A stretch of 64,000 nucleotides of DNA from Magnetococcales bacterium. GTDB taxonomy: Bacteria; Pseudomonadota; Magnetococcia; Magnetococcales; JADGBX01. Below are positions 1 to 64,000 of the stretch, piece by piece. The position numbers were made by a program, and so were the translations under genes. The notes beneath the pieces are model-generated. The model was not told the DNA's origin. It saw only the letters and a program-made list of their open reading frames with translations, and did no database searches. The stretch's first letter is position 1. Each line of letters starts with the position of its first letter. The stretch is taken from contig JADGBX010000004.1 in assembly GCA_015231265.1 (NCBI GenBank), forward strand, positions 1 through 64,000, written 5' to 3'.

Positions 1-1331
1 AGCCAGACCCGAATATTTCTCAAATGGGCTGGATTACAGAGAGGCTGCCAATCACTGCCGATACCGATCACATCGCTGTGCTGGAATCCGAAACGCACCG
101 TCTGACCAAGAAACACTTCAATCAAGCGGCTGTTATTGCGTTTGAAGATCTCCGTTCCCAACGTTTCAATACAGTGGAGCGCCGTATCCGGAAATCGTTT
201 GATGTTGCTTTTCAACAGCGCAAACATCCGGAGAAGAAAATCCTCCAGCTCACGCGGGCGCTGTTTGAGTCGTACCAGTCGCAGCAGATTTCGGTTGAGA
301 TCTCGCAGAGTCTCTTCATGGATCAACCCAAGCCCGTCGATCTCCAGAATGTGAACGGAGAAGCGGAGATTGTGACTGATTCGTGAGAGTGCATCGTTCT
401 GTGCATCCTGACGGGATATTTCCGAATGCGCTCTTCCACTCCGTGCCAGTTCTGAGGCCGCCTGCTTGTAACCACGGACCAAATCAAGAAACGAGGGAAA
501 ATCGATCAGCTTCCTGAGATGTTGATGAAGGAAGGGATCACCAAGCGCCCCACTGACGGCAGCCTCCCCTTCCCAGACCGCCAGCGACCGAAGATACTCC
601 TCCAAAGATCGATGTGAGATCTTCTCGAAACAGCGGCACCCCTCACGCTCAAAAGAGTCGGGATCCGGTTGATTCAACCAGTATCCGTAGGTGGCTCTTA
701 ATGCTCTCACGGCAAGGGTGCGGATGATCACCGGATCTAGAGGTAGAGGATAGTCGTCCCCATCAACGCCATGGTCCGTCCGAGCGTGACGAACGAGGAT
801 CGTCACAGTTCTCCGCACCGGCTGGTGGGTCTGTGACAGAAGAAGAAGAGTCCCCTCATCAAACTCTGAAAACCTGGCAATAACTGCATCAAAAACGGAT
901 GAAAAACGGGCAAGGCGTCCGTCGGACATCAATACGGCAACGGCATGAAGGTAGGCGGTCAACACCTCCAGTGCTTCATAGCGCTCCGACTCAGTGCGAC
1001 TCTCGTTGATTGCTTGAAAAAAGAGATCCACAAAGGTGGCAAAGAAGTTGTGTCCCTCTTCATGATCAATATATTGGTTGAGACAGGAGCGGCTCAGTAG
1101 AAAACGGCGGAGCTCAGGAAGAATGAGACGCCAGTTGCGAAACGGGTGACTCAGTTCTACAAGGAGACGTTCCAGAGTTCGACTCACACCAGCCAGACCG
1201 GCCACCGGCTCAAGAAGTCGAACATGTTCCGGAGCAATGGAAACCGAATCGACAGCTGTTTCGCGAAGATTGGCCCGCAGGGCACTTGATTGCAGAGAAT
1301 GGGCGTGATCCATTCTGGAAACGGGTGTCAT
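1..1331 (-). CDS. Large protein, truncated by the left window edge; possibly the N-terminal part of a PEP/pyruvate-binding (PEP synthase-like) protein
   Basis: Manual reverse-strand translation stays open from ATG at 1331 (or 1313) to base 1 (e.g. MDHAHSLQSSALRANLRETAVDSVSIAPEHVRLLEPVAGLAGV...RFGFQHSDVIGIGSDWQPLCNPAHLRNIRVWL). It is absent from the ORF track because it runs off the edge. Family assignment is tentative. Confidence 0.6.
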   Translation of the reverse strand, partial: MTPVSRMDHAHSLQSSALRANLRETAVDSVSIAPEHVRLLEPVAGLAGVSRTLERLLVELSHPFRNWRLILPELRRFLLSRSCLNQYIDHEEGHNFFATFVDLFFQAINESRTESERYEALEVLTAYLHAVAVLMSDGRLARFSSVFDAVIARFSEFDEGTLLLLSQTHQPVRRTVTILVRHARTDHGVDGDDYPLPLDPVIIRTLAVRALRATYGYWLNQPDPDSFEREGCRCFEKISHRSLEEYLRSLAVWEGEAAVSGALGDPFLHQHLRKLIDFPSFLDLVRGYKQAASELARSGRAHSEISRQDAQNDALSRISHNLRFSVHILEIDGLGLIHEETLRDLNRNLLRLVRLKQRPRELEDFLLRMFALLKSNIKRFPDTALHCIETLGTEIFKRNNSRLIEVFLGQTVRFGFQHSDVIGIGSDWQPLCNPAHLRNIRVW

Positions 1332-1598
1332 GAACCGCACGTTCCCTCCCGGTGATGTGGATGACGATTCAGTCACGAAAACTTGCCCTTCCCTTCCATT
1401 CCTGCACGAACCGCGTCATACTCACCCGCTTGAAATGACATATGCATGAGGTATCGTTCATATCGCTTGGGAATCGGCACCATGACAGCCATCCCTTGCC
1501 CTGGACACGAATACCGTTAGAGTAGTGTATATTTCAGCTGCTGACAATACGGAGCAGCGGTCTCAAACCACCTTTGGTTCAGAGTTTGGAACGACTCC

Positions 1599-2045
1599 AT
1601 GCCAAGAATTCGCCTTACTGAAACGATCCCTTATACACCGGATCAGGTCTACGGCCTCATCGTCGATGTTGAGAGCTATCCACAGTTTCTGCCGTGGTGT
1701 GTCTCAACGCGTAAATTCGACGTTGAAGAGGAGCAGTTCATTGCCGAACTGACCATCGCCTTCAAAGGGATCCGTCAGAGTTTTCAAACTATTGACAGGG
1801 TTATTCCTGGCAAACAAGTTGACATCCATCTCAAATCAGGACCGTTTCGTCATCTGACGAGTCACTGGCGCCTGACACCCCAATCCAACGACTCAACACG
1901 CATCGACTTTTCCATCGATTTCCAGTTCAAAAGCCGAATCATGAATATGACGGTCGGCCCGGTTTTCACCCACGCTGCCAAGCAGATGGTGGCCGCCTTC
2001 CGGAGTCGTGCACAAGCACTGTACGGTTCGGACGCCGCCTCCTGA
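1599..2045 (+). CDS. COQ10/RatA-type START-like (polyketide cyclase/dehydrase family) protein, copy 1
   Basis: 148 aa; ETIPYTPDQVYGLIVDVESYPQFLPWC...GPFRHLTSHWRL...IDFSIDFQFKSRIMNMTVGPVF is characteristic of COQ10/RatA. Confidence 0.85.
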   Translation: MPRIRLTETIPYTPDQVYGLIVDVESYPQFLPWCVSTRKFDVEEEQFIAELTIAFKGIRQSFQTIDRVIPGKQVDIHLKSGPFRHLTSHWRLTPQSNDSTRIDFSIDFQFKSRIMNMTVGPVFTHAAKQMVAAFRSRAQALYGSDAAS

Positions 2046-2177
2046 ACAGGTGCTGCTTATCCACAAACCTGTTGCGCCTGTTTCACGAAGAAACTCCAGG
2101 CTGTTGACACACCACTCACTCCCTATTATTGCCTCAGAGACCCCATCGGTCTCTGCAACACATAAAGGTGGATAACG

Positions 2178-2603
2178 ATGAAAAGCGTCGCCACTGAAAC
2201 TGTCCCGTTCACTCCGCAACAGATGTATGACCTCGTCGTGGATATGGACAGTTATCCAGAATTCATCCCCTGGTGCACGGCTGCCGGCAAATATGATGAG
2301 ACCGATACCTCGTTCGTTGCCGAGATGACGGTCTCCTTTAAAGCCGTTCGCGAAACGTTTCGCACCCTGGACACCGTTGAGCCGGGAAAACGAATCACCA
2401 TCAACTTGATGTCCGGTCCGTTCAAAGAGTTAAAAAGCGAGTGGCGCTTTTCAGAGGTTCCTCGTGGTTGTAAGATCGATTTTTCCATCGAGTTCAGCTT
2501 CAAGAACAGATTGATGGATATGACTCTCGGGCCGGTTTTCGGACAGGCTACAAAAAAAATGGTCAAAGCGTTTCGTGATCGCGCGAAGGCCCTCTATGGT
2601 TGA
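2178..2603 (+). CDS. COQ10/RatA-type START-like protein, copy 2
   Basis: 141 aa; ETVPFTPQQMYDLVVDMDSYPEFIPWC...GPFKELKSEWRF...IDFSIEFSFKNRLMDMTLGPVF. Clear paralogue of the preceding ORF. Confidence 0.85.
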   Translation: MKSVATETVPFTPQQMYDLVVDMDSYPEFIPWCTAAGKYDETDTSFVAEMTVSFKAVRETFRTLDTVEPGKRITINLMSGPFKELKSEWRFSEVPRGCKIDFSIEFSFKNRLMDMTLGPVFGQATKKMVKAFRDRAKALYG

Positions 2604-2710
2604 GACGGTATCGACGATTGCAGAGAGATCGTCGATGGTTCACAATGCATACTTAGAGTAGTTTCCAAGAATGACAACCCCTTTTCCCAATCCTTTGGAG
2701 TATCAAATCC

Positions 2711-3739
2711 ATGATTAGGCCCATGCCCAAAGCACTGAGTGCGCTGTTGACCGGCGTCTTCATGATGACACTGTTCAGTCTCCCGGTTTCAGCCGCTCCG
2801 GTGGCAAAAATCGGATCCTGGACACTCCAGATGGGTGATGTTGATAAAGCGCTTGAGAGCAAAATCCACAAGATCAAAACCAACCTTTACCGCCTCCGAA
2901 TGGAGTATGTGCGTGAACAGGTTCGGGATCATCTGATGGAGAAGGAGGCCAAGGCGCAAGGTATCAGCAGCAAAGAGCTTTGGAAGAAAGAGATCGAAGC
3001 CAAAGCGAATGCTCCCACCGACGAGCAGGTCAAAGCCTTTATCGACCAGAACAAAGCCAATCTTCCCAATGAAGGAAAGGGGATGGAGGGGAGAATCAGC
3101 GATTTCATGCGGAGTCAGAAAACGCAAATTCTTGAAGGCCAGTACCTGATCATTCTCGCTAAGAAATATGATGCAGAGATTCTACTTGAGAAACCAACCC
3201 CGCCACGCATGAACGTGACAGGGCCGACCGATCTTTCAAAAGGAGATGCCTCAGCTCCGATCACGATCATTGAGTTCTCTGATTTCGAGTGTCGTTTCTG
3301 CAAAAAAGCGACCCAGGTTGTAGATGTGGTCATGAAACACTACGGCCCAAAAACCCGTCTGGTTTATCGCCATTTCCCCATGTCCTTCCATAAACAGGCT
3401 CCCAAAGCTTCTGAAGCTTCGCTCTGTGCGGCCGATCAGAAAAAATTCTGGGAGTATCATGACGCCCTGTTCGACAATCCGAAGAAACTCCATCGCAAAG
3501 GGCTGACAGAACTGGCCAAAGAAGTCGGATTGAATGTTGAAACCTTCGACACCTGCCTCGACTCTGGTAATAAAGCTGCACGTGTGAAACAGGATCTCGC
3601 TGACGGTAAGAAACTCGGCATTACAGGCACCCCCACCTTCTTCATCAATGGGCTCCAGTTGGTTGGTGCCGTTCCTCCCCAGGAGTTCCGTCGGATCATC
3701 GATGCTGAACTCGAGCGTCTGGAAGGCTCAACGAAATAG
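2711..3739 (+). CDS. Secreted DsbA-family thiol:disulfide protein with N-terminal helical (SurA-like) region
   Basis: Signal peptide MIRPMPKALSALLTGVFMMTLFSLPVSAA; DsbA fold with FSDFECRFCKKA (CxxC) and cis-Pro loop GITGTPTFFING. Confidence 0.85.
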   Translation: MIRPMPKALSALLTGVFMMTLFSLPVSAAPVAKIGSWTLQMGDVDKALESKIHKIKTNLYRLRMEYVREQVRDHLMEKEAKAQGISSKELWKKEIEAKANAPTDEQVKAFIDQNKANLPNEGKGMEGRISDFMRSQKTQILEGQYLIILAKKYDAEILLEKPTPPRMNVTGPTDLSKGDASAPITIIEFSDFECRFCKKATQVVDVVMKHYGPKTRLVYRHFPMSFHKQAPKASEASLCAADQKKFWEYHDALFDNPKKLHRKGLTELAKEVGLNVETFDTCLDSGNKAARVKQDLADGKKLGITGTPTFFINGLQLVGAVPPQEFRRIIDAELERLEGSTK

Positions 3740-3768
3740 ATAGAGATGCAAACGACATGACAGCGTCG

Positions 3769-4281
3769 TTAAGAGCGGTAGAGCGGGTTTCTCCGGAATG
3801 AAAGACCGGGGAAGCCCGTCTGCCGTAACGCCTCGTAGAGAACAATGGAGACGCTGTTGGCCAGATTGAGGCTCCTAGCATCGGGAATCATAGGGATGCG
3901 CAACAGAGACTCACTGTATTGATTGCGGATCGATTCCGGCAGACCACTCCCTTCGGACCCGAACAAGAAGCGGTCCCCTTCCCTGTATTCAGGCTTGGTG
4001 TAGCACCTATTGCCGTGTGTTGTCAGAGCAAAGGTGCGAACATCGGGTTCAGTCCTGGCAAGGTAGTCATCCCAATCCCGGTAGCGTTGCACGTCAGCCA
4101 GCTCCCGATAATCCATCCCTGCCCGTTTCACCGACGCCTCATCCAGACGAAAACTTAATGGCCCAACAAGGTGTAAAACAGAGTCAGAAACAGCGCACAA
4201 ACGAATAATATTTCCTGTATTTGGTGGAATCTCCGGACGGTGGAGAACGACATGGAATGTTCCTAAATTTATGTTTTTCAT
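3769..4281 (-). CDS. trmL: tRNA (cytidine(34)-2'-O)-methyltransferase
   Basis: 170 aa SPOUT protein: VVLHRPEIPPNTGNIIRLCAVSDSVLHLVGPLSF...LFGSEGSGLP...RIPMIPDARSLNLANSVSIVLYEALRQ. Confidence 0.92.
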   Translation of the reverse strand: MKNINLGTFHVVLHRPEIPPNTGNIIRLCAVSDSVLHLVGPLSFRLDEASVKRAGMDYRELADVQRYRDWDDYLARTEPDVRTFALTTHGNRCYTKPEYREGDRFLFGSEGSGLPESIRNQYSESLLRIPMIPDARSLNLANSVSIVLYEALRQTGFPGLSFRRNPLYRS

Positions 4282-4573
4282 GAGATCTTATTTCACATTT
4301 ATAAAAGGTTATTTCAGGTTTCGTATTCTATCGGATCAGGAACTGACCCACCACATCATCACCGACTCGGATCAATTCATCCAGCCTCAATCACACCAAT
4401 TTCTTATCAGGGCATAAAACGGGTTGACGAAACCGAAGAAGTTCTGAATAGTTGTCGCTTTAAATAATGGGTCGAACAGATCCGCAGGAAGCGGATCATC
4501 CCTTTGCAAGAAAGCAGAAGGGAATGTTCCTGGAAATGAATCAGTTTTCAATCACGGGAGGCCAAGAGAGCCC

Positions 4574-5101
4574 ATGGTTAACGAACAAGGCGAAAATCGC
4601 CGAGACTTTCTGATGCTCGCGACAGGGGCTGTCGGCGCGGTGGGAGTGGCCGGCGCTGCATGGCCCTTCATCAAATCGATGAGCCCCTCAGCCGACGTCC
4701 TTGCTCAGGCAACGACGGAAGTGGACATCAGCACACTCTCCGAAGGTCAGATGATCACCGTACCCTGGCAGGGTAAACCGGTGTTCATTCTCCATCGCAC
4801 ACAAGCACAGATCGACGAAGCGGTCAAAGACGACGGTCAGGCTATGCGTGACCCGGAGAAAGACGGCGATCGGATCCAAAAACCGGAATGGCTCGTTGTT
4901 CTGGCTCTCTGCACCCATCTCGGTTGCGTTCCCCAGCCTATCGGAACCGGCGAGTACGGCGGTTTTCTCTGTCCCTGTCACGGCACCCACTACGATACCT
5001 CTGGTCGCATCCGCAAGGGTCCGGCTCCGAAGAATCTCCCGGTGCCCCATTACGAGTTCAAAGACGACAGCACACTCGTGATCGGCAAGGCCATCGCCTG
5101 A
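4574..5101 (+). CDS. petA: Ubiquinol-cytochrome c reductase Rieske iron-sulfur subunit
   Basis: Tat-like [23 protein letters not shown]; Rieske motifs CTHLGCVP and CPCHGTHYD. Confidence 0.95.
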
Positions 5102-5123
5102 TCGAGATAAGGAGGTTTTTCCC

Positions 5124-6332
5124 GTGTTCAAGAATATCATGGCTTGGGTGGATGAGCGTCTGCCCGTCAGCGATCTTATCAAGAGCCAGCTTACCGAATA
5201 TCCCGCCCCTAAGAATCTGAATTATTGGTGGAACTTCGGCTCTTTGGCCCTTCTCGTCCTGGTGATTCAGCTCGCCACCGGCATCTTCCTTGTGATGCAC
5301 TACAAACCGGATGCCGCGCTTGCATTCGACTCAGTCGAACACATCATGCGTGACGTCAATTTCGGTTGGTTGCTTCGCTATATGCATGCCAACGGTGCGT
5401 CATTCTTCTTCATCGCCGTCTACATCCACATTCTCCGTGGCATGTACTACGGCTCCTACCGCAAACCCCGTGAGATTCTCTGGTGGTTTGGTATCGTCAT
5501 CTTCTTCCTGTTGATGGGTACCGCCTTCATGGGTTATGTGCTTCCTTGGGGCCAGATGTCCTACTGGGGCGCTGCGGTTATCACCAACCTGATGAGTGCT
5601 GTTCCCGTTGTTGGTGAGGATCTGGTGATCTGGGTCTGGGGTGGATTCTCCGTCGGTGATCCGACTCTGAATCGCTTCTTCTCTCTCCACTATCTGATGC
5701 CTTTCCTCGTGACCGGCATGGTTGTTCTGCACCTGTGGGCACTGCACGCTGTTCACTCGAACAACCCGGATGGTATCGACCTGGAGAAGAAAGACACCAT
5801 CCCGTTCCATCCCTACTACACCGTTAAGGATCTCTACGGTGTCGGTGTCTTCCTGCTGATCTACTGCTTCTTTGTCTTCTTCGCGCCCAACGCCTTTCTG
5901 GAGCCCGATAACTACATCGAAGCCAATCCGATGCAGACCCCTGCGCACATTGTTCCGGAGTGGTACTTCCTGCCCTTCTACGCTATCCTGCGCTCCATCG
6001 ACTTCCTGGGCACCTTCAGCAAACTGGCTGGTGTGATCGCCATGATCGGCTCCATCGCCATCCTGTTCGTGCTGCCTTTCCTGGATCGTTCGCCAGCCCG
6101 CTCATTCCGGTACCGCCCCATCAGTAAGGTGCTGTTCTGGATCTTCTTCGTTGACTGCGTCATCCTCGGTTGGGTTGGGTACAACCCCTCTGATGCCGTC
6201 GTCCTCGGTGGGATTCCCATCGTCTATGTCGGACGTGCTGCTTCGGCCGTCTACTTCGGGTACTTCGTACTGATCTGGATTATTACGGCCTTCGGAATCG
6301 AGAAGCCCAAACCCCAGCCCAAGAGCCTTTAA
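5124..6332 (+). CDS. petB: Cytochrome b subunit of the bc1 complex
   Basis: 402 aa; [56 protein letters not shown]. Confidence 0.96.
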
Positions 6333-6347
6333 GGGGAGGTTGATATC

Positions 6348-7178
6348 ATGACGTTCAACTCTTTAGTCAAAGCAACCGCCCTGGTCCTGGCGCTGGCTAC
6401 GCCTCAGGCACTGCTCGCAGGTGGCGCCGCTGCTCCTCTTCCCACGCAGGATTGGGAACATAAGGGAATGTTCGGGGAGTTTGACAACAACCAAATGAAA
6501 CGTGGTGCCCAAGTGACCGTCGAGGTGTGCATGGGCTGCCATTCGGTCAAATACATCAAGTTCGACTTCCTGCGTCAGTTCGGTTTTACCGAGCAGGAAG
6601 TGAAAGACATGGCAGAAAGCCAAGGCCAGACCAAGAAGAGCCGGATGATCTCTTCCATGTCCGAGGAGGATGCCAAAGACTCTTTTGGTGTCATTCCGCC
6701 TGATCTCTCTCTGATGACCAAAGCGAGAAAAGGGTACGAGGATTACACCTATGCCATGCTCACCGGTTATCTGAATGAAGATGAAAGCGAGCTCATCAAC
6801 AATGCGATGGAGGACGATGCCCTCTCCGACTCTGAGATTCAGAGCATCGCCGCCAAGCTCCATTTGAACCCGGATGATCCGGAAAAGGTCAAAGAGGTGG
6901 TCACCCGCATTCAGAATGGTGAAAACTTCAACAAGTACTACCCCGGCAACTTCTTTGCCATGCCACAACCGTTGATGGCTGATCAGGTTGAGTATGCAGA
7001 TGGCACCAAAACCGATCTGCATCAACTCGCCAAGGATACAACAGCCTTTCTGGCCTGGGCTGCCGAGCCGACGCTGATGGAACGCAAATCCACCGGTAAG
7101 GGTGTCTTGCTCTATCTGATCCTCTTGACTGCTCTGCTCTATGCAATTAAGCGTCGGATGTGGTCCAAGCTGCACTAA
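6348..7178 (+). CDS. petC: Cytochrome c1
   Basis: Signal peptide; VCMGCHSVKYIKF haem-binding CxxCH; C-terminal TM helix LLYLILLTALLYAIKRRMWSKLH; directly after petB. Confidence 0.95.
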   Translation: MTFNSLVKATALVLALATPQALLAGGAAAPLPTQDWEHKGMFGEFDNNQMKRGAQVTVEVCMGCHSVKYIKFDFLRQFGFTEQEVKDMAESQGQTKKSRMISSMSEEDAKDSFGVIPPDLSLMTKARKGYEDYTYAMLTGYLNEDESELINNAMEDDALSDSEIQSIAAKLHLNPDDPEKVKEVVTRIQNGENFNKYYPGNFFAMPQPLMADQVEYADGTKTDLHQLAKDTTAFLAWAAEPTLMERKSTGKGVLLYLILLTALLYAIKRRMWSKLH

Positions 7179-7228
7179 GCTAAAGGGTGTAAGGAGTCGA
7201 TTCCGGCTTCATCAACCTTGAAGAATCG

Positions 7229-7263
7229 AAACCCCTCGTCCATCATGGTCGAGGGGTTTTTCC
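7229..7263 (+). terminator. Rho-independent terminator after petABC
   Basis: Perfect inverted repeat AAACCCCTCG (7229-7238) / CGAGGGGTTT (7250-7259) followed by T's. Confidence 0.85.
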
Positions 7264-7309
7264 ATTGTGTCCTCAACAGTGCTCTCGTTAACTGAAAGCG
7301 GCAGATCTC

Positions 7310-9862
7310 ATGCCTGAAACCCAGCAGAATCGTGTGATGGCGTTTGCAACCTTCTTTCAAGATATTTCTCAGGAAGAGCGCCACCTATTTGAGTGTTTCA
7401 ATGCTGCGACTGGTAAAACGGATGTGATCTCTACGTTCACATTCAACGAAATGGTTCACCAGTGGTGCAGACGACTTGAAGAACTCCCCAGTACAGTTGT
7501 GCCGATTTTCGGTCATAGCTCACCTGAAATGATGGCCGCATGGTTCGGGGCGCTGAAAGTCGGCAAGAGACCTACATTCCTTTCCTACCCGAATCAGAAA
7601 ATCTCTGCTGAAGCCTATCAAACTAAATTGGAGAATTACCGACACAAGTTCGGCACTGTCACCATGGTGGGAGAATCGACGGAAAAGGCATTAGTCCCTG
7701 ACCTGATCACCCCAAACACGCACCTGGAGAGAGAGCACCCCCAAAAAGAGCGACTCCCTGAGCCTATGTCTCACCCTTCGTTTCTCCAGTGTAGCTCGGG
7801 AACTACCGGTCTCCAAAAAGCTGTCGAAATCGATGAAAAAAGGCTGATCAATCAACTACAAGCCTGTTCAAAAGCGCTCTCTCTTGATCCAGAGAATGAC
7901 GCCATCGTCAGTTGGTTGCCGCTCTATCACGACATGGGTTTGATCGCCACCTTCCTGCTCCCACTGTTGACACGCACACCAGTGACCTACATCGACACCT
8001 TCGATTGGGCGAGCAACCCTACACTCCTGTTGCAAGTGTTGGAACAAAAACAAGCGACACTCTGCTGGCTCCCCAATTTTGCCTTCTCTTTTCTTACAAA
8101 AGTTACAGGTGAGTATGATCTCGGATCGGTGCGCAGTTTCATCAACTGCTCTGAGCCGGTCTCTCAGATTGCATTTGATCGCTTCATGCGCCGATTCAAC
8201 GTCAGACCCCAGCAGCTTTCCATCAGTTATGCTCTGGCTGAGAATGTCTTTGCAGCAACCCATTCGGCACCGGGTTCAGCACCGATCGGTCTCCATGTGG
8301 AACGCTCGGCTCTACACCATGGAAGAGTGAGGGCAATCGGCTCGGAACCATTGAACACACAGGCAACTGATGAAAAGCATCAGGGGTCCGACACCCCGTT
8401 TCTGACCATTTTCTCTTGTGGACGCTCTGTTGAAGGGACGGAAATCAAAATCGACGCTGAAGATGGTCGTGATATTGGAGAGGTTCTTCTCCGCGGCAAC
8501 GCAACCGTTGAATCCTATGTTGACGCGGATTCTCCTCGCTCCGATGGGTGGTTTCCCACTGGAGACCTGGGGTTTATCCACAATGGAGAGCTCTATATCT
8601 CGGGCAGAATCAAAGATCTCATCATCCACAACGGCAAGAATATCTATCCCCATGATCTTGAGGAGATCGTCAATAACCACCCGGCAACTCACCCCGGTCG
8701 ATGCGTGGCTTTCGGAGAAAGAGACTCCGAGCTGGAATCAGAACGAATCATCATACTGTTTGAGCCGAAACAGACCCTCAATACAGAAGAGAAACGGCGT
8801 GTTCAACAGCAGTTGCAGGAGCAGATTGAAATGCTGTTCGATGTACGTGTCCAGGTGAATGCCGTTCCCAGAATGTGGTTGCACAAGACCTCCAGTGGCA
8901 AGATCGTCCGCTCTGCCAATCGCGAGCGGTTCCAGAAGGAGAGCCGCCGCACCATTCACATTCTCGGCGATAGCCATGTACGCATTCTCTGGACCAATCA
9001 CAACAGCCACGAGAACATGTTCCGCCATCTTCGCGCCTATTGGCTTGGGCTGCTGCGTGGTGATAACTGGAAGGAGGCGACCAGACTCTTCGAACAGATC
9101 ATCGCCACCTTCAACCCCAATGATATCCTGATCATCTCAGCAGGAGAGCCTGAGTGCCGGAACACCTTTCCGGGGTCCGATAATCCCCGCGGAGCAATCA
9201 CCGAGGCGATCCACAACTATGTTTCCCTGTTCGAGTATCTGCGGGGAATCTGGGGAGGAGAGATCGCCTTCATGAGTGGGATTCCTACCACACCGGTAGA
9301 CAAGCCGGACGATGATGGCATTTGGCCAGTACTGGGTACGGCTCAGGAGCGTTATGCTCATCAAGCCCTTTTCTACACTCAAATGAAAGCGGTACTCACC
9401 AGAATGGGGATCCCCTTTATCGATCTCTGTTCCCCTTTTCTCGACAATGATGGCCTGATGTCTCCGAATAAGCTGTTCGACGGTACCCATCTGCATCCGA
9501 TATTCCGTGAGATCTACATACGGTTACTGGAAGGGAGTTATGGGTTTGTCAACAGCGCTCCTGAAGAGGTCGATCCTCTGAATACCCCGTGGAACGGCAC
9601 CTATGAGCACTATCTCACCCTCATGACCCACTATCTACACACCAAATGTTCGCCGGGAACCGAGCCCGACTTGAATCATCTGGTCTCGGGCGGTGTGCTG
9701 GACTCCATGGGCGTCGTTGAATTGATTTCACTGCTGGAGCAGTTCTTCCGCTTCAAGATTCCCTTGATGAAGGTGGGTCGCGATGATTTCGAATCGGTGC
9801 AGCAGATCTACCGTCGCTTTGCACCCGATTTTGCCACACCCATCCCTGAGGAGACTCCATGA
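7310..9862 (+). CDS. Fatty-acyl-AMP ligase (AMP-binding) fused to an SGNH-hydrolase-like domain and a C-terminal acyl carrier protein domain
   Basis: 850 aa; LQCSSGTTGLQKAVEI, YALAE, TGDLGFIHNGELYISGRIKDLIIHNGKNIYPHDLEE (FAAL-like). Middle: IHILGDSHVRILW...FDGTHLHP (GDSH/DxxH SGNH-like). C-terminus: GGVLDSMGVVELISLLEQFF (phosphopantetheine-site-like DSM). Confidence 0.85.
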   Translation: MPETQQNRVMAFATFFQDISQEERHLFECFNAATGKTDVISTFTFNEMVHQWCRRLEELPSTVVPIFGHSSPEMMAAWFGALKVGKRPTFLSYPNQKISAEAYQTKLENYRHKFGTVTMVGESTEKALVPDLITPNTHLEREHPQKERLPEPMSHPSFLQCSSGTTGLQKAVEIDEKRLINQLQACSKALSLDPENDAIVSWLPLYHDMGLIATFLLPLLTRTPVTYIDTFDWASNPTLLLQVLEQKQATLCWLPNFAFSFLTKVTGEYDLGSVRSFINCSEPVSQIAFDRFMRRFNVRPQQLSISYALAENVFAATHSAPGSAPIGLHVERSALHHGRVRAIGSEPLNTQATDEKHQGSDTPFLTIFSCGRSVEGTEIKIDAEDGRDIGEVLLRGNATVESYVDADSPRSDGWFPTGDLGFIHNGELYISGRIKDLIIHNGKNIYPHDLEEIVNNHPATHPGRCVAFGERDSELESERIIILFEPKQTLNTEEKRRVQQQLQEQIEMLFDVRVQVNAVPRMWLHKTSSGKIVRSANRERFQKESRRTIHILGDSHVRILWTNHNSHENMFRHLRAYWLGLLRGDNWKEATRLFEQIIATFNPNDILIISAGEPECRNTFPGSDNPRGAITEAIHNYVSLFEYLRGIWGGEIAFMSGIPTTPVDKPDDDGIWPVLGTAQERYAHQALFYTQMKAVLTRMGIPFIDLCSPFLDNDGLMSPNKLFDGTHLHPIFREIYIRLLEGSYGFVNSAPEEVDPLNTPWNGTYEHYLTLMTHYLHTKCSPGTEPDLNHLVSGGVLDSMGVVELISLLEQFFRFKIPLMKVGRDDFESVQQIYRRFAPDFATPIPEETP

Positions 9863-10446
9863 GTTCCCAGAACAACACGCCCGGTCTGAAGCTGAATCTT
9901 GGCTGTGGCAATCACCATCTGAATGGCTATCTCAATGTGGATAAGGTGGGCCGGGCCGACACACTGTGTGATCTTGAATCCTTACCGTGGCCATGGGAGA
10001 ACAACAGTGTCCAGGAAATTGTCATGCGTCATGTTCTGGAGCATCTTGGTCAGAAGAGCGACACCTTTCTCGGCATCATGCAGGAGATCTATCGGGTGTG
10101 TCGAGATGGTGCCGTGATCACCATCACCGTTCCCCATCCACGCAGTGACAGTTTTCTCGACGACCCCACTCACGTCCGCCCGATTACCGTCAACGGCATG
10201 GCCCTCTTCTCAAAAGCAAAGAATCTGGAGTGGGCGGAACGGGGTGCTGCCAACACACCGCTGGGCTTGATTCTGGATGTGGATTTCGAGTTGACCGACT
10301 CCCGCTTCAATCTGGATGAACCCTGGCTCTCCAAACTCCAGCAGGGTGTCCTGACCACAGAGCAGATCTTTGAGGCAGAGCGGCATCAGTTCAATGTGGT
10401 GCACGAGATTGAGATAGTCCTGACCGTGCGAAAACCTGCTCAATAA
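9859..10446 (+). CDS. SAM-dependent methyltransferase
   Basis: LKLNLGCGNHHLNGYLNVDKV...MRHVLEHL...IYRVCRDGAVITITVPHP; ATGA overlap with the upstream FAAL fusion. Confidence 0.88.
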   Translation: MSSQNNTPGLKLNLGCGNHHLNGYLNVDKVGRADTLCDLESLPWPWENNSVQEIVMRHVLEHLGQKSDTFLGIMQEIYRVCRDGAVITITVPHPRSDSFLDDPTHVRPITVNGMALFSKAKNLEWAERGAANTPLGLILDVDFELTDSRFNLDEPWLSKLQQGVLTTEQIFEAERHQFNVVHEIEIVLTVRKPAQ

Positions 10447-10448
10447 AA

Positions 10449-10481
10449 AACGGGCGTCTCTGGTGAGGTCGCCCGTTCTTT
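10449..10481 (+). terminator. Rho-independent terminator between convergent genes
   Basis: AACGGGCG (10449-10456) / CGCCCGTT (10470-10477) followed by a T-rich tract. Confidence 0.75.
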
Positions 10482-10503
10482 CATTACGACTGGTTGTGTT
10501 TCT

Positions 10504-12117
10504 TTACAGGTTGGCAAAAAAATCGTTGCCTTTATCATCTACCACAATAAAGGCGGGGAAGTTCTCCACCTCAATTCGGTAGACCGCCTCCATACCTAGT
10601 TCAGGATAGTCGATCACTTCGGATTTTGTGATGCACTCCTCAGCCAGTCGCGCCGCAGCGCCGCCTATGGAGCCGAGATAGAACCCACCATTATCTTTAC
10701 AGGCGTTGGTCACATCACCACTGCGATTGCCCTTTGCAAGCATTACATATGAACCACCATGCTTCTGGAAGAGATCCACATAACTGTCCATCCGTCCTGC
10801 GGTGGTGGGACCGAACGAACCCGATGCATAACCATCCGGAGTCTTGGCAGGGCCAGCATAATAGACGATGTGATTCTTGAAATAATCGGGCATCGGCTCG
10901 TTGCGTTCCAACCGCTCCTTGATCTTGGCGTGGGCGATATCACGCGCAACGACGATGGGGCCGTTCAACATCACTCTCGTCTTGATGGGATAGGCTGAGA
11001 GCTCCTTCTTGATCTCATCCATAGGGCGGTTGAGGTCGAGTGTTACCACCTGAGCACTCAGAGACTCCGGTGGTGTCTCGGGAAGGAAACGCGCTGGTTC
11101 AGTCTCCAGAGCTTCGATCCAGATTCCAGAGCGGTCGATACGGGCAAGAACGTTTCGATCGGCTGAGCAGGAGACTCCAATGCCCACAGGACATGAAGCA
11201 CCATGACGAGGAAGGCGAATTACCCGTACGTCGTGGGCGAAGTAGCGTCCGCCGAACTGGGCACCCAGGCCATACTCCCGAGTCATCTGCAGGATCTCTT
11301 TCTCCAGCTCACGATCTCGGAAACCATGACCAGCTCCACTTCCTTTGTCAGGCAGTGTATCCAGATAGCGGGCGGAAGCCAGTTTCACCGTTTTCAAGGT
11401 GTGCTCGGCAGAGGTTCCACCGATAACCACGGCGAGATGATAAGGAGGACACGCGGCTGTTCCCAGGCTCTTCAACTCCTCTTTCAAGAATTCTCTCAGG
11501 CTGTCCGGATTGAGAAGTGCCTTTGTTCGTTGGTAGAGAAAGGTTTTGTTGGCAGATCCTCCACCCTTGGCCATGAACAAGAACCGATAGGCGTCACCAT
11601 CCACCGCCTCAAGGTCGATCTGAGCCGGGAGATTACTGCCTGTATTGGCCTCATCAAACATGGTGAGCGGGGCCACCTGAGAGTAGCGCAGATTACCCTG
11701 GGTATAGGCATTGAACACACCACGCGACAGCGCTTTTCTATCGCCACCACCTGTCCAGACCGACTCCCCCTTCTTGCCCATGATGATCGCTGTTCCGGTA
11801 TCCTGGCACCCAGGGAGAACACCACCTGCTGCGATATTGGCGTTCTTCAGTAGTTCAAAGGCGACATAGCGATCATTGTCGGAGGCTTCAGGATCGTCCA
11901 AAATAGCACGAAGCTGTTTGAGATGGCTGGTTCTGAGCAGGTGCTCCACATCGCGAAATGCCCGTTCTGCCAGTAGTGTTAACCCTTCAGGGGCGACCTC
12001 AAGGATCTCGCGACCCCCAACGTCCTTGACAGAAACATGCTTTTTGGACACCAGTCGGTATTGCGTCTCCGTATCCGGTCCCAAAGGCAACAGATCAGTG
12101 TATTGAAACGTGGGCAT
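10504..12117 (-). CDS. Class I fumarate hydratase
   Basis: 537 aa; [72 protein letters not shown]. Confidence 0.95.
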
Positions 12118-12275
12118 GGTCCACTCCTTGCCTTCACTATTCTACAGTTCAATTAAGATGTGGTTACTCTCTTTGAAACAGGCTGACAGCTCATCACATC
12201 GGGACAGGAACGATTTCACTCTCCCGCGAGAAGTCGGCCCAAGGGTAGCATGATCCTGCACAACCGGAAACGTCC

Positions 12276-12920
12276 ATGCCATATTCCCAACTCTCGGTTC
12301 ACGATCTGATCATTCACATCGGCTTGTGGCTGCTCTTCGCCCTTCAGCACTCCGGAATGGCCTCTGAACGCTTCAAAAAGGGGTGGTGCCGCCTCCTTGG
12401 ACCTCTCGCAGCGGCTGAGCGCCTCCTCTATAACCTTATTTCAGCCCTATGCACCTCAGCGATTCTGTTACACGCCTATCAATTCCTTCCCCACACGCCA
12501 CTCTTTCGTCCGGAGGGGTATATGCTTCTGACTCTCTTCGGCGTACAGTTTCTCGGAGCGATGGGAATGCTGGCAGCTCTGGCCACCTATGATCTGGCCC
12601 GTTTTTCTGGCTTTGCCGCACTACGTGCAGCCTCCAGCGGAGAAAACCTCCCTGAAGAGCCTTTTCAGATCGCTTGGCCGCATCGATTTGTTCGTCATCC
12701 TGTCTACGCATGCGGCCTGTTGGTGATCTGGGTCAGGCCACTGGATACGGCGGCACTGATTCTCAATCTCTGTGCAACCACCTACCTGATCATAGGCATG
12801 CGTTTGGAAGAGGGAAGGCTCCTGACAGCCTATGGAGAACCCTACATGCGCTACCGAAAACAGGTTCCTGCTTTGATCCCTTTGCCTGGACGCTCCCTAC
12901 CTCGGTTTCGAGCCCGTTGA
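12276..12920 (+). CDS. NnrU / isoprenylcysteine methyltransferase-like integral membrane protein
   Basis: Multiple TM helices; LLFALQHSGMASERFKKGW..., RHPVYACGLLVIWV, MRLEEGRLLTAYGEPYMRYRKQVPALIPLP. Confidence 0.75.
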   Translation: MPYSQLSVHDLIIHIGLWLLFALQHSGMASERFKKGWCRLLGPLAAAERLLYNLISALCTSAILLHAYQFLPHTPLFRPEGYMLLTLFGVQFLGAMGMLAALATYDLARFSGFAALRAASSGENLPEEPFQIAWPHRFVRHPVYACGLLVIWVRPLDTAALILNLCATTYLIIGMRLEEGRLLTAYGEPYMRYRKQVPALIPLPGRSLPRFRAR

Positions 12921-12953
12921 TGAGATCCGGAAGAGCCTGTGCACAGTTACAGA

Positions 12954-13916
12954 TCAGGCGATGCTTGCCACGACATAATCAGGACGGATCCCCCTCGCCT
13001 CGTACAGTAAGGGCAGTGTCTCCTCTTCACCCTGATAGACTCCGGAGAGAGTCAAACATGTTTTAAAGCCCATGGCTGCACCCCCTAGGATATCGGTATC
13101 CAATGTGTCGCCAACCATGAGAATCTTCTCGGGATCAACCGAGTCATCCAGAGTAGAGAGCGCCAGGGTGAAGATCGGGGTAAACGGTTTTCCACAGCCG
13201 ATGATCGGCATGTCGAATTGCTCGGATAGTTCCATGGTGGTATATCCGGCCACCGCATTCAGACGCCCGTCACTCTCCGGAGCCACCAGATCGGGATTGG
13301 CAAGAAGAATGGGGCACTGTTTCTCCTGCAACAGCGTATCCACCTCCTCACGCTGCTCGGTGACGTAGTAATCGCGATTACTGCACATGATGATGCTCTC
13401 GGCATCACGCCAAGAGAGCGCATTGCCATCATGGCTCACCAACAACTGTTCCGGGTTGGGAGCATAAGAACCGCGACTGTCAGCAGTACCAACCATGTAG
13501 TAGGGTTTTCCCTGCAAATCAGTTGTTGCCATGAAAGGAATCACCGCCATACCTGAGCTGACGATCTCCTCCTTGGCAATCTCAAACCCCATATCCTTGA
13601 ACCGCAACTCAAGCTTTTCGGGTGATTGAGAGGCGTTGTTGGAGACAATCCGATACCTCTTACCCATCGCTTTAAGCTTCTTAAGTGTTGCCGCAGCTCC
13701 CGGTATTGGTTTCCGACCAACATTCAGCACACCGAAAGCATCAAAAAACAGAGCATCGAACTGCTCCACCAACTCCCAAAAGGAGGAGACGGAAGCTACC
13801 CCTCCGGCACGTAAACGCTGATCCAATGTCTCATCATCACGACACAACATCTGCCGATAGCGTGCATAATAGGGTGTAAGTTTCTTCTGACCGAGAATGG
13901 CAGGTTTTCCGTTCAT
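12954..13916 (-). CDS. HAD-IIA family hydrolase (NagD-like)
   Basis: FDALFFDAFGVLNVGRKPIPGAAATLKKLKAMGKRYRIVSNNAS; IGCGKPFTPIF; KILMVGDTLDTDILGGAAMGFKTCLTLSGVY. Confidence 0.9.
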   Translation of the reverse strand: MNGKPAILGQKKLTPYYARYRQMLCRDDETLDQRLRAGGVASVSSFWELVEQFDALFFDAFGVLNVGRKPIPGAAATLKKLKAMGKRYRIVSNNASQSPEKLELRFKDMGFEIAKEEIVSSGMAVIPFMATTDLQGKPYYMVGTADSRGSYAPNPEQLLVSHDGNALSWRDAESIIMCSNRDYYVTEQREEVDTLLQEKQCPILLANPDLVAPESDGRLNAVAGYTTMELSEQFDMPIIGCGKPFTPIFTLALSTLDDSVDPEKILMVGDTLDTDILGGAAMGFKTCLTLSGVYQGEEETLPLLYEARGIRPDYVVASIA

Positions 13917-14224
13917 GTGAGTTCTCCTTTATTGGCTCCATCACCACTCCATCACCACTAAAATGGTAACAGAGACGCTTCGTCCAACAACACTGACAAC
14001 ATGCTGCTCCTGCAGTGTTTGTTCAGTTTCTGGTGGCAAGATCAACAGGTTTGCGTTGCAATTTATAGATGATCAGTATATTTTCTTACCATATCCATTT
14101 TGATTATGAATCAGGATCTCTGTAAGGACTCTTCTGCAAGCAGGCAACAACAGACCAGGAAGCGTTCCAGAGACGTGATCTACATCCGACCACGGAGAGG
14201 TCTGCAACAACAAGGTGTTGATTC

Positions 14225-15169
14225 ATGAGCTTTTCAGATACACGACTCCGGGTTTTTTACGCCGTCGCGAAACAACTCTCTTTTACCAGAGCAGCAGAAG
14301 AACTCTATCTCACACAGCCTGCGGTCACCTTTCAGATCCGGCAGCTGGAAGAGCACTTTAATACACGACTGTTTGACCGTCACCATAACCGGATCTCCCT
14401 CACGGAAGCCGGAGAAGTGGTGTTCGGATACGCCGAACGCATTTTGGAACTCTACCGGGAGACCGACAAGGCGATCAATGAGATGACCGGGGTCACTCGG
14501 GGAATCGTCAAGATCGGCGCCTCTACAACCATCGGCGAGTACCTGTTTCCCAGAATCCTCAGCGGCTATCACGACAATTTTCCCAATGTCCAAATTCGAC
14601 TCAGCGTCGACAACACCCGCTTGGTGGTGCGCAAACTGGAAGATGCGACTATTGATGTGGGCATGGTGGAAGGGCCGGTCAAAAACAAGAATATCGTCAC
14701 TGCTGACTGTCTGGAAGATGAGCTTGTTGTCATTCTGCCTCCTGATCATCCCCTGACCAAGATGAAGGAGATCCCTCTGGCCAAGTTCAAAGAGTGCCCG
14801 TTCGTCTCCCGTGACGAAGGATCGGGGACGCGTGAGGTGATCACTGATCTGCTCGGACAGGCTGGACTGCCATACGATCAGCTCAATGCAATTCTTGAAC
14901 TTGGTACCACCGAGTCGGTAAAGGGTGCTGTCGAAGGGGGAGTCGGTGTCAGCATCGTCTCCATCGTCTCTTTGCGGAAAGAGCTGAAACTGGGCACGTT
15001 GGTTGCTCGCCGGATCAAGAGCGTTCCTCTAAAAAGAGAGATCCGCTTTGTCTACCAGAAACAGAAATTCCGTACCAAAGCGGTGGAAGAGTTTCTTAAA
15101 TTTGCTCAAACACAGTGTCAACGACTCTCTGAGGAGATGGAGATATCGATTCAGGACAGCAGTTCCTGA
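14225..15169 (+). CDS. LysR-family transcriptional regulator
   Basis: N-terminal HTH LRVFYAVAKQLSFTRAAEELYLTQPAVTFQIRQLEEHFNTRLFDR; substrate-binding domain with SRDEGSGTREVI. Confidence 0.95.
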   Translation: MSFSDTRLRVFYAVAKQLSFTRAAEELYLTQPAVTFQIRQLEEHFNTRLFDRHHNRISLTEAGEVVFGYAERILELYRETDKAINEMTGVTRGIVKIGASTTIGEYLFPRILSGYHDNFPNVQIRLSVDNTRLVVRKLEDATIDVGMVEGPVKNKNIVTADCLEDELVVILPPDHPLTKMKEIPLAKFKECPFVSRDEGSGTREVITDLLGQAGLPYDQLNAILELGTTESVKGAVEGGVGVSIVSIVSLRKELKLGTLVARRIKSVPLKREIRFVYQKQKFRTKAVEEFLKFAQTQCQRLSEEMEISIQDSSS

Positions 15170-17115
15170 TCTTTCGACGACTCAGACACTTTCCAGAGGA
15201 TTTCTCCTGCAACGCCTGTGATTCTGCTCACAGGCGTTGTGCCTTGAACAGCATTTCCCAACACGATCGCTTCTACTTTCTCCAGGTCATGTAACACAAG
15301 AGAGCGCTCTTGTGCTCCGGACTCACCAATAAACTGCGCACGCCAGAGACTCTTCAACAGACCATCCTCAAGAGGTGGAACAAACCACTTCCCCTCCATT
15401 CTATACGCGAGTCCGCGAATGGCAGTCTCCGTCACACAGCTCCGTTTATTGACGAACAGTGCATCATCACTCCCCTGGGTTCTGGCTTCAGCCAACGCTT
15501 CATCAAAGTGATGACGACGACTGATTTTGTACCGTAGCAATCTCTCGTTATTGTCGATGATCGTTCTGGATATCACCAGTCGCAATGAAGGGTTCGGATC
15601 TGGTAGCGGGCGCGTCAACCAAGTCATCTCACCAGTTGCATCAAGGGTGATCCTGAGCACGAATGGCAGGGCGCTGCCCTGCATAATTGTGGCCAGTTCA
15701 GTGTTGACGACTTCTGAAATGAGTGTCTGAAACCTCACGGCATCAAAAAGAAACCCAAGAGCCCTGGCCGATTGGTGCAGACGAGACGTGTGTTCAGACA
15801 AGAGGACAACAGACAGATCCGCCTCGACACGCATGGTTTCAATCAACTGGAAGGGTGCAGTCTCTCTGGAGAAAGGGGCGGTCTCCGTCATAAATCGCCC
15901 TTTGTCAGCCAGCTCCTGCCACTCAGCATCGGTCTGGGAATCAGCAACGATTCCTCCTCCCAGTCCGAGTGTTGCTTGGTGATCCCCGTCCCAGGTCACT
16001 GTCCGAATTGCGACATTGAAGAGATAGTCACCGCCTGGAAGAAAAGCACCGATCGCGCCTGTATAGACACCGCGTGGAAACTGCTCCAACTCACGAATGA
16101 TCTCCATGGTGCGATGCTTGGGAGCGCCTGTGATTGACGCTGCTGGAAAGAGAGACTGCATCTGATCCGAGAATTTCGTTCCAGGATGCGCACGACCTCT
16201 CACCCGTGTCTCCAGGTGATGGACTGAAGGGAAGGCACGCCAGGAGATGAGATCTCCCGTCGTCACGCTGCCGGTTTGGCACACACGGCCCAGATCGTTA
16301 CGAACCATATCAACGATCATCACATGCTCGGCACGATCCTTCTCTGACGAGAGAAGTTCCTGCCGGATTGCCATATCTGTTGTCGAATCGCTCTGTCGAG
16401 GTCGGGTGCCCTTGATCGGCCCCGACTCCAGATCATCCCCCACTCTGGCCAGAAACAGTTCCGGTGAAAAGGAAGTAACGGTCCAGTTCCCTTGGGAAAT
16501 CCATGCACCGAAAGGGTGTCGATGGCGTGTCTGAAGATCGAGGAAGATCTGGGCTGGGTCACCCCTATCCAGGTGAATTCTGGAACGGGTGGTGAAGTTA
16601 ACCTGATAACTATCACCGGCAAGGATTAGATCGTTGATCTTTGAAAGAGCATCGACATAGCCCGAACGACTTAGATCCAGATGACAAGAGAACGGTGATG
16701 AAGGGGGTGACAACGAGTGTGGAGGCGAGTCGGGAATCAAACAGGCAGGCAGTGCGCTGTCATAGACGGCAAACCAGACCAAAGGCAATTGGGGTGAACC
16801 GGTTTCCGTCAATGTGCCTGATCGAGATGTGAAAACAGGAAGTCCAAAAGCGGCAGAAGCTTCATAAGAGATCCAACCAGCGACCCATTTTCCAGCCTCC
16901 GAGGCTTTTTCAGCCTCAGAGAGCACTGAGGTAACCTGGTCAGAACTGTACGCAGTCAATAATCGTTCTGGAGAGGTGAGTAGCAGAGGCACCGCAAAAG
17001 GGGCAAAATCCAGCAGCACACTCTCGCGATGTTCATGGAGCCAAAGAGGTGTGACAGGGATGGGATCACTGTCACGCAGAAGCGCTTGAATCGACGCATC
17101 GAAAGATGTCGACAT
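15151..17115 (-). CDS. pabB: Aminodeoxychorismate synthase component I fused to aminodeoxychorismate lyase (PabB-PabC)
   Basis: 654 aa; chorismate-binding domain (AGDSYQVNFTTRSRI, GPIKGTRPRQ, SITGAPKHRTMEIIRELE, GLGGGIVADS) followed by an aminotransferase IV-like lyase domain (YKISRRHHFDEALAEARTQGSDDALFVNKRSCVTETAIRGL). Confidence 0.92.
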   Translation of the reverse strand: MSTSFDASIQALLRDSDPIPVTPLWLHEHRESVLLDFAPFAVPLLLTSPERLLTAYSSDQVTSVLSEAEKASEAGKWVAGWISYEASAAFGLPVFTSRSGTLTETGSPQLPLVWFAVYDSALPACLIPDSPPHSLSPPSSPFSCHLDLSRSGYVDALSKINDLILAGDSYQVNFTTRSRIHLDRGDPAQIFLDLQTRHRHPFGAWISQGNWTVTSFSPELFLARVGDDLESGPIKGTRPRQSDSTTDMAIRQELLSSEKDRAEHVMIVDMVRNDLGRVCQTGSVTTGDLISWRAFPSVHHLETRVRGRAHPGTKFSDQMQSLFPAASITGAPKHRTMEIIRELEQFPRGVYTGAIGAFLPGGDYLFNVAIRTVTWDGDHQATLGLGGGIVADSQTDAEWQELADKGRFMTETAPFSRETAPFQLIETMRVEADLSVVLLSEHTSRLHQSARALGFLFDAVRFQTLISEVVNTELATIMQGSALPFVLRITLDATGEMTWLTRPLPDPNPSLRLVISRTIIDNNERLLRYKISRRHHFDEALAEARTQGSDDALFVNKRSCVTETAIRGLAYRMEGKWFVPPLEDGLLKSLWRAQFIGESGAQERSLVLHDLEKVEAIVLGNAVQGTTPVSRITGVAGEILWKVSESSKDQELLS

Positions 17116-17174
17116 GGAGACAGCGTTCCTTCACTGACAACCCAATGGAACGTCATGACACTCAGCACGGGGAG

Positions 17175-17231
17175 AGTATCCCAGCTCTCCCAAAGAGCTA
17201 GGCGTAGAGTAGTATCCCAGCTCTCCCAAAG
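17175..17231. repeat. Short direct repeat: two identical 21-bp copies, 36-bp period
   Basis: agtatcccagctctcccaaag at 17175-17195 and 17211-17231. A GGGAGAG/CTCTCCC dyad overlaps the first copy. Confidence 0.9.
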
Positions 17232-17259
17232 TGCGTGTCAAGAGAGGCCCAAAGCAGTT

Positions 17260-18147
17260 TTACAGAATGTCATGCGCTTGCAAGACTGGTCGGGGATCAA
17301 CATGTAGCCTCTTGATACCCAGATCCTTCTCATCGATCCCCATGGCCAGACCAAGCAACTGAGCGAAGTTCAGCTCCGGCAGCTCAATCTTCTTGCCGAT
17401 AGTGGCTTCGATAGGTCCCTGGTTGGCTCCCATGATCATATCGCACAATGTACAGGGCGAGATCATCACATCGGCACCGGCTTCACGGGCATTGAGACAG
17501 TTCTTACCCGCCATCTCATGGGTCTCCTGCTTATCGGAGAGCATGAAATGGAAACCGCAACACTTGTCATGCCCATCGTAAGCAACCGGCTTTCCACCCA
17601 AGAGTTCAATGAGTCGATCCAGATGATCGGCCTCTTCACCGGCCTTGGCATCAAAGATCTCGGCAGGACGAATATTGTGACAACCGTAGAAGGGTGCCAC
17701 CTGCAAACCATTGAGTGGTTTTACGATCCGTGACTGGAGTACCTTGGGATCCACCTGATCGGTGATCACCCACAACAGATGATACACCTTGATGGATGCC
17801 TGATACGGACGAACACCCGACTCTTCAAGCACCTTGTTGATAGATGCGAGAATATCTGGCTCGGTCCGGAAACGGTAGTTGGCATGGGTCAGTGTCTGCA
17901 AGCACGTGTTGCAGACTGTCACCAAATCGCACCCCTTCTCCTCCGCTTCGGAAAGGATCCGGGCAGCAACCGCCAGGGAGAAAGCCGGTTTGGTCTCGCG
18001 CAGGCTGACTGCCCCACAGCAGGTGGAACGCGGCATCTCATGCAGCGTAATTCCAAGAGCTTCACAGACGGAACGCGCTGACCAGTCGGCCTCTTTCTGA
18101 ACCTGTTTGGCCGCGCATCCGGGATAATAGGCAAATTCCATCGGCAT
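17260..18147 (-). CDS. SdhE-type succinate dehydrogenase / heterodisulfide reductase subunit B-like protein (two CCG domains)
   Basis: Two CCG-type cysteine motifs: YYPGCAAKQ...STCCGAVSL...CNTC and FYGCHNIRP...KCCGFHFML...SPCTLCD. Start moved to 18147 (GGAGACGATC-ATG). Confidence 0.85.
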   Translation of the reverse strand: MPMEFAYYPGCAAKQVQKEADWSARSVCEALGITLHEMPRSTCCGAVSLRETKPAFSLAVAARILSEAEEKGCDLVTVCNTCLQTLTHANYRFRTEPDILASINKVLEESGVRPYQASIKVYHLLWVITDQVDPKVLQSRIVKPLNGLQVAPFYGCHNIRPAEIFDAKAGEEADHLDRLIELLGGKPVAYDGHDKCCGFHFMLSDKQETHEMAGKNCLNAREAGADVMISPCTLCDMIMGANQGPIEATIGKKIELPELNFAQLLGLAMGIDEKDLGIKRLHVDPRPVLQAHDIL

Positions 18148-18171
18148 GATCGTCTCCTCGCACCGCACCCG

Positions 18172-19176
18172 TTACTCGGGCTCGACCTCTTTGGCTTTGG
18201 TCTCGACATCCAGGGGATTTTTCTCAAGGATATCGTACATCTTGCGAACCTCCTCAATCCCTTCCGCTTTGTGCGGAATCGGCGAGGGGATCTTGCCCTT
18301 CTTCAGTAGATGCAGGGCGGTGGGAATCTCACCCATAGTTCCGAAGATACCAATGGTCCGCATCATGACACTGAACTCGTTCAGATCACCACGGGAGGTG
18401 ATATCTTCATGGAATGCCAGAGCATGTTTGGCACCAGTGGTATTGGTAAACCCCTTTTGGATACCGCGAGTCCGCAGTTTGACAATAGCCTCCATGGGGG
18501 CCACATCCTTGGGACACGCTTCAACACACATGGCGCAACGGCTGCAGGACCACATCATGTGATCTTCCGAAAGCTCCTTAAGGCGGGCCGTCTTGCACCC
18601 TTCACGGGGGTCGGAGACGAACCGGAACGCCTTGGCCAACGCAGCAGGTCCAATATACTCCGGCGACACTTCCGCCACCGTACATTCAGAGTAGCAGCAC
18701 CCGCACATGATGCACTGGGTAACGTGGTTGACCTGATCGTAGGAGTTTTGATGAACCTCGGTATCCGCCTCATCCCCCCCTTTGATGAAGGGTTGGATCT
18801 TGATCACCCGATCGAAAAAAGGTGCTATATCGATCGCCATATCCTTGAGTACCGGCTGATTGCCCTGAGGCGCCACCTCAATCACTTGGTGCTCCTTGCC
18901 TTCGACGGACCGAGCAACAATGCCAACATGCGTTTTGCATGCCAGACGAGTCTTGCCGCTGATCTTCATGGCACAGGATCCGCAGATAGCCGACCGGCAC
19001 GACTGCCGATACGTTATAGTGCTATCTTGGTGATCACGAATATCGTCAAGCGCAGTGAGCACCGTAGTCGTCTCTTCGCACTCAATTATGTACTCCTGCC
19101 AGTTGGTATCCACCTTACCGTTGTCACCGTGGCAGGTGTTGCGCTGAACGCGGAATATGTAGGTCTTAATCGACAT
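18172..19176 (-). CDS. sdhB: Succinate dehydrogenase iron-sulfur subunit
   Basis: YRQSCRSAICGSCAMKISGKTRLACKTH; CIMCGCCYSECTV; CSRCAMCVEACPKDVAP. Confidence 0.93.
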   Translation of the reverse strand: MSIKTYIFRVQRNTCHGDNGKVDTNWQEYIIECEETTTVLTALDDIRDHQDSTITYRQSCRSAICGSCAMKISGKTRLACKTHVGIVARSVEGKEHQVIEVAPQGNQPVLKDMAIDIAPFFDRVIKIQPFIKGGDEADTEVHQNSYDQVNHVTQCIMCGCCYSECTVAEVSPEYIGPAALAKAFRFVSDPREGCKTARLKELSEDHMMWSCSRCAMCVEACPKDVAPMEAIVKLRTRGIQKGFTNTTGAKHALAFHEDITSRGDLNEFSVMMRTIGIFGTMGEIPTALHLLKKGKIPSPIPHKAEGIEEVRKMYDILEKNPLDVETKAKEVEPE

Positions 19177-19191
19177 CTTGCTTCCTCTCGC

Positions 19192-20886
19192 TCAGTAGAC
19201 CCGTTCCTTGGGTACATATCTGGGATTGTCCACAGTGCGCACCGCCTCATAGGAGAGCTCGACACTCTTGGTTTCGGCATTCCACATTGCGATGGTGTGT
19301 TTACGCCAATTGTCGTCATCCCGTGTTGGATAGTCCGTGCGTGAATGAGCACCCCGAGACTCTGTGCGGGCGATGGCCCCTTTGATGATGCACTCGGCCA
19401 GATCAATGATATTACGGAGCTCCAGGGCACGCAGCAGGTTCAAGTTGAACGACTTGGTCTTGTCATCCAGGTGGATTAAGTCATAGTCGCGTCGCACGCT
19501 CGGCAACTGCTCTTCAGCCTGGGCTAATCCATCCGGCGTCCTGAACACGCCACAGTAGGCGTTCATCTTTGATGAGAGACGTGTATGCAACTCGACGGGC
19601 CGAATTCCCCACTCCTCCCTATTGATCAAGTTCTCAATATCCTTGTTAACCTCATCAACGGCTTCTTGTGGGAAGATCCGGTACTCTTGACTATTGACGA
19701 ACTCGCTTGCAGCCTTCCCGGTAATCTTCCCGAACACCACGCCGTCAAGCAGAGAATTACCGCCCAACCTGTTGGCGCCATGTACTGAAACACATGCCGC
19801 TTCTCCAGCAGCATAGAGTCCGCTCAGTGGAGAGGCACCATACTTGTCGGTTCGAATTCCGCCCATGGAGTAGTGAGCCGTTGGCCGTACAGGAATCGGT
19901 TCCTTGATTGGATCGACACCCTCCAGGTCGATACAGAGCTGCCTGATCTGCGGCAAACGTTCCATAATCTTTTCGGCACCGAGAAGAGTAAGATCAAGGA
20001 AAATGGCTCCATCTCGCCCTCTCCCCTCGATGATCTCCGTCTGCTCACCTCGTGAGACCACATCGCGAGAAGCCAGCTCCTTCTTCGTCGGAGCATATTT
20101 ACCCATGAAACGCTCACCATCAACGTTGATCAGGACACCCCCTTCACCCCGAGCCCCTTCAGTGACCAGAATGCCGGATGTGCGCAACCCCGTCGGATGG
20201 AACTGTACGAACTCCATATCGGCCAGAGGAGCCCCGGCTCTCAGAGCAAGAGCCATACCGTCGCCGGTGTTGGTGGTGGCGTTGGTGCTGGACTGATAAA
20301 CACGCCCGTAACCACCGGTGGCCATCAGCACCGCTTTACCACGGATGGGGAACACTTCACCGGTCTTGATGTCATAGACGACCACACCGGTCACACTCTT
20401 ACCATCAGGATCAGTGACGAGTTTCAGCACCTGGCACTCTTCGTAAACGGGAACTTTCGCTTTGACCAACTGCTCCCAGAGCACGTGCAACATCACCTGC
20501 CCGGTACGGTCGGCAGCAAAACATGTCCGGTCGAAGCTGGCCCCACCGAAAGGACGCTGGGCGATCTTGCCGGCTTCTCTTCGAGAGAAGGGACACCCCA
20601 TTCGGTCCATCTCCATGATCGCTTCCGGAGCGGTTTCACACATCAGTTCGATGGCATCCTCGTCACCGATGTAGTCCGACCCTTTAACGGTATCGTAGGA
20701 GTGGAGAGAGGTGTCATCCTCTGGATCAATGGCTGCATTGACCCCTCCCTGGGCAGCGCACGAATGGCTGCGCAGCGGATGGATCTTACTGATGATGGCG
20801 ACGTTGACGTTCTCTTTAACGCCCTCAAGCGCCGCACGCATGCCGGCCAGTCCTGCACCGACGATTATGAGGTCATGGCTTTTCAT
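19192..20886 (-). CDS. sdhA: Succinate dehydrogenase flavoprotein subunit
   Basis: [69 protein letters not shown]. Confidence 0.95.
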
Positions 20887-21419
20887 TCTGCTACTCCGCT
20901 CATCGGATGACGATACTCCCTGTTCACGATACTCACCGTCCTATCTTCCACCGTGAATGCGCTGCAACGGTGAGAGCATCCTTCGTTGAGTCCGCGACAC
21001 GGAATCCCGATCTACACCAAACCCGCGATTATTGAATCTGAAACCATCCACACTGGAAAACGTTGAGCACATGGCTGTCAAAACAGCTCTTCTTCCTCAA
21101 GAATTATGTAAAACTCATTCCGTCACACATACTCACTACAAACAATCAAATATCTCAATATTTTTCGCGCAATACAGCCCACCGTATCTAAGGGGTCGAT
21201 TGCGTGAAAACCGGGGGTACATTATGCATATACGATCTTTTTATCTGCAATAATTGTCTATTTGTACAGCTTTCCGACGGGATTGTCAAAAGGGTCCAAC
21301 ACAAAAAAACACGACACTCCCGTCGATTGCTCGACCCGGGCGGCTATGCTAAACATTATTCTTTAGGCATGCACCAGGGAACAGGCAACGGCCAGATTCC
21401 ATTCGCAGTGAGGACCCCC

Positions 21420-23993
21420 ATGACTGAGAAGTACACTCCCCGCACCATTGAAGCCAAATGGCAGACGGAATGGGAAAACAATTCCGTTTTCAAGGTTGAA
21501 GAGACGCCAGACAAGGAGACCTTCTATCTTCTGGTCATGTTCCCCTACCCTTCCGGACGAATCCACATGGGTCACGTCCGTAACTACGCAATCGGTGATC
21601 TGATCGCCCGCTATCAGCGCATGCAGGGTAAGAACGTTCTTCATCCCATGGGTTGGGACGCATTCGGGATGCCTGCAGAGAATGCCGCCATCAAGCAGAA
21701 CACCCACCCCGGTGACTGGACCTATAGCAACATCGACACCATGCGCGAAGAGCTGAAAAGCATGGGTCTCTCCTACGATTGGTCCAGGGAGTTCGCCACC
21801 TGCGACCCCGACTACGCCCACTGGGAGCAAGTCCTCTTTCTCAAACTGCATGAAAAGGGGCTGATCTATCGTGAGATGTCCCATGTCAACTGGGATCCAG
21901 TGGATCAAACGGTTCTTGCCAATGAACAGGTGATCGACGGCAAAGGCTGGCGCAGTGGGGCTCCGGTTGAACGCAAAGCGTTGTCACAATGGTTTTTTCG
22001 TATCACCGACTATGCTGAAGAGCTGCTCACCGACATTGAGAAACTGGACGGCTGGCCGGAAACGGTTCGCACCATGCAGACCAATTGGATCGGCAAGAGT
22101 CACGGCGTTGAGTTCTCTTTCACAATCAAGGGTAGGGAGGAGAGACTTCCCGTCTACACCACCCGCGCCGACACCATCATGGGCGTCACTTTCTGCTCCA
22201 TCGCCTCCGAACACCCCTTAGCTGTGGAAATTGCCGAAACCAACCCCGAAGCCGCCGCTTTCGTCCGCGAGTGCCAAGCCACCGGCACCAGTGAAGAGGC
22301 TGTTGAGAAACTTGAAAAGAAGGGCTTCGATACCGGTCTGCGTGCCATTCATCCATTTACCGGTGAGGAGGTGCCCATCTTCATTGCCAACTTCGTCCTG
22401 ATGGGGTACGGCACCGGCGCGGTTATGGCTGTTCCCGCCCACGACCAAAGAGATTTTGAATTTGCCAAAGCGTATGAAATCCCAATCAAGGTCGTCATTC
22501 AACCGGAAGGGGAAACACTCTCAGGTGAGACTCTGGAAGCCGCCTATACCGGGCCGGGAACACTAACCAACTCTAGACAGTTTGACGGCATTGATAACGA
22601 AGCCGCCAAACGCACCGTTGCTGAAGCGTTTGAGGCAGAGGGTATCGGCAAAGCAACGGTGAATTTCCGACTGCGCGATTGGGGAGTCTCCCGACAGCGG
22701 TACTGGGGAAACCCCATCCCAGTGGTTCACTGCCCCAGTTGTGGTGTCGTTCCGGTTCCTGAATCAGACCTTCCCGTCTCTCTTCCTAAAGAGGTGGAGC
22801 TGACGGGATCCGGCAATCCTCTGGATCGTCACCCCACATGGAAACAGACCACATGCCCCAGTTGTGGTGCTGATGCAGTGCGGGAAACGGACACCATGGA
22901 TACCTTCATGGAGTCCTCCTGGTACTTCCTGCGCTACTGCTGTGCTGATTTGAACAGCGCTCCGCTCGATCGGGCTCGGGTAGATCACTGGATGCCTGTG
23001 AACCAATATGTGGGTGGAATCGAACATGCAGTTCTGCACCTGCTCTATGCGCGCTTCTTCCACAAAGCGCTCCGTGATGTCGGGCTTGTGAGTTGTGACG
23101 AACCCTTCACCAAACTGCTTACACAAGGCATGGTTCGAAAAGATACGCACACCTGTCCCGAACATGGCTGGCGCTACCCCAGTGAAGTCAAGGAAGAGCG
23201 TGGGAGACTGTTCTGCATAGAGTGTGGAGCGGAAATCTCCGTTGGACGCAATGAAAAGATGTCCAAAAGCAAACACAATGTGGTGGATCCCAACGATCTG
23301 ATCAAAGGGTATGGCGCCGATACGGCCCGTCTCTTCATGCTCTTTGCCGCTCCTCCTGAACGAGATCTAGAGTGGAATGACAGCGGTGTGGATGGTGCAT
23401 GGCGGTTTCTCAATCGGCTTTGGCGCCTTGTCGTTGATGTGGCGTCACGGACAGAGGAGATCGCTCCGGCGACTGAGATGCCCAAGGATCCAGCCCTCAA
23501 AAAACTGCGAAGCAAACTGCACGCGACCATTGCTAAAGTGACCGAGGATATCGAACGCCAGTCATTCAATACCGGGATCGCTGCAGTAATGGAGCTGGTT
23601 AATGAAGCCTCTCCCTTCCTGCAAAACAAAAAGGCCGACACGATAACGCTCTCCATTCTACGTGAGATTGCTGAGGTGGCTATTCTCCTCCTCCATCCCT
23701 ACTCACCGCATATTACAGAAGAGTTGTCACGCACTCTTGGTCACACAGGGTATGTTTCTCAGAAAGCGTGGCCAAGAGCCGATGCCAAAGCACTGGTCAA
23801 AGAGGAGATGACCATCGTGGTTCAAGTAAATGGAAAACTCAGAGGCAGGCTCACCGTCGCTGCAGACACCGACCAGAAAACTCTTGAAACATTGGCTCAG
23901 GAAGATGCCAAAGTTGTTCCCCATCTGGAGGGCAAGAGTGTGCGAAAAGTGATTGTCGTTCCCGGCCGACTCATCAACATCGTAGCTGGATGA
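21420..23993 (+). CDS. leuS: Leucyl-tRNA synthetase
   Basis: MFPYPSGRIHMGHVRNYAIGD (HMGH), MGWDAFGMPAENAAI, EKMSKSKHNVVDP (KMSKS). Start set at MTEKYTPRTIEAKWQTEWE rather than the 72-aa longer ORF start. Confidence 0.96.
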   Translation: MTEKYTPRTIEAKWQTEWENNSVFKVEETPDKETFYLLVMFPYPSGRIHMGHVRNYAIGDLIARYQRMQGKNVLHPMGWDAFGMPAENAAIKQNTHPGDWTYSNIDTMREELKSMGLSYDWSREFATCDPDYAHWEQVLFLKLHEKGLIYREMSHVNWDPVDQTVLANEQVIDGKGWRSGAPVERKALSQWFFRITDYAEELLTDIEKLDGWPETVRTMQTNWIGKSHGVEFSFTIKGREERLPVYTTRADTIMGVTFCSIASEHPLAVEIAETNPEAAAFVRECQATGTSEEAVEKLEKKGFDTGLRAIHPFTGEEVPIFIANFVLMGYGTGAVMAVPAHDQRDFEFAKAYEIPIKVVIQPEGETLSGETLEAAYTGPGTLTNSRQFDGIDNEAAKRTVAEAFEAEGIGKATVNFRLRDWGVSRQRYWGNPIPVVHCPSCGVVPVPESDLPVSLPKEVELTGSGNPLDRHPTWKQTTCPSCGADAVRETDTMDTFMESSWYFLRYCCADLNSAPLDRARVDHWMPVNQYVGGIEHAVLHLLYARFFHKALRDVGLVSCDEPFTKLLTQGMVRKDTHTCPEHGWRYPSEVKEERGRLFCIECGAEISVGRNEKMSKSKHNVVDPNDLIKGYGADTARLFMLFAAPPERDLEWNDSGVDGAWRFLNRLWRLVVDVASRTEEIAPATEMPKDPALKKLRSKLHATIAKVTEDIERQSFNTGIAAVMELVNEASPFLQNKKADTITLSILREIAEVAILLLHPYSPHITEELSRTLGHTGYVSQKAWPRADAKALVKEEMTIVVQVNGKLRGRLTVAADTDQKTLETLAQEDAKVVPHLEGKSVRKVIVVPGRLINIVAG

Positions 23994-24541
23994 CTGCCAT
24001 GACTCCCCAACGAAACACGTCACGCTCCTCCGATTCATTCAGGCTCTGGTGGACACTCCTGCTGCTACCACTGCTTTCCGGGTGTGGTTACGCTTTTCCC
24101 GGCGCGGTAGCCAAGCGGACGATTCCTGGTCTGGAAAGTGGGTTTCTCATTGTCAGCGGGCCAGGCACAATTTCGTCACCACTGCTGTCTCAATCTTTAA
24201 AATACCAACTAAAAACGCGCTTGGGTCTCCAAATTGCTGACCCCGATAAATCACTGGACGATGTTCCGCATCTGCTGATCTCCCTGAACCGTCTGCAACA
24301 GGACAAGCTAATCGAGGACTCACTGGGCAGAGCTGATAAATACCGAGTCCAGATTACCGGTACGCCGACCATCAAGATTCCTGGCACCAAACCCACAGTC
24401 ATGCCATCGATCACTGGTGAGACGACCTATTTTGAATCCCATGAAAGCACAACGAGCCTTACACTGAAAAAACAGGCGGGTATTGAAGCGGTTGAGGCAC
24501 TCATCGAAAAGCTGTTGGTGCAATTGACCGGCAATTCGTAG
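23990..24541 (+). CDS. lptE: LPS-assembly lipoprotein LptE
   Basis: Lipobox LLLLPLLSGCGYAFPG; located between leuS and holA. Confidence 0.85.
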   Translation: MTAMTPQRNTSRSSDSFRLWWTLLLLPLLSGCGYAFPGAVAKRTIPGLESGFLIVSGPGTISSPLLSQSLKYQLKTRLGLQIADPDKSLDDVPHLLISLNRLQQDKLIEDSLGRADKYRVQITGTPTIKIPGTKPTVMPSITGETTYFESHESTTSLTLKKQAGIEAVEALIEKLLVQLTGNS

Positions 24542-24559
24542 AGAGCGGCTCCCCTCCTC

Positions 24560-25567
24560 GTGAAATTGAAACCCAATGCCATCCGGAGCATGAAACCGGA
24601 CGCCCCACCCGCAGCGATTCTGCTCTACGGTTCTGAACAGGGGAAGATTCAGGAAGAGGCCGAGGCGATCAAGCGGATCGTCTTGGGTGATGGCGATGAA
24701 ACCTTCTCTCTGGCAATCTTTCATGCCACAGAGCTTGATGAAGAGCAGTTCGCCACCACCTGCCGGGAGATCCCCTTCCTCACACCACGGCGTCTCGTCT
24801 GGTTGAAGGCAACAGAATCGCTGGACGTTCACGCTCGTAAACGGCTTGTCGAGTATCTCAAGGATCCTGTCCTGAGCACTGTACTGCTGATGACAGGGGA
24901 TGCTTTGGAGGCGAACAATCCTCTCCGACGATCCATGGAGCGCAATAAAAAGGGGTGGTGTATCCCTTTCTACCCTCTTGAGGGTGGAGCATTCGTACAG
25001 TGGGTACGCAGTCGATTGTCCAAGGCAAGAGTCGCCATAGAACCCGATGCCCTTCAGTTTCTCTCCCACCACCTTGAAGGCAATACAGCTATTGCAGAAG
25101 GTGAATTGGAGAAGGTGATTCTACGGGTCGGCAACGATCGAACCATTCGCCTTAACGACCTTGACGCCCTCTCCAAAGGACTCCAGGAGACAGACAAGTT
25201 CTCTTGGGTAACCAGCTGCTTCAATGGCAAGATTTCTGAAACCATTCACGACCTTGACCAACTCCTGGATGCAGGAGAGGCACCCCTGGCATTACTGGGG
25301 CTCTATCTACGCCATCTGCGCCGCCTGATCGAAGGACGAGACTATCTGAGACAGGGTAAACAGCCTAAAGTGATCGCCAGAAAGATGCGTGTATTCTGGA
25401 AAGAGGAATCCATCTTTTTCAGCCAGTGTAAACGCTGGAACAATCGTGATCTGGCCCAGTTGATCCTTCACTGCCAATCTCTGGATTTTGAGCTGCGGCA
25501 TTCTGCAAAACAGTCAAGGCAGCTTATGCATGCATTGGTCTTCAAAACAGCACGACTGCTTGAATAG
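24560..25567 (+). CDS. holA: DNA polymerase III delta subunit
   Basis: AAILLYGSEQGKIQEEAEAIKR..., REIPFLTPRRLVWLKATE; conserved leuS-lptE-holA order. Confidence 0.88.
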   Translation: MKLKPNAIRSMKPDAPPAAILLYGSEQGKIQEEAEAIKRIVLGDGDETFSLAIFHATELDEEQFATTCREIPFLTPRRLVWLKATESLDVHARKRLVEYLKDPVLSTVLLMTGDALEANNPLRRSMERNKKGWCIPFYPLEGGAFVQWVRSRLSKARVAIEPDALQFLSHHLEGNTAIAEGELEKVILRVGNDRTIRLNDLDALSKGLQETDKFSWVTSCFNGKISETIHDLDQLLDAGEAPLALLGLYLRHLRRLIEGRDYLRQGKQPKVIARKMRVFWKEESIFFSQCKRWNNRDLAQLILHCQSLDFELRHSAKQSRQLMHALVFKTARLLE

Positions 25568-25616
25568 TTTCCGAGAACACGCTCTAGGGCGTGTCTTCAA
25601 TTAGCCCAAACAGCCG

Positions 25617-25655
25617 CAACAAAAAAACCCGGACACCATCCGGGTTTTTTTGTTG
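25617..25655. terminator. Bidirectional intrinsic terminator
   Basis: Perfect 17-bp inverted repeat CAACAAAAAAACCCGGA (25617-25633) / TCCGGGTTTTTTTGTTG (25639-25655), 5-nt loop, between convergent genes. Confidence 0.9.
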
Positions 25656-25690
25656 CCTGCTGAATAATCAAGGACCCCTACTGGAAAACC

Positions 25691-26629
25691 TCAACCATCA
25701 CGTGTGATCTGGTCGATCAACTCCTGAAGCGCTTCGGGAGCCCGATCGTTTTCCACCTGGCAAGTGCCGGCATTGGCGTGACCACCCCCTCCATATTTCA
25801 AGGCCAACATACCGATATTCGTCTTGGAGGTGCGATTGAGTATCGATTTACCGATGGCAAACACCGTGTTCATCTTCTTCAATCCCCAAAGCACATGGAT
25901 GGAGATGTTGGTATCAGGAAACAGAGCATAGATCATGAACCTGTTACCTGCCCAAATGGTCTCCTCCTCACGCAGATCCAGTATCACCAGATTATCATGA
26001 ACCGTGGAGCACCGTTTTAACTGCTCCTTGAACTTCTCACCATGCTCCAGATAGAGATCGACGCGCTCCTTAACATCCGGCAAGGCAAGGATCTCATCGA
26101 TATCATGCTCGCGACAGAAGTCGATGAGCTGCATCATCAATTCATAGTTAGAGATCCTGAATGTACGGAAACGGCCCAGACCGGTTCTGGCATCCATCAA
26201 GAAATTCATCAAGTCCCAACCACCCGGATTGAGAATCTCATCACGATTGAACTGAGCCGAGTCCCCCTTGTCCACCGCCTCCATCATATCGACTGAGACT
26301 CTTGGGAATCCTTTGGCACCGTCATAGTGGTCGTAGACCACTCGGGCCGCCGAAGGCGCCTCAGGATCAATGATGTGGTTCTCAGGTTTTTCACTGCCAC
26401 GGCGAACTGTCTCACTCTCGTGGTGGTCAAACGCCAGATGAACGCCCTCAACATAAGGAAGATTGGTGGTGATATCACGATCAGTGATGTCGATCTTTCC
26501 ATCCTGCATATCCTTGGGATGCACGAACTTGATGGAGTCTATGAGATCCAGCTCCTTCATTAACACGGCGCAGACCAAGCCGTCAAAATCACTTCTGGTC
26601 ACCAATCGATACTTCTCACCCTTCGCCAT
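25691..26629 (-). CDS. DHH-family phosphoesterase / exopolyphosphatase-like protein
   Basis: LVTRSDFDGLVCAVLMKEL, AFDHHESE, YGGGGHANAGTCQV. Start placed at MAKGEKYRLVTRSDFDG. Confidence 0.85.
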   Translation of the reverse strand: MAKGEKYRLVTRSDFDGLVCAVLMKELDLIDSIKFVHPKDMQDGKIDITDRDITTNLPYVEGVHLAFDHHESETVRRGSEKPENHIIDPEAPSAARVVYDHYDGAKGFPRVSVDMMEAVDKGDSAQFNRDEILNPGGWDLMNFLMDARTGLGRFRTFRISNYELMMQLIDFCREHDIDEILALPDVKERVDLYLEHGEKFKEQLKRCSTVHDNLVILDLREEETIWAGNRFMIYALFPDTNISIHVLWGLKKMNTVFAIGKSILNRTSKTNIGMLALKYGGGGHANAGTCQVENDRAPEALQELIDQITRDG

Positions 26630-26796
26630 GGCTCTGCTCCATTGTATTCCGTGGATATTCGACAATGCGTCTGGAAATCGTTCCAACCTATTTGCTATAG
26701 CCTCTATTACTTCGTCGCTTTCAGTGCATCCACTCTAGCGAATCGGAGACAATCTTGAAACCGATTTTTTTGAATCATGCCATATGCCGGGCAGGA

Positions 26797-29070
26797 TTAA
26801 GGTCGGATGAGAAACCAGCAGTAATGGATATCGGGGCGCCGTTTGAAATCCGGGTGAAGCGTCTCTCGATGCATGGGCTGAACTTTGACGGAACTGTTCT
26901 CTTCACCACGACTCTGCCACTGAAACGTGAATGAGCGGCTGTTGGTAGAAAAAACAAGCGTGCCTCCTGGGGCCAGAAGTGCAAGGGCTCGGTCGATCAG
27001 TTGCGGGTGATCACGATTGATGTCGAAAACAGTCTCTGTCCGCTTGGAGTTGGAAAAGGTCGGAGGATCAAGAAAAATCAGATCATATCGGTGATCACAA
27101 CTCTCGAGCCAAGTCAGACAATCCTGCTGTTCAAAACGGTGCTGCTCGCCGGTGAAACCGTTGATGCGCATGTTACGTTCCGCCCAGGCAAGATAGACGG
27201 GAGAGAGATCTACCGTTGTAGTTTCTCGAGCACCGCCATCTGCCGCATAGACCGTTGCACTGCCGGTGTAAGCAAAGAGATTCAGGAACCGTGCATTGTG
27301 TGCTCTCTCACGAATCATCGCCCGAACGGGACGATGATCAAGAAAGAGCCCGGTGTCGAGATAGTCTGTGAAATTGAGTTGAAACCGCAAGCCCCCCTCC
27401 TCCACCTCGTGAACCCGTCTCTCCTCGTCAAGTTTCCGATACTGCTTGGCTCCCTTCTGGCGCTGACGCATTTTGAAGAACAGATTGCCGGACGCAACCT
27501 GAAGCTGCTTCCGTATCACGGCCAGAGCATCAGCCCGCCGTTTCAGGGCGGCCTTGGGGTCGATCCCTTTTGGAGCGTGATACTCCTGAACATGAACCCA
27601 CTCGCCATAACAATCGACAGCGAAATTGAACTCAGGCATATCCGCATCATAGAGCCGATAGCAGCTCACCTCTTCACGACGCAGCCATTTTTTTAGCTGT
27701 TTTGCATTTTTTGCCAATCTGTTTCCAAACATGCGGGCTTGGGCATTCTCGGCATCACCTCGGGCTAGGAGCTCCTCCACGGAAGGTGGCTGTGTGGCTT
27801 GGTGCCTCGTAGCCCCCTGCCCTGTTCTCCTCTGAGAAGAGGGATGAGAACGCTCTTGATAGCGGCTCTGCGGCCCCTTTCCAGAGGATTGAGACTGTGT
27901 CACCGGGGTTAAACCAATGAAGGAGACCGCCCCTTCCATGGGACCATTGCGCATGGCAACAGTCTGTCTTGGAGAAACGGGCCACCCCTGATAAGCCTCG
28001 TTCCTGGTGGTGTAAACGGCACCACAACTGGTCGCACTCTTGGCAAAAAGGGTTCCGAGACGCCGATAGAGCTGAGTAAGGTCGTCCTGACCACTGAGTC
28101 GCTGTCCATAGGGAGGATTGGTAACGAGAACGCGACTTTTGAATCGACTCCAATGGCGCTCCCAGCCTTTGGCATCCGGCATGGAACGACATGCAAGCGA
28201 GATTACATCCTCCAACCCGGCCTGGGTAACATTCCGAGTTGCCGCGGCAATGGCGCGACGATCATGATCACTTCCCAGAATCGGTGGAATCTTTTCCAGG
28301 CCCTTTTCACTTCTCTCCTCAGCCTCGCTCCTTATCCTCTTCCAGATCTGCGAATCGTAGCCGGACCAGTGCTGAATACCATAAGCATCCCTCAACAGTC
28401 CCGGAGCCATATCCGCCGCCATCATCGCCCCTTCGATGAGAAATGTTCCGGAGCCACACATGGGATCGGCAAGTGCCCAACCCTCTCGGGCTCTCTCCGG
28501 CCATCCGGCCATGAGTAGAATGCCCGCCGCCAAGGTTTCACGCATGGGTGCAATACCGGTCTCTTTGCGATACCCCCGCCTGTGTAGGCGCTCTCCTGAG
28601 AGATCGATTCCCAGATCGGCTCTGGCGCCTTGTATGTGGACAAAGATCCGAATATCGGGAGAACGGAGATTCACGGAAGGACGCTCTCCACGTAGCTCCC
28701 GCAGCCGATCAACAAACGCATCCTTCACTTTGAGCGCTGTGAAACCCGTATGCCTCAGTTGGGCATTGGTTCCGGTCGCTTCCACAGCAAAGGTGGCATC
28801 CGGGGGCAGATGCTCTTCCCACGGGAGCTCCTTGACGGTCTCATAGAGAGCTTCAGCACTCTCTGCTGCTCCTGAGGCGAGCACCAACAGAACCCGCTCC
28901 GCTGTTCTCAGCCAGAGAAGAGCCCGATAGATCGTTTCATCATCGGCCTCGAAACGGACCCCCAACCGTCGTTGACGGATCTTCGATGCACCTAAATGGG
29001 AGAGTTCAAGAGCCAGGACGGACTCCAACCCTGAGGAAGTGGTGGCAAACAGGGAAAGAGACATGGACAC
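26797..29070 (-). CDS. rlmL: Bifunctional 23S rRNA (guanine-N2/N7) methyltransferase RlmKL
   Basis: 757 aa; THUMP region, VTNPPYGQRL (RlmL half), RFLNLFAYTGSATVYAADGGARETTTVDLSPVYLAWAERNM and FLDPPTFSNSKR (RlmK half). Confidence 0.93.
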   Translation of the reverse strand: MSMSLSLFATTSSGLESVLALELSHLGASKIRQRRLGVRFEADDETIYRALLWLRTAERVLLVLASGAAESAEALYETVKELPWEEHLPPDATFAVEATGTNAQLRHTGFTALKVKDAFVDRLRELRGERPSVNLRSPDIRIFVHIQGARADLGIDLSGERLHRRGYRKETGIAPMRETLAAGILLMAGWPERAREGWALADPMCGSGTFLIEGAMMAADMAPGLLRDAYGIQHWSGYDSQIWKRIRSEAEERSEKGLEKIPPILGSDHDRRAIAAATRNVTQAGLEDVISLACRSMPDAKGWERHWSRFKSRVLVTNPPYGQRLSGQDDLTQLYRRLGTLFAKSATSCGAVYTTRNEAYQGWPVSPRQTVAMRNGPMEGAVSFIGLTPVTQSQSSGKGPQSRYQERSHPSSQRRTGQGATRHQATQPPSVEELLARGDAENAQARMFGNRLAKNAKQLKKWLRREEVSCYRLYDADMPEFNFAVDCYGEWVHVQEYHAPKGIDPKAALKRRADALAVIRKQLQVASGNLFFKMRQRQKGAKQYRKLDEERRVHEVEEGGLRFQLNFTDYLDTGLFLDHRPVRAMIRERAHNARFLNLFAYTGSATVYAADGGARETTTVDLSPVYLAWAERNMRINGFTGEQHRFEQQDCLTWLESCDHRYDLIFLDPPTFSNSKRTETVFDINRDHPQLIDRALALLAPGGTLVFSTNSRSFTFQWQSRGEENSSVKVQPMHRETLHPDFKRRPDIHYCWFLIRP

Positions 29071-29123
29071 TTATCCGGGAAACAGAGGAGCCGTCTGGCT
29101 ACGATGGAAACGCAGACGGAGAG

Positions 29124-30977
29124 TCAGGAGACTTTTCGAATCTCTTTGGGGACGATGATCAGCTCTTCGTTGACTTCATTGGCAGCTTCAAACTCCGGTG
29201 TCAGGCAGAAGTCACCGCTACCAACACACTCCAATTCAAAAAAGACACCATGATCACAACGCTTGCACTTCTCGCGATCCAAGTGCTGCGTCACGATGGT
29301 GCGAATCGCTTCTGACTTGGACCGAAACACCTTGTCTGAGCCGATATGCTTGATATGACCACTGCGCTTGAACATGGTCATCACCTGATCACGCACGGCG
29401 CACAGGAAGAGATTCCCCCCCTTGTCGTGGCGTTTCTCCGCCTCATGCCGCAACATCTCGACACCGGCCACATCGATGAAGTTGATCCCACTGGAGACGA
29501 TCAGAAGCTGTTTCTGTTGAGCGTTACCTACCGTCATGCAGTGAAGAATCTCCTCGACATGATTGACAGCCCCGAAAAAGAGCGCTCCTTCAATGGCGAC
29601 GATCTTCAATTGGGGACACTCTTTATGAGTCTTTGCATGCACCAGATGCCGCACGCCCGTCGGATTTGGATTGGGAACCAGACTGACGATACGTGGGGCT
29701 GCCGCTTTACTCAGGTAGATCACCAGAGAGAGCATCACACCAACATAGATCGCCAACTCCAGATGGAGCAGCAACGTGGCGCCAAATGTTACCACCATCA
29801 CAGCCGCTTCCGATTCACTGGTACGAACGATCATGCGTATGTGGTGAAACTCGATGAGATTATAGGCGACCAGAAGGATGACACCCGCCATGGCAGCAAT
29901 CGGCAGATACGCTGCAAGCGGTGCGATGAGCAAAACGATCAGCATCAACGGAACTGCTGCAAACACGGCAGAAATCGGCGTCTGTGCCCCTGCCCTGAAG
30001 TTGACGCCTGAGCGAGTAAAAGAACCCGACGAGGGGTAGCTGGAGAAGAAACTACCGACAATATTGGAAAGACCCTGACCAATGAACTCCTGATTACCGT
30101 TGATGCGCTGTCTCGATTGCAGAGAAACGGAACGGGCGATGGAGACCGCTTCTATCAGTCCCAACAGGGCAATCGCCAATGCACCGGAGGCGAGATCACT
30201 CCAGATTTTCGCATCCCATGTCGGTGAGGAGAGCGGTGGCAGGCTGGCTGGTAGTGCCCCAACGAGTTGTATCCCCGCGTCCTCTCCACCAAGCACCAGA
30301 GCAGTCACGCTGCCACCGACCATGGCAATGAGCATACCCGGCCATCGAGGCGCAACTATACGCAGTACAACGGCAATACCCAATGTGACACTTCCCGTCA
30401 AAACCACGCTGAGGTTGGCATCAGGGAGTCGTATGAACACTTCGTGGAGCGTCGCAACAAAACTGAGCCCCCCAGGCAGCTCAATACCCAGGAAATGCTT
30501 CAACTGGCTTGAGGCAATCAGAATAGCCGCACCACTGGTGAAACCGACCACCACCGAGTGGGAGACGAAATTCACCAACGTTCCCATCCGGGCTAAACCC
30601 AACGCCAGCTGAAACAGGCCAACCATGATGGCCAACGTCAATGCCATACCGATAAATGGGTCACTGCCAGGAGTCGCCATTGGGGCGAGCGTCGAGTAGA
30701 CAACGATGGAGATCGCAGTCGTCGGCCCGGAAACCAGATGGTGAGAGGAGCCAAAAAGCGCCGCAATGATCGCAGGGATCATTGCCGTATAGAGACCAAA
30801 CTGGGGAGGAAGCCCTGCAATTGCTGCAAAAGCGACTCCCTGGGGTAGAACAATGACCGCACCTGTCAGGCCAGCAAAGAGATCTTGACGGAGGGTTTTG
30901 CGGTTGACGCGAGGCATCCAGCGACGAAATGGGAACACTTCGGCCCAGGCCATACTACAGACTGTGTTCTCCTTCAC
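29124..30977 (-). CDS. SulP family inorganic anion transporter with STAS domain
   Basis: 617 aa; DLFAGLTGAVIVLPQGVAFAAIAGLPPQFGLYTAMIPAIIAALFGSS; GSFTRSGVNFRAGAQTPISAVF; STAS-like SSGINFIDVAGVEMLRHEAEK. Confidence 0.93.
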   Translation of the reverse strand: MKENTVCSMAWAEVFPFRRWMPRVNRKTLRQDLFAGLTGAVIVLPQGVAFAAIAGLPPQFGLYTAMIPAIIAALFGSSHHLVSGPTTAISIVVYSTLAPMATPGSDPFIGMALTLAIMVGLFQLALGLARMGTLVNFVSHSVVVGFTSGAAILIASSQLKHFLGIELPGGLSFVATLHEVFIRLPDANLSVVLTGSVTLGIAVVLRIVAPRWPGMLIAMVGGSVTALVLGGEDAGIQLVGALPASLPPLSSPTWDAKIWSDLASGALAIALLGLIEAVSIARSVSLQSRQRINGNQEFIGQGLSNIVGSFFSSYPSSGSFTRSGVNFRAGAQTPISAVFAAVPLMLIVLLIAPLAAYLPIAAMAGVILLVAYNLIEFHHIRMIVRTSESEAAVMVVTFGATLLLHLELAIYVGVMLSLVIYLSKAAAPRIVSLVPNPNPTGVRHLVHAKTHKECPQLKIVAIEGALFFGAVNHVEEILHCMTVGNAQQKQLLIVSSGINFIDVAGVEMLRHEAEKRHDKGGNLFLCAVRDQVMTMFKRSGHIKHIGSDKVFRSKSEAIRTIVTQHLDREKCKRCDHGVFFELECVGSGDFCLTPEFEAANEVNEELIIVPKEIRKVS

Positions 30978-31260
30978 ATTATACTCCGTCTTCTGGATTT
31001 TCTCTCAAACATGGTCCTGGATTCCAAACCCCCCATACAGAAAATAACTGGTATCTGTCACCGCCGAAGAGCGTCACGAAGACCACTGTGGCCTGGACGC
31101 TCTGCTGGCTTGTTGCTTTAACGATTGTTTCTGGAGAGCAGCCACTATTATTTGGTTCCCTGCATATGGTCTGCACTCGCTCGTTGTCAAATGAAGGTCT
31201 AAATCATTCAACAGCACATATCGTGTGACTGTGAGGATGCTCCGTAACGTGTTCGATCAC

Positions 31261-32208
31261 TTAACGGGCAATCATCACCGATGTCTCCGAGTGCTCCAGC
31301 ACCCGCAACACCGTACTACCTGAAAGAAGACGCTCAAGATCTCCAAGACCACTATCGGAAAGGACGATCACCGAGTGGTGCTTTCCTTCACCGATGATCT
31401 CAGAGACTATGTTGCCGATTCGGATTTCACTCTTATGCGGCTTGATACCCACCTCTTTCAACGCATTCGTTGCTTCGAGGATTGAGTCTTTGGCGTGATC
31501 CACCCGTTGTTCATCCTCAGCAACGGCAAGCAGAGAGACGGGACACTCGCATCTGTCGGAAATCATCGCATCTCGTTTGACGGCTTCAATACTGCTTTTC
31601 GAACCATCGACACAGATCAAGTGGCCTTTGCCCTCTTCAATCTCTCTGGCGACCAATACGGAACAGGGCGCTTTCACAGCCAATTGTAGTGCAAGAGGAG
31701 TGACGCCGAAAATCTTGTCGAAACGATTTCTGGTCCGACCGGAAGCACCGACGATGATAAGATCGTGGTCGCCATCTTTCTGCTGTTCCAGAACACCGGC
31801 AAGGATGTCAGAGGCCACCTTCAAGCGCAGGCGGATCTTCTTCCCCATCGTGTTCTGATATTCGATCATATGATCACCGAGAGGATCACCACGAACGTCA
31901 CTATGTGTCGTGCGCTCATCCCAATCCTCTTCCATCTGGCCAAGTTCGACCAGCATGTCGCGACCTTTCTTAAGGTAGCGAATGCCGGGCAGCTCAAGCC
32001 CCCACTCAAGGATATTCTCTCGAGCAACTCTCACCTGCATGCCGCCGATCATACCTTGATCGACCTTACGCACGTAAAGAAGCGTGATGTCTGCATCCAT
32101 CCCCTGACCGAGTCGTGCTGCGTAGCGCACACCACGGTAGGATTCATCTGATCCATCGGTGCAGATCAGAATGCGAAAGCGCGTTTCCGAGTCCGTTTCC
32201 TGAGTCAT
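31261..32208 (-). CDS. Universal stress protein, two tandem USP domains
   Basis: RILICTDGSDESYRGVRYAARLG..., DLIIVGASGRTRNRFDKIFGVTPLALQLAVKAPCSVLVAR; second half HLICVDGSKSSIEAVKRDAMIS...VIVLSDSGLGDLERLLSGSTVLRVLEHSETSVMIAR. Confidence 0.88.
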   Translation of the reverse strand: MTQETDSETRFRILICTDGSDESYRGVRYAARLGQGMDADITLLYVRKVDQGMIGGMQVRVARENILEWGLELPGIRYLKKGRDMLVELGQMEEDWDERTTHSDVRGDPLGDHMIEYQNTMGKKIRLRLKVASDILAGVLEQQKDGDHDLIIVGASGRTRNRFDKIFGVTPLALQLAVKAPCSVLVAREIEEGKGHLICVDGSKSSIEAVKRDAMISDRCECPVSLLAVAEDEQRVDHAKDSILEATNALKEVGIKPHKSEIRIGNIVSEIIGEGKHHSVIVLSDSGLGDLERLLSGSTVLRVLEHSETSVMIAR

Positions 32209-32232
32209 GACGTCAAGGTTCCCTCAAAGAGA

Positions 32233-33627
32233 TCAGATGAAGAACGGCCAATAGACCGAAGCGAAAACCAGCATAAGAAAGGTGGACAATAAAGCCATTT
32301 TCCATCCAACCGCGAGAAAGTCCGTCGTCTTAAGATAACCCGAAGCATACACAATGGTACACGCCGGCGTTCCGACGACGGTGAGGTAAGCAAAGGCAGA
32401 CGAAATAGCTGTGATGAACCCAATGACAATGGGTGATTCACCAGCTGCTTTTGCCAGATTGAGAACAATCGGCCCAAGAACTGCCACAGCAGCACCATTC
32501 GACATGGTATTCGTCACACCGGTTGTCAGTGCCGACACCGACAGCCACAACCCGACACCCTCGTCAGCCCCAAGAGGCGTCAACATGGTGAGGAACGTAT
32601 TCGCTACCCACTCGGCTGCTCCGGTATTTTTCATTTGAACACCAAGGGAGATTGCAGCGGCATAGAGCAGAACAACGCCCCAGTTCACACCACTGTTAAG
32701 ATCTTCCCAAAGCACGAGACCTGCCACCAGGAACGCTGAGGCACCCAACACTGCGATGGTCCCCATACCAACTTCGCTGGAGACGAAGACCCAGCCGAAA
32801 AGGATGAGCGCGAAAAGGATGATTGACGTCCAATCCCGTGGTTTCAGAGGCCCCTGCTCTTTCACTTGCTCCTTGAGCTTTTCAACCGCAGGGCTGAGAT
32901 CGCTGAACTCCGGTTTAAACGTAAAGAAAAGAAGAAGCGTTACAAACGGCAACTGCAATAGAAACATCGGATAGGCGTAGATCATCCAATCTACATAGCT
33001 GATCGTAAGACCATAAAACTCTTTCCAGTAGCCAATCATGATCGCATTGCGCGCTCCACCCGAAGGCGTACCGATTCCGGCGACCGAACAACCATATGCG
33101 ATGGAAAAGAGAAGAACAGCTGCCAAATTGCGCACCTCCTTGGGATCCTTGGAGGTGAGGGTGATCAGAGTAATACCCACCGGCAACATCATGGCGGCAA
33201 CAGTGTGCTCACCGATGAATGAAGCGAGGATGCCCGACACTACAGAGATACCAAAGGCGATGCGGATCGTTTTGGTCCCGGTAACGTTAATGATCAACAG
33301 AGCAATACGCTTGTCGAGCTTCTGCTTCACGACAGCAACCGCGAGCATCAGCGAGCCCATGATGAAGAGCACGGAGTCGTTCATCAGGCTACGCGCAACA
33401 GTCGATGATGCGATACCAAGCAGCAGCACCTGACCAACAACGATCAACAATGCCACAGTCGGAAGCGGAACCGGTTCGGTCACAAAAAGGATAGTTGCCA
33501 CCACAGTCATGGCCAGAACAATCATACCCTCTTCACTCAACCCCTCGGGAAGAGGAAGCGTTAGGATGATGGCACCAACGATAAGCGCAATAAAAAACCA
33601 CTTCTTTTCGCGCAAAAACTCTTTCAC
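32233..33627 (-). CDS. DASS/SLC13-type anion:sodium symporter family protein
   Basis: 464 aa; many TM helices; AIVGSPFIGEHT-like region (SGILASFIGEHTVAAMMLPVGITL), SVAGIGTPSGGARNAIMIGY, TNTMSNGAAVAVLGPIVLNLA. Confidence 0.87.
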   Translation of the reverse strand: MKEFLREKKWFFIALIVGAIILTLPLPEGLSEEGMIVLAMTVVATILFVTEPVPLPTVALLIVVGQVLLLGIASSTVARSLMNDSVLFIMGSLMLAVAVVKQKLDKRIALLIINVTGTKTIRIAFGISVVSGILASFIGEHTVAAMMLPVGITLITLTSKDPKEVRNLAAVLLFSIAYGCSVAGIGTPSGGARNAIMIGYWKEFYGLTISYVDWMIYAYPMFLLQLPFVTLLLFFTFKPEFSDLSPAVEKLKEQVKEQGPLKPRDWTSIILFALILFGWVFVSSEVGMGTIAVLGASAFLVAGLVLWEDLNSGVNWGVVLLYAAAISLGVQMKNTGAAEWVANTFLTMLTPLGADEGVGLWLSVSALTTGVTNTMSNGAAVAVLGPIVLNLAKAAGESPIVIGFITAISSAFAYLTVVGTPACTIVYASGYLKTTDFLAVGWKMALLSTFLMLVFASVYWPFFI

Positions 33628-34032
33628 AGTCCACTCTCCATTGCCTCATCCCTGAGCGATTCCCCACAACCATGCGTTCATCTGCAAGCGCATCTATGGC
33701 ATCATGCTTCTCTTAACTCACGAAAAGAGACAGTGCCGCCCACACCGCATGGATCAAAGCATGATCTGGAAATCATTTGGGATTCACGACGAATCAAAGC
33801 AAACTATTATACATAATTCGACCCAAACGGGAACCGTCCCCGTTCTGTTTTCCACAGGAAAGCAGGCAAGATGTTGAATAAATGGCATCATTCTTGATTG
33901 ATTCACAACCATCTACAAATTATAACTGTTATTACATATTTATAGTGCTGATTATTAAAGCTAATCCCTACTTCCGTATAGTCACAATAACTATTAGTCA
34001 GGATCACTTCACAGATCGCCCATACACTCTTT

Positions 34033-34281
34033 TCAGCGCATCCCGAGAGCCTGCTTGTAGAGGTGAAGCAGTGCCTCTTCTTCATCAACCTGATGCTGAT
34101 CCATTTTTCGAAGCCGGATAATCTGACGCATCACTTTTGGTTCGAAACCACCGTTCTTCGCTTCGGCATAGATCTCGCGGATACTGGCCCCAATCTCAGA
34201 TTTTTCCTCTTCAAGACGTTCAATTCTTTCAACAAAAATACGAAGCTCTTCATGCTCGATCTCAGGGCTGCTCTCCGACAT
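34033..34281 (-). CDS. GapR-like (DUF2312) DNA-binding protein
   Basis: [73 protein letters not shown] matches the DUF2312/GapR signature. Start set at [12 protein letters not shown]. Confidence 0.88.
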
Positions 34282-34561
34282 TGTTCTCTCTCCTGTAATA
34301 GCTCTCATACACGCTGAACGCACCGTTCATACCTACAAGAACAGCACTGGACACAGCCGATGATTCCTCTGCAACGCACAACTGTCAAGCAACTCACCAC
34401 CCCATCAGGAGAGCGCCCAACCATACAAAAAACGTGAAGGGATCGTAAATATATCAGCAAGAGCTGCCAAAAACGTGCATAATCAAATTTCTTGAACACG
34501 ATGCTTGAGTTGTTTTGCTTGGCATCTGACGATTAACGCAAGAATTTCAGGAATAGATTGC

Positions 34562-36283
34562 ATGGTTACCGAAGCGAAAACACCCCATCCGGCTCAAAAC
34601 GACGACACGCTTGGAGAGATTCTCCAGCTCCTGAAAGAGATCCCGGAGATCAGCCATGACGGCTTCTCCAATATTACGGATCATATGGGAAATTTCTCCA
34701 GCAGTTTTGCAACGGGTGCCACACGATCGATCTCCATTACGGAGCTGATCGAGTCGGATGGCGATATGGGGTTGACGCCCCTGCGTAATGACCTCCGCAA
34801 GGTAAACCGTGAGATCAGCGGCGCCTTCAAGTCCCTGGATACTCTTGTCGAACAGCAGCAAGGATTTCTTACCCTCATCAACAAGACACTGGAATGGGCA
34901 CTCACTCTGGAGCAGGACGCCTTTCTGCCACCCATCGTCGATCAGATCAAAGCTCAAAGCGGCGAACGCCTGGAAATCCAGACGCTCGGAGCGATCATCG
35001 ACAGCCTGATTCAACAGACCCGCCCCTTGATCCATGATGTAATCATGGCGAGTGAAGAGGCGACGGATGTGATGAACCATCTTTCCCGCCGCGTTACTGC
35101 CGACCTGGAGTCATCACGTCATGGACTCACAGGAATCAAGAAAAAAACCTCCCAGGGGACACGCACTCTTACCCGTATCGTCAAGGATGTCGGTTCTATT
35201 TGCAGTGCAATGCACGACCGTTCCCGCAAGGTGAATGATATCGTGTTTCAGATGGTGCAATCGATGCAGTATGACGACATCACGGCGCAGCGTGTACAAC
35301 ATGCGCTCCAAGCTCTGGAGACAGGTCGGGATAAACTGACTACAGAGAAACCGAGCACCAGAGACATCCAATGGTTTACCGTCGCATCGACCATTATCAT
35401 CAACCAACTCCATGCCACACGTGACGATGCAGTCAAAGCGATCAGTGACAGCCGGGAACAGCTTGATCTGATTGCAGAACTGGCCCGTGAACAGGTCAGT
35501 GACGTGAGCACTATCCGGAAACACGGTGTTGCTTTCAGGCAAGAGACGGCAGATGTCACCTATCATCTGACCTCAATGGGCCATTTCAGTGCATTTAACG
35601 AACGCTTCTCCAATGATGTGCTCAGCGATCTGACAAAGGCTGAGAACGCAATTTTTCAGGCTAAACGGGCGATGAACGTCCTGGCCATGACCAGCAACCG
35701 ATTGGAAAAATTGGCCTCTTCCCTGAAAACACAAGGGAGTGAACGGCTGGAAGTACTGACGCGCAACATCATCGCTCTGGCGCAGAAAATACAGATTGAA
35801 GGCCCAAAACAGGTGGCAGCTTTCAACAAAGCTTCTGTCAAACTTCATAGCATCAGCATGACTTTTTCGGACAAGGTAACTCCCAAGCTGATGCGCACCA
35901 ACAGCCTGTTACGACGCGTTCCACTCACCACCAAACAGCTGGATAGCAACAACGAAGATCTGATCTCGGAGATGAATGAGACTCTTGGTGATGCACAGGC
36001 TACGGCTATTCAGATCATGCTCCTGGTCACAGAGATGGATTTCCACGAGGAGATTCATGACCATGTGGAAACTGCAACGCGCCTACTCAATAGACTTCTG
36101 GAAGATCTTGGTATTTCCCCAGGCTCTCTGAGCGACAAGGAGTTGGCAGAATTGACAAATGAGTTTGAGGATCTCGCCAACATGTACACCATGGAGAGCG
36201 AACGGCGGGTTCACAACGCTGCGCTTGATCAAGGCGATGGGCATGCTGATGAGGACGATGATGATGGCATAGAGCTGTTCTGA
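34562..36283 (+). CDS. Cytoplasmic coiled-coil protein, MCP-/CheZ-like
   Basis: Long helical protein without an obvious TM; VFQMVQSMQYDDITAQRVQHALQALE resembles CheZ-type helix motifs. Second acidic helix LLVTEMDFHEEIHDHVETATRLLNRLLEDLG. Start at 34562 (ATGGTTACCGAAGCG) is inferred. Confidence 0.6.
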   Translation: MVTEAKTPHPAQNDDTLGEILQLLKEIPEISHDGFSNITDHMGNFSSSFATGATRSISITELIESDGDMGLTPLRNDLRKVNREISGAFKSLDTLVEQQQGFLTLINKTLEWALTLEQDAFLPPIVDQIKAQSGERLEIQTLGAIIDSLIQQTRPLIHDVIMASEEATDVMNHLSRRVTADLESSRHGLTGIKKKTSQGTRTLTRIVKDVGSICSAMHDRSRKVNDIVFQMVQSMQYDDITAQRVQHALQALETGRDKLTTEKPSTRDIQWFTVASTIIINQLHATRDDAVKAISDSREQLDLIAELAREQVSDVSTIRKHGVAFRQETADVTYHLTSMGHFSAFNERFSNDVLSDLTKAENAIFQAKRAMNVLAMTSNRLEKLASSLKTQGSERLEVLTRNIIALAQKIQIEGPKQVAAFNKASVKLHSISMTFSDKVTPKLMRTNSLLRRVPLTTKQLDSNNEDLISEMNETLGDAQATAIQIMLLVTEMDFHEEIHDHVETATRLLNRLLEDLGISPGSLSDKELAELTNEFEDLANMYTMESERRVHNAALDQGDGHADEDDDDGIELF

Positions 36284-36311
36284 ACCTCCAACAAGATCGC
36301 TTAATCCAAAA

Positions 36312-36356
36312 AAAGCGCCGGAGACCACATCAACTGGGTTCCGGCGCTTTCTCTTT
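36312..36356 (+). terminator. Rho-independent terminator between convergent genes
   Basis: AAAGCGCCGG (36312-36321) / CCGGCGCTTT (36341-36350) followed by ctcttttt. Confidence 0.85.
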
Positions 36357-36378
36357 TTAAGGGCTATAAATGGCTTAT

Positions 36379-38355
36379 TTACTTGCTGGACAGCGCCAAC
36401 AGCAGACCATTTAGCCGTTTGACGTAACCCGCAGGATCCTCCAACTGTCCCCCTTCACCGAGCAGTGCCTGATCAAACAGTACGTTGGCCCAATCTCCAA
36501 AGCGAGCCTCATCGCTCTCCTTCTCCATCACCTGCATCAGGGGGTGGTCGGGATTGAGTTCCAAGATCCGTTTTGTGGCGGGCACATCCTGTCCAGCCTC
36601 TTTCAAAATCCTCTCCAGAGAGGCACTCATATCGTGGTCATCACTGACCAGACAGGAGGGGGAGTCCGTGAGCCGGGCCGAGGAACGCACATCCTTGATG
36701 CGATCGCCCAACGTTCCCTTCACCCGTTCGATAACCCCATCGATGCTGGATGCTTCCTTCTCTTCACTCTCAGATGCCTTCTCTTCATCGTCGGAAACCT
36801 CTTCTCCACCCAGCTTGGAGAGATCAAGATCACCCTTGGTCACAGACTGCAACGGCTTCCCATCGAACTCATTGAGGTGGGTCACCAGCCACTCATCAAC
36901 CCGATCGGTAAGCAGTAGCACTTCAATGCCCTTACGACGGAAGATCTCCAGATGGGGACTGCTGGAAGCGGCTGCACTATTCTCAGCATTGACGTAATAG
37001 ATCGCCTCCTGCCCTTCTTTCATTCTCTCGATATACGCCTGTAGAGAAATTCTCTGCTCGGCAACATCGTCATGGGTCGTTGAGAAGCGCAACAGCTTGG
37101 CAATGCGATCCTTATTGGCGGCATCTTCTATGATGCCCTCTTTGATCACCATGCCGAAGGTTTTCCAGAAATCGTTGTATTTGCTTTCGTCTTCGTCTTT
37201 AGCCAACGTCTCCATCAACCCAAGAACCTTACTCACTGCCCCCTTGCGAATGGCACTCATCACCCGGTTCTGCTGCAGAATCTCACGGGAGACGTTAAGC
37301 GGCAGATCGGAGGAGTCCACCACACCGCGAATAAACCGCAGATATCGGGGCATGAGATCCTCTGAGCCCTCCGTGATGAAGACGCGGCGCACATAGAGAC
37401 GGACACCATCCTTCTGCTCTCGATCCCAGAGGTTGAACGGGGGGCGTTTCGGGATGTAGAGAAGCAGCGTGTATTCGTAGTTGCCTTCGAGGCGGGCATG
37501 AATATGGCTCAGTGGCTCGTCGAAATCGTGAGAGACATGTTTGTAGAACTCCGTATACTCCTCATCGCTGATTTCCGACTTCGAACGAGTCCAGAGGGCG
37601 GAGGCCTGGTTGATCTTCTCCCACTCGGGCTTCTGCTCACCTTCACCATCCGCTTTGCTTTCAGCCTCCTTTTCACCCTCCTCTTCATCAGGAATCGTCT
37701 CTTCAGGGGGGATCGGCATCATGATCGGCCAGGCGACATGATCGGAGAATTTCCGAATGATCGACTTCAGGCGCCAGCCATCGATAAACTCATCCTGATC
37801 TTCACGCAGATGCAGAATGACATCCGTTCCACGCTGGGCTTTAGAAACGGTCTCAATAGTGAATTCACCATCCCCCTTCGAGGACCAGCGAATCGCGGCA
37901 CTCTCTTCGGTACCAGCACGACGGGTCAGAACAGTGACCCGGTCGGCAACGATGAAAGCCGAGTAGAAACCGACGCCGAACTGACCAATCATCTGCGCGT
38001 CGCTGGCCTGATCTCCCGAAAGAGACGAGAGGAACTCCTTGGTCCCGGAGCGAGCGATTGTGCCCAAGTTCGCGATCACCTCATCGTGATCCATCCCGAT
38101 GCCGGCATCAGAGATCGTGAGGGTCCGAGACTCCTTGTCGAACGAGAGACGGATCTCCAATGAGGAGTCTCCTTCATAGAGTCCATCATCGGAAAGTGCG
38201 GCAAAACGGAGCTTGTCAGATGCATCGGAGGCATTTGAGATCAGCTCGCGAAGAAAGATCTCCTTGTTGCTGTAGAGCGAGTGAATCATAAGATCCAGAA
38301 GCTGCCGAACCTCAGTCTGAAAAGCGTGTGTCTCTTGGCCGGTTGTGGTGGTCAT
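36379..38355 (-). CDS. htpG: Molecular chaperone HtpG (Hsp90)
   Basis: TEVRQLLDLMIHSLYSNKEIFLRELISNASDASDKLRF; DAGIGMDHDEVIANLGTIARSGTKEF; GQFGVGFYSAFIVAD. Confidence 0.97.
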   Translation of the reverse strand: MTTTTGQETHAFQTEVRQLLDLMIHSLYSNKEIFLRELISNASDASDKLRFAALSDDGLYEGDSSLEIRLSFDKESRTLTISDAGIGMDHDEVIANLGTIARSGTKEFLSSLSGDQASDAQMIGQFGVGFYSAFIVADRVTVLTRRAGTEESAAIRWSSKGDGEFTIETVSKAQRGTDVILHLREDQDEFIDGWRLKSIIRKFSDHVAWPIMMPIPPEETIPDEEEGEKEAESKADGEGEQKPEWEKINQASALWTRSKSEISDEEYTEFYKHVSHDFDEPLSHIHARLEGNYEYTLLLYIPKRPPFNLWDREQKDGVRLYVRRVFITEGSEDLMPRYLRFIRGVVDSSDLPLNVSREILQQNRVMSAIRKGAVSKVLGLMETLAKDEDESKYNDFWKTFGMVIKEGIIEDAANKDRIAKLLRFSTTHDDVAEQRISLQAYIERMKEGQEAIYYVNAENSAAASSSPHLEIFRRKGIEVLLLTDRVDEWLVTHLNEFDGKPLQSVTKGDLDLSKLGGEEVSDDEEKASESEEKEASSIDGVIERVKGTLGDRIKDVRSSARLTDSPSCLVSDDHDMSASLERILKEAGQDVPATKRILELNPDHPLMQVMEKESDEARFGDWANVLFDQALLGEGGQLEDPAGYVKRLNGLLLALSSK

Positions 38356-38769
38356 GATCTGCTAGTGCCTCGTATGAGCTTGACGTATCAAAAAGTAGAC
38401 AGAATTGGTATATCGAACGACCTGTGAGCTGCATCCATCCGCAATTCAACATGGGAAGCGACTCCTCATATGGAGTGGTACACGAATAGTTTGCCGCACA
38501 GTATCCTTAAGAGGATCAGTTCTCTTATTGCTCAACTCTTTTTCGTGCAATAACACGGGTCATTGCGCGTGTATATTGGCATGCACGGAAACGAAGTCCA
38601 CCCCTCCAGGCCATTTTTTTCATTTCATGAGAAACAGGCAACAGCCGTGATAGAGGTGGATGACGGTGGAAATACAGGATGATGACGCTCTTTTCCCAAT
38701 GGTCTGGTGGTCACACATGGTATATTGGTTGGGTGATGACGCTAACGTTCTGCCTTGAAGAGACTCTCC

Positions 38770-39741
38770 ATGCCTCGACCAAAATCAAGGATTACTCAAT
38801 ATACTGTCCAAGACGCCTATCAGTACATTGAACGGGCACTCTCCGGTCAGAGGTTGGAGTTGAAAAAGAAGAATGCAGAAGAGCTTTTCCACGCAATTTC
38901 TCTTGATGATCACGCCCAGGCAGCGTTGCAACTTCAGAACTGGATAGACGATTACATGCCGGAGGCCAACAGGCGCAGAATGCTGGGGTCTCTGCGTCAG
39001 GCTAAGTTCGCAAGAGAGTCAAAAATCGTCAATTTAACGGTAACCAGTGACACTTCACAACATCTTGACCACTTTCAGAAAAAACATGGTCACTCCTCGC
39101 GTAATGAAGCTCTCAATGCTCTTCTCAAAGAACTCGATCGTATCGAGGCACAGCACTCTCCCCCTACACCGGGAGCACCAACTACTGATAAGAGAGCAAT
39201 AGAACCTCAAACCGACTCTCAAGCCACCCAATCCGACCCCAACACTAGAGCAGACAAAACCGCAACACCCTCGCTTCCTCTTTCATCACCCACGCTCTCC
39301 AACAGGAGGACACGACAAGCAGAGCAACATAATCCACAGAGAGAGATCGCACTTATCGCTTTGGAACGCAAACATCAACGGATGTTGATCAGTGCAATTC
39401 TCCTTGTCTTTTTTGCTCTTGCTTTAGGTTACTTCTTCGGAATTGGCAAGCACAGAATTGATCGCATCGCAGAGAAACCGGATCAGCTTTCCATCGTCGA
39501 TCCTGAAGCACTCCTCGATCCCAACAAACGCCCTTTGGTCAGAATCGGCAATGGCAACACCTGGATGCGACTGGTACCACTGGAAGATGCACCGATCTCC
39601 AAAGCCCCCTCGGTTACATCAACACCTCTGATGGAAGTCCCCACACACTCCAAAAAGCCGGGTGAAAACACACTGTTGGAAACAGAGCCTATTACTACTT
39701 TGCAAATGAGCTACACCCTGGATCCGGTATCTGACCCATAG
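38770..39741 (+). CDS. MatP-like ribbon-helix-helix protein with a C-terminal transmembrane segment
   Basis: LQNWIDDYMPEANRRRMLGSLRQAKFARESKIVNLTVTSDTSQHLDHFQKKHGHSSRNEALNALLKELD resembles the MatP four-helix/RHH region. Ser/Thr/Pro-rich linker, then TM MLISAILLVFFALALGYFFGI. Start placed at MPRPKSRITQ. Confidence 0.6.
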   Translation: MPRPKSRITQYTVQDAYQYIERALSGQRLELKKKNAEELFHAISLDDHAQAALQLQNWIDDYMPEANRRRMLGSLRQAKFARESKIVNLTVTSDTSQHLDHFQKKHGHSSRNEALNALLKELDRIEAQHSPPTPGAPTTDKRAIEPQTDSQATQSDPNTRADKTATPSLPLSSPTLSNRRTRQAEQHNPQREIALIALERKHQRMLISAILLVFFALALGYFFGIGKHRIDRIAEKPDQLSIVDPEALLDPNKRPLVRIGNGNTWMRLVPLEDAPISKAPSVTSTPLMEVPTHSKKPGENTLLETEPITTLQMSYTLDPVSDP

Positions 39742-39752
39742 AGAATCCAGGC

Positions 39753-41267
39753 TTAGCGTCCGGATCGGAGAATCATCTGGTTATCTTTTGAGCGACTCTC
39801 ACCCACGGAAGAGACTCGGATTGCAGGAAGATCCTGAACTGGACACTTATTTTCACATATTCCGCAACCGATGCAGAGTTCCGGATCGACAAATGGCTGC
39901 TTCAACACCTTCACCTGTCCTTCTCGATCAACGACCTTCTTCTTCTGATACCAGATCGCCTTGGGTGACGTTGGGCACATCTCCTCACAGACGATACACT
40001 CCGTCTGCATGGCCCAAGGCAGACAGCGCCCACGATCATAAAAGGCCGTACCCAGCTTCACTGGCGTTTTGAAGCCTCCAACCCCCACTTTTTCAGCCAC
40101 CGAAATGGGCCGGATCGCCGCTGTGGGACACACCTGTCCACACAACACGCAGTGGTGCTCACAATAGCCAAGTTTAGGAATGAGAATCGGTGTCCACACC
40201 CCTTCTATTCCAGACTCCAACAGGGCCGGTTGCAGCACATGCGTGGGACACACCTTCATACAGGCACCACACTTGATGCAACGCGCCAGAAAGTCAGATT
40301 CAGGCAAACTTCCCGGCGGGCGAATGACACCTGGCAGGGGTTCTGTTCGAGAACTATCGGCACTGCTCAACATGGGATGAAACAGTGCTGCAGCGACCGT
40401 GGTCTCAACGAGACGTCTTCGACTCACATCGATAGGGGCGTGAATGGAGCTTTTCTCCCCTGGTAATCCGAAATGCAGAGCGTCATGGGGACACTCTCGG
40501 ATACAGTTGAGACAAACATGGCACTCGGAGATGCGCAGCTCTCCCTGAGGATCACACGCTCCCTGGCAGTGACGCATGCACGCCATACAGTCGGTGCAGC
40601 GATCCACATTGCGGCGAATCCGGAACGGCGCCCGCCAGGACAGCACTCCCAACAGAGCGCCCAAGGGACAGAGCGTGCGACACCAGAACCTGGGAATGAA
40701 TCGATTAGCTAGAATCAGAGCGATGAAGATCAACGCCAAACCAACACCGCCATGAACCAACATCTGTGACGTTCCAAGGGGTAGATTCCACTGTTGCAAG
40801 GCTGGAAATATCCCCAGAATGAAAGAGCGCGTTATGAGCGCCAATGGATCGAACAGCCCGATCTGCAAAGCACCAAACAGTGATAACACCAGAAGTGACA
40901 GAAGAATGTAATACTTGAGTGAGAAATATGAACGATAACGGTTGCGTGCGTAATCTTCCTTCGGTCGCAGAAAGGAGAAGAGGTAGCCCGTAAACTGATT
41001 CAATATCCCCAGTGGACAGATCCAGGAACAGAAGAATCGACCAAAAAACAGTGTTAAAACAACAATTAGAACTGACCACGCCAAAGCACTGTAGAGCATG
41101 CCACTGGTCAAAATCACCGAGAGACCGGTCAGAGGATCCAACGCCAGAAGCCAATCGGTCTCATACCCTTGAAGATCCTCCCCATTCATCATAGTGAGGA
41201 AAAACAGAAACAGAGCAAAGAAGAAGATCGCATAGAGACGACGAATGGCACGCAGATCAGGAATCAT
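39753..41267 (-). CDS. NapH/NapG-like membrane polyferredoxin (4Fe-4S)
   Basis: Multiple TMs; CSWICPLG and CRTLCPLG motifs, then CTDCMACMRHC, CHVCLNCIREC, CIKCGACMKVC, CVLCGQVC, CIVCEEMC, CIGCGICENKC. Confidence 0.88.
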   Translation of the reverse strand: MIPDLRAIRRLYAIFFFALFLFFLTMMNGEDLQGYETDWLLALDPLTGLSVILTSGMLYSALAWSVLIVVLTLFFGRFFCSWICPLGILNQFTGYLFSFLRPKEDYARNRYRSYFSLKYYILLSLLVLSLFGALQIGLFDPLALITRSFILGIFPALQQWNLPLGTSQMLVHGGVGLALIFIALILANRFIPRFWCRTLCPLGALLGVLSWRAPFRIRRNVDRCTDCMACMRHCQGACDPQGELRISECHVCLNCIRECPHDALHFGLPGEKSSIHAPIDVSRRRLVETTVAAALFHPMLSSADSSRTEPLPGVIRPPGSLPESDFLARCIKCGACMKVCPTHVLQPALLESGIEGVWTPILIPKLGYCEHHCVLCGQVCPTAAIRPISVAEKVGVGGFKTPVKLGTAFYDRGRCLPWAMQTECIVCEEMCPTSPKAIWYQKKKVVDREGQVKVLKQPFVDPELCIGCGICENKCPVQDLPAIRVSSVGESRSKDNQMILRSGR

Positions 41268-41273
41268 GGTGTG

Positions 41274-42332
41274 TTATCCGATCTGTTGTTCATGAATACG
41301 CACCTTCGAGAGATCGGCCATACCGAGCCCCCTTGCCTGGGCATAGGCAAGAAATGGAATCTCCTCGGGTGTTTTATCCAACAGGCGCAGACTCCAGGCA
41401 TCCACGGCAACCTCATCCACACCGGCAATCAACGTGTCACGTCGAGCGACATCATCTAGACTGCCACCGGTGGGACCATTCCGTAACAACACCCGAGTGG
41501 CATCCATCACGGTGAGTGTCGGACGGAAAGTAGCTCCAAGATCAGCAATGGAGACATGGATATCCTGATGCAGACGATTGCGTGCACCACCAATGGCCCC
41601 GAACCAATTTTTCATGGCCAGAGTGGCGCCGGATAGGGAATGGTGTTTGACGATCGGGAGGTTGATCACTCTGTCCACTTGATGAAAAATCTCCGCCACC
41701 GGCCAGCTCTTCAGTCGATCCCCTTTCATAACCGTTGCCACGAAATCCCTCTCCGTTGGAATCACCACTTCAGCTCCGGCTTTGAGCGCGATAGGCCCAA
41801 TGCCTGAGCGGTGAAAACAGCGCTTAGGGTCATTGAGGGAAACATCGGTCACCAACACCTTTCCAGCTCCGGCCTCCCTACAGGCCACAACCATCGCTTC
41901 GACCAGTTCCGGTCCGGTGTTTGCCGCCTGTTCAGGTTGCCTATCCCAACCGATATTGGGTTTGAGAAGGACACGCTCTCCTGGCTTAATGAACGCTTCA
42001 AGCCCGCCTAGTTGCGTTAAAAGCGCGCGAACCATTCGGGTATGATCACTCCCTCGAACGACGGCAATCTCGGAACCGATCGCGGTGGGATCCATTCGAA
42101 ATTCTTTCAGATCCTTAAGAATTTCCTTTTTTTCGTAATAGGGGGTTTCATCATAGAACCAATAGCCACCCGCAGCGAACCCTGCTGCAAGGGCAGCCGT
42201 CAAGCTGGTCTCCTTCAGAAACGCCCGCCGACTAAGAACCGGTTCAGTACGGTTGTGAACCGTTTTCTTCTTGCGGGGACGTCTCTTCCGGCTGGATTGG
42301 GTTGTTGTTTTCGTCTTGTTCGTGTGTACCAT
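41274..42332 (-). CDS. DUF362 domain-containing protein, Tat-type signal
   Basis: SRRAFLKETSLTAALAAGFAAGGYWF Tat-like signal; GERVLLKPNIGWDRQPEQAANTGPELVEAMV; INLPIVKHHSLSGATLAMKNWFGAI (DUF362 motifs). Confidence 0.85.
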   Translation of the reverse strand: MVHTNKTKTTTQSSRKRRPRKKKTVHNRTEPVLSRRAFLKETSLTAALAAGFAAGGYWFYDETPYYEKKEILKDLKEFRMDPTAIGSEIAVVRGSDHTRMVRALLTQLGGLEAFIKPGERVLLKPNIGWDRQPEQAANTGPELVEAMVVACREAGAGKVLVTDVSLNDPKRCFHRSGIGPIALKAGAEVVIPTERDFVATVMKGDRLKSWPVAEIFHQVDRVINLPIVKHHSLSGATLAMKNWFGAIGGARNRLHQDIHVSIADLGATFRPTLTVMDATRVLLRNGPTGGSLDDVARRDTLIAGVDEVAVDAWSLRLLDKTPEEIPFLAYAQARGLGMADLSKVRIHEQQIG

Positions 42333-43329
42333 TATTTGCCTGTTGAGAGGAGGAAACAGCCACATCAGACGACGACAGAAACTGCTGGAGTTTCGGAATC
42401 AGAGCTTCAGGAAGCACTCCGAACAACCCGAAAAGTCGACCCTGGGCGTGGTGGTAGTGCCACACACCTTCAAAGGGGTCATCTACCCGAGTCAAACCAA
42501 GAGATCCTAAACGTCTCTCACCATAGGAGATCTGCTCAGCATCGTGGAACGCTCTTAAGGACTCAACAACCCGAGCAATCTCCTGGTCACTGGAGAGCAT
42601 GATGAAGGCGGTCACTACACCTCCATCTGCAACATGGTAGGATCGCTCAAGAACAGAATCCATAAAATCAATGCCATGGAAGTCTTCTTTAATGTATTTA
42701 GTTGACTGAACTACTCCAAGATCTGGAAAACGAAGAGATATCTCCTTGTCATCACTCCCTTTCGGAACCAAGTCAGCCAGAAACTCTCCTATAGAAATAA
42801 GATCAAGATTATCTCGAAAACCAGTCACTTTAAAAAAGAAACGTGATTGGAAGAAGGCCAAATTCCGTTCTCCCCCAAACCCCATATCCCCCACATCAAC
42901 CGCCTTGAGTGACCCACCACCCTCATCCATAAGAATGCCGAACGCATGGAGAGGCTTGCCCATGTCGAAGAGATCAACTACCAAATCAGGCTGTTCAACT
43001 TCACCATCAGCACCGTTAGCATTTGATTCAATGCGATATTCACTCACAGCAAGGGCTTTAAACCCTGCAGAAATATAGTGTTCCGCATGACCGTTGATAT
43101 ACTCGTAGAGAGTGTCCGTGGAGTAATAACGCACTTTTCCAAGACGGGAAAAGCGAGGGATCTTGGACGGTGTCAACGTTTGGGAGATGGGATCGGAACG
43201 GCGCATCTCAACCGGTAGACGCAGCCGTTCCGACTCTTGACGCAATCCATCAAGATAAATCGCCAACCCAATGATTGGCAATAGAAAAATAAGACCTACT
43301 CTGACCGAAACAGGAGCCTCAGCCCGCAT
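42244..43329 (-). CDS. DUF6599-like protein with N-terminal TM
   Basis: N-terminal TM VGLIFLLPIIGLAIYL; DTLYEYINGHAEHYISAGFKALAVSEYR is reminiscent of DUF6599. Overlaps the next gene's N-terminus. Confidence 0.65.
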   Translation of the reverse strand: MRAEAPVSVRVGLIFLLPIIGLAIYLDGLRQESERLRLPVEMRRSDPISQTLTPSKIPRFSRLGKVRYYSTDTLYEYINGHAEHYISAGFKALAVSEYRIESNANGADGEVEQPDLVVDLFDMGKPLHAFGILMDEGGGSLKAVDVGDMGFGGERNLAFFQSRFFFKVTGFRDNLDLISIGEFLADLVPKGSDDKEISLRFPDLGVVQSTKYIKEDFHGIDFMDSVLERSYHVADGGVVTAFIMLSSDQEIARVVESLRAFHDAEQISYGERRLGSLGLTRVDDPFEGVWHYHHAQGRLFGLFGVLPEALIPKLQQFLSSSDVAVSSSQQANNGTHEQDENNNPIQPEETSPQEENGSQPY

Positions 43330-43341
43330 GGAGCATCCTCA

Positions 43342-44559
43342 TCAAACAGAGAAAGAGAGATCTCGATGCGCCGCTTGCAACTTCGCCGCCAAAGGCAAAC
43401 CATGTTCACAGCTTCCCGAACATACGGCGCTCTGGCAGGAGAGACACACCTCTGCCTGACCCTTTCTATCCAGTGCGGCATAGGAACGCATGGCGTGCTT
43501 CTCATCGCCATAATCCTGGAAATACATCTGATAACGCAGGATGGATGCGATAGAGACGCCCTCGGGACAGGATGATTCACAGTCACCACAGCCGGTTCGG
43601 CAGTACTCATTACCGAATCTGGCAGCATAGTGATCCAGAACACGCTGGTCGGAAGCAGTAAACCGCTCCCCCGAAGCGGCCAGGTAGAGGTCCAGATCTC
43701 TAACAGTCTTGATGGAGATCACCAATCCCGCAACTTCTTGATGTTGCAAAACCCATTTAAATGCAGCATGTTCAAACGTGCCTTCGCCACTGATGCCGCC
43801 ATCTTTTGCACCAGCCAGCGTTTTCATCGCCACCACGCCAACACCGCGCTGATGGGCCTCCTTCAGAACATCCGGAACTCTGGGAAATTTCATGAAGTTG
43901 AATGCCGGCATGATGACATCAAACTTGCCAGAACGAACAGCGTCCAACATCAGGGTCTCCATGTTGTGGGGACCATGAGACGACACTGCCAGATATTTGA
44001 TTTTACCAGCTTCTTTTAGCCTCTCCGTCGCTTCGAGCATATCTGGGTCGAGAAGACGATCCCGCTCATGTTCATAGTCGGGCTTCTCGCCGATTGCATG
44101 GACAAAGACAATATCCAGATAGTCGGTTCCCATCCGTTTGAGGCTGTTCTCAACGGCAGAAATATACTCGTCCACTCCGCTACCTACCTGGAGGTGGCTC
44201 TTTCCGGATTGATAGGAAATGGGATGACAATATTTTGAAGCGATAACAATTTTATCACGTTGACCATGTCGCTTCAGAGCTTCACCGATGTGATCCTCAC
44301 TAGGACCATAATCGGGAGCTGTATCGAAATAATTGATACCGCGCTGAATAGCGCGTAACACCATTGAAGCAGACGGTAATCTCCCAGCCCCGTAGGAGAT
44401 GTCACTCATCTTGATATCCGTGGAGCCGAGGCGGTTGTAGCTGCGTACCTTGGCGCGATGCGTCGCCGCTTCCACAGGCGATACCATCGTTGTTGCCGTC
44501 GTAGCAGCTGTTGCCGCTGTGACCATGGCGGTTGACTTGAGAAACTCTCTCCTCTTCAT
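43342..44559 (-). CDS. Aldo/keto reductase with C-terminal Fe-S cysteines and a Tat signal
   Basis: MKRREFLKSTAMVTAATAATTATTMVSPVEA (Tat); AKR core (RGINYFDTAPDYGPSEDHIGEALKRHGQRDKIVIASK); CRTGCGDCESSCPEG and CLSCQSAVCSGSC. Confidence 0.9.
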   Translation of the reverse strand: MKRREFLKSTAMVTAATAATTATTMVSPVEAATHRAKVRSYNRLGSTDIKMSDISYGAGRLPSASMVLRAIQRGINYFDTAPDYGPSEDHIGEALKRHGQRDKIVIASKYCHPISYQSGKSHLQVGSGVDEYISAVENSLKRMGTDYLDIVFVHAIGEKPDYEHERDRLLDPDMLEATERLKEAGKIKYLAVSSHGPHNMETLMLDAVRSGKFDVIMPAFNFMKFPRVPDVLKEAHQRGVGVVAMKTLAGAKDGGISGEGTFEHAAFKWVLQHQEVAGLVISIKTVRDLDLYLAASGERFTASDQRVLDHYAARFGNEYCRTGCGDCESSCPEGVSIASILRYQMYFQDYGDEKHAMRSYAALDRKGQAEVCLSCQSAVCSGSCEHGLPLAAKLQAAHRDLSFSV

Positions 44560-45091
44560 GCGCTTTCCTCACGATGTAGGGAAATGAACACTATTGCCGA
44601 CTTCTCCAACGAATTCTATCACTCTTTTCTGCATGTTTCATTTTTTCCATAGGCAAGAGTCACAACCACCAACTCAGAGGTGTTATCTACTGATGTGAAT
44701 CCCACTTCCAAGTCATTATCAGTTTGTTCCATATGATCAAAAAAGAAGAACAATTCCATTGCCATCACCTCATAGAATCGCCATAATGTCGGCCTCACAA
44801 TTAAAAACCATCCTATACGAACTCCTGTCTTTTCGGTTCACTGTTGCTGATGGTCATGAGTTTCCTACCATGCGTCGAGACATGGATGACAACAAGACTT
44901 TATTCGAAGTAACTGACTGATTTTCTGTGAGGTATTACCCAGCATTTTCAGGCTGTCCACCCTCCATTGAGGGGTGATGACAATAAAAGGGGAATTGGAA
45001 CACGCAATCTGGAACTGACTCAGAACCACACAATAGTGTTTGACATGCCTTTTTGTTGAGTCGGCAGCCATACCCTGTTCCTAATCTTAAA

Positions 45092-46000
45092 ATGAAAACA
45101 CAACCAATGAATGCTCACCTCCCTGACCCTGAAGAGGTAAGGGAGCTGCTATTTGTTCTTGAAAAGGCCCTCAGCGACCATAATACATGGATGATGAATT
45201 GGCATCGCGCCATCATCTGCAACCAAAGTGTTGAAGAGGCGCATCTTGATCATAAAGCACACAGAAAATGCAACTTCGGAATATGGTACTACAACTCAAA
45301 CCACCCCATCCTGAGCAACCATCAATCTTTTCTTAATATTCGCACCATCCACAGAACCCTCCATGAAATGGGGCGAGAGCTTCTGATTAAATCCGGCAAA
45401 GGTCTGGAGATCATGCCCGGTGAATACGATACGTTTCTCGAAATTCGTACTCAGTTTCGAGCTGAGATTCGTGTTCTGGAAAAAACTCTGAATGATCTCA
45501 TTGCCAGCACAGATCCACTCACCCGCGTCTTCAACCGCTCACAGATGAAGAGCATGATTGAACACCACCATACGATGTTGAAGGAGACCGGTCACGTCTG
45601 CTCCATTGCCATGGTGGATCTTGACCATTTCAAATCCATTAACGATACGTATGGCCACAAGACCGGGGATGATGTTCTACAGTTTGCTTCTGGCTTCATT
45701 GCTCGCAATCTTAGACCTTCCGACCTCATTTTCAGATATGGCGGTGAAGAGTTTCTCGTCTGTCTGCCAAAAACGACAACGCAAACAGCCTTTCATGTCC
45801 TGGAACGCATTCGCTGCCAACTCTCTCAACAGACGATCAACAGCACGGATGATCAGGTACTGAAGGTAACCTGTTCTGTTGGCATCTCACAGCTTCAAAC
45901 CAATCTTTCACTGGAAGAAGCCCAGAAGCAGGCAGATACAGCCGTTTACGATGCCAAACAGAGTGGTCGAAACAGAATCTGCGTCTTTGAAGAAAACTGA
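45092..46000 (+). CDS. CZB-domain diguanylate cyclase (DgcZ-like)
   Basis: N-terminal CZB-like HNTWMMNWHRAIIC...KCNFGIWYY...IRTIHRTLHEMGREL; GGDEF domain DPLTRVFNR...VDLDHFKSINDTYGHKTGDDVL...RPSDLIFRYGGEEF. Start inferred. Confidence 0.88.
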   Translation: MKTQPMNAHLPDPEEVRELLFVLEKALSDHNTWMMNWHRAIICNQSVEEAHLDHKAHRKCNFGIWYYNSNHPILSNHQSFLNIRTIHRTLHEMGRELLIKSGKGLEIMPGEYDTFLEIRTQFRAEIRVLEKTLNDLIASTDPLTRVFNRSQMKSMIEHHHTMLKETGHVCSIAMVDLDHFKSINDTYGHKTGDDVLQFASGFIARNLRPSDLIFRYGGEEFLVCLPKTTTQTAFHVLERIRCQLSQQTINSTDDQVLKVTCSVGISQLQTNLSLEEAQKQADTAVYDAKQSGRNRICVFEEN

Positions 46001-46219
46001 TCACACCTGAAATCGCTTTTCAAGCCTATAGCCTTACCCATGAATTCTTCTTTTTTAGAAAAACAATCAAATAATTACAAACAATCTCAACTCTACTACA
46101 CCCTTTCAGGACACGTTGGAAAGATCTTTGGATATCTTACGGAGCATGATATTCTTTTGGATTATAATGTGTTTCTGATCCGCAGATTCACTTGACCATT
46201 CCTTTTAGATCAAGGCGCC

Positions 46220-47026
46220 ATGTCGTCACAGTTACCTTCTCATTCAACCAACAATGATGTTGAATATGCTCTAGCTGTTTTACGGCCTGAAGAGAGTCGG
46301 GCATTGATCGGGATGGCCGTCGCTCGCCTTCCACAGGTTCGTGATCACCTCTCTGCAGGTCGAATGATCATTGTCGGTGGATCAACCACACGTCATGTTG
46401 TTCGCAACTTGCTTCAAGAGGATCCTGGATACGAAGCGTTCGCTGTGGGCTGCATCCAAGACGGTCTCCTTAACGAAACCCCCAAAGAGACGCGCGGAGA
46501 AGGGCCCTATATCTTTGAAGAAGGTACACATTCCAGAGGATGGCCTGGTCCGGCGCTTGACCGATTTGAGTACGGTGATCTCTACATCAAAGGCGGCAAC
46601 GCAATCGATCCGGAAGGCAATGTAGCCATTCTCATGGGATCCCCGGTTGGCGGAACGATCGGAGCGGCCTGGACGATCCTGTCGGCAAGAGGCGGTGAAC
46701 TGATCATTCCTATCAGTATTGGGAAGCTGGTTCCTTCAGCAATTGATTGCTGTCGGCTCCTTGGCCAGGGTAAACACACGAGAATCATGGGCACCCCTGT
46801 CGGTGCCATGCCTATCCCGGCCGGAATGGCGACGGTGGTAACGGAAATAACAGCATTCCAATCACTGTTCGGAGTCCACGCAACCGTTGTGGCTGCAGGT
46901 GGCATGCATGACTGTGCGGGTTCACTCACCCTTCATCTCGAGTCGTCCTCCAATCGAATAGAAAACGCTTGGAATGCCCTCATCTCCATTAGAGAAGAGG
47001 TCTCCTCTTTGCAAGAGAGCGGATGA
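46220..47026 (+). CDS. Uncharacterised protein
   Basis: 268 aa ORF without antisense competitor of comparable quality; MIIVGGSTTRHVVRNLL, YIKGGNAIDPEGNVAILMGSPVGGTIGAAWTILSARGGELIIPISIGKLVPS. No family recognised. Confidence 0.75.
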   Translation: MSSQLPSHSTNNDVEYALAVLRPEESRALIGMAVARLPQVRDHLSAGRMIIVGGSTTRHVVRNLLQEDPGYEAFAVGCIQDGLLNETPKETRGEGPYIFEEGTHSRGWPGPALDRFEYGDLYIKGGNAIDPEGNVAILMGSPVGGTIGAAWTILSARGGELIIPISIGKLVPSAIDCCRLLGQGKHTRIMGTPVGAMPIPAGMATVVTEITAFQSLFGVHATVVAAGGMHDCAGSLTLHLESSSNRIENAWNALISIREEVSSLQESG

Positions 47027-47182
47027 GGATTATTGTGTAGAGTGTTGTAACGATACAGGCAACAGGGCAGAGCTTCATTTCAATCAGTGTTCAACCACTG
47101 GTGTGGTGTTGAACGTTTGTTTTTATGATGGTTTCTTCTCCGTCCGGATAGAGACGGAATAACGCTTTGGGAGGCGTTCGTA

Positions 47183-48139
47183 ATGGATAATATGATGGAG
47201 GAGATTGCACAACGGGCCAATCTGGCTTTTAGCAACCAGATGGAGATGTTGACATTCTACCTGACGGATAATCAGCAGTATGGTGTCAATGTTTTCAAGA
47301 TCATTGAGGTGATTGAAACACCGAAGGCGATCACGAAGATGCCCCATTCCCACCCTGCCGTTACCGGAGCCATCGACTTCAGAGACTCCATGGTGACCGC
47401 AATTGATCTCTCCGTCGGACTGGGAATGGAGCCAGTGGATGTCGCCAACGACATCAGCTACATCATCATCTGTGAATACAGTGGAACGACACAGGGTTTG
47501 TTAATCAAAAGCCCAAATAAGCTGATCAATAAAAGCTGGGAAGAGATCCAGAGTCCCGGGCAGATGCACAATGCCGGCTATCTTACGGCTCTCACCTATG
47601 ATGAGAACAGGGACTCGATCCAGATTCTGGACGTGGAGAGAATCTTAGGAGAGATCATCGGTGTTGAAGAGACCATCACCGAAGAGGTGATTGAAGCCAG
47701 CACAGCCGTCGATACCAGCGGCCATCGGATTCTCATGGTTGATGACTCTAAAGCAGCCCGCGCACTGCTCAAGAACGCCATGGATCAATTGAACGTCAAT
47801 TACATTCTTGCCGAAAGTGCCGTACGTGCTCTTGATATCATCAAAAAAGAGGTCCAGAAAGGGAACGATCGGCCCTTCTCGCTGATTATTTCCGATATTG
47901 AAATGCCTGCAATGGATGGCTTTACCTTTACCCGCAAAATGAAGGGGAAAGCCAAACTGAAAGATATTCCGATCATCCTCCACAGCTCCATGAGCAACCC
48001 CGCCAACAGGATCAAAGCCGAACAGGTGGGTGCTGATGATTTCGTCCCGAAGTTTCGCCCCGACGAGATTGCCAGTGCAGTATTGAATATCATCGATGGT
48101 ATCAATAAGCAGAAGCAGGGAGCTCAATCCAACGCTTGA
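47183..48139 (+). CDS. CheV-like chemotaxis protein (CheW + receiver)
   Basis: CheW-like LTFYLTDNQQYGVNVFKIIEVIETPKAITKMPHSHPAVTGAIDFRDSMVTAIDL; REC domain HRILMVDDSKAARALLKNAM...LIISDIEMPAMDGFTFTRKM...HSSMSN. Confidence 0.92.
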   Translation: MDNMMEEIAQRANLAFSNQMEMLTFYLTDNQQYGVNVFKIIEVIETPKAITKMPHSHPAVTGAIDFRDSMVTAIDLSVGLGMEPVDVANDISYIIICEYSGTTQGLLIKSPNKLINKSWEEIQSPGQMHNAGYLTALTYDENRDSIQILDVERILGEIIGVEETITEEVIEASTAVDTSGHRILMVDDSKAARALLKNAMDQLNVNYILAESAVRALDIIKKEVQKGNDRPFSLIISDIEMPAMDGFTFTRKMKGKAKLKDIPIILHSSMSNPANRIKAEQVGADDFVPKFRPDEIASAVLNIIDGINKQKQGAQSNA

Positions 48140-48437
48140 TTCTGAAATGCTGCTCCCTTCCCTGTTGCAGAGCCGACCGTGAGCTTTGCAACGGGGAACA
48201 CTACGCCTCTCTGATATCCCCCCATTACCTAACAATGATGATGATCACTCTCCCAACTGGACAAAGGATGGGGAAGCGCTGAGTGCTGCCTAAGAACGAC
48301 GAGAAATAGCCAGAATATCTCATCCGGTTGCAGACACCCTGCTCTTCTCTTTCTACGAAACTCAGAGAGTTGATTCGAACAGGATAGAGACTCAAGCGAA
48401 CACATCACACGAAAGCAACCATCCAGATAGCGTGAAA

Positions 48438-48549
48438 GTGCAGCTTGATCCATACAAGCACAGCATGGTCCGACAGTGGTGGTGAATCTTCTAGTGCAGC
48501 TTGATCCATACAGGCACAGTATGGTCCGACAGTGGTGGTGAATCTTCTC
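48438..48549. repeat. Tandem duplication: two 56-bp units with two mismatches
   Basis: agtgcagcttgatccatacaRgcacagYatggtccgacagtggtggtgaatcttct at 48438-48493 and 48494-48549. Confidence 0.95.
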
Positions 48550-48618
48550 ACGCAACTGTCGGACCACCCTGAGTACGATTACTCCTGCTGATAACGACCT
48601 ACTGCACAGCAGACTGTA

Positions 48619-49965
48619 TCAATAGAGGACACATCGTCCGATTGATGTCTCTCGGCACTGCTTACCATTTGTCCAGCGCGCACCGATCAGAGATGCTCCC
48701 TCGAACATGGTTCCCGTAATATCCGCCCCAACCAGATTAGCTCCTTCCAGATTGGCTTTTTTGAAATTCACGTTTACCAATCGGGCTCCTGAGAAGGACG
48801 CATTGCGAAGATCAGAGCGTTCCATATTGGTACCGGTGAGATCGGCATCTTCGAAGTTTGCCCCCTCCATTGAGGTTTCAGTCAGCGTTGCACTTTTCAT
48901 CACCCGATTCTTGAGGTTGATCTTCTCCAGAACACATCCTGGGCAAAAGAAGGGCTGATCCTGATTGCAGCTACCGGTTCCCTTCCCACAACGCTTGCCA
49001 TTTGTCCAAATCGCAGCATCGAATTTAACCCTGTCCAGAATGGCACCTTCAAGATCTGCTCCTTTGAGATTGGCAGATGTAAGGTCGGCCCGTGTGAGGT
49101 TAGCGCCTCTTAACTTGGCTCCGGAAAGATCTGCACGACGCAGACTCGCTTTTACCAGACTCGCTTTTACCAGACTTGCTTTTACCATCCGAGCATCATC
49201 GGCATTGATCATGTTCATATTGGCACCGGTGAGATTGGTCAGAATCATCTCAGCACCAGAGATCCGCGCATTCTGCATATCGGCATCATGCAGATCCGCA
49301 CCGGTCAAAACCGCTCTGCTCATGTCAGCACCGGACATTTTGACATTGCGCATAGACGACGCCTTGAACGTTGCCGGAATGTCTCCAGGTGTCAGGTCAT
49401 ACCATTTACCAGTTGCCAGACCGAGCGCCCACGTGGCATCGACATCTTCCAGATTTGCTCCATCAAGATGCGCATTGGTAAAGTTTGCTCCACGCAGAAC
49501 TGCCCCTTTGAAATTAGCGGCCTTAGCATTGGAGTGCTTGAAGTTACCCTTGCGTATCGAGGCGTTGGTGAACGTGCTCTTCGTCAAAGAGGATTTCTGA
49601 AAATCTGCCTGATCCAACATCGCATCATCAAAGCTGGCATTATCAATAGTGGAATCAGAAAGAATGGAGTAGGGCATCTGAGCGCCATCAAATGTCGCCC
49701 CTTTCAACTGTCCTTTGGAGAGATCAATCATACGCATTTCAGCGCCGCTGAAATCCTCTCCACTGAAGTCACACCCCGTACATCTACGCTTCTCTCCTTG
49801 CGTTTTGATGGCATTCACCCGGTCCGAGCCATCCATCACAGCCAGATCGGGATCAACAGGGGGCACCGAACAGCCTGAAACGGCAGTGGTGAAGAGCAAT
49901 CCAATTAATCCAGCAAAATATCTGCGATGGCCTTTAGATGATTCGGCCAAGAACTGTTTTTTCAT
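48619..49965 (-). CDS. Pentapeptide-repeat lipoprotein with Cys-containing WTNGK motifs
   Basis: Lipobox-like FTTAVSGCSVPP; many A(D/N)LxxA pentapeptide repeats; WTNGKRCGKGTGSCNQ and C-terminal WTNGKQCRETSIGRCVLY. Start at MKKQFLAES. Confidence 0.88.
   Translation of the reverse strand: MKKQFLAESSKGHRRYFAGLIGLLFTTAVSGCSVPPVDPDLAVMDGSDRVNAIKTQGEKRRCTGCDFSGEDFSGAEMRMIDLSKGQLKGATFDGAQMPYSILSDSTIDNASFDDAMLDQADFQKSSLTKSTFTNASIRKGNFKHSNAKAANFKGAVLRGANFTNAHLDGANLEDVDATWALGLATGKWYDLTPGDIPATFKASSMRNVKMSGADMSRAVLTGADLHDADMQNARISGAEMILTNLTGANMNMINADDARMVKASLVKASLVKASLRRADLSGAKLRGANLTRADLTSANLKGADLEGAILDRVKFDAAIWTNGKRCGKGTGSCNQDQPFFCPGCVLEKINLKNRVMKSATLTETSMEGANFEDADLTGTNMERSDLRNASFSGARLVNVNFKKANLEGANLVGADITGTMFEGASLIGARWTNGKQCRETSIGRCVLY
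49141..49185. repeat. Three 15-bp tandem repeats inside the pentapeptide-repeat gene
   Basis: cagactcgcttttac x2 plus cagacttgcttttac; encodes VKASL VKASL VKASL on the minus strand. Confidence 0.95.
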
Positions 49966-50137
49966 GACGGATGATTCCCTCTCCGAGTCAAACATGATCG
50001 ATGAACCTACATTGTAGGGTTGCAGGTGACTGGATGCCAAGTCGTTTTATCCCTCAGTCACACCAGCGAAGAGAAATGCTGATTATCAAGGGGAAAAAAC
50101 CCATTTTCTTAACGATGGATACACACAAATCGACATT

Positions 50138-50488
50138 TCAGAAATGCCGTTCCAACTCTTCACAGGCGGTTCGAAGCGCAGAGTGTGCGTCAGAATCACA
50201 ACACTCTTCATTATCTAGAAGGTGACGAACAGCGGTATAGAGCTCAAGAAATGCCCGTTCAACACACTTATCCGTATCCAATGCCTTGTCGATTAGAGCA
50301 ACATGACAGATACAGTCGTTCAACCTTCCAGGTCCGGCACCTCCATTCTCCATACGACAACGATCGGTATGATCACCCAAGCCGTGAGGAGTATACAGAA
50401 GAGCCTTACGCATCAAGGCCATTCGTGCAGCTGAGAGTTTCACCTCTTCATGGATATTCTCATCCGTGACGTGATCCGACATACGCAC
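50138..50488 (-). CDS. Small Cys-rich hypothetical protein
   Basis: 116 aa ORF in an otherwise unexplained interval; LSAARMALMRKALLYTPHGLGDHTDRCRMENGGAGPGRLNDCICHVALIDKALDTDKCVERAFLELYTAVRHLLDNEECC. Composition plausible, no family recognised. Confidence 0.4.
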   Translation of the reverse strand: MRMSDHVTDENIHEEVKLSAARMALMRKALLYTPHGLGDHTDRCRMENGGAGPGRLNDCICHVALIDKALDTDKCVERAFLELYTAVRHLLDNEECCDSDAHSALRTACEELERHF

Positions 50489-51066
50489 TACACCTTACTG
50501 TTCATGAATACGAAAGTCAGATTGCGCGGAAATCAATGAAGCTATTGCGAGAAATGTGCTGATAAGCGACTCCTGAAACAATAGGTGACATATCCAGGTG
50601 TAACAAGGTTCCGTTCTGGTTAACACACCACAACAACAGCTTCAATACAGACCAATCTGAGTGTTTCATATGTTAATTAGCACTCAATTATGGAGTGAGA
50701 AAGCAAGCACCTCTAAACAGAATCCGTTGATGCTTCGTGAGATCAAATCCATACGTCGACCCCGATCACAGCGGTCTGAATCTGAGAATCAATCTAGAGA
50801 TTACGACACTTAATGATGCATAAATAAATTATATTAATGAGGCGTGTTTACAAACCTATTCAACGAAACGTATAGTATCGACATGTTGGGTGGCGAGAGT
50901 ACTGAAAACGCCTCAACGGACTCGTCTGTTGCACGCGGTTTTTTGCACTCTTAATTGATTGTTCGTTTCGTTATCGTCTCGGATTTAATCGTCAAGCTGA
51001 TCAACAACGTGAACTGGGAGGCCGTTTTTCGGCCCGTGCTCCAACTGTGCTGTTGTGGAGAGTCAC

Positions 51067-51582
51067 ATGTCCCGTCAACTCTTGATTCTACGCCATGCAA
51101 AATCGGCTTGGAACACTGGAGCCCCGACAGATTTCGATCGCCCCCTTGCCCCTCGTGGTCAAAAAGCAGCGCCGAAAATGGGATCCTGGCTGAAAAAGCA
51201 GGGCATTGTTCCCGATCATGTGGTGAGTTCTCCCGCACGTCGTGCCAAACAGACGGTTAAGTTGGCATGCAAGAAGCTCGGTTATCCAAAGAAGTCGATC
51301 CAATGGGAAGAGAGGATCTACGGAGCTGGTGTAGAAGATTTTCTCTCTGTCCTAGCCGAAACGCCGTCCACTGCAGAACGTGTAATGATCGTCGGCCATA
51401 ATCCCGGATTGGAGTTTCTGTTTGCCCATTTGGTGGGAACAGAGACCTTCGAGGATCACTACGACGCCTTCATTATCAAGACAGCCACGTCCGTTCTGCT
51501 TCAAATGCCTGATGACTGGACCAATCTATCACGTGGGTGTGCCAAGTTTGTCTTCAGACAACACCCCAGAGAGCTTCCTTAG
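51067..51582 (+). CDS. sixA: SixA-type phosphohistidine phosphatase (histidine phosphatase superfamily)
   Basis: LLILRHAKSAWNTGAPTDFDRPLAPRGQKAA (RHAK/S motif); MIVGHNPGLEFL. Confidence 0.9.
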   Translation: MSRQLLILRHAKSAWNTGAPTDFDRPLAPRGQKAAPKMGSWLKKQGIVPDHVVSSPARRAKQTVKLACKKLGYPKKSIQWEERIYGAGVEDFLSVLAETPSTAERVMIVGHNPGLEFLFAHLVGTETFEDHYDAFIIKTATSVLLQMPDDWTNLSRGCAKFVFRQHPRELP

Positions 51583-51812
51583 CATTATGGCAGCAATCTG
51601 ATCGAAGTGAATAGGAGTAATGAGTTCTATATCAATTGTCAACGCCTCCAGAATCGCTGAACCAAGAGGCTGTGTTGACTCTATTTGGCTTCTCCCAAAG
51701 AAGGAGGGAGATTCCCAAATACTGAGATCTGTCTTCTTTCCGAATGCACTCTCCTTCATCTCTTGCTTTTGACTGATGTGGAAGAAGACACTTGATGGCG
51801 TGTAACACGTGT

Positions 51813-51850
51813 TGGGGTGGGGAACTCAGGTTCCCTACCCCATTTTTTTT
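51813..51850 (+). terminator. Intrinsic-terminator-like hairpin, ending 24 nt before the M20 peptidase start codon
   Basis: TGGGGTGGGGAAC (51813-51825), loop TCAG, GTTCCCTACCCCA (51830-51842; one G-U position), then 8 T's (51843-51850). Confidence 0.75.
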
Positions 51851-51873
51851 GCTGTAAATCGATTTCAGGAGCC

Positions 51874-53250
51874 ATGAGCGTGGAGAAGATACTCGAACTG
51901 ATCCGTAAGCAAAGACCGAATCACCAACGCGAACTCTCCGACTATCTGACACTACCTTCCATCTCAAGCCGGAGCGATCAGAAAGAGGTGATGATGCAGA
52001 CAGCAGAGATGACGCGCTCAATGATGGTCAAATCCGGGCTCGACGATGCTGCTGTTTATGAAACACCCGGTCATCCCGTGGTCATGGGATCCAACAGAAA
52101 GAAGATAGAGGCTCCTACCCTTTTGATCTATGGCCATTATGATGTCCAGCCCGTCGATCCTCTCGATGAATGGGAAACGCCTCCATTTCAACCGGATATC
52201 AGGAACAACCGTCTTTTTGCCCGGGGTTCCACAGATGATAAAGGACAGGTTCATGCCCATCTCAAAGCTCTTGAGGCTATCTTCTCCCATACAGGCGAAC
52301 TCCCTCTGAATGTCGTTGTCCTGGTTGAAGGGGAAGAAGAGATCGGCAGCCCCAATCTTGTCCCCTTCCTGAACGAGCATCGTGATGCGCTGAATGCCGA
52401 TCTGGCTGTTGTCTCAGATACCTTCATGTGGGCAGAAGGGCAACCGGCCATTGTTTGTGGGTTGCGCGGGTTGCTGGTGATGGAGATCAGCGTTACAGGT
52501 CCCAACCGTGATCTCCACTCCGGTTTCTACGGAGGAGCCGTGGCCAACCCTATTGAGATCCTGGCGCGCATGTTGGCTCAGGTCAAAGACGATAACGGCA
52601 GGATTCTGATCCCCGGTTTTCTAGATTCTGTTACTCCCCTCACCGAGATGGAACGCAACCAGATTGCAGAGATCCCCTTTGATGAGCAGGAATTCCTCTC
52701 GGGACTCTCCGTTGAGAAAGGGTGGGGTGACCCGGACTTCTCCATCTTGGAGAAACTATGGGCACGCCCTACATTCGAGATCAACGGCCTCTGGGGTGGG
52801 TTCATTGATGAAGGGGTGAAAACGGTTCTTCCGGCCAAGGCCAATGCCAAAATCACAATGCGCCTCGTACCCGATCAGAACCCTCAACAGATTGCTGATG
52901 CAGTATCACACTTTTTCCACTCTATTGCTCCAGCCTCGGTTACTGTCGAAACCAAACGTATCAGCGGCGGTGGGCCTGGTATAGTCATTCCCACCGATAC
53001 ACCCGCCATGCTTGCCGCTTCTCACGCTTTGGAAGCAACGTTTGGTAAACGTCCATACTTCAGTCGAGAAGGGGTTTCGATCCCTGTTGTGAACGATTTT
53101 CGAGAGGTTCTTGGTATCGAAACACTTCTGATAGGATTGGGCCTTCCCGATGCCCGCCCCCACTCGCCTAACGAGAACCTACACCTTCCAACCTACCACT
53201 TGGGCATTGAGGCCATGGTGCGGCTCTACCACCAACTTGCAACGCTGTGA
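51874..53250 (+). CDS. M20 family dipeptidase/peptidase
   Basis: LIYGHYDVQPVDPLDEWETPPFQPDIRNNRLFARGSTDDKGQVHAHLKALEA; VLVEGEEEIGSPNL; SREGVSIPVVNDF. Start at MSVEKILELIRKQ. Confidence 0.93.
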   Translation: MSVEKILELIRKQRPNHQRELSDYLTLPSISSRSDQKEVMMQTAEMTRSMMVKSGLDDAAVYETPGHPVVMGSNRKKIEAPTLLIYGHYDVQPVDPLDEWETPPFQPDIRNNRLFARGSTDDKGQVHAHLKALEAIFSHTGELPLNVVVLVEGEEEIGSPNLVPFLNEHRDALNADLAVVSDTFMWAEGQPAIVCGLRGLLVMEISVTGPNRDLHSGFYGGAVANPIEILARMLAQVKDDNGRILIPGFLDSVTPLTEMERNQIAEIPFDEQEFLSGLSVEKGWGDPDFSILEKLWARPTFEINGLWGGFIDEGVKTVLPAKANAKITMRLVPDQNPQQIADAVSHFFHSIAPASVTVETKRISGGGPGIVIPTDTPAMLAASHALEATFGKRPYFSREGVSIPVVNDFREVLGIETLLIGLGLPDARPHSPNENLHLPTYHLGIEAMVRLYHQLATL

Positions 53251-53303
53251 TTGCCGATTTTTGAACGGAAAAAACAGAATAAGTTGATAATTTGGATTGC
53301 ATA

Positions 53304-53351
53304 CATACCGATCGGTATGCTACTACTGGTTGCACATACCGACCGGTATGT
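53304..53351. promoter_or_regulatory. Two palindromic operator-like sites upstream of the TetR gene
   Basis: CATACCGATCGGTATG (53304-53319, perfect palindrome) and ACATACCGACCGGTATGT (53334-53351, near-perfect); centres about 31 bp apart. Confidence 0.85.
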
Positions 53352-53403
53352 ATGTTGTTCTCTTGTAACCTTCGTTTCCAATTCACAGGGTAATTCCAGA
53401 ACC

Positions 53404-54024
53404 ATGCCGCGTTCCGAATCACAACGTAATCCCGACAAAACCAGAGAACGCCTAATGACATCCGCGTTTGAAACATTCTGGAGAAAAGGATTCCAAGGAG
53501 CAGGATTAACAGAAATTCTCAAACAGGCCAATCTGACCAAAGGTGCGCTCTATCACCACTTTCCCGACAAAAAGAGCCTCGGTTATGCCGTTGTTGAAGA
53601 GGTTATGGGAAAGATGATGGAGGAGGACTGGTTACGCCCAATCCGTGAGGCAGAAGACCCTTTGCTCGGTCTTGAAGTCACACTGCAAGAAAATGTGGAA
53701 CGGTATGGGGAAACACTGGTCCAACTGGGATGCCCTATCAACGCTTTGGCCCAGGAGATGGCCCCGGTTGACGAAGGGTTCAGAATTCGCATGTATCAGC
53801 TTCTGGAGCGGTGGCGCAGTGAGATGTCTCTTGCTCTACAGAAAGGGCGGGAGCTAGGCATCGTCCGCGAGGAAATTGATCCCCACCGAACATCAGTCTT
53901 TATTCTTGCCACTCTTGAAGGGTGTGCCGGACTCGCCCGAAACACCCAACGCCTGGATCTTCTGGTTACCTGTGCAGCAGGATTGACCGATTACTTCAGA
54001 AGCCTGCGAACACCGCATTCGTAA
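53404..54024 (+). CDS. TetR/AcrR-family transcriptional regulator
   Basis: TRERLMTSAFETFWRKGFQGAGLTEILKQANLTKGALYHHFPDKKSLGYAVVEEV HTH. Start inferred at MPRSESQRNPDK. Confidence 0.94.
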   Translation: MPRSESQRNPDKTRERLMTSAFETFWRKGFQGAGLTEILKQANLTKGALYHHFPDKKSLGYAVVEEVMGKMMEEDWLRPIREAEDPLLGLEVTLQENVERYGETLVQLGCPINALAQEMAPVDEGFRIRMYQLLERWRSEMSLALQKGRELGIVREEIDPHRTSVFILATLEGCAGLARNTQRLDLLVTCAAGLTDYFRSLRTPHS

Positions 54025-54086
54025 CCCTCAAGACCGTTTCAGCCAGTCACGATTATTCAATAGCAGTCACATAAGGACGAAGACCA

Positions 54087-56378
54087 ATGAATGGATGGAT
54101 GAAAACCATGTTGCGCTGGCGCTGGCTGGTGGTTCTGATCGGGATCGCCGTGGTCGGTGCTGCTGGAAGTGGGGCTCGCCTGCTTCGATTCGACACCGAT
54201 TATCGGGTTTTCTTCAGTGATGAGAACCCTCAACTTGTCGCCTTTGAAACCATTCAAAACACCTACACTAAGAACGATAATGTTCTCTTTACCATCGCTC
54301 CGAAAAGCGGCAAGGTCTTCAGCCGTGATACATTGGCGATGATTCAGGAACTGACTGAAAAATCGTGGCAGATCCCCTACTCCATTCGCGTAGACTCTCT
54401 GACCAACTATCAGCACACCGAGGCGGAGGAGGACGACCTGATCGTTGCCGATCTCGTCGAATCACCCCAGGATCTCTCCGATGCAGACCTTGAGAGAATC
54501 AAAACGATTGCTATTAATGAGCCCCTTTTGCTCCATCGCCTCATCTCTCCCAAAGCCGATACGACCGCGGTCAACGTCACTATCCAACTCGCAGGCAAAC
54601 GCCCTGATCTTGAGGTGCCGGAAGTTGCCGCTTTCGCCAGAACTCTGGCCCAAGAGATGCGCACTGCTTATCCGGAGGTTGAGATCCACCTCACCGGTAT
54701 GAGCATGATGAACAACGCTTTCCCGGAAGCATCGAAAAGAGACATGGCAACGCTGATTCCGATCATGTTTCTGGTGGTTCTGGTAACGCTGGGCTTCATG
54801 GTCCGTTCCATATCGGCCATGTTCGCATCACTCCTGGTCATTATCTTCTCCATTGTTACCGCCATGGGCATTACCGGCTGGCTTGGCATCGCCCTGACAG
54901 GACCCTCAGCCGGAGCTCCAACCATCATTCTCACCATGGCAGTTGCCGATTGTGTTCATATTCTCGTGACGTTCTTTCAGGGGATGCGTCGGGACGGCTT
55001 GGATAAAGAGACCGCCATTCTGGAGAGCCTGCGCATTAATGCGCAGCCGGTATTCCTCACCAGCGCCACAACGGCCATCGGCTTTCTGAGCATGAACTTT
55101 GGTGAGGTCCCTCCCTTCCACGATCTGGGAAACATCGTCACCATGGGCGTTCTCATGGCGTACGCCCTCTCCATGACTTTTCTTCCCTGTTTGATCATGA
55201 TTCTCCCAATTTCGGTGAAAACAAGTCGGGATGAAGGTGCCATGGCAAGAGCGATGGACAGGTTTGCCGGATTCGTAATCAAACGGCGCTCTCCCCTGCT
55301 CTGGTTGATGAGTGGGATTACACTCCTATTGATCGCCTTTATTCCCAGCAATGAGCTGAATGATGAGTTCGTCAAATACTTCAGCAAGGAGATTGAATTC
55401 CGCCGGGCGACTGACTTTACGACAGACCATCTGACAGGCATCTACGCCATCGAGTACTCTTTGGAATCTGGCAGTTCAAACGGTGTTGCCGACCCTGAGT
55501 TTCTGGCCAATGTGGAAGCCTTTGCCCAATGGTACCGTTCTCAGCCCGAGGTGATTCACGTCAACAGCATCACGGACATCTTCAAACGCCTCAACAAAAG
55601 CATGCATGGAGATGACCCCTCCTATTATAAACTGCCGGATGCTCGGGATCTTTCGGCTCAGTACCTGCTGCTCTATGAGATGTCCCTGCCCTATGGGTTG
55701 GATCTGAACAATCAGATCAACGTGGACAAATCCAGCACCCGTTTCACCGTTACCATGCACTCGATCTCCACCAATCAGGTTCTCGACGTGGAGAAACGTG
55801 CCCAAGCCTGGATGCGCACCAACCTTCCTGAGACGATGGTGACTCCCGGGGCCAGCCCGACCATCATGTTTGCCAATATCGGCAAGCGAAATATTATGGG
55901 AATGCTCACCGGCACGACCATCGCCCTGGTGCTCATCTCCTTCCTCATGATCGCCGCGCTGCGCAGTCTCAAGGTAGGGCTGATCAGCATCATCCCCAAT
56001 CTCGCTCCCATGGCCATGGCGTTCGGAATCTGGGGCATCATGGTGGGTCAGGTGGGCCTCGCTCTGTCGGTCGTGACCGGCATGACCCTGGGTATCGTGG
56101 TGGATGACAGTGTCCACTTCCTCAGCAAATATCTACGCGCTCGACGTGAAAAAGGGCTGGGAAGCCATGAAGCTGTTCGCTACGCATTCAACAGTGTCGG
56201 CACTGCCCTCTGGGTCACCTCAATCGTCCTGGTGGCTGGCTTCTTCGTCCTCACCTTTTCCACCTTCAAGTTCAACTCCGGAATGGGTCTGCTTACTGCG
56301 ATGACCATTGCTCTCGCACTGGTAGCGGACTTCCTCCTGCTTCCACCGCTTCTGATGAAACTGGAGAAAAACCAATGA
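54087..56378 (+). CDS. MMPL/RND family transporter
   Basis: 763 aa; two repeats each with large periplasmic loop and TM bundle; DTDYRVFFSDENPQLVAFETIQNTYTKNDNVLF; MTLGIVVDDSVHFLSKYLRARREKGLGSHEAVRYAFNSVGTALW. Confidence 0.93.
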   Translation: MNGWMKTMLRWRWLVVLIGIAVVGAAGSGARLLRFDTDYRVFFSDENPQLVAFETIQNTYTKNDNVLFTIAPKSGKVFSRDTLAMIQELTEKSWQIPYSIRVDSLTNYQHTEAEEDDLIVADLVESPQDLSDADLERIKTIAINEPLLLHRLISPKADTTAVNVTIQLAGKRPDLEVPEVAAFARTLAQEMRTAYPEVEIHLTGMSMMNNAFPEASKRDMATLIPIMFLVVLVTLGFMVRSISAMFASLLVIIFSIVTAMGITGWLGIALTGPSAGAPTIILTMAVADCVHILVTFFQGMRRDGLDKETAILESLRINAQPVFLTSATTAIGFLSMNFGEVPPFHDLGNIVTMGVLMAYALSMTFLPCLIMILPISVKTSRDEGAMARAMDRFAGFVIKRRSPLLWLMSGITLLLIAFIPSNELNDEFVKYFSKEIEFRRATDFTTDHLTGIYAIEYSLESGSSNGVADPEFLANVEAFAQWYRSQPEVIHVNSITDIFKRLNKSMHGDDPSYYKLPDARDLSAQYLLLYEMSLPYGLDLNNQINVDKSSTRFTVTMHSISTNQVLDVEKRAQAWMRTNLPETMVTPGASPTIMFANIGKRNIMGMLTGTTIALVLISFLMIAALRSLKVGLISIIPNLAPMAMAFGIWGIMVGQVGLALSVVTGMTLGIVVDDSVHFLSKYLRARREKGLGSHEAVRYAFNSVGTALWVTSIVLVAGFFVLTFSTFKFNSGMGLLTAMTIALALVADFLLLPPLLMKLEKNQ

Positions 56379-57202
56379 GACAGACCACACCCTCCCCCAT
56401 CACCAGCCGCTGGTTGTTCCAAGGCATCGTCTATGCAACGGCAACCCTTATGTCCCTGGCCCCCTCTTCGCTCCTGGCCGAAACACCAGCAGAGAAAGGC
56501 TTGGCCATTGCGACCGAAGCAGATCGCCGCGACATGGGGTATGGTGACATGACGGCCAACATGACGATGACTCTCAAAAACCGTCATGGAGAAACCAGTG
56601 TTCGCTACATGCGTATAAAAATGCTGGAGATGGAGAACGACGGGGACAAGTCCATGTCGATCTTTGATCGCCCTCGGGACGTCAAAGGAACCGCCATGCT
56701 CACCTTCAGTCACGCAACCAAGCCAGACGATCAATGGATGTATCTCCCTGCGCTGAAACGGGTCAAACGCATCTCCTCCCGCAACAAGTCGGGACCGTTT
56801 ATGGGCAGTGAGTTTGCCTTTGAAGATCTGGGCTCCCAGGAGATCGGTAAATACACCTACACCTGGATTAATAATGAAGCGTGTGGCGACTTGGAGTGCT
56901 TCGTCATTGAACGAAAGCCCACATACAAATATTCCGGATACACCCGGCAGATGGTCTGGATGGACACAGCCGAATACCGCCCTCTGAAGATCGACTATTA
57001 CGATCGCAAAAATTCTCTACTCAAGACCCAAACGTTTACGGAGTATCACCAGTTTATTGGTAAGTACTGGCGTGCCCACACCATGGATATCGTCAACCAC
57101 CAGACAGGAAAATCGACCAATCTCGTCTGGTCGAAGGTGAAGTTTCAGACCGGCCTCAAAGAGCGTGACTTCACACGCAACAGCCTCAAACGGGCACGCT
57201 GA
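56375..57202 (+). CDS. Outer membrane lipoprotein-sorting (LolA-like) protein
   Basis: Signal peptide; DMTANMTMTLKNRHGETSVRYMRIKMLEMENDGDKSMSIFDRPRDVKGTAMLTFSHATKPDDQWMYLPALKRVKRISSRNKSGPFMGSEFAFED. ATGA overlap with the transporter. Confidence 0.88.
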   Translation: MRQTTPSPITSRWLFQGIVYATATLMSLAPSSLLAETPAEKGLAIATEADRRDMGYGDMTANMTMTLKNRHGETSVRYMRIKMLEMENDGDKSMSIFDRPRDVKGTAMLTFSHATKPDDQWMYLPALKRVKRISSRNKSGPFMGSEFAFEDLGSQEIGKYTYTWINNEACGDLECFVIERKPTYKYSGYTRQMVWMDTAEYRPLKIDYYDRKNSLLKTQTFTEYHQFIGKYWRAHTMDIVNHQTGKSTNLVWSKVKFQTGLKERDFTRNSLKRAR

Positions 57203-57339
57203 CAACTCGGGATCAAGATGGCAGGCACCATTGTCATTGCAGGCAGAATCTGTTGAAATTGCATCAATTGACGACCATGTTCCGAATATGTGTCGGGCCA
57301 TGGAATGATTGATCACTTCACACACAATGGGGGTGGATC

Positions 57340-57768
57340 TTGTCTGCCAATCTGATCCAAAAAAAGGTTAATAAATTCGCCAGTTGTTCTCTATTCCGTC
57401 CTGTGATGCTCGGAATCAGCCTTATGGGGCTGTTGACGACACCACTGGTCGCCGAAACCGAGGGACTTCTTAAACGCTACTCTGCCCAGGCTGCCTCCTG
57501 CCGAACAGATGCCTGCACAGACACCGTTGTCAAGAAGCTCGAAGAGAGTGGACGGAAACCCTACATTCTGCGCATGTGGGATCTGAACCAAGCGATGTGG
57601 AAGACGGTCCATGTAGGCCACTATGAAACCCGCGATGAAGCCCAGGCCGAAGTCACTGCTATCAAAGAGAGTCTCAGCATTGATGGCTTTGTGTCAGCGG
57701 TGGATATGACACCGATCAAGAAATGCGATGAACACAAAGATCAAGAGAAGAACCACACCAAGCAATAA
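57340..57768 (+). CDS. Small secreted SPOR-like protein
   Basis: TTG start; signal peptide; KPYILRMWDLNQAMWKTVHVGHYETRDEAQAEVTAIKESLSIDGFVSAVD resembles a SPOR fold. Confidence 0.6.
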   Translation: MSANLIQKKVNKFASCSLFRPVMLGISLMGLLTTPLVAETEGLLKRYSAQAASCRTDACTDTVVKKLEESGRKPYILRMWDLNQAMWKTVHVGHYETRDEAQAEVTAIKESLSIDGFVSAVDMTPIKKCDEHKDQEKNHTKQ

Positions 57769-57820
57769 GCGCCAATCCTGCCCGGTGCTTCACCCTTTGC
57801 AACGGCAAGGCAGAAACAGC

Positions 57821-59218
57821 ATGCACGCCTCTTTGCGTGGGCCTCTGCTATTTTGCCTGATAGTGATAGCGACTATTTCACCACAACCTGCTTTCTCTTC
57901 AGATCTGAAGCTCTCTTTTGATCGAACGCTCAAAACAGCCTCGACAACAGATCAGGCTGTCTTTGACGATTCGCTCCCCACACCGCCCCCTTCACTGATG
58001 ATGTCCGAATCATTGGGCCACTTCCCAACGCTCAACGGTCTCTCAACTGGGGAACCGGGCATGGATGAGGAGGAGAGTGATATCCGCAGTGAATGGTCGG
58101 GCCATGTAAGCGGTGAACTACGGTGGTTCCCTGAAGATGGTCTGCAAGGACAGGACGAGAACCTCTACCCCGCATTTTCTCTGCAAGCTGAGTATCTTAG
58201 AGAGTGGAACGATGGATACGACCAGTTCACCTTCACACCCTTCATGAGAGTAGATTATCACGATTCCCGACGCACCCACGCCGATATTCGGGAGCTCTCC
58301 TGGGTTCACGTTGAAGAAAACTATGAATTGCGGATGGGTGTTCGCAAAGTGTTCTGGGGTGTGACCGAATCCCAACATCTGGTGGACATCATCAATCAGA
58401 GCGATTTGGTGGAGAGCACCGACGGTGAGGAGAAACTGGGGCAACCCATGTTCAATATCGCCTTTGATAAAGAGTGGGGCATGTTGGATCTTTTTGTTCT
58501 ACCTTTCAACAGGCTACGCACCTATCCCGGCAAGGATGCCCGGTTTCGAACAACCTACTGGGTCGATGACAAACAAGCCATTTTCGAATCAGAGCTTGAA
58601 GAGTGGCAGCCGGGTGTTGCTGTACGCTGGATGCAGAGTTTCGGTGATTGGGATGTAGGCCTCTCCCACTTCTCAGGGATGAGCCGTGACCCTCGATTCA
58701 TTGTGGGTACGCGTCATGGTTCGGAGACGGTTCTTATCCCCTATTACGAACGTATCGATCAGACTGGCCTTGATATCCAGGCCACTCTGGAGTCGTGGTT
58801 ACTCAAACTGGAAGCGATCAGTCGCAGTGGTCAGGGTTCTCGACGCTATGCCGCTGCCACAGCCGGGTTCGAGTACACTCTGGTCGGAATTTTTGAATCG
58901 GATGCTGATCTGGGATTCATCGCAGAGTATCTCTATGACGACCGTAGAGAAGGCGCTCCTACCCCGTTCCAGAACGACTTGATGCTGGGCATGCGACTGG
59001 CCATGAACGATGAACAGAGCACGGAGGCTCTGTTCGGGGTCATCACTGACCTGGACCACAATGCGACCCTTATGAATCTGGAAGGCTCCCGTCGTCTCGG
59101 TGACTCCTGGAAACTCTCTCTGGAAGGGCGTGCGCTTATTGATATTTCCGACAAGGACCCCCTCACCATCTGGCGCCGGGATCAGATGGTTCAACTGGAG
59201 CTGACGCGCTATTTCTGA
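57821..59218 (+). CDS. Outer-membrane beta-barrel-like protein
   Basis: Signal peptide MHASLRGPLLFCLIVIATISPQPAFSSD; alternating amphipathic strands (SGELRWFPEDG..., YELRMGVRKVFWGVTESQHLVDIINQSDLVES); ends in aromatic Phe (LELTRYF). Confidence 0.75.
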   Translation: MHASLRGPLLFCLIVIATISPQPAFSSDLKLSFDRTLKTASTTDQAVFDDSLPTPPPSLMMSESLGHFPTLNGLSTGEPGMDEEESDIRSEWSGHVSGELRWFPEDGLQGQDENLYPAFSLQAEYLREWNDGYDQFTFTPFMRVDYHDSRRTHADIRELSWVHVEENYELRMGVRKVFWGVTESQHLVDIINQSDLVESTDGEEKLGQPMFNIAFDKEWGMLDLFVLPFNRLRTYPGKDARFRTTYWVDDKQAIFESELEEWQPGVAVRWMQSFGDWDVGLSHFSGMSRDPRFIVGTRHGSETVLIPYYERIDQTGLDIQATLESWLLKLEAISRSGQGSRRYAAATAGFEYTLVGIFESDADLGFIAEYLYDDRREGAPTPFQNDLMLGMRLAMNDEQSTEALFGVITDLDHNATLMNLEGSRRLGDSWKLSLEGRALIDISDKDPLTIWRRDQMVQLELTRYF

Positions 59219-59399
59219 CTCTACTTCGTGAACACGTCACTCGAGCGCTTCAAAAAATAATTGGCATGGAATGGAGAGAGCGCACAATTCCTCTCTCCTA
59301 GCGCTTGACAGAAGGGGGTCGGGAATCCGATAGTGCTTCTACTTGGAACTGGCGTTCCATAGATGCACTCCCTTTCGACGATTCAGGCTGGAAGAACAC

Positions 59400-60617
59400 A
59401 TGGAAGAGTTTCCCCGTATCCAACGTCTACCCCCCTATGTTTTCTCTGTTGTCAACGCGCTGAAACACACGGCTCGCCAACAGGGCGAAGATATCATCGA
59501 CTTCGGCATGGGAAATCCGGATCAGGCGACCCCGCAACACATTGTCGATCGCCTCTGTGAAGCGGCCCAGGAAGCGAAGAACCATCGCTATTCGCTCTCA
59601 AAAGGCATCCCCGGCCTTCGCAAGGAGCTATGCCGCTACTACAAGCGTCGATTCGACGTGGAGCTGGATCCGGAAACCGAATCTATCGTCACGATCGGTT
59701 CCAAAGAGGGGTTGTCCCATTTGGCGCTGGCCATCACCCGGCCTGGCGACACCATCATGGTTCCCAACCCCACCTACCCTATTCACGGCTACGCCTTTGT
59801 AATCGCCGGCGCCGATATCCGCCACGTCCCGTTACATCCGGATGGTGATTTTTTTGCTGAAATGACCAAGGCGATCCAGACGACCTGGCCACGGCCCAAG
59901 GTTCTGGTGATCAACTTCCCATCCAATCCCACCGCGCAGGTGGTTGATCTGGACTTCTACGTTCGTGCTGTGGAGTTTGCCAAAGAGCACGATCTGATAA
60001 TCTTCTCGGATATCGCCTATGCCGAGATCTCCTTCGATGGCTACAAAAGCCCCAGCATCATGCAGGTTCCCGGTGCCATGGATGTGGCTGTGGAGTGTTA
60101 TTCACTCTCGAAAACCTATAACATGCCGGGCTGGCGTGTCGGATTCATGGTGGGGAACAGACGCCTTATCCACGCCTTGAGTCGCATTAAATCCTATCTT
60201 GACTACGGCATGTTCCAACCGATTCAGATCGCTGCAGCCGTTGCCCTCAAAGAGTCACGTCTCAACGCAGAAGCAGGGAAACGGGACTGCGTGGATGATA
60301 TCCGTGAACTCTATCAGAACCGCCGAGATGTTCTGATAGATGGTTTGGGACGGGCAGGATGGGAGATAGACAAACCATTGGCATCCATGTTTGTCTGGGC
60401 AAAGATTCCTGAAGAGTTTAGAAAAATGGGCTCTCTGGAGTTCTCCAAACTTCTGTTACAAGAAGCAAAAATGGCCGTCAGCCCTGGTATCGGATTCGGC
60501 CACTACGGCGACGAGTACGTTCGCATTGCTCTGATTGAGAATGAACACAGAACTCGCCAAGCCATTCGTCAGGTGAAAAAATTCTTGAATGCAGGTGGTG
60601 ATGTGGCATCCGAGTGA
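59400..60617 (+). CDS. alaC: Alanine transaminase / AlaC-type class I/II aminotransferase
   Basis: [63 protein letters not shown] (PLP Lys). Start at [12 protein letters not shown]. Confidence 0.93.
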
Positions 60618-60709
60618 TTTCGGAGCAACAAAAACACCGTTTTTCAGCATGAATCAAGCCGAACCTAATCACTGTTTACGATGGGTTCAACTGTTTCGGG
60701 AGAGGAATT

Positions 60710-62032
60710 GTGAAGCAATTGCGCGTTGGCATTCTGGGCTGTGGAACCGTTGGAACCGGAACCGCAAGGCTTCTCATGGCGCAGCAGAATGTGTTGCGCA
60801 GACGGACCGGGGTTGACATCAAACTGGTCCGTATTGCCGATCGAATCTTTGCCAATGACGATCATGGCAAGACGTTCAAAGGGGTACAACTGGTCGATGA
60901 TGCCGCAGCCGTCATCGAAGCAGAAGATATCGATGTGGTCATCGAACTGATCGGCGGTCTGGAACCGGCACGCAGCTTTGTCATCGACGCCATGAAACGT
61001 GGTAAGCATGTCGTGACTGCCAACAAAGCGCTGGTTGCCGTCCATGGCAACGATATACTGCTGGAGGCGATTCGCCGCAAGGTGGACTTCGGATTTGAAG
61101 CGTCGGTCGCCGGAGCCGTACCGGTCATCAAAGCCGTTCGAGAGAGTCTGGCCGCCAACACCGTCGTCGAGATTCACGGCATTCTCAATGGGACTTGCAA
61201 CTACATTCTCACCCAAATGCGTGAGGAGGGTCTCCCCTTCGACGAAGTCCTGAAAACAGCACAGGAAAAGGGGTACGCCGAGGCCGACCCTACCTTCGAT
61301 GTGGATGGCATCGATACCGCCCACAAACTTGCCATTCTCTCAGCATTGGCTTTCGGTACGCCGATCGTCTACGACAAAGTGTTTATTGAGGGTATCCGCT
61401 CCATCTCCGATACCGACATCAAATGGGCGACGCGCATGGGCTTCAAGATCAAGCTCCTGGGTATCACCCAGTTGAGCAAGGATGGTCTGGAGTTACGCGT
61501 TCATCCTACCATGGTCAGCGCTGACAGCATGGTGGGCTCTGTTGAGGACGTCTTTAACGCTGTTTTCATCAAAGGCGATTTCTCAGACACCACCATGTAT
61601 TACGGCCGAGGAGCTGGAGAAGAACCCACAGCCAGTGCCGTGGTCGCTGATATCATCGATATCGCACGCAACCTGAAAGCCAATGTTGACGGTCACCGGG
61701 TTGCCCCCTTCTCCTACCTGCCTGATGAACTGCGTTCATGCACAGTCCGTAGCATGGACAAACTTACCGGTGACTACTATATCCGCTTGACCGTTGATGA
61801 TCGTCCCGGTGTTCTTGCCGATATCACTGCCATCTTCAAAGAGGAGGGCATCTCCATCAAACGCCTACAGCAGGAGGCGCGCTCCACACCGTATAATGAC
61901 CCGGTTCCTCTTGTGATGGTAACGCACCGCACCCGTGAGAATCAGGTGCAGGGTGCTCTGCGAAAAGTGGCAAACCTTGATGCCGTAAAAGAGAAACCGC
62001 ATTTGATCAGGATAGAAAACGAGCTGGCATGA
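60710..62032 (+). CDS. hom: Homoserine dehydrogenase
   Basis: LRVGILGCGTVGTGTARLL; GILNGTCNYILTQM; GYAEADPTFDVDGIDTAHKLAILSALAFG; C-terminal ACT domain. Confidence 0.96.
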   Translation: MKQLRVGILGCGTVGTGTARLLMAQQNVLRRRTGVDIKLVRIADRIFANDDHGKTFKGVQLVDDAAAVIEAEDIDVVIELIGGLEPARSFVIDAMKRGKHVVTANKALVAVHGNDILLEAIRRKVDFGFEASVAGAVPVIKAVRESLAANTVVEIHGILNGTCNYILTQMREEGLPFDEVLKTAQEKGYAEADPTFDVDGIDTAHKLAILSALAFGTPIVYDKVFIEGIRSISDTDIKWATRMGFKIKLLGITQLSKDGLELRVHPTMVSADSMVGSVEDVFNAVFIKGDFSDTTMYYGRGAGEEPTASAVVADIIDIARNLKANVDGHRVAPFSYLPDELRSCTVRSMDKLTGDYYIRLTVDDRPGVLADITAIFKEEGISIKRLQQEARSTPYNDPVPLVMVTHRTRENQVQGALRKVANLDAVKEKPHLIRIENELA

Positions 62033-62078
62033 TCTTCCCGCTTTTTGGCTGAACTGAACCAACTACTGGGGTGAACAG

Positions 62079-63485
62079 GTGCCAGTCACTCTTTGGATCG
62101 ACGGATTGATCTCAGAAGATGATCCCCCTCTGAAACAGAGTGCCCCTTCACTTTTTGGTCTCATGGCACGTGGCTCAGGGGGATTCGTCTCCACACCCTG
62201 GCCTAAAACTCAGCATCCCGTAACAGTGACTGACTTGGGTGGAGAGAAAGAGCGCTCTATTACTGAAGAGGATTCCTCTTCCCTAACTCGTCTCGATCTT
62301 GCAGATCGACATCTACCTCTCTTATCTCTACTAGGACTCCTGCATTCGGATCAGGAAGCCCTGTTCTGTCCTGCACAACACTCTGCTTCACCCCTCCCCT
62401 CCTCTGCCTCGACATCACCTAACAACGCTGAAACAAACGTTGCGTTGATTCCTGTCCCCGGGATTTCGGAGGGGTACTTCGCTGCAGTGGATCACTTTGG
62501 TCCAGATGGGGTGGATAGATCCCGTGTTTGGGGCCTGATGACCTTCACTCACCTGATGCCGAAGAAGGATCGCCTTCTCTTTGTCTCTCCCCACCGTACC
62601 GGGCTCAATGCTGAAGAGATGGTAGAGATTATTGAGGCACTTCGGGAGGAGTTTGCAACAGAAGGGTGGTCCATATTACCGTTGGATGCCACACGCTGCC
62701 TCATTGCGCTCCCAATCGGTAAAACAGGCTCGAATTCACCCCCATTTCGTGTTGGCACCATACCACCAGAGAGAATGGAAGGTCGATCGATCAGACCCTG
62801 GATGCCAGTGGGACCAGATGCATCCACGTTGCACCAATTGATGACCATAGGACAGCTTCTCCTGGCACGCCACCCTCTGAATACCACACGCACCCTATCC
62901 GGTCGCCTTCCTCTGAACAGTCCGTGGATTTGGGGGATTTCAGCATCTCCTTTTCCATTGGCAGAGACAAAAGAGGGAAACAAAGCTCCCGACTCTCGCA
63001 ATGGATCACTTTGGTCCTCATCTCCTGTTGTCCGTGGAGCCGGTGCGCTTGCAGGGTTTGCGACCCAAGCGTTATCGTCGGAGTTTCCCTCTGCTAATCA
63101 GGATGAAACGCGCAACCTTCTTAACACGCTTTCGTCGCGCATTGAGCACAACCCTAAGGAGATTCACCTCCTTCATCTCCAAACCCCAGCCCATCTCGCA
63201 CGCCATGGATTGCACAATGAGAGACTGGAAATCGTATCACTCTTGGATAGCACTGTGATTGCTCCACTGGCTGAGATGCTACATAAACACTCTCAACCTC
63301 TTGTGATTACTGATGGTCTTCCTCTTAACAAGGATGGAACGACCCGTACTGAACCGCTGCTTTGGGTTGCAGCCCAGGGAAAAGAGTTACTCCCCAAACG
63401 CCGGTTCTGGCCAGTGGGAAACAGCCTGCCCAAAGAACAGATGTCCCTGCGGGATTTCGTTTCACGCTGGCTGACAGGTGAATGA
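62079..63485 (+). CDS. Divergent phosphoglycerate mutase (ApgM-like) superfamily protein
   Basis: TLWIDGLI..., LPLNSPWIWGISASPFPL, SPVVRGAGALAGFA are faintly ApgM-like; located between hom and recJ. Confidence 0.5.
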   Translation: MPVTLWIDGLISEDDPPLKQSAPSLFGLMARGSGGFVSTPWPKTQHPVTVTDLGGEKERSITEEDSSSLTRLDLADRHLPLLSLLGLLHSDQEALFCPAQHSASPLPSSASTSPNNAETNVALIPVPGISEGYFAAVDHFGPDGVDRSRVWGLMTFTHLMPKKDRLLFVSPHRTGLNAEEMVEIIEALREEFATEGWSILPLDATRCLIALPIGKTGSNSPPFRVGTIPPERMEGRSIRPWMPVGPDASTLHQLMTIGQLLLARHPLNTTRTLSGRLPLNSPWIWGISASPFPLAETKEGNKAPDSRNGSLWSSSPVVRGAGALAGFATQALSSEFPSANQDETRNLLNTLSSRIEHNPKEIHLLHLQTPAHLARHGLHNERLEIVSLLDSTVIAPLAEMLHKHSQPLVITDGLPLNKDGTTRTEPLLWVAAQGKELLPKRRFWPVGNSLPKEQMSLRDFVSRWLTGE

Positions 63486-63492
63486 GGTGAGC

Positions 63493-64000
63493 ATGGATAC
63501 ACTTTTCTCAACTCTGTCCTTGAAGGGAAGAGTCTGGAAAGCGCGAGCACTACCCGGTCAGGAACACAATCGCTTGGCCGATAAACTTGGTCTCAGTCCT
63601 GGACTGGCGCCCATGTTGGCGCATCGCAGAATCGATGATCAAGAGAGTGCTGGACTGTTCTTCCACCCAACTCTCAAGCAGCTTCCTGACCCTCATGATC
63701 TTAAAGACATGCAACGGGCGGTGCGGCGTGTAATTGAAGCACTGGAGAACAAGCAGTCCATCGCAGTCTTTGGTGACTATGATGTGGATGGAACAACCTC
63801 ATCTGCTCTAATGGCACGCTATTTCCGCGCGCTCGGGGTTACCATCCGGATCTATATCCCCAACCGTCTGACTGAGGGGTATGGCCCTAATGCCGACGCT
63901 ATTAGACTTCTCAAAGAAGAGGGTACCGATCTACTGCTAACCGTAGATTGCGGTATCACCTCTTTTGATGAGTTGGAACTCGCCTCTGAACTGGGCATGG
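63493..64000 (+). CDS. recJ: Single-stranded-DNA-specific exonuclease RecJ, truncated by the right window edge
   Basis: Manual translation MDTLFSTLSLKGRVWKARALPGQEHNRLADKLGLSPGLAPMLAHRRI...SIAVFGDYDVDGTTSSALMARYFRALG (DHH motif I FGDYDVDG), open to base 64000. Confidence 0.93.
   Translation, partial: MDTLFSTLSLKGRVWKARALPGQEHNRLADKLGLSPGLAPMLAHRRIDDQESAGLFFHPTLKQLPDPHDLKDMQRAVRRVIEALENKQSIAVFGDYDVDGTTSSALMARYFRALGVTIRIYIPNRLTEGYGPNADAIRLLKEEGTDLLLTVDCGITSFDELELASELGM

Follow-up and report, generated by a model that had tools for sequence, protein, structure and literature searches.

A predicted membrane-anchored member of the MatP superfamily in Magnetococcales

The window analysed here, a stretch of 64,000 nucleotides from a Magnetococcales genome, encodes a 323-amino acid protein that very probably belongs to the MatP superfamily and that carries, behind its MatP-like part, a predicted transmembrane helix of its own. 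MatP itself is already known; what is new is the membrane-anchored variant of its superfamily. The best reading of the window protein, which we put at about an even chance, is that of a membrane-tethered, site-specific chromosome-organising protein, with organisation or tethering as its main role. Sequence-specific DNA binding, taken as a prediction in its own right, is likely; that the protein acts specifically on the terminus is doubtful.

The open reading frame starts with the ATG at position 38770 and its stop codon ends at 39741, on the + strand. It is considered a real gene because two other genomes of the same order, G004 and G018, encode alignable homologues (L002 and L003, respectively). 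The features are as follows.

38655 to 38743, + strand: three direct repeats around GATGACG (at 38655, 38677 and 38731), shortly before the ATG; speculatively, an operator.
38770 to 39741, + strand: gene for the 323-amino acid, predicted membrane-anchored MatP-superfamily protein; L002 and L003 are homologues with this layout.
38770 to 39018, + strand: MatP-like N-terminal helical domain, residues 1–83; a block of pLDDT 85–97 in the full-length AlphaFold2 model, supported by hhalign, Foldseek and the residue table.
39019 to 39156, + strand: ribbon-helix-helix (RHH), residues 84–129; from the model, and aligning with the RHH of MatP.
39157 to 39333, + strand: Pro/Ser/Thr-rich linker, residues 130–188, predicted disordered; low pLDDT and no secondary structure.
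39334 to 39471, + strand: long helix, residues 189–234, which includes the transmembrane helix; from the AlphaFold2 model.
39382 to 39444, + strand: predicted transmembrane helix, residues 205–225, with the N-terminus read as cytoplasmic; from hydropathy and flanking charges.
39445 to 39738, + strand: C-terminal tail, residues 226–323, predicted periplasmic as it comes after the transmembrane helix.

The N-terminal 130 residues contain the WIDDYM...RRRM...LRQAKF region, with LQNWIDDYM starting at residue 55, and the RHH-like segment, which consists of a predicted strand near residues 86–92 and helices 93–106 and 111–129. The two helices are modelled with a pLDDT of about 82–93 in the full-length AlphaFold2 monomer, while the strand needs a dimer to form. 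Beyond the linker, residues 205–225 (MLISAILLVFFALALGYFFGI) make up the most hydrophobic helix of the protein, with a mean Kyte-Doolittle value of 2.54 over 19 residues. Both segments picked out in the preliminary description, the WID region and the hydrophobic helix beyond a Pro/Ser/Thr-rich linker, are present, and a single membrane anchor is supported. The short exterior tail that it added does come after the transmembrane helix, but with 98 amino acids it is not very short, and the corresponding region is longer still (about 145–170 amino acids) in L002 and L003. The AlphaFold2 model shows a largely disordered tail with one weak hairpin, and neither the window protein nor these two anchored relatives yielded a sensor domain. 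The flanking charges that would keep the N-terminus in the cytoplasm are clearest in L003 and ambiguous in the window protein; its N-terminus is taken as cytoplasmic because a DNA-binding domain must be. With high confidence, we regard the protein as a bitopic membrane protein with its N-terminus inside. A Pfam match to MLD (E 9e-5 to 1e-3, 29 residues, below the cut-off) falls on the RHH helices, not on the transmembrane region, and was taken as chance.

As a single sequence searched against Pfam and NCBIfam, the window protein lies below the curated cut-offs of PF06303 and NF003471. Its single-sequence profile comparison with MatP is weak, and a PF06303 search of its own genome finds nothing. 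Profiles were therefore compared on both sides, with an alignment of 18 genuine MatP proteins and a profile, A2, made of three N-domains (those of the window protein, L002 and L003). The three-sequence profile matches the MatP alignment with an hhalign Prob of 83, a P of 8.7e-6 and a score of 38 over 74 columns, which extend from the WID motif across the RHH; the maximum score among 60 column-permuted profiles was 17, and the reversed profile failed. The resemblance to MatP had originally been noticed in the sequence alone, with a failure of HHpred to match MatP or RHH proteins named as the outcome that would tell against it; in the profile comparison MatP is matched, far above the permuted controls. 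A Zetaproteobacterial family of 120-amino acid proteins bridges the two groups, with hhalign values of 98.1% to the window family (102 columns, covering the N-domain and the first part of the RHH) and 97.9% to MatP. Nine of 30 superfamily members match NCBI's MatP model, the best at 5.8e-8, and others reach 3.2e-11. Profile A2 picks up genuine MatP genes in G357 (E 0.004) and G391 (E 0.002); outside the class, it finds 120-amino acid proteins, the named relatives being mostly from Mariprofundaceae/Zetaproteobacteria, with some from Nitrosomonas and Gammaproteobacteria.

The alignments used for folding contained no MatP; that of the N-domain was limited to relatives from Zetaproteobacteria, Nitrosomonas and Gammaproteobacteria. 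In Foldseek searches of the PDB (350,542 chains), the top six matches of the N-domain model and the top eight of the full-length model are all MatP, with non-MatP proteins far behind. The best matches have probabilities of 0.98–1.0 and E-values of 0.015–0.05, which are modest; the TM-score is limited, the model being a monomer in which the orientation of the domains is free. The model supports a MatP fold for the window protein, short of proving it, as AlphaFold has been trained with MatP. Membership of the MatP superfamily is put as high as it is because separate lines of evidence (profiles, controls, bridge and fold) agree.

The class was sampled through 48 genomes of one order, which forms its own class within the phylum. 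L002 and L003 are the clear homologues found by direct search; their N-domains align with 27–31% identity, and both have an N-domain, a long Pro-rich linker, one transmembrane helix and a C-terminal region. The weaker direct matches, L004–L006, are soluble homologues. With A2, a homologue is found in 33 of the 48 genomes (21 of the 27 good ones), a distribution that fits a housekeeping protein of the chromosome and not a mobile one. Most of these homologues are soluble and about 90–250 amino acids long; the full anchored layout occurs in three genomes, from three families, and the anchor is thus confirmed in only three of the 48. Soluble Magnetococcales homologues of group A5 (L019–L035) match the window family over 123 columns (hhalign 98.6%) and, behind the MatP-like domain, seem to have two RHH-like segments in tandem. 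Unlike the window protein from the same class, neither these nor the shorter forms have a transmembrane helix noted, and some of the short forms lack the RHH. Weak homologues also lie inside long open frames of 446–579 amino acids (G013:C89:26480, G022:C310:13371 and G027:C216:4698), which may be further anchored or fused forms. The window's own genome has a second, weak homologue (G000:C20:8329-8601) with one in-frame TGA, possibly a decayed paralogue. A contig scan with the window protein as single query and a viral scan with A2 gave no relative.

MatP, the Ter macrodomain protein, which organises the terminus region of the E. coli chromosome (PF06303 and PF17414, NF003471; PDB entries 3VEA, 3VEB, 4D8J and 7NYW), has the same order of N-terminal helical domain and RHH, and of the whole PDB it is closest to the predicted fold of the window protein. 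The features tied to its known mechanism are mostly missing in the window protein. Trp57 and Arg75 of MatP correspond to Trp58 and Arg76, but of the DNA-contact residues K71, Q72, R75 and R77 (PMC8523169) only R75 is kept; L002 and L003 keep R77 as well. The last 20 residues of MatP serve in tetramerisation and in contacting ZapB (PMC7394560); the C-terminal coiled coil is missing in the window protein, which has the linker, transmembrane helix and tail in its place. In vitro, MatP also attaches to lipid bilayers, possibly through its coiled coil, and was not seen recruiting matS DNA there (PMC6538776).

MukB, the main partner of MatP, is absent from the class, where all matches are weak and short (about 50 residues). 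To our knowledge, ZapB has been described as enteric only. Matches to its family occur in 40 of the 48 class genomes, 21 of them over the cut-off, and the window's own genome has one of 36 bits, though coiled coils give false matches and make this search unreliable. Since such matches occur in the class, own genome included, ZapB cannot be assumed to be absent. They include G000:C222:66024-66272, and the strongest are in G010 and G023 (64 bits).

E. coli has 23 matS sites in 800 kb (PMC3330122). The E. coli matS motif, GTGACRNYGTCAC, is at chance level in the class, with one palindromic site in the window's own genome and 0–3 per class genome, and is not enriched. With the window's own genome split into 459 contigs, the de novo palindrome scan covered 2.3 Mb of the relative G018, for which GC skew puts the origin at about 40 kb of C19 and the terminus at about 590 kb of C18. 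Among gapped palindromes biased to the 0.57 Mb on the terminus side, none in this 2.3-Mb scan is significantly clustered; the matS-like palindrome near the terminus that the preliminary description had proposed to look for did not appear. The first match was a CGTA tandem tract. With duplicates removed, the best terminus bias is 2.2e-4, and a relaxed scan reaches 2.7e-5, not significant given 19,741 tests. The palindromes that are strongly over-represented in G018 are spread genome-wide and resemble the hairpins of terminators. Sites with the density and strict confinement of E. coli matS should have stood out in G018; looser or non-palindromic ones would not.

In the mechanism that we propose, the RHH would dimerise and, together with the helical domain, bind a specific DNA site in the cytoplasm. 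The transmembrane helix would hold the protein in the inner membrane and the flexible linker would let the RHH reach the nucleoid, fixing a locus or region of the chromosome at the membrane, while the tail outside possibly contacts a factor of the envelope or of cell division. The tasks of the MatP coiled coil (tetramerisation, ZapB contact and lipid binding) would fall to anchor and tail, with the membrane link built in, compared with MatP's own binding to lipid bilayers. For Magnetococcales in general, it is possible, if somewhat less than an even chance, that a chromosome region is tethered directly to the membrane by a MatP-superfamily protein with a transmembrane helix and an envelope-side tail, without a ZapB- or MukB-type partner. 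The likeness to ZapT of Caulobacter, a MerR-family protein (PMC7188993), and to the MatP-ZapB-ZapA link is one of proposed role only, that of linking chromosome and division machinery.

The main rival is a membrane-integrated one-component transcription regulator, in which the tail would pick up a signal in the envelope and the MatP-like/RHH part would bind to promoters; we consider it rather unlikely. RHH proteins are commonly transcription regulators, clustered sites are lacking in G018, and the gene itself has three short direct repeats shortly before its start. These repeats are only weakly unusual, as a 7-mer occurs three times in about 1% of the window's 130-bp stretches, and the 13-mer GGNTGATGACGCT has two further exact copies elsewhere in the genome (C155 and C255); they give a weak hint of autoregulation. 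The layout of a cytoplasmic DNA-binding part, one transmembrane helix and a periplasmic part is that of CadC and ToxR, with CadC as a precedent (PMC6320335). The DNA-binding domain of these proteins is a winged helix and not MatP-like/RHH, there is no sign of homology, and the window protein has no match to a winged-helix family in Pfam or NCBIfam, its predicted fold being that of MatP instead. MatP is known as a chromosome organiser, not as a transcription regulator, and a mostly disordered tail with no recognisable sensor domain, here or in the two relatives, also argues against a sensing role. Nor is there a conserved neighbouring target gene. The window gene is flanked by htpG and a polyferredoxin gene, that of G018 by thiD-like and dnaQ-like genes (assigned by reading the sequences), and no neighbourhood is shared among the few contexts examined. 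A 572-amino acid protein encoded at 34565–36283 of the window, adjoining htpG, has no Pfam match.

A tether that holds not the terminus but another locus at the membrane or pole, such as a region close to the origin or a small number of specific sites, would fit the anchor, the weakly conserved recognition residues and the lack of terminus-clustered sites in G018; we regard it as improbable. It is very improbable that the likeness to MatP is generic RHH similarity in an unrelated membrane protein, as the sub-threshold Pfam and NCBIfam results and the little found by single-sequence comparison might suggest, since the match covers the helical domain with its W-I/V-D and IRQRR region and not the RHH alone, the permuted and reversed controls fail, and the closest folds in the PDB are all those of MatP, well ahead of other proteins.

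Returning to the reading as a membrane-tethered chromosome organiser, an anchored distant relative of MatP suggests direct attachment of part of the chromosome to the cell membrane in the little-studied Magnetococcales. It also opens to experiment the idea that a MatP-like protein can tether DNA straight to the membrane. MatP has been stated to occur only in enteric and Vibrio-type bacteria, with the link between terminus and division in other bacteria described as unclear (PMC7188993); this agrees with the mainly gammaproteobacterial distribution assumed in the preliminary description. The relatives in Magnetococcales, Zetaproteobacteria and Nitrosomonas suggest a superfamily that is older and wider than the literature states. 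No paper joining MatP with Magnetococcus or Mariprofundus was found in the open-access literature searched.

A tree of 42 sequences, rooted at the midpoint and with long branches that make its order uncertain, separates MatP and the Zetaproteobacterial, Nitrosomonas and Gammaproteobacterial proteins from the Magnetococcales proteins. The soluble Magnetococcales forms group together (96/90), with the anchored ones at their base. Judging from these sequences, the anchor may be the original state in Magnetococcales and have been lost in the soluble forms, a suggestion weakened by the long branches. The 120-amino acid MatP-like proteins on the other side of the tree (A7, L084–L109), from Mariprofundaceae/Zetaproteobacteria, Nitrosomonas and some Gammaproteobacteria, differ from the window protein in being short (116–146 amino acids) and soluble, with no anchor. 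They reach up to 3.2e-11 against NCBI's MatP model, and their RHH, with a TLSE motif, is closer to that of MatP than the RHH of the window protein is.
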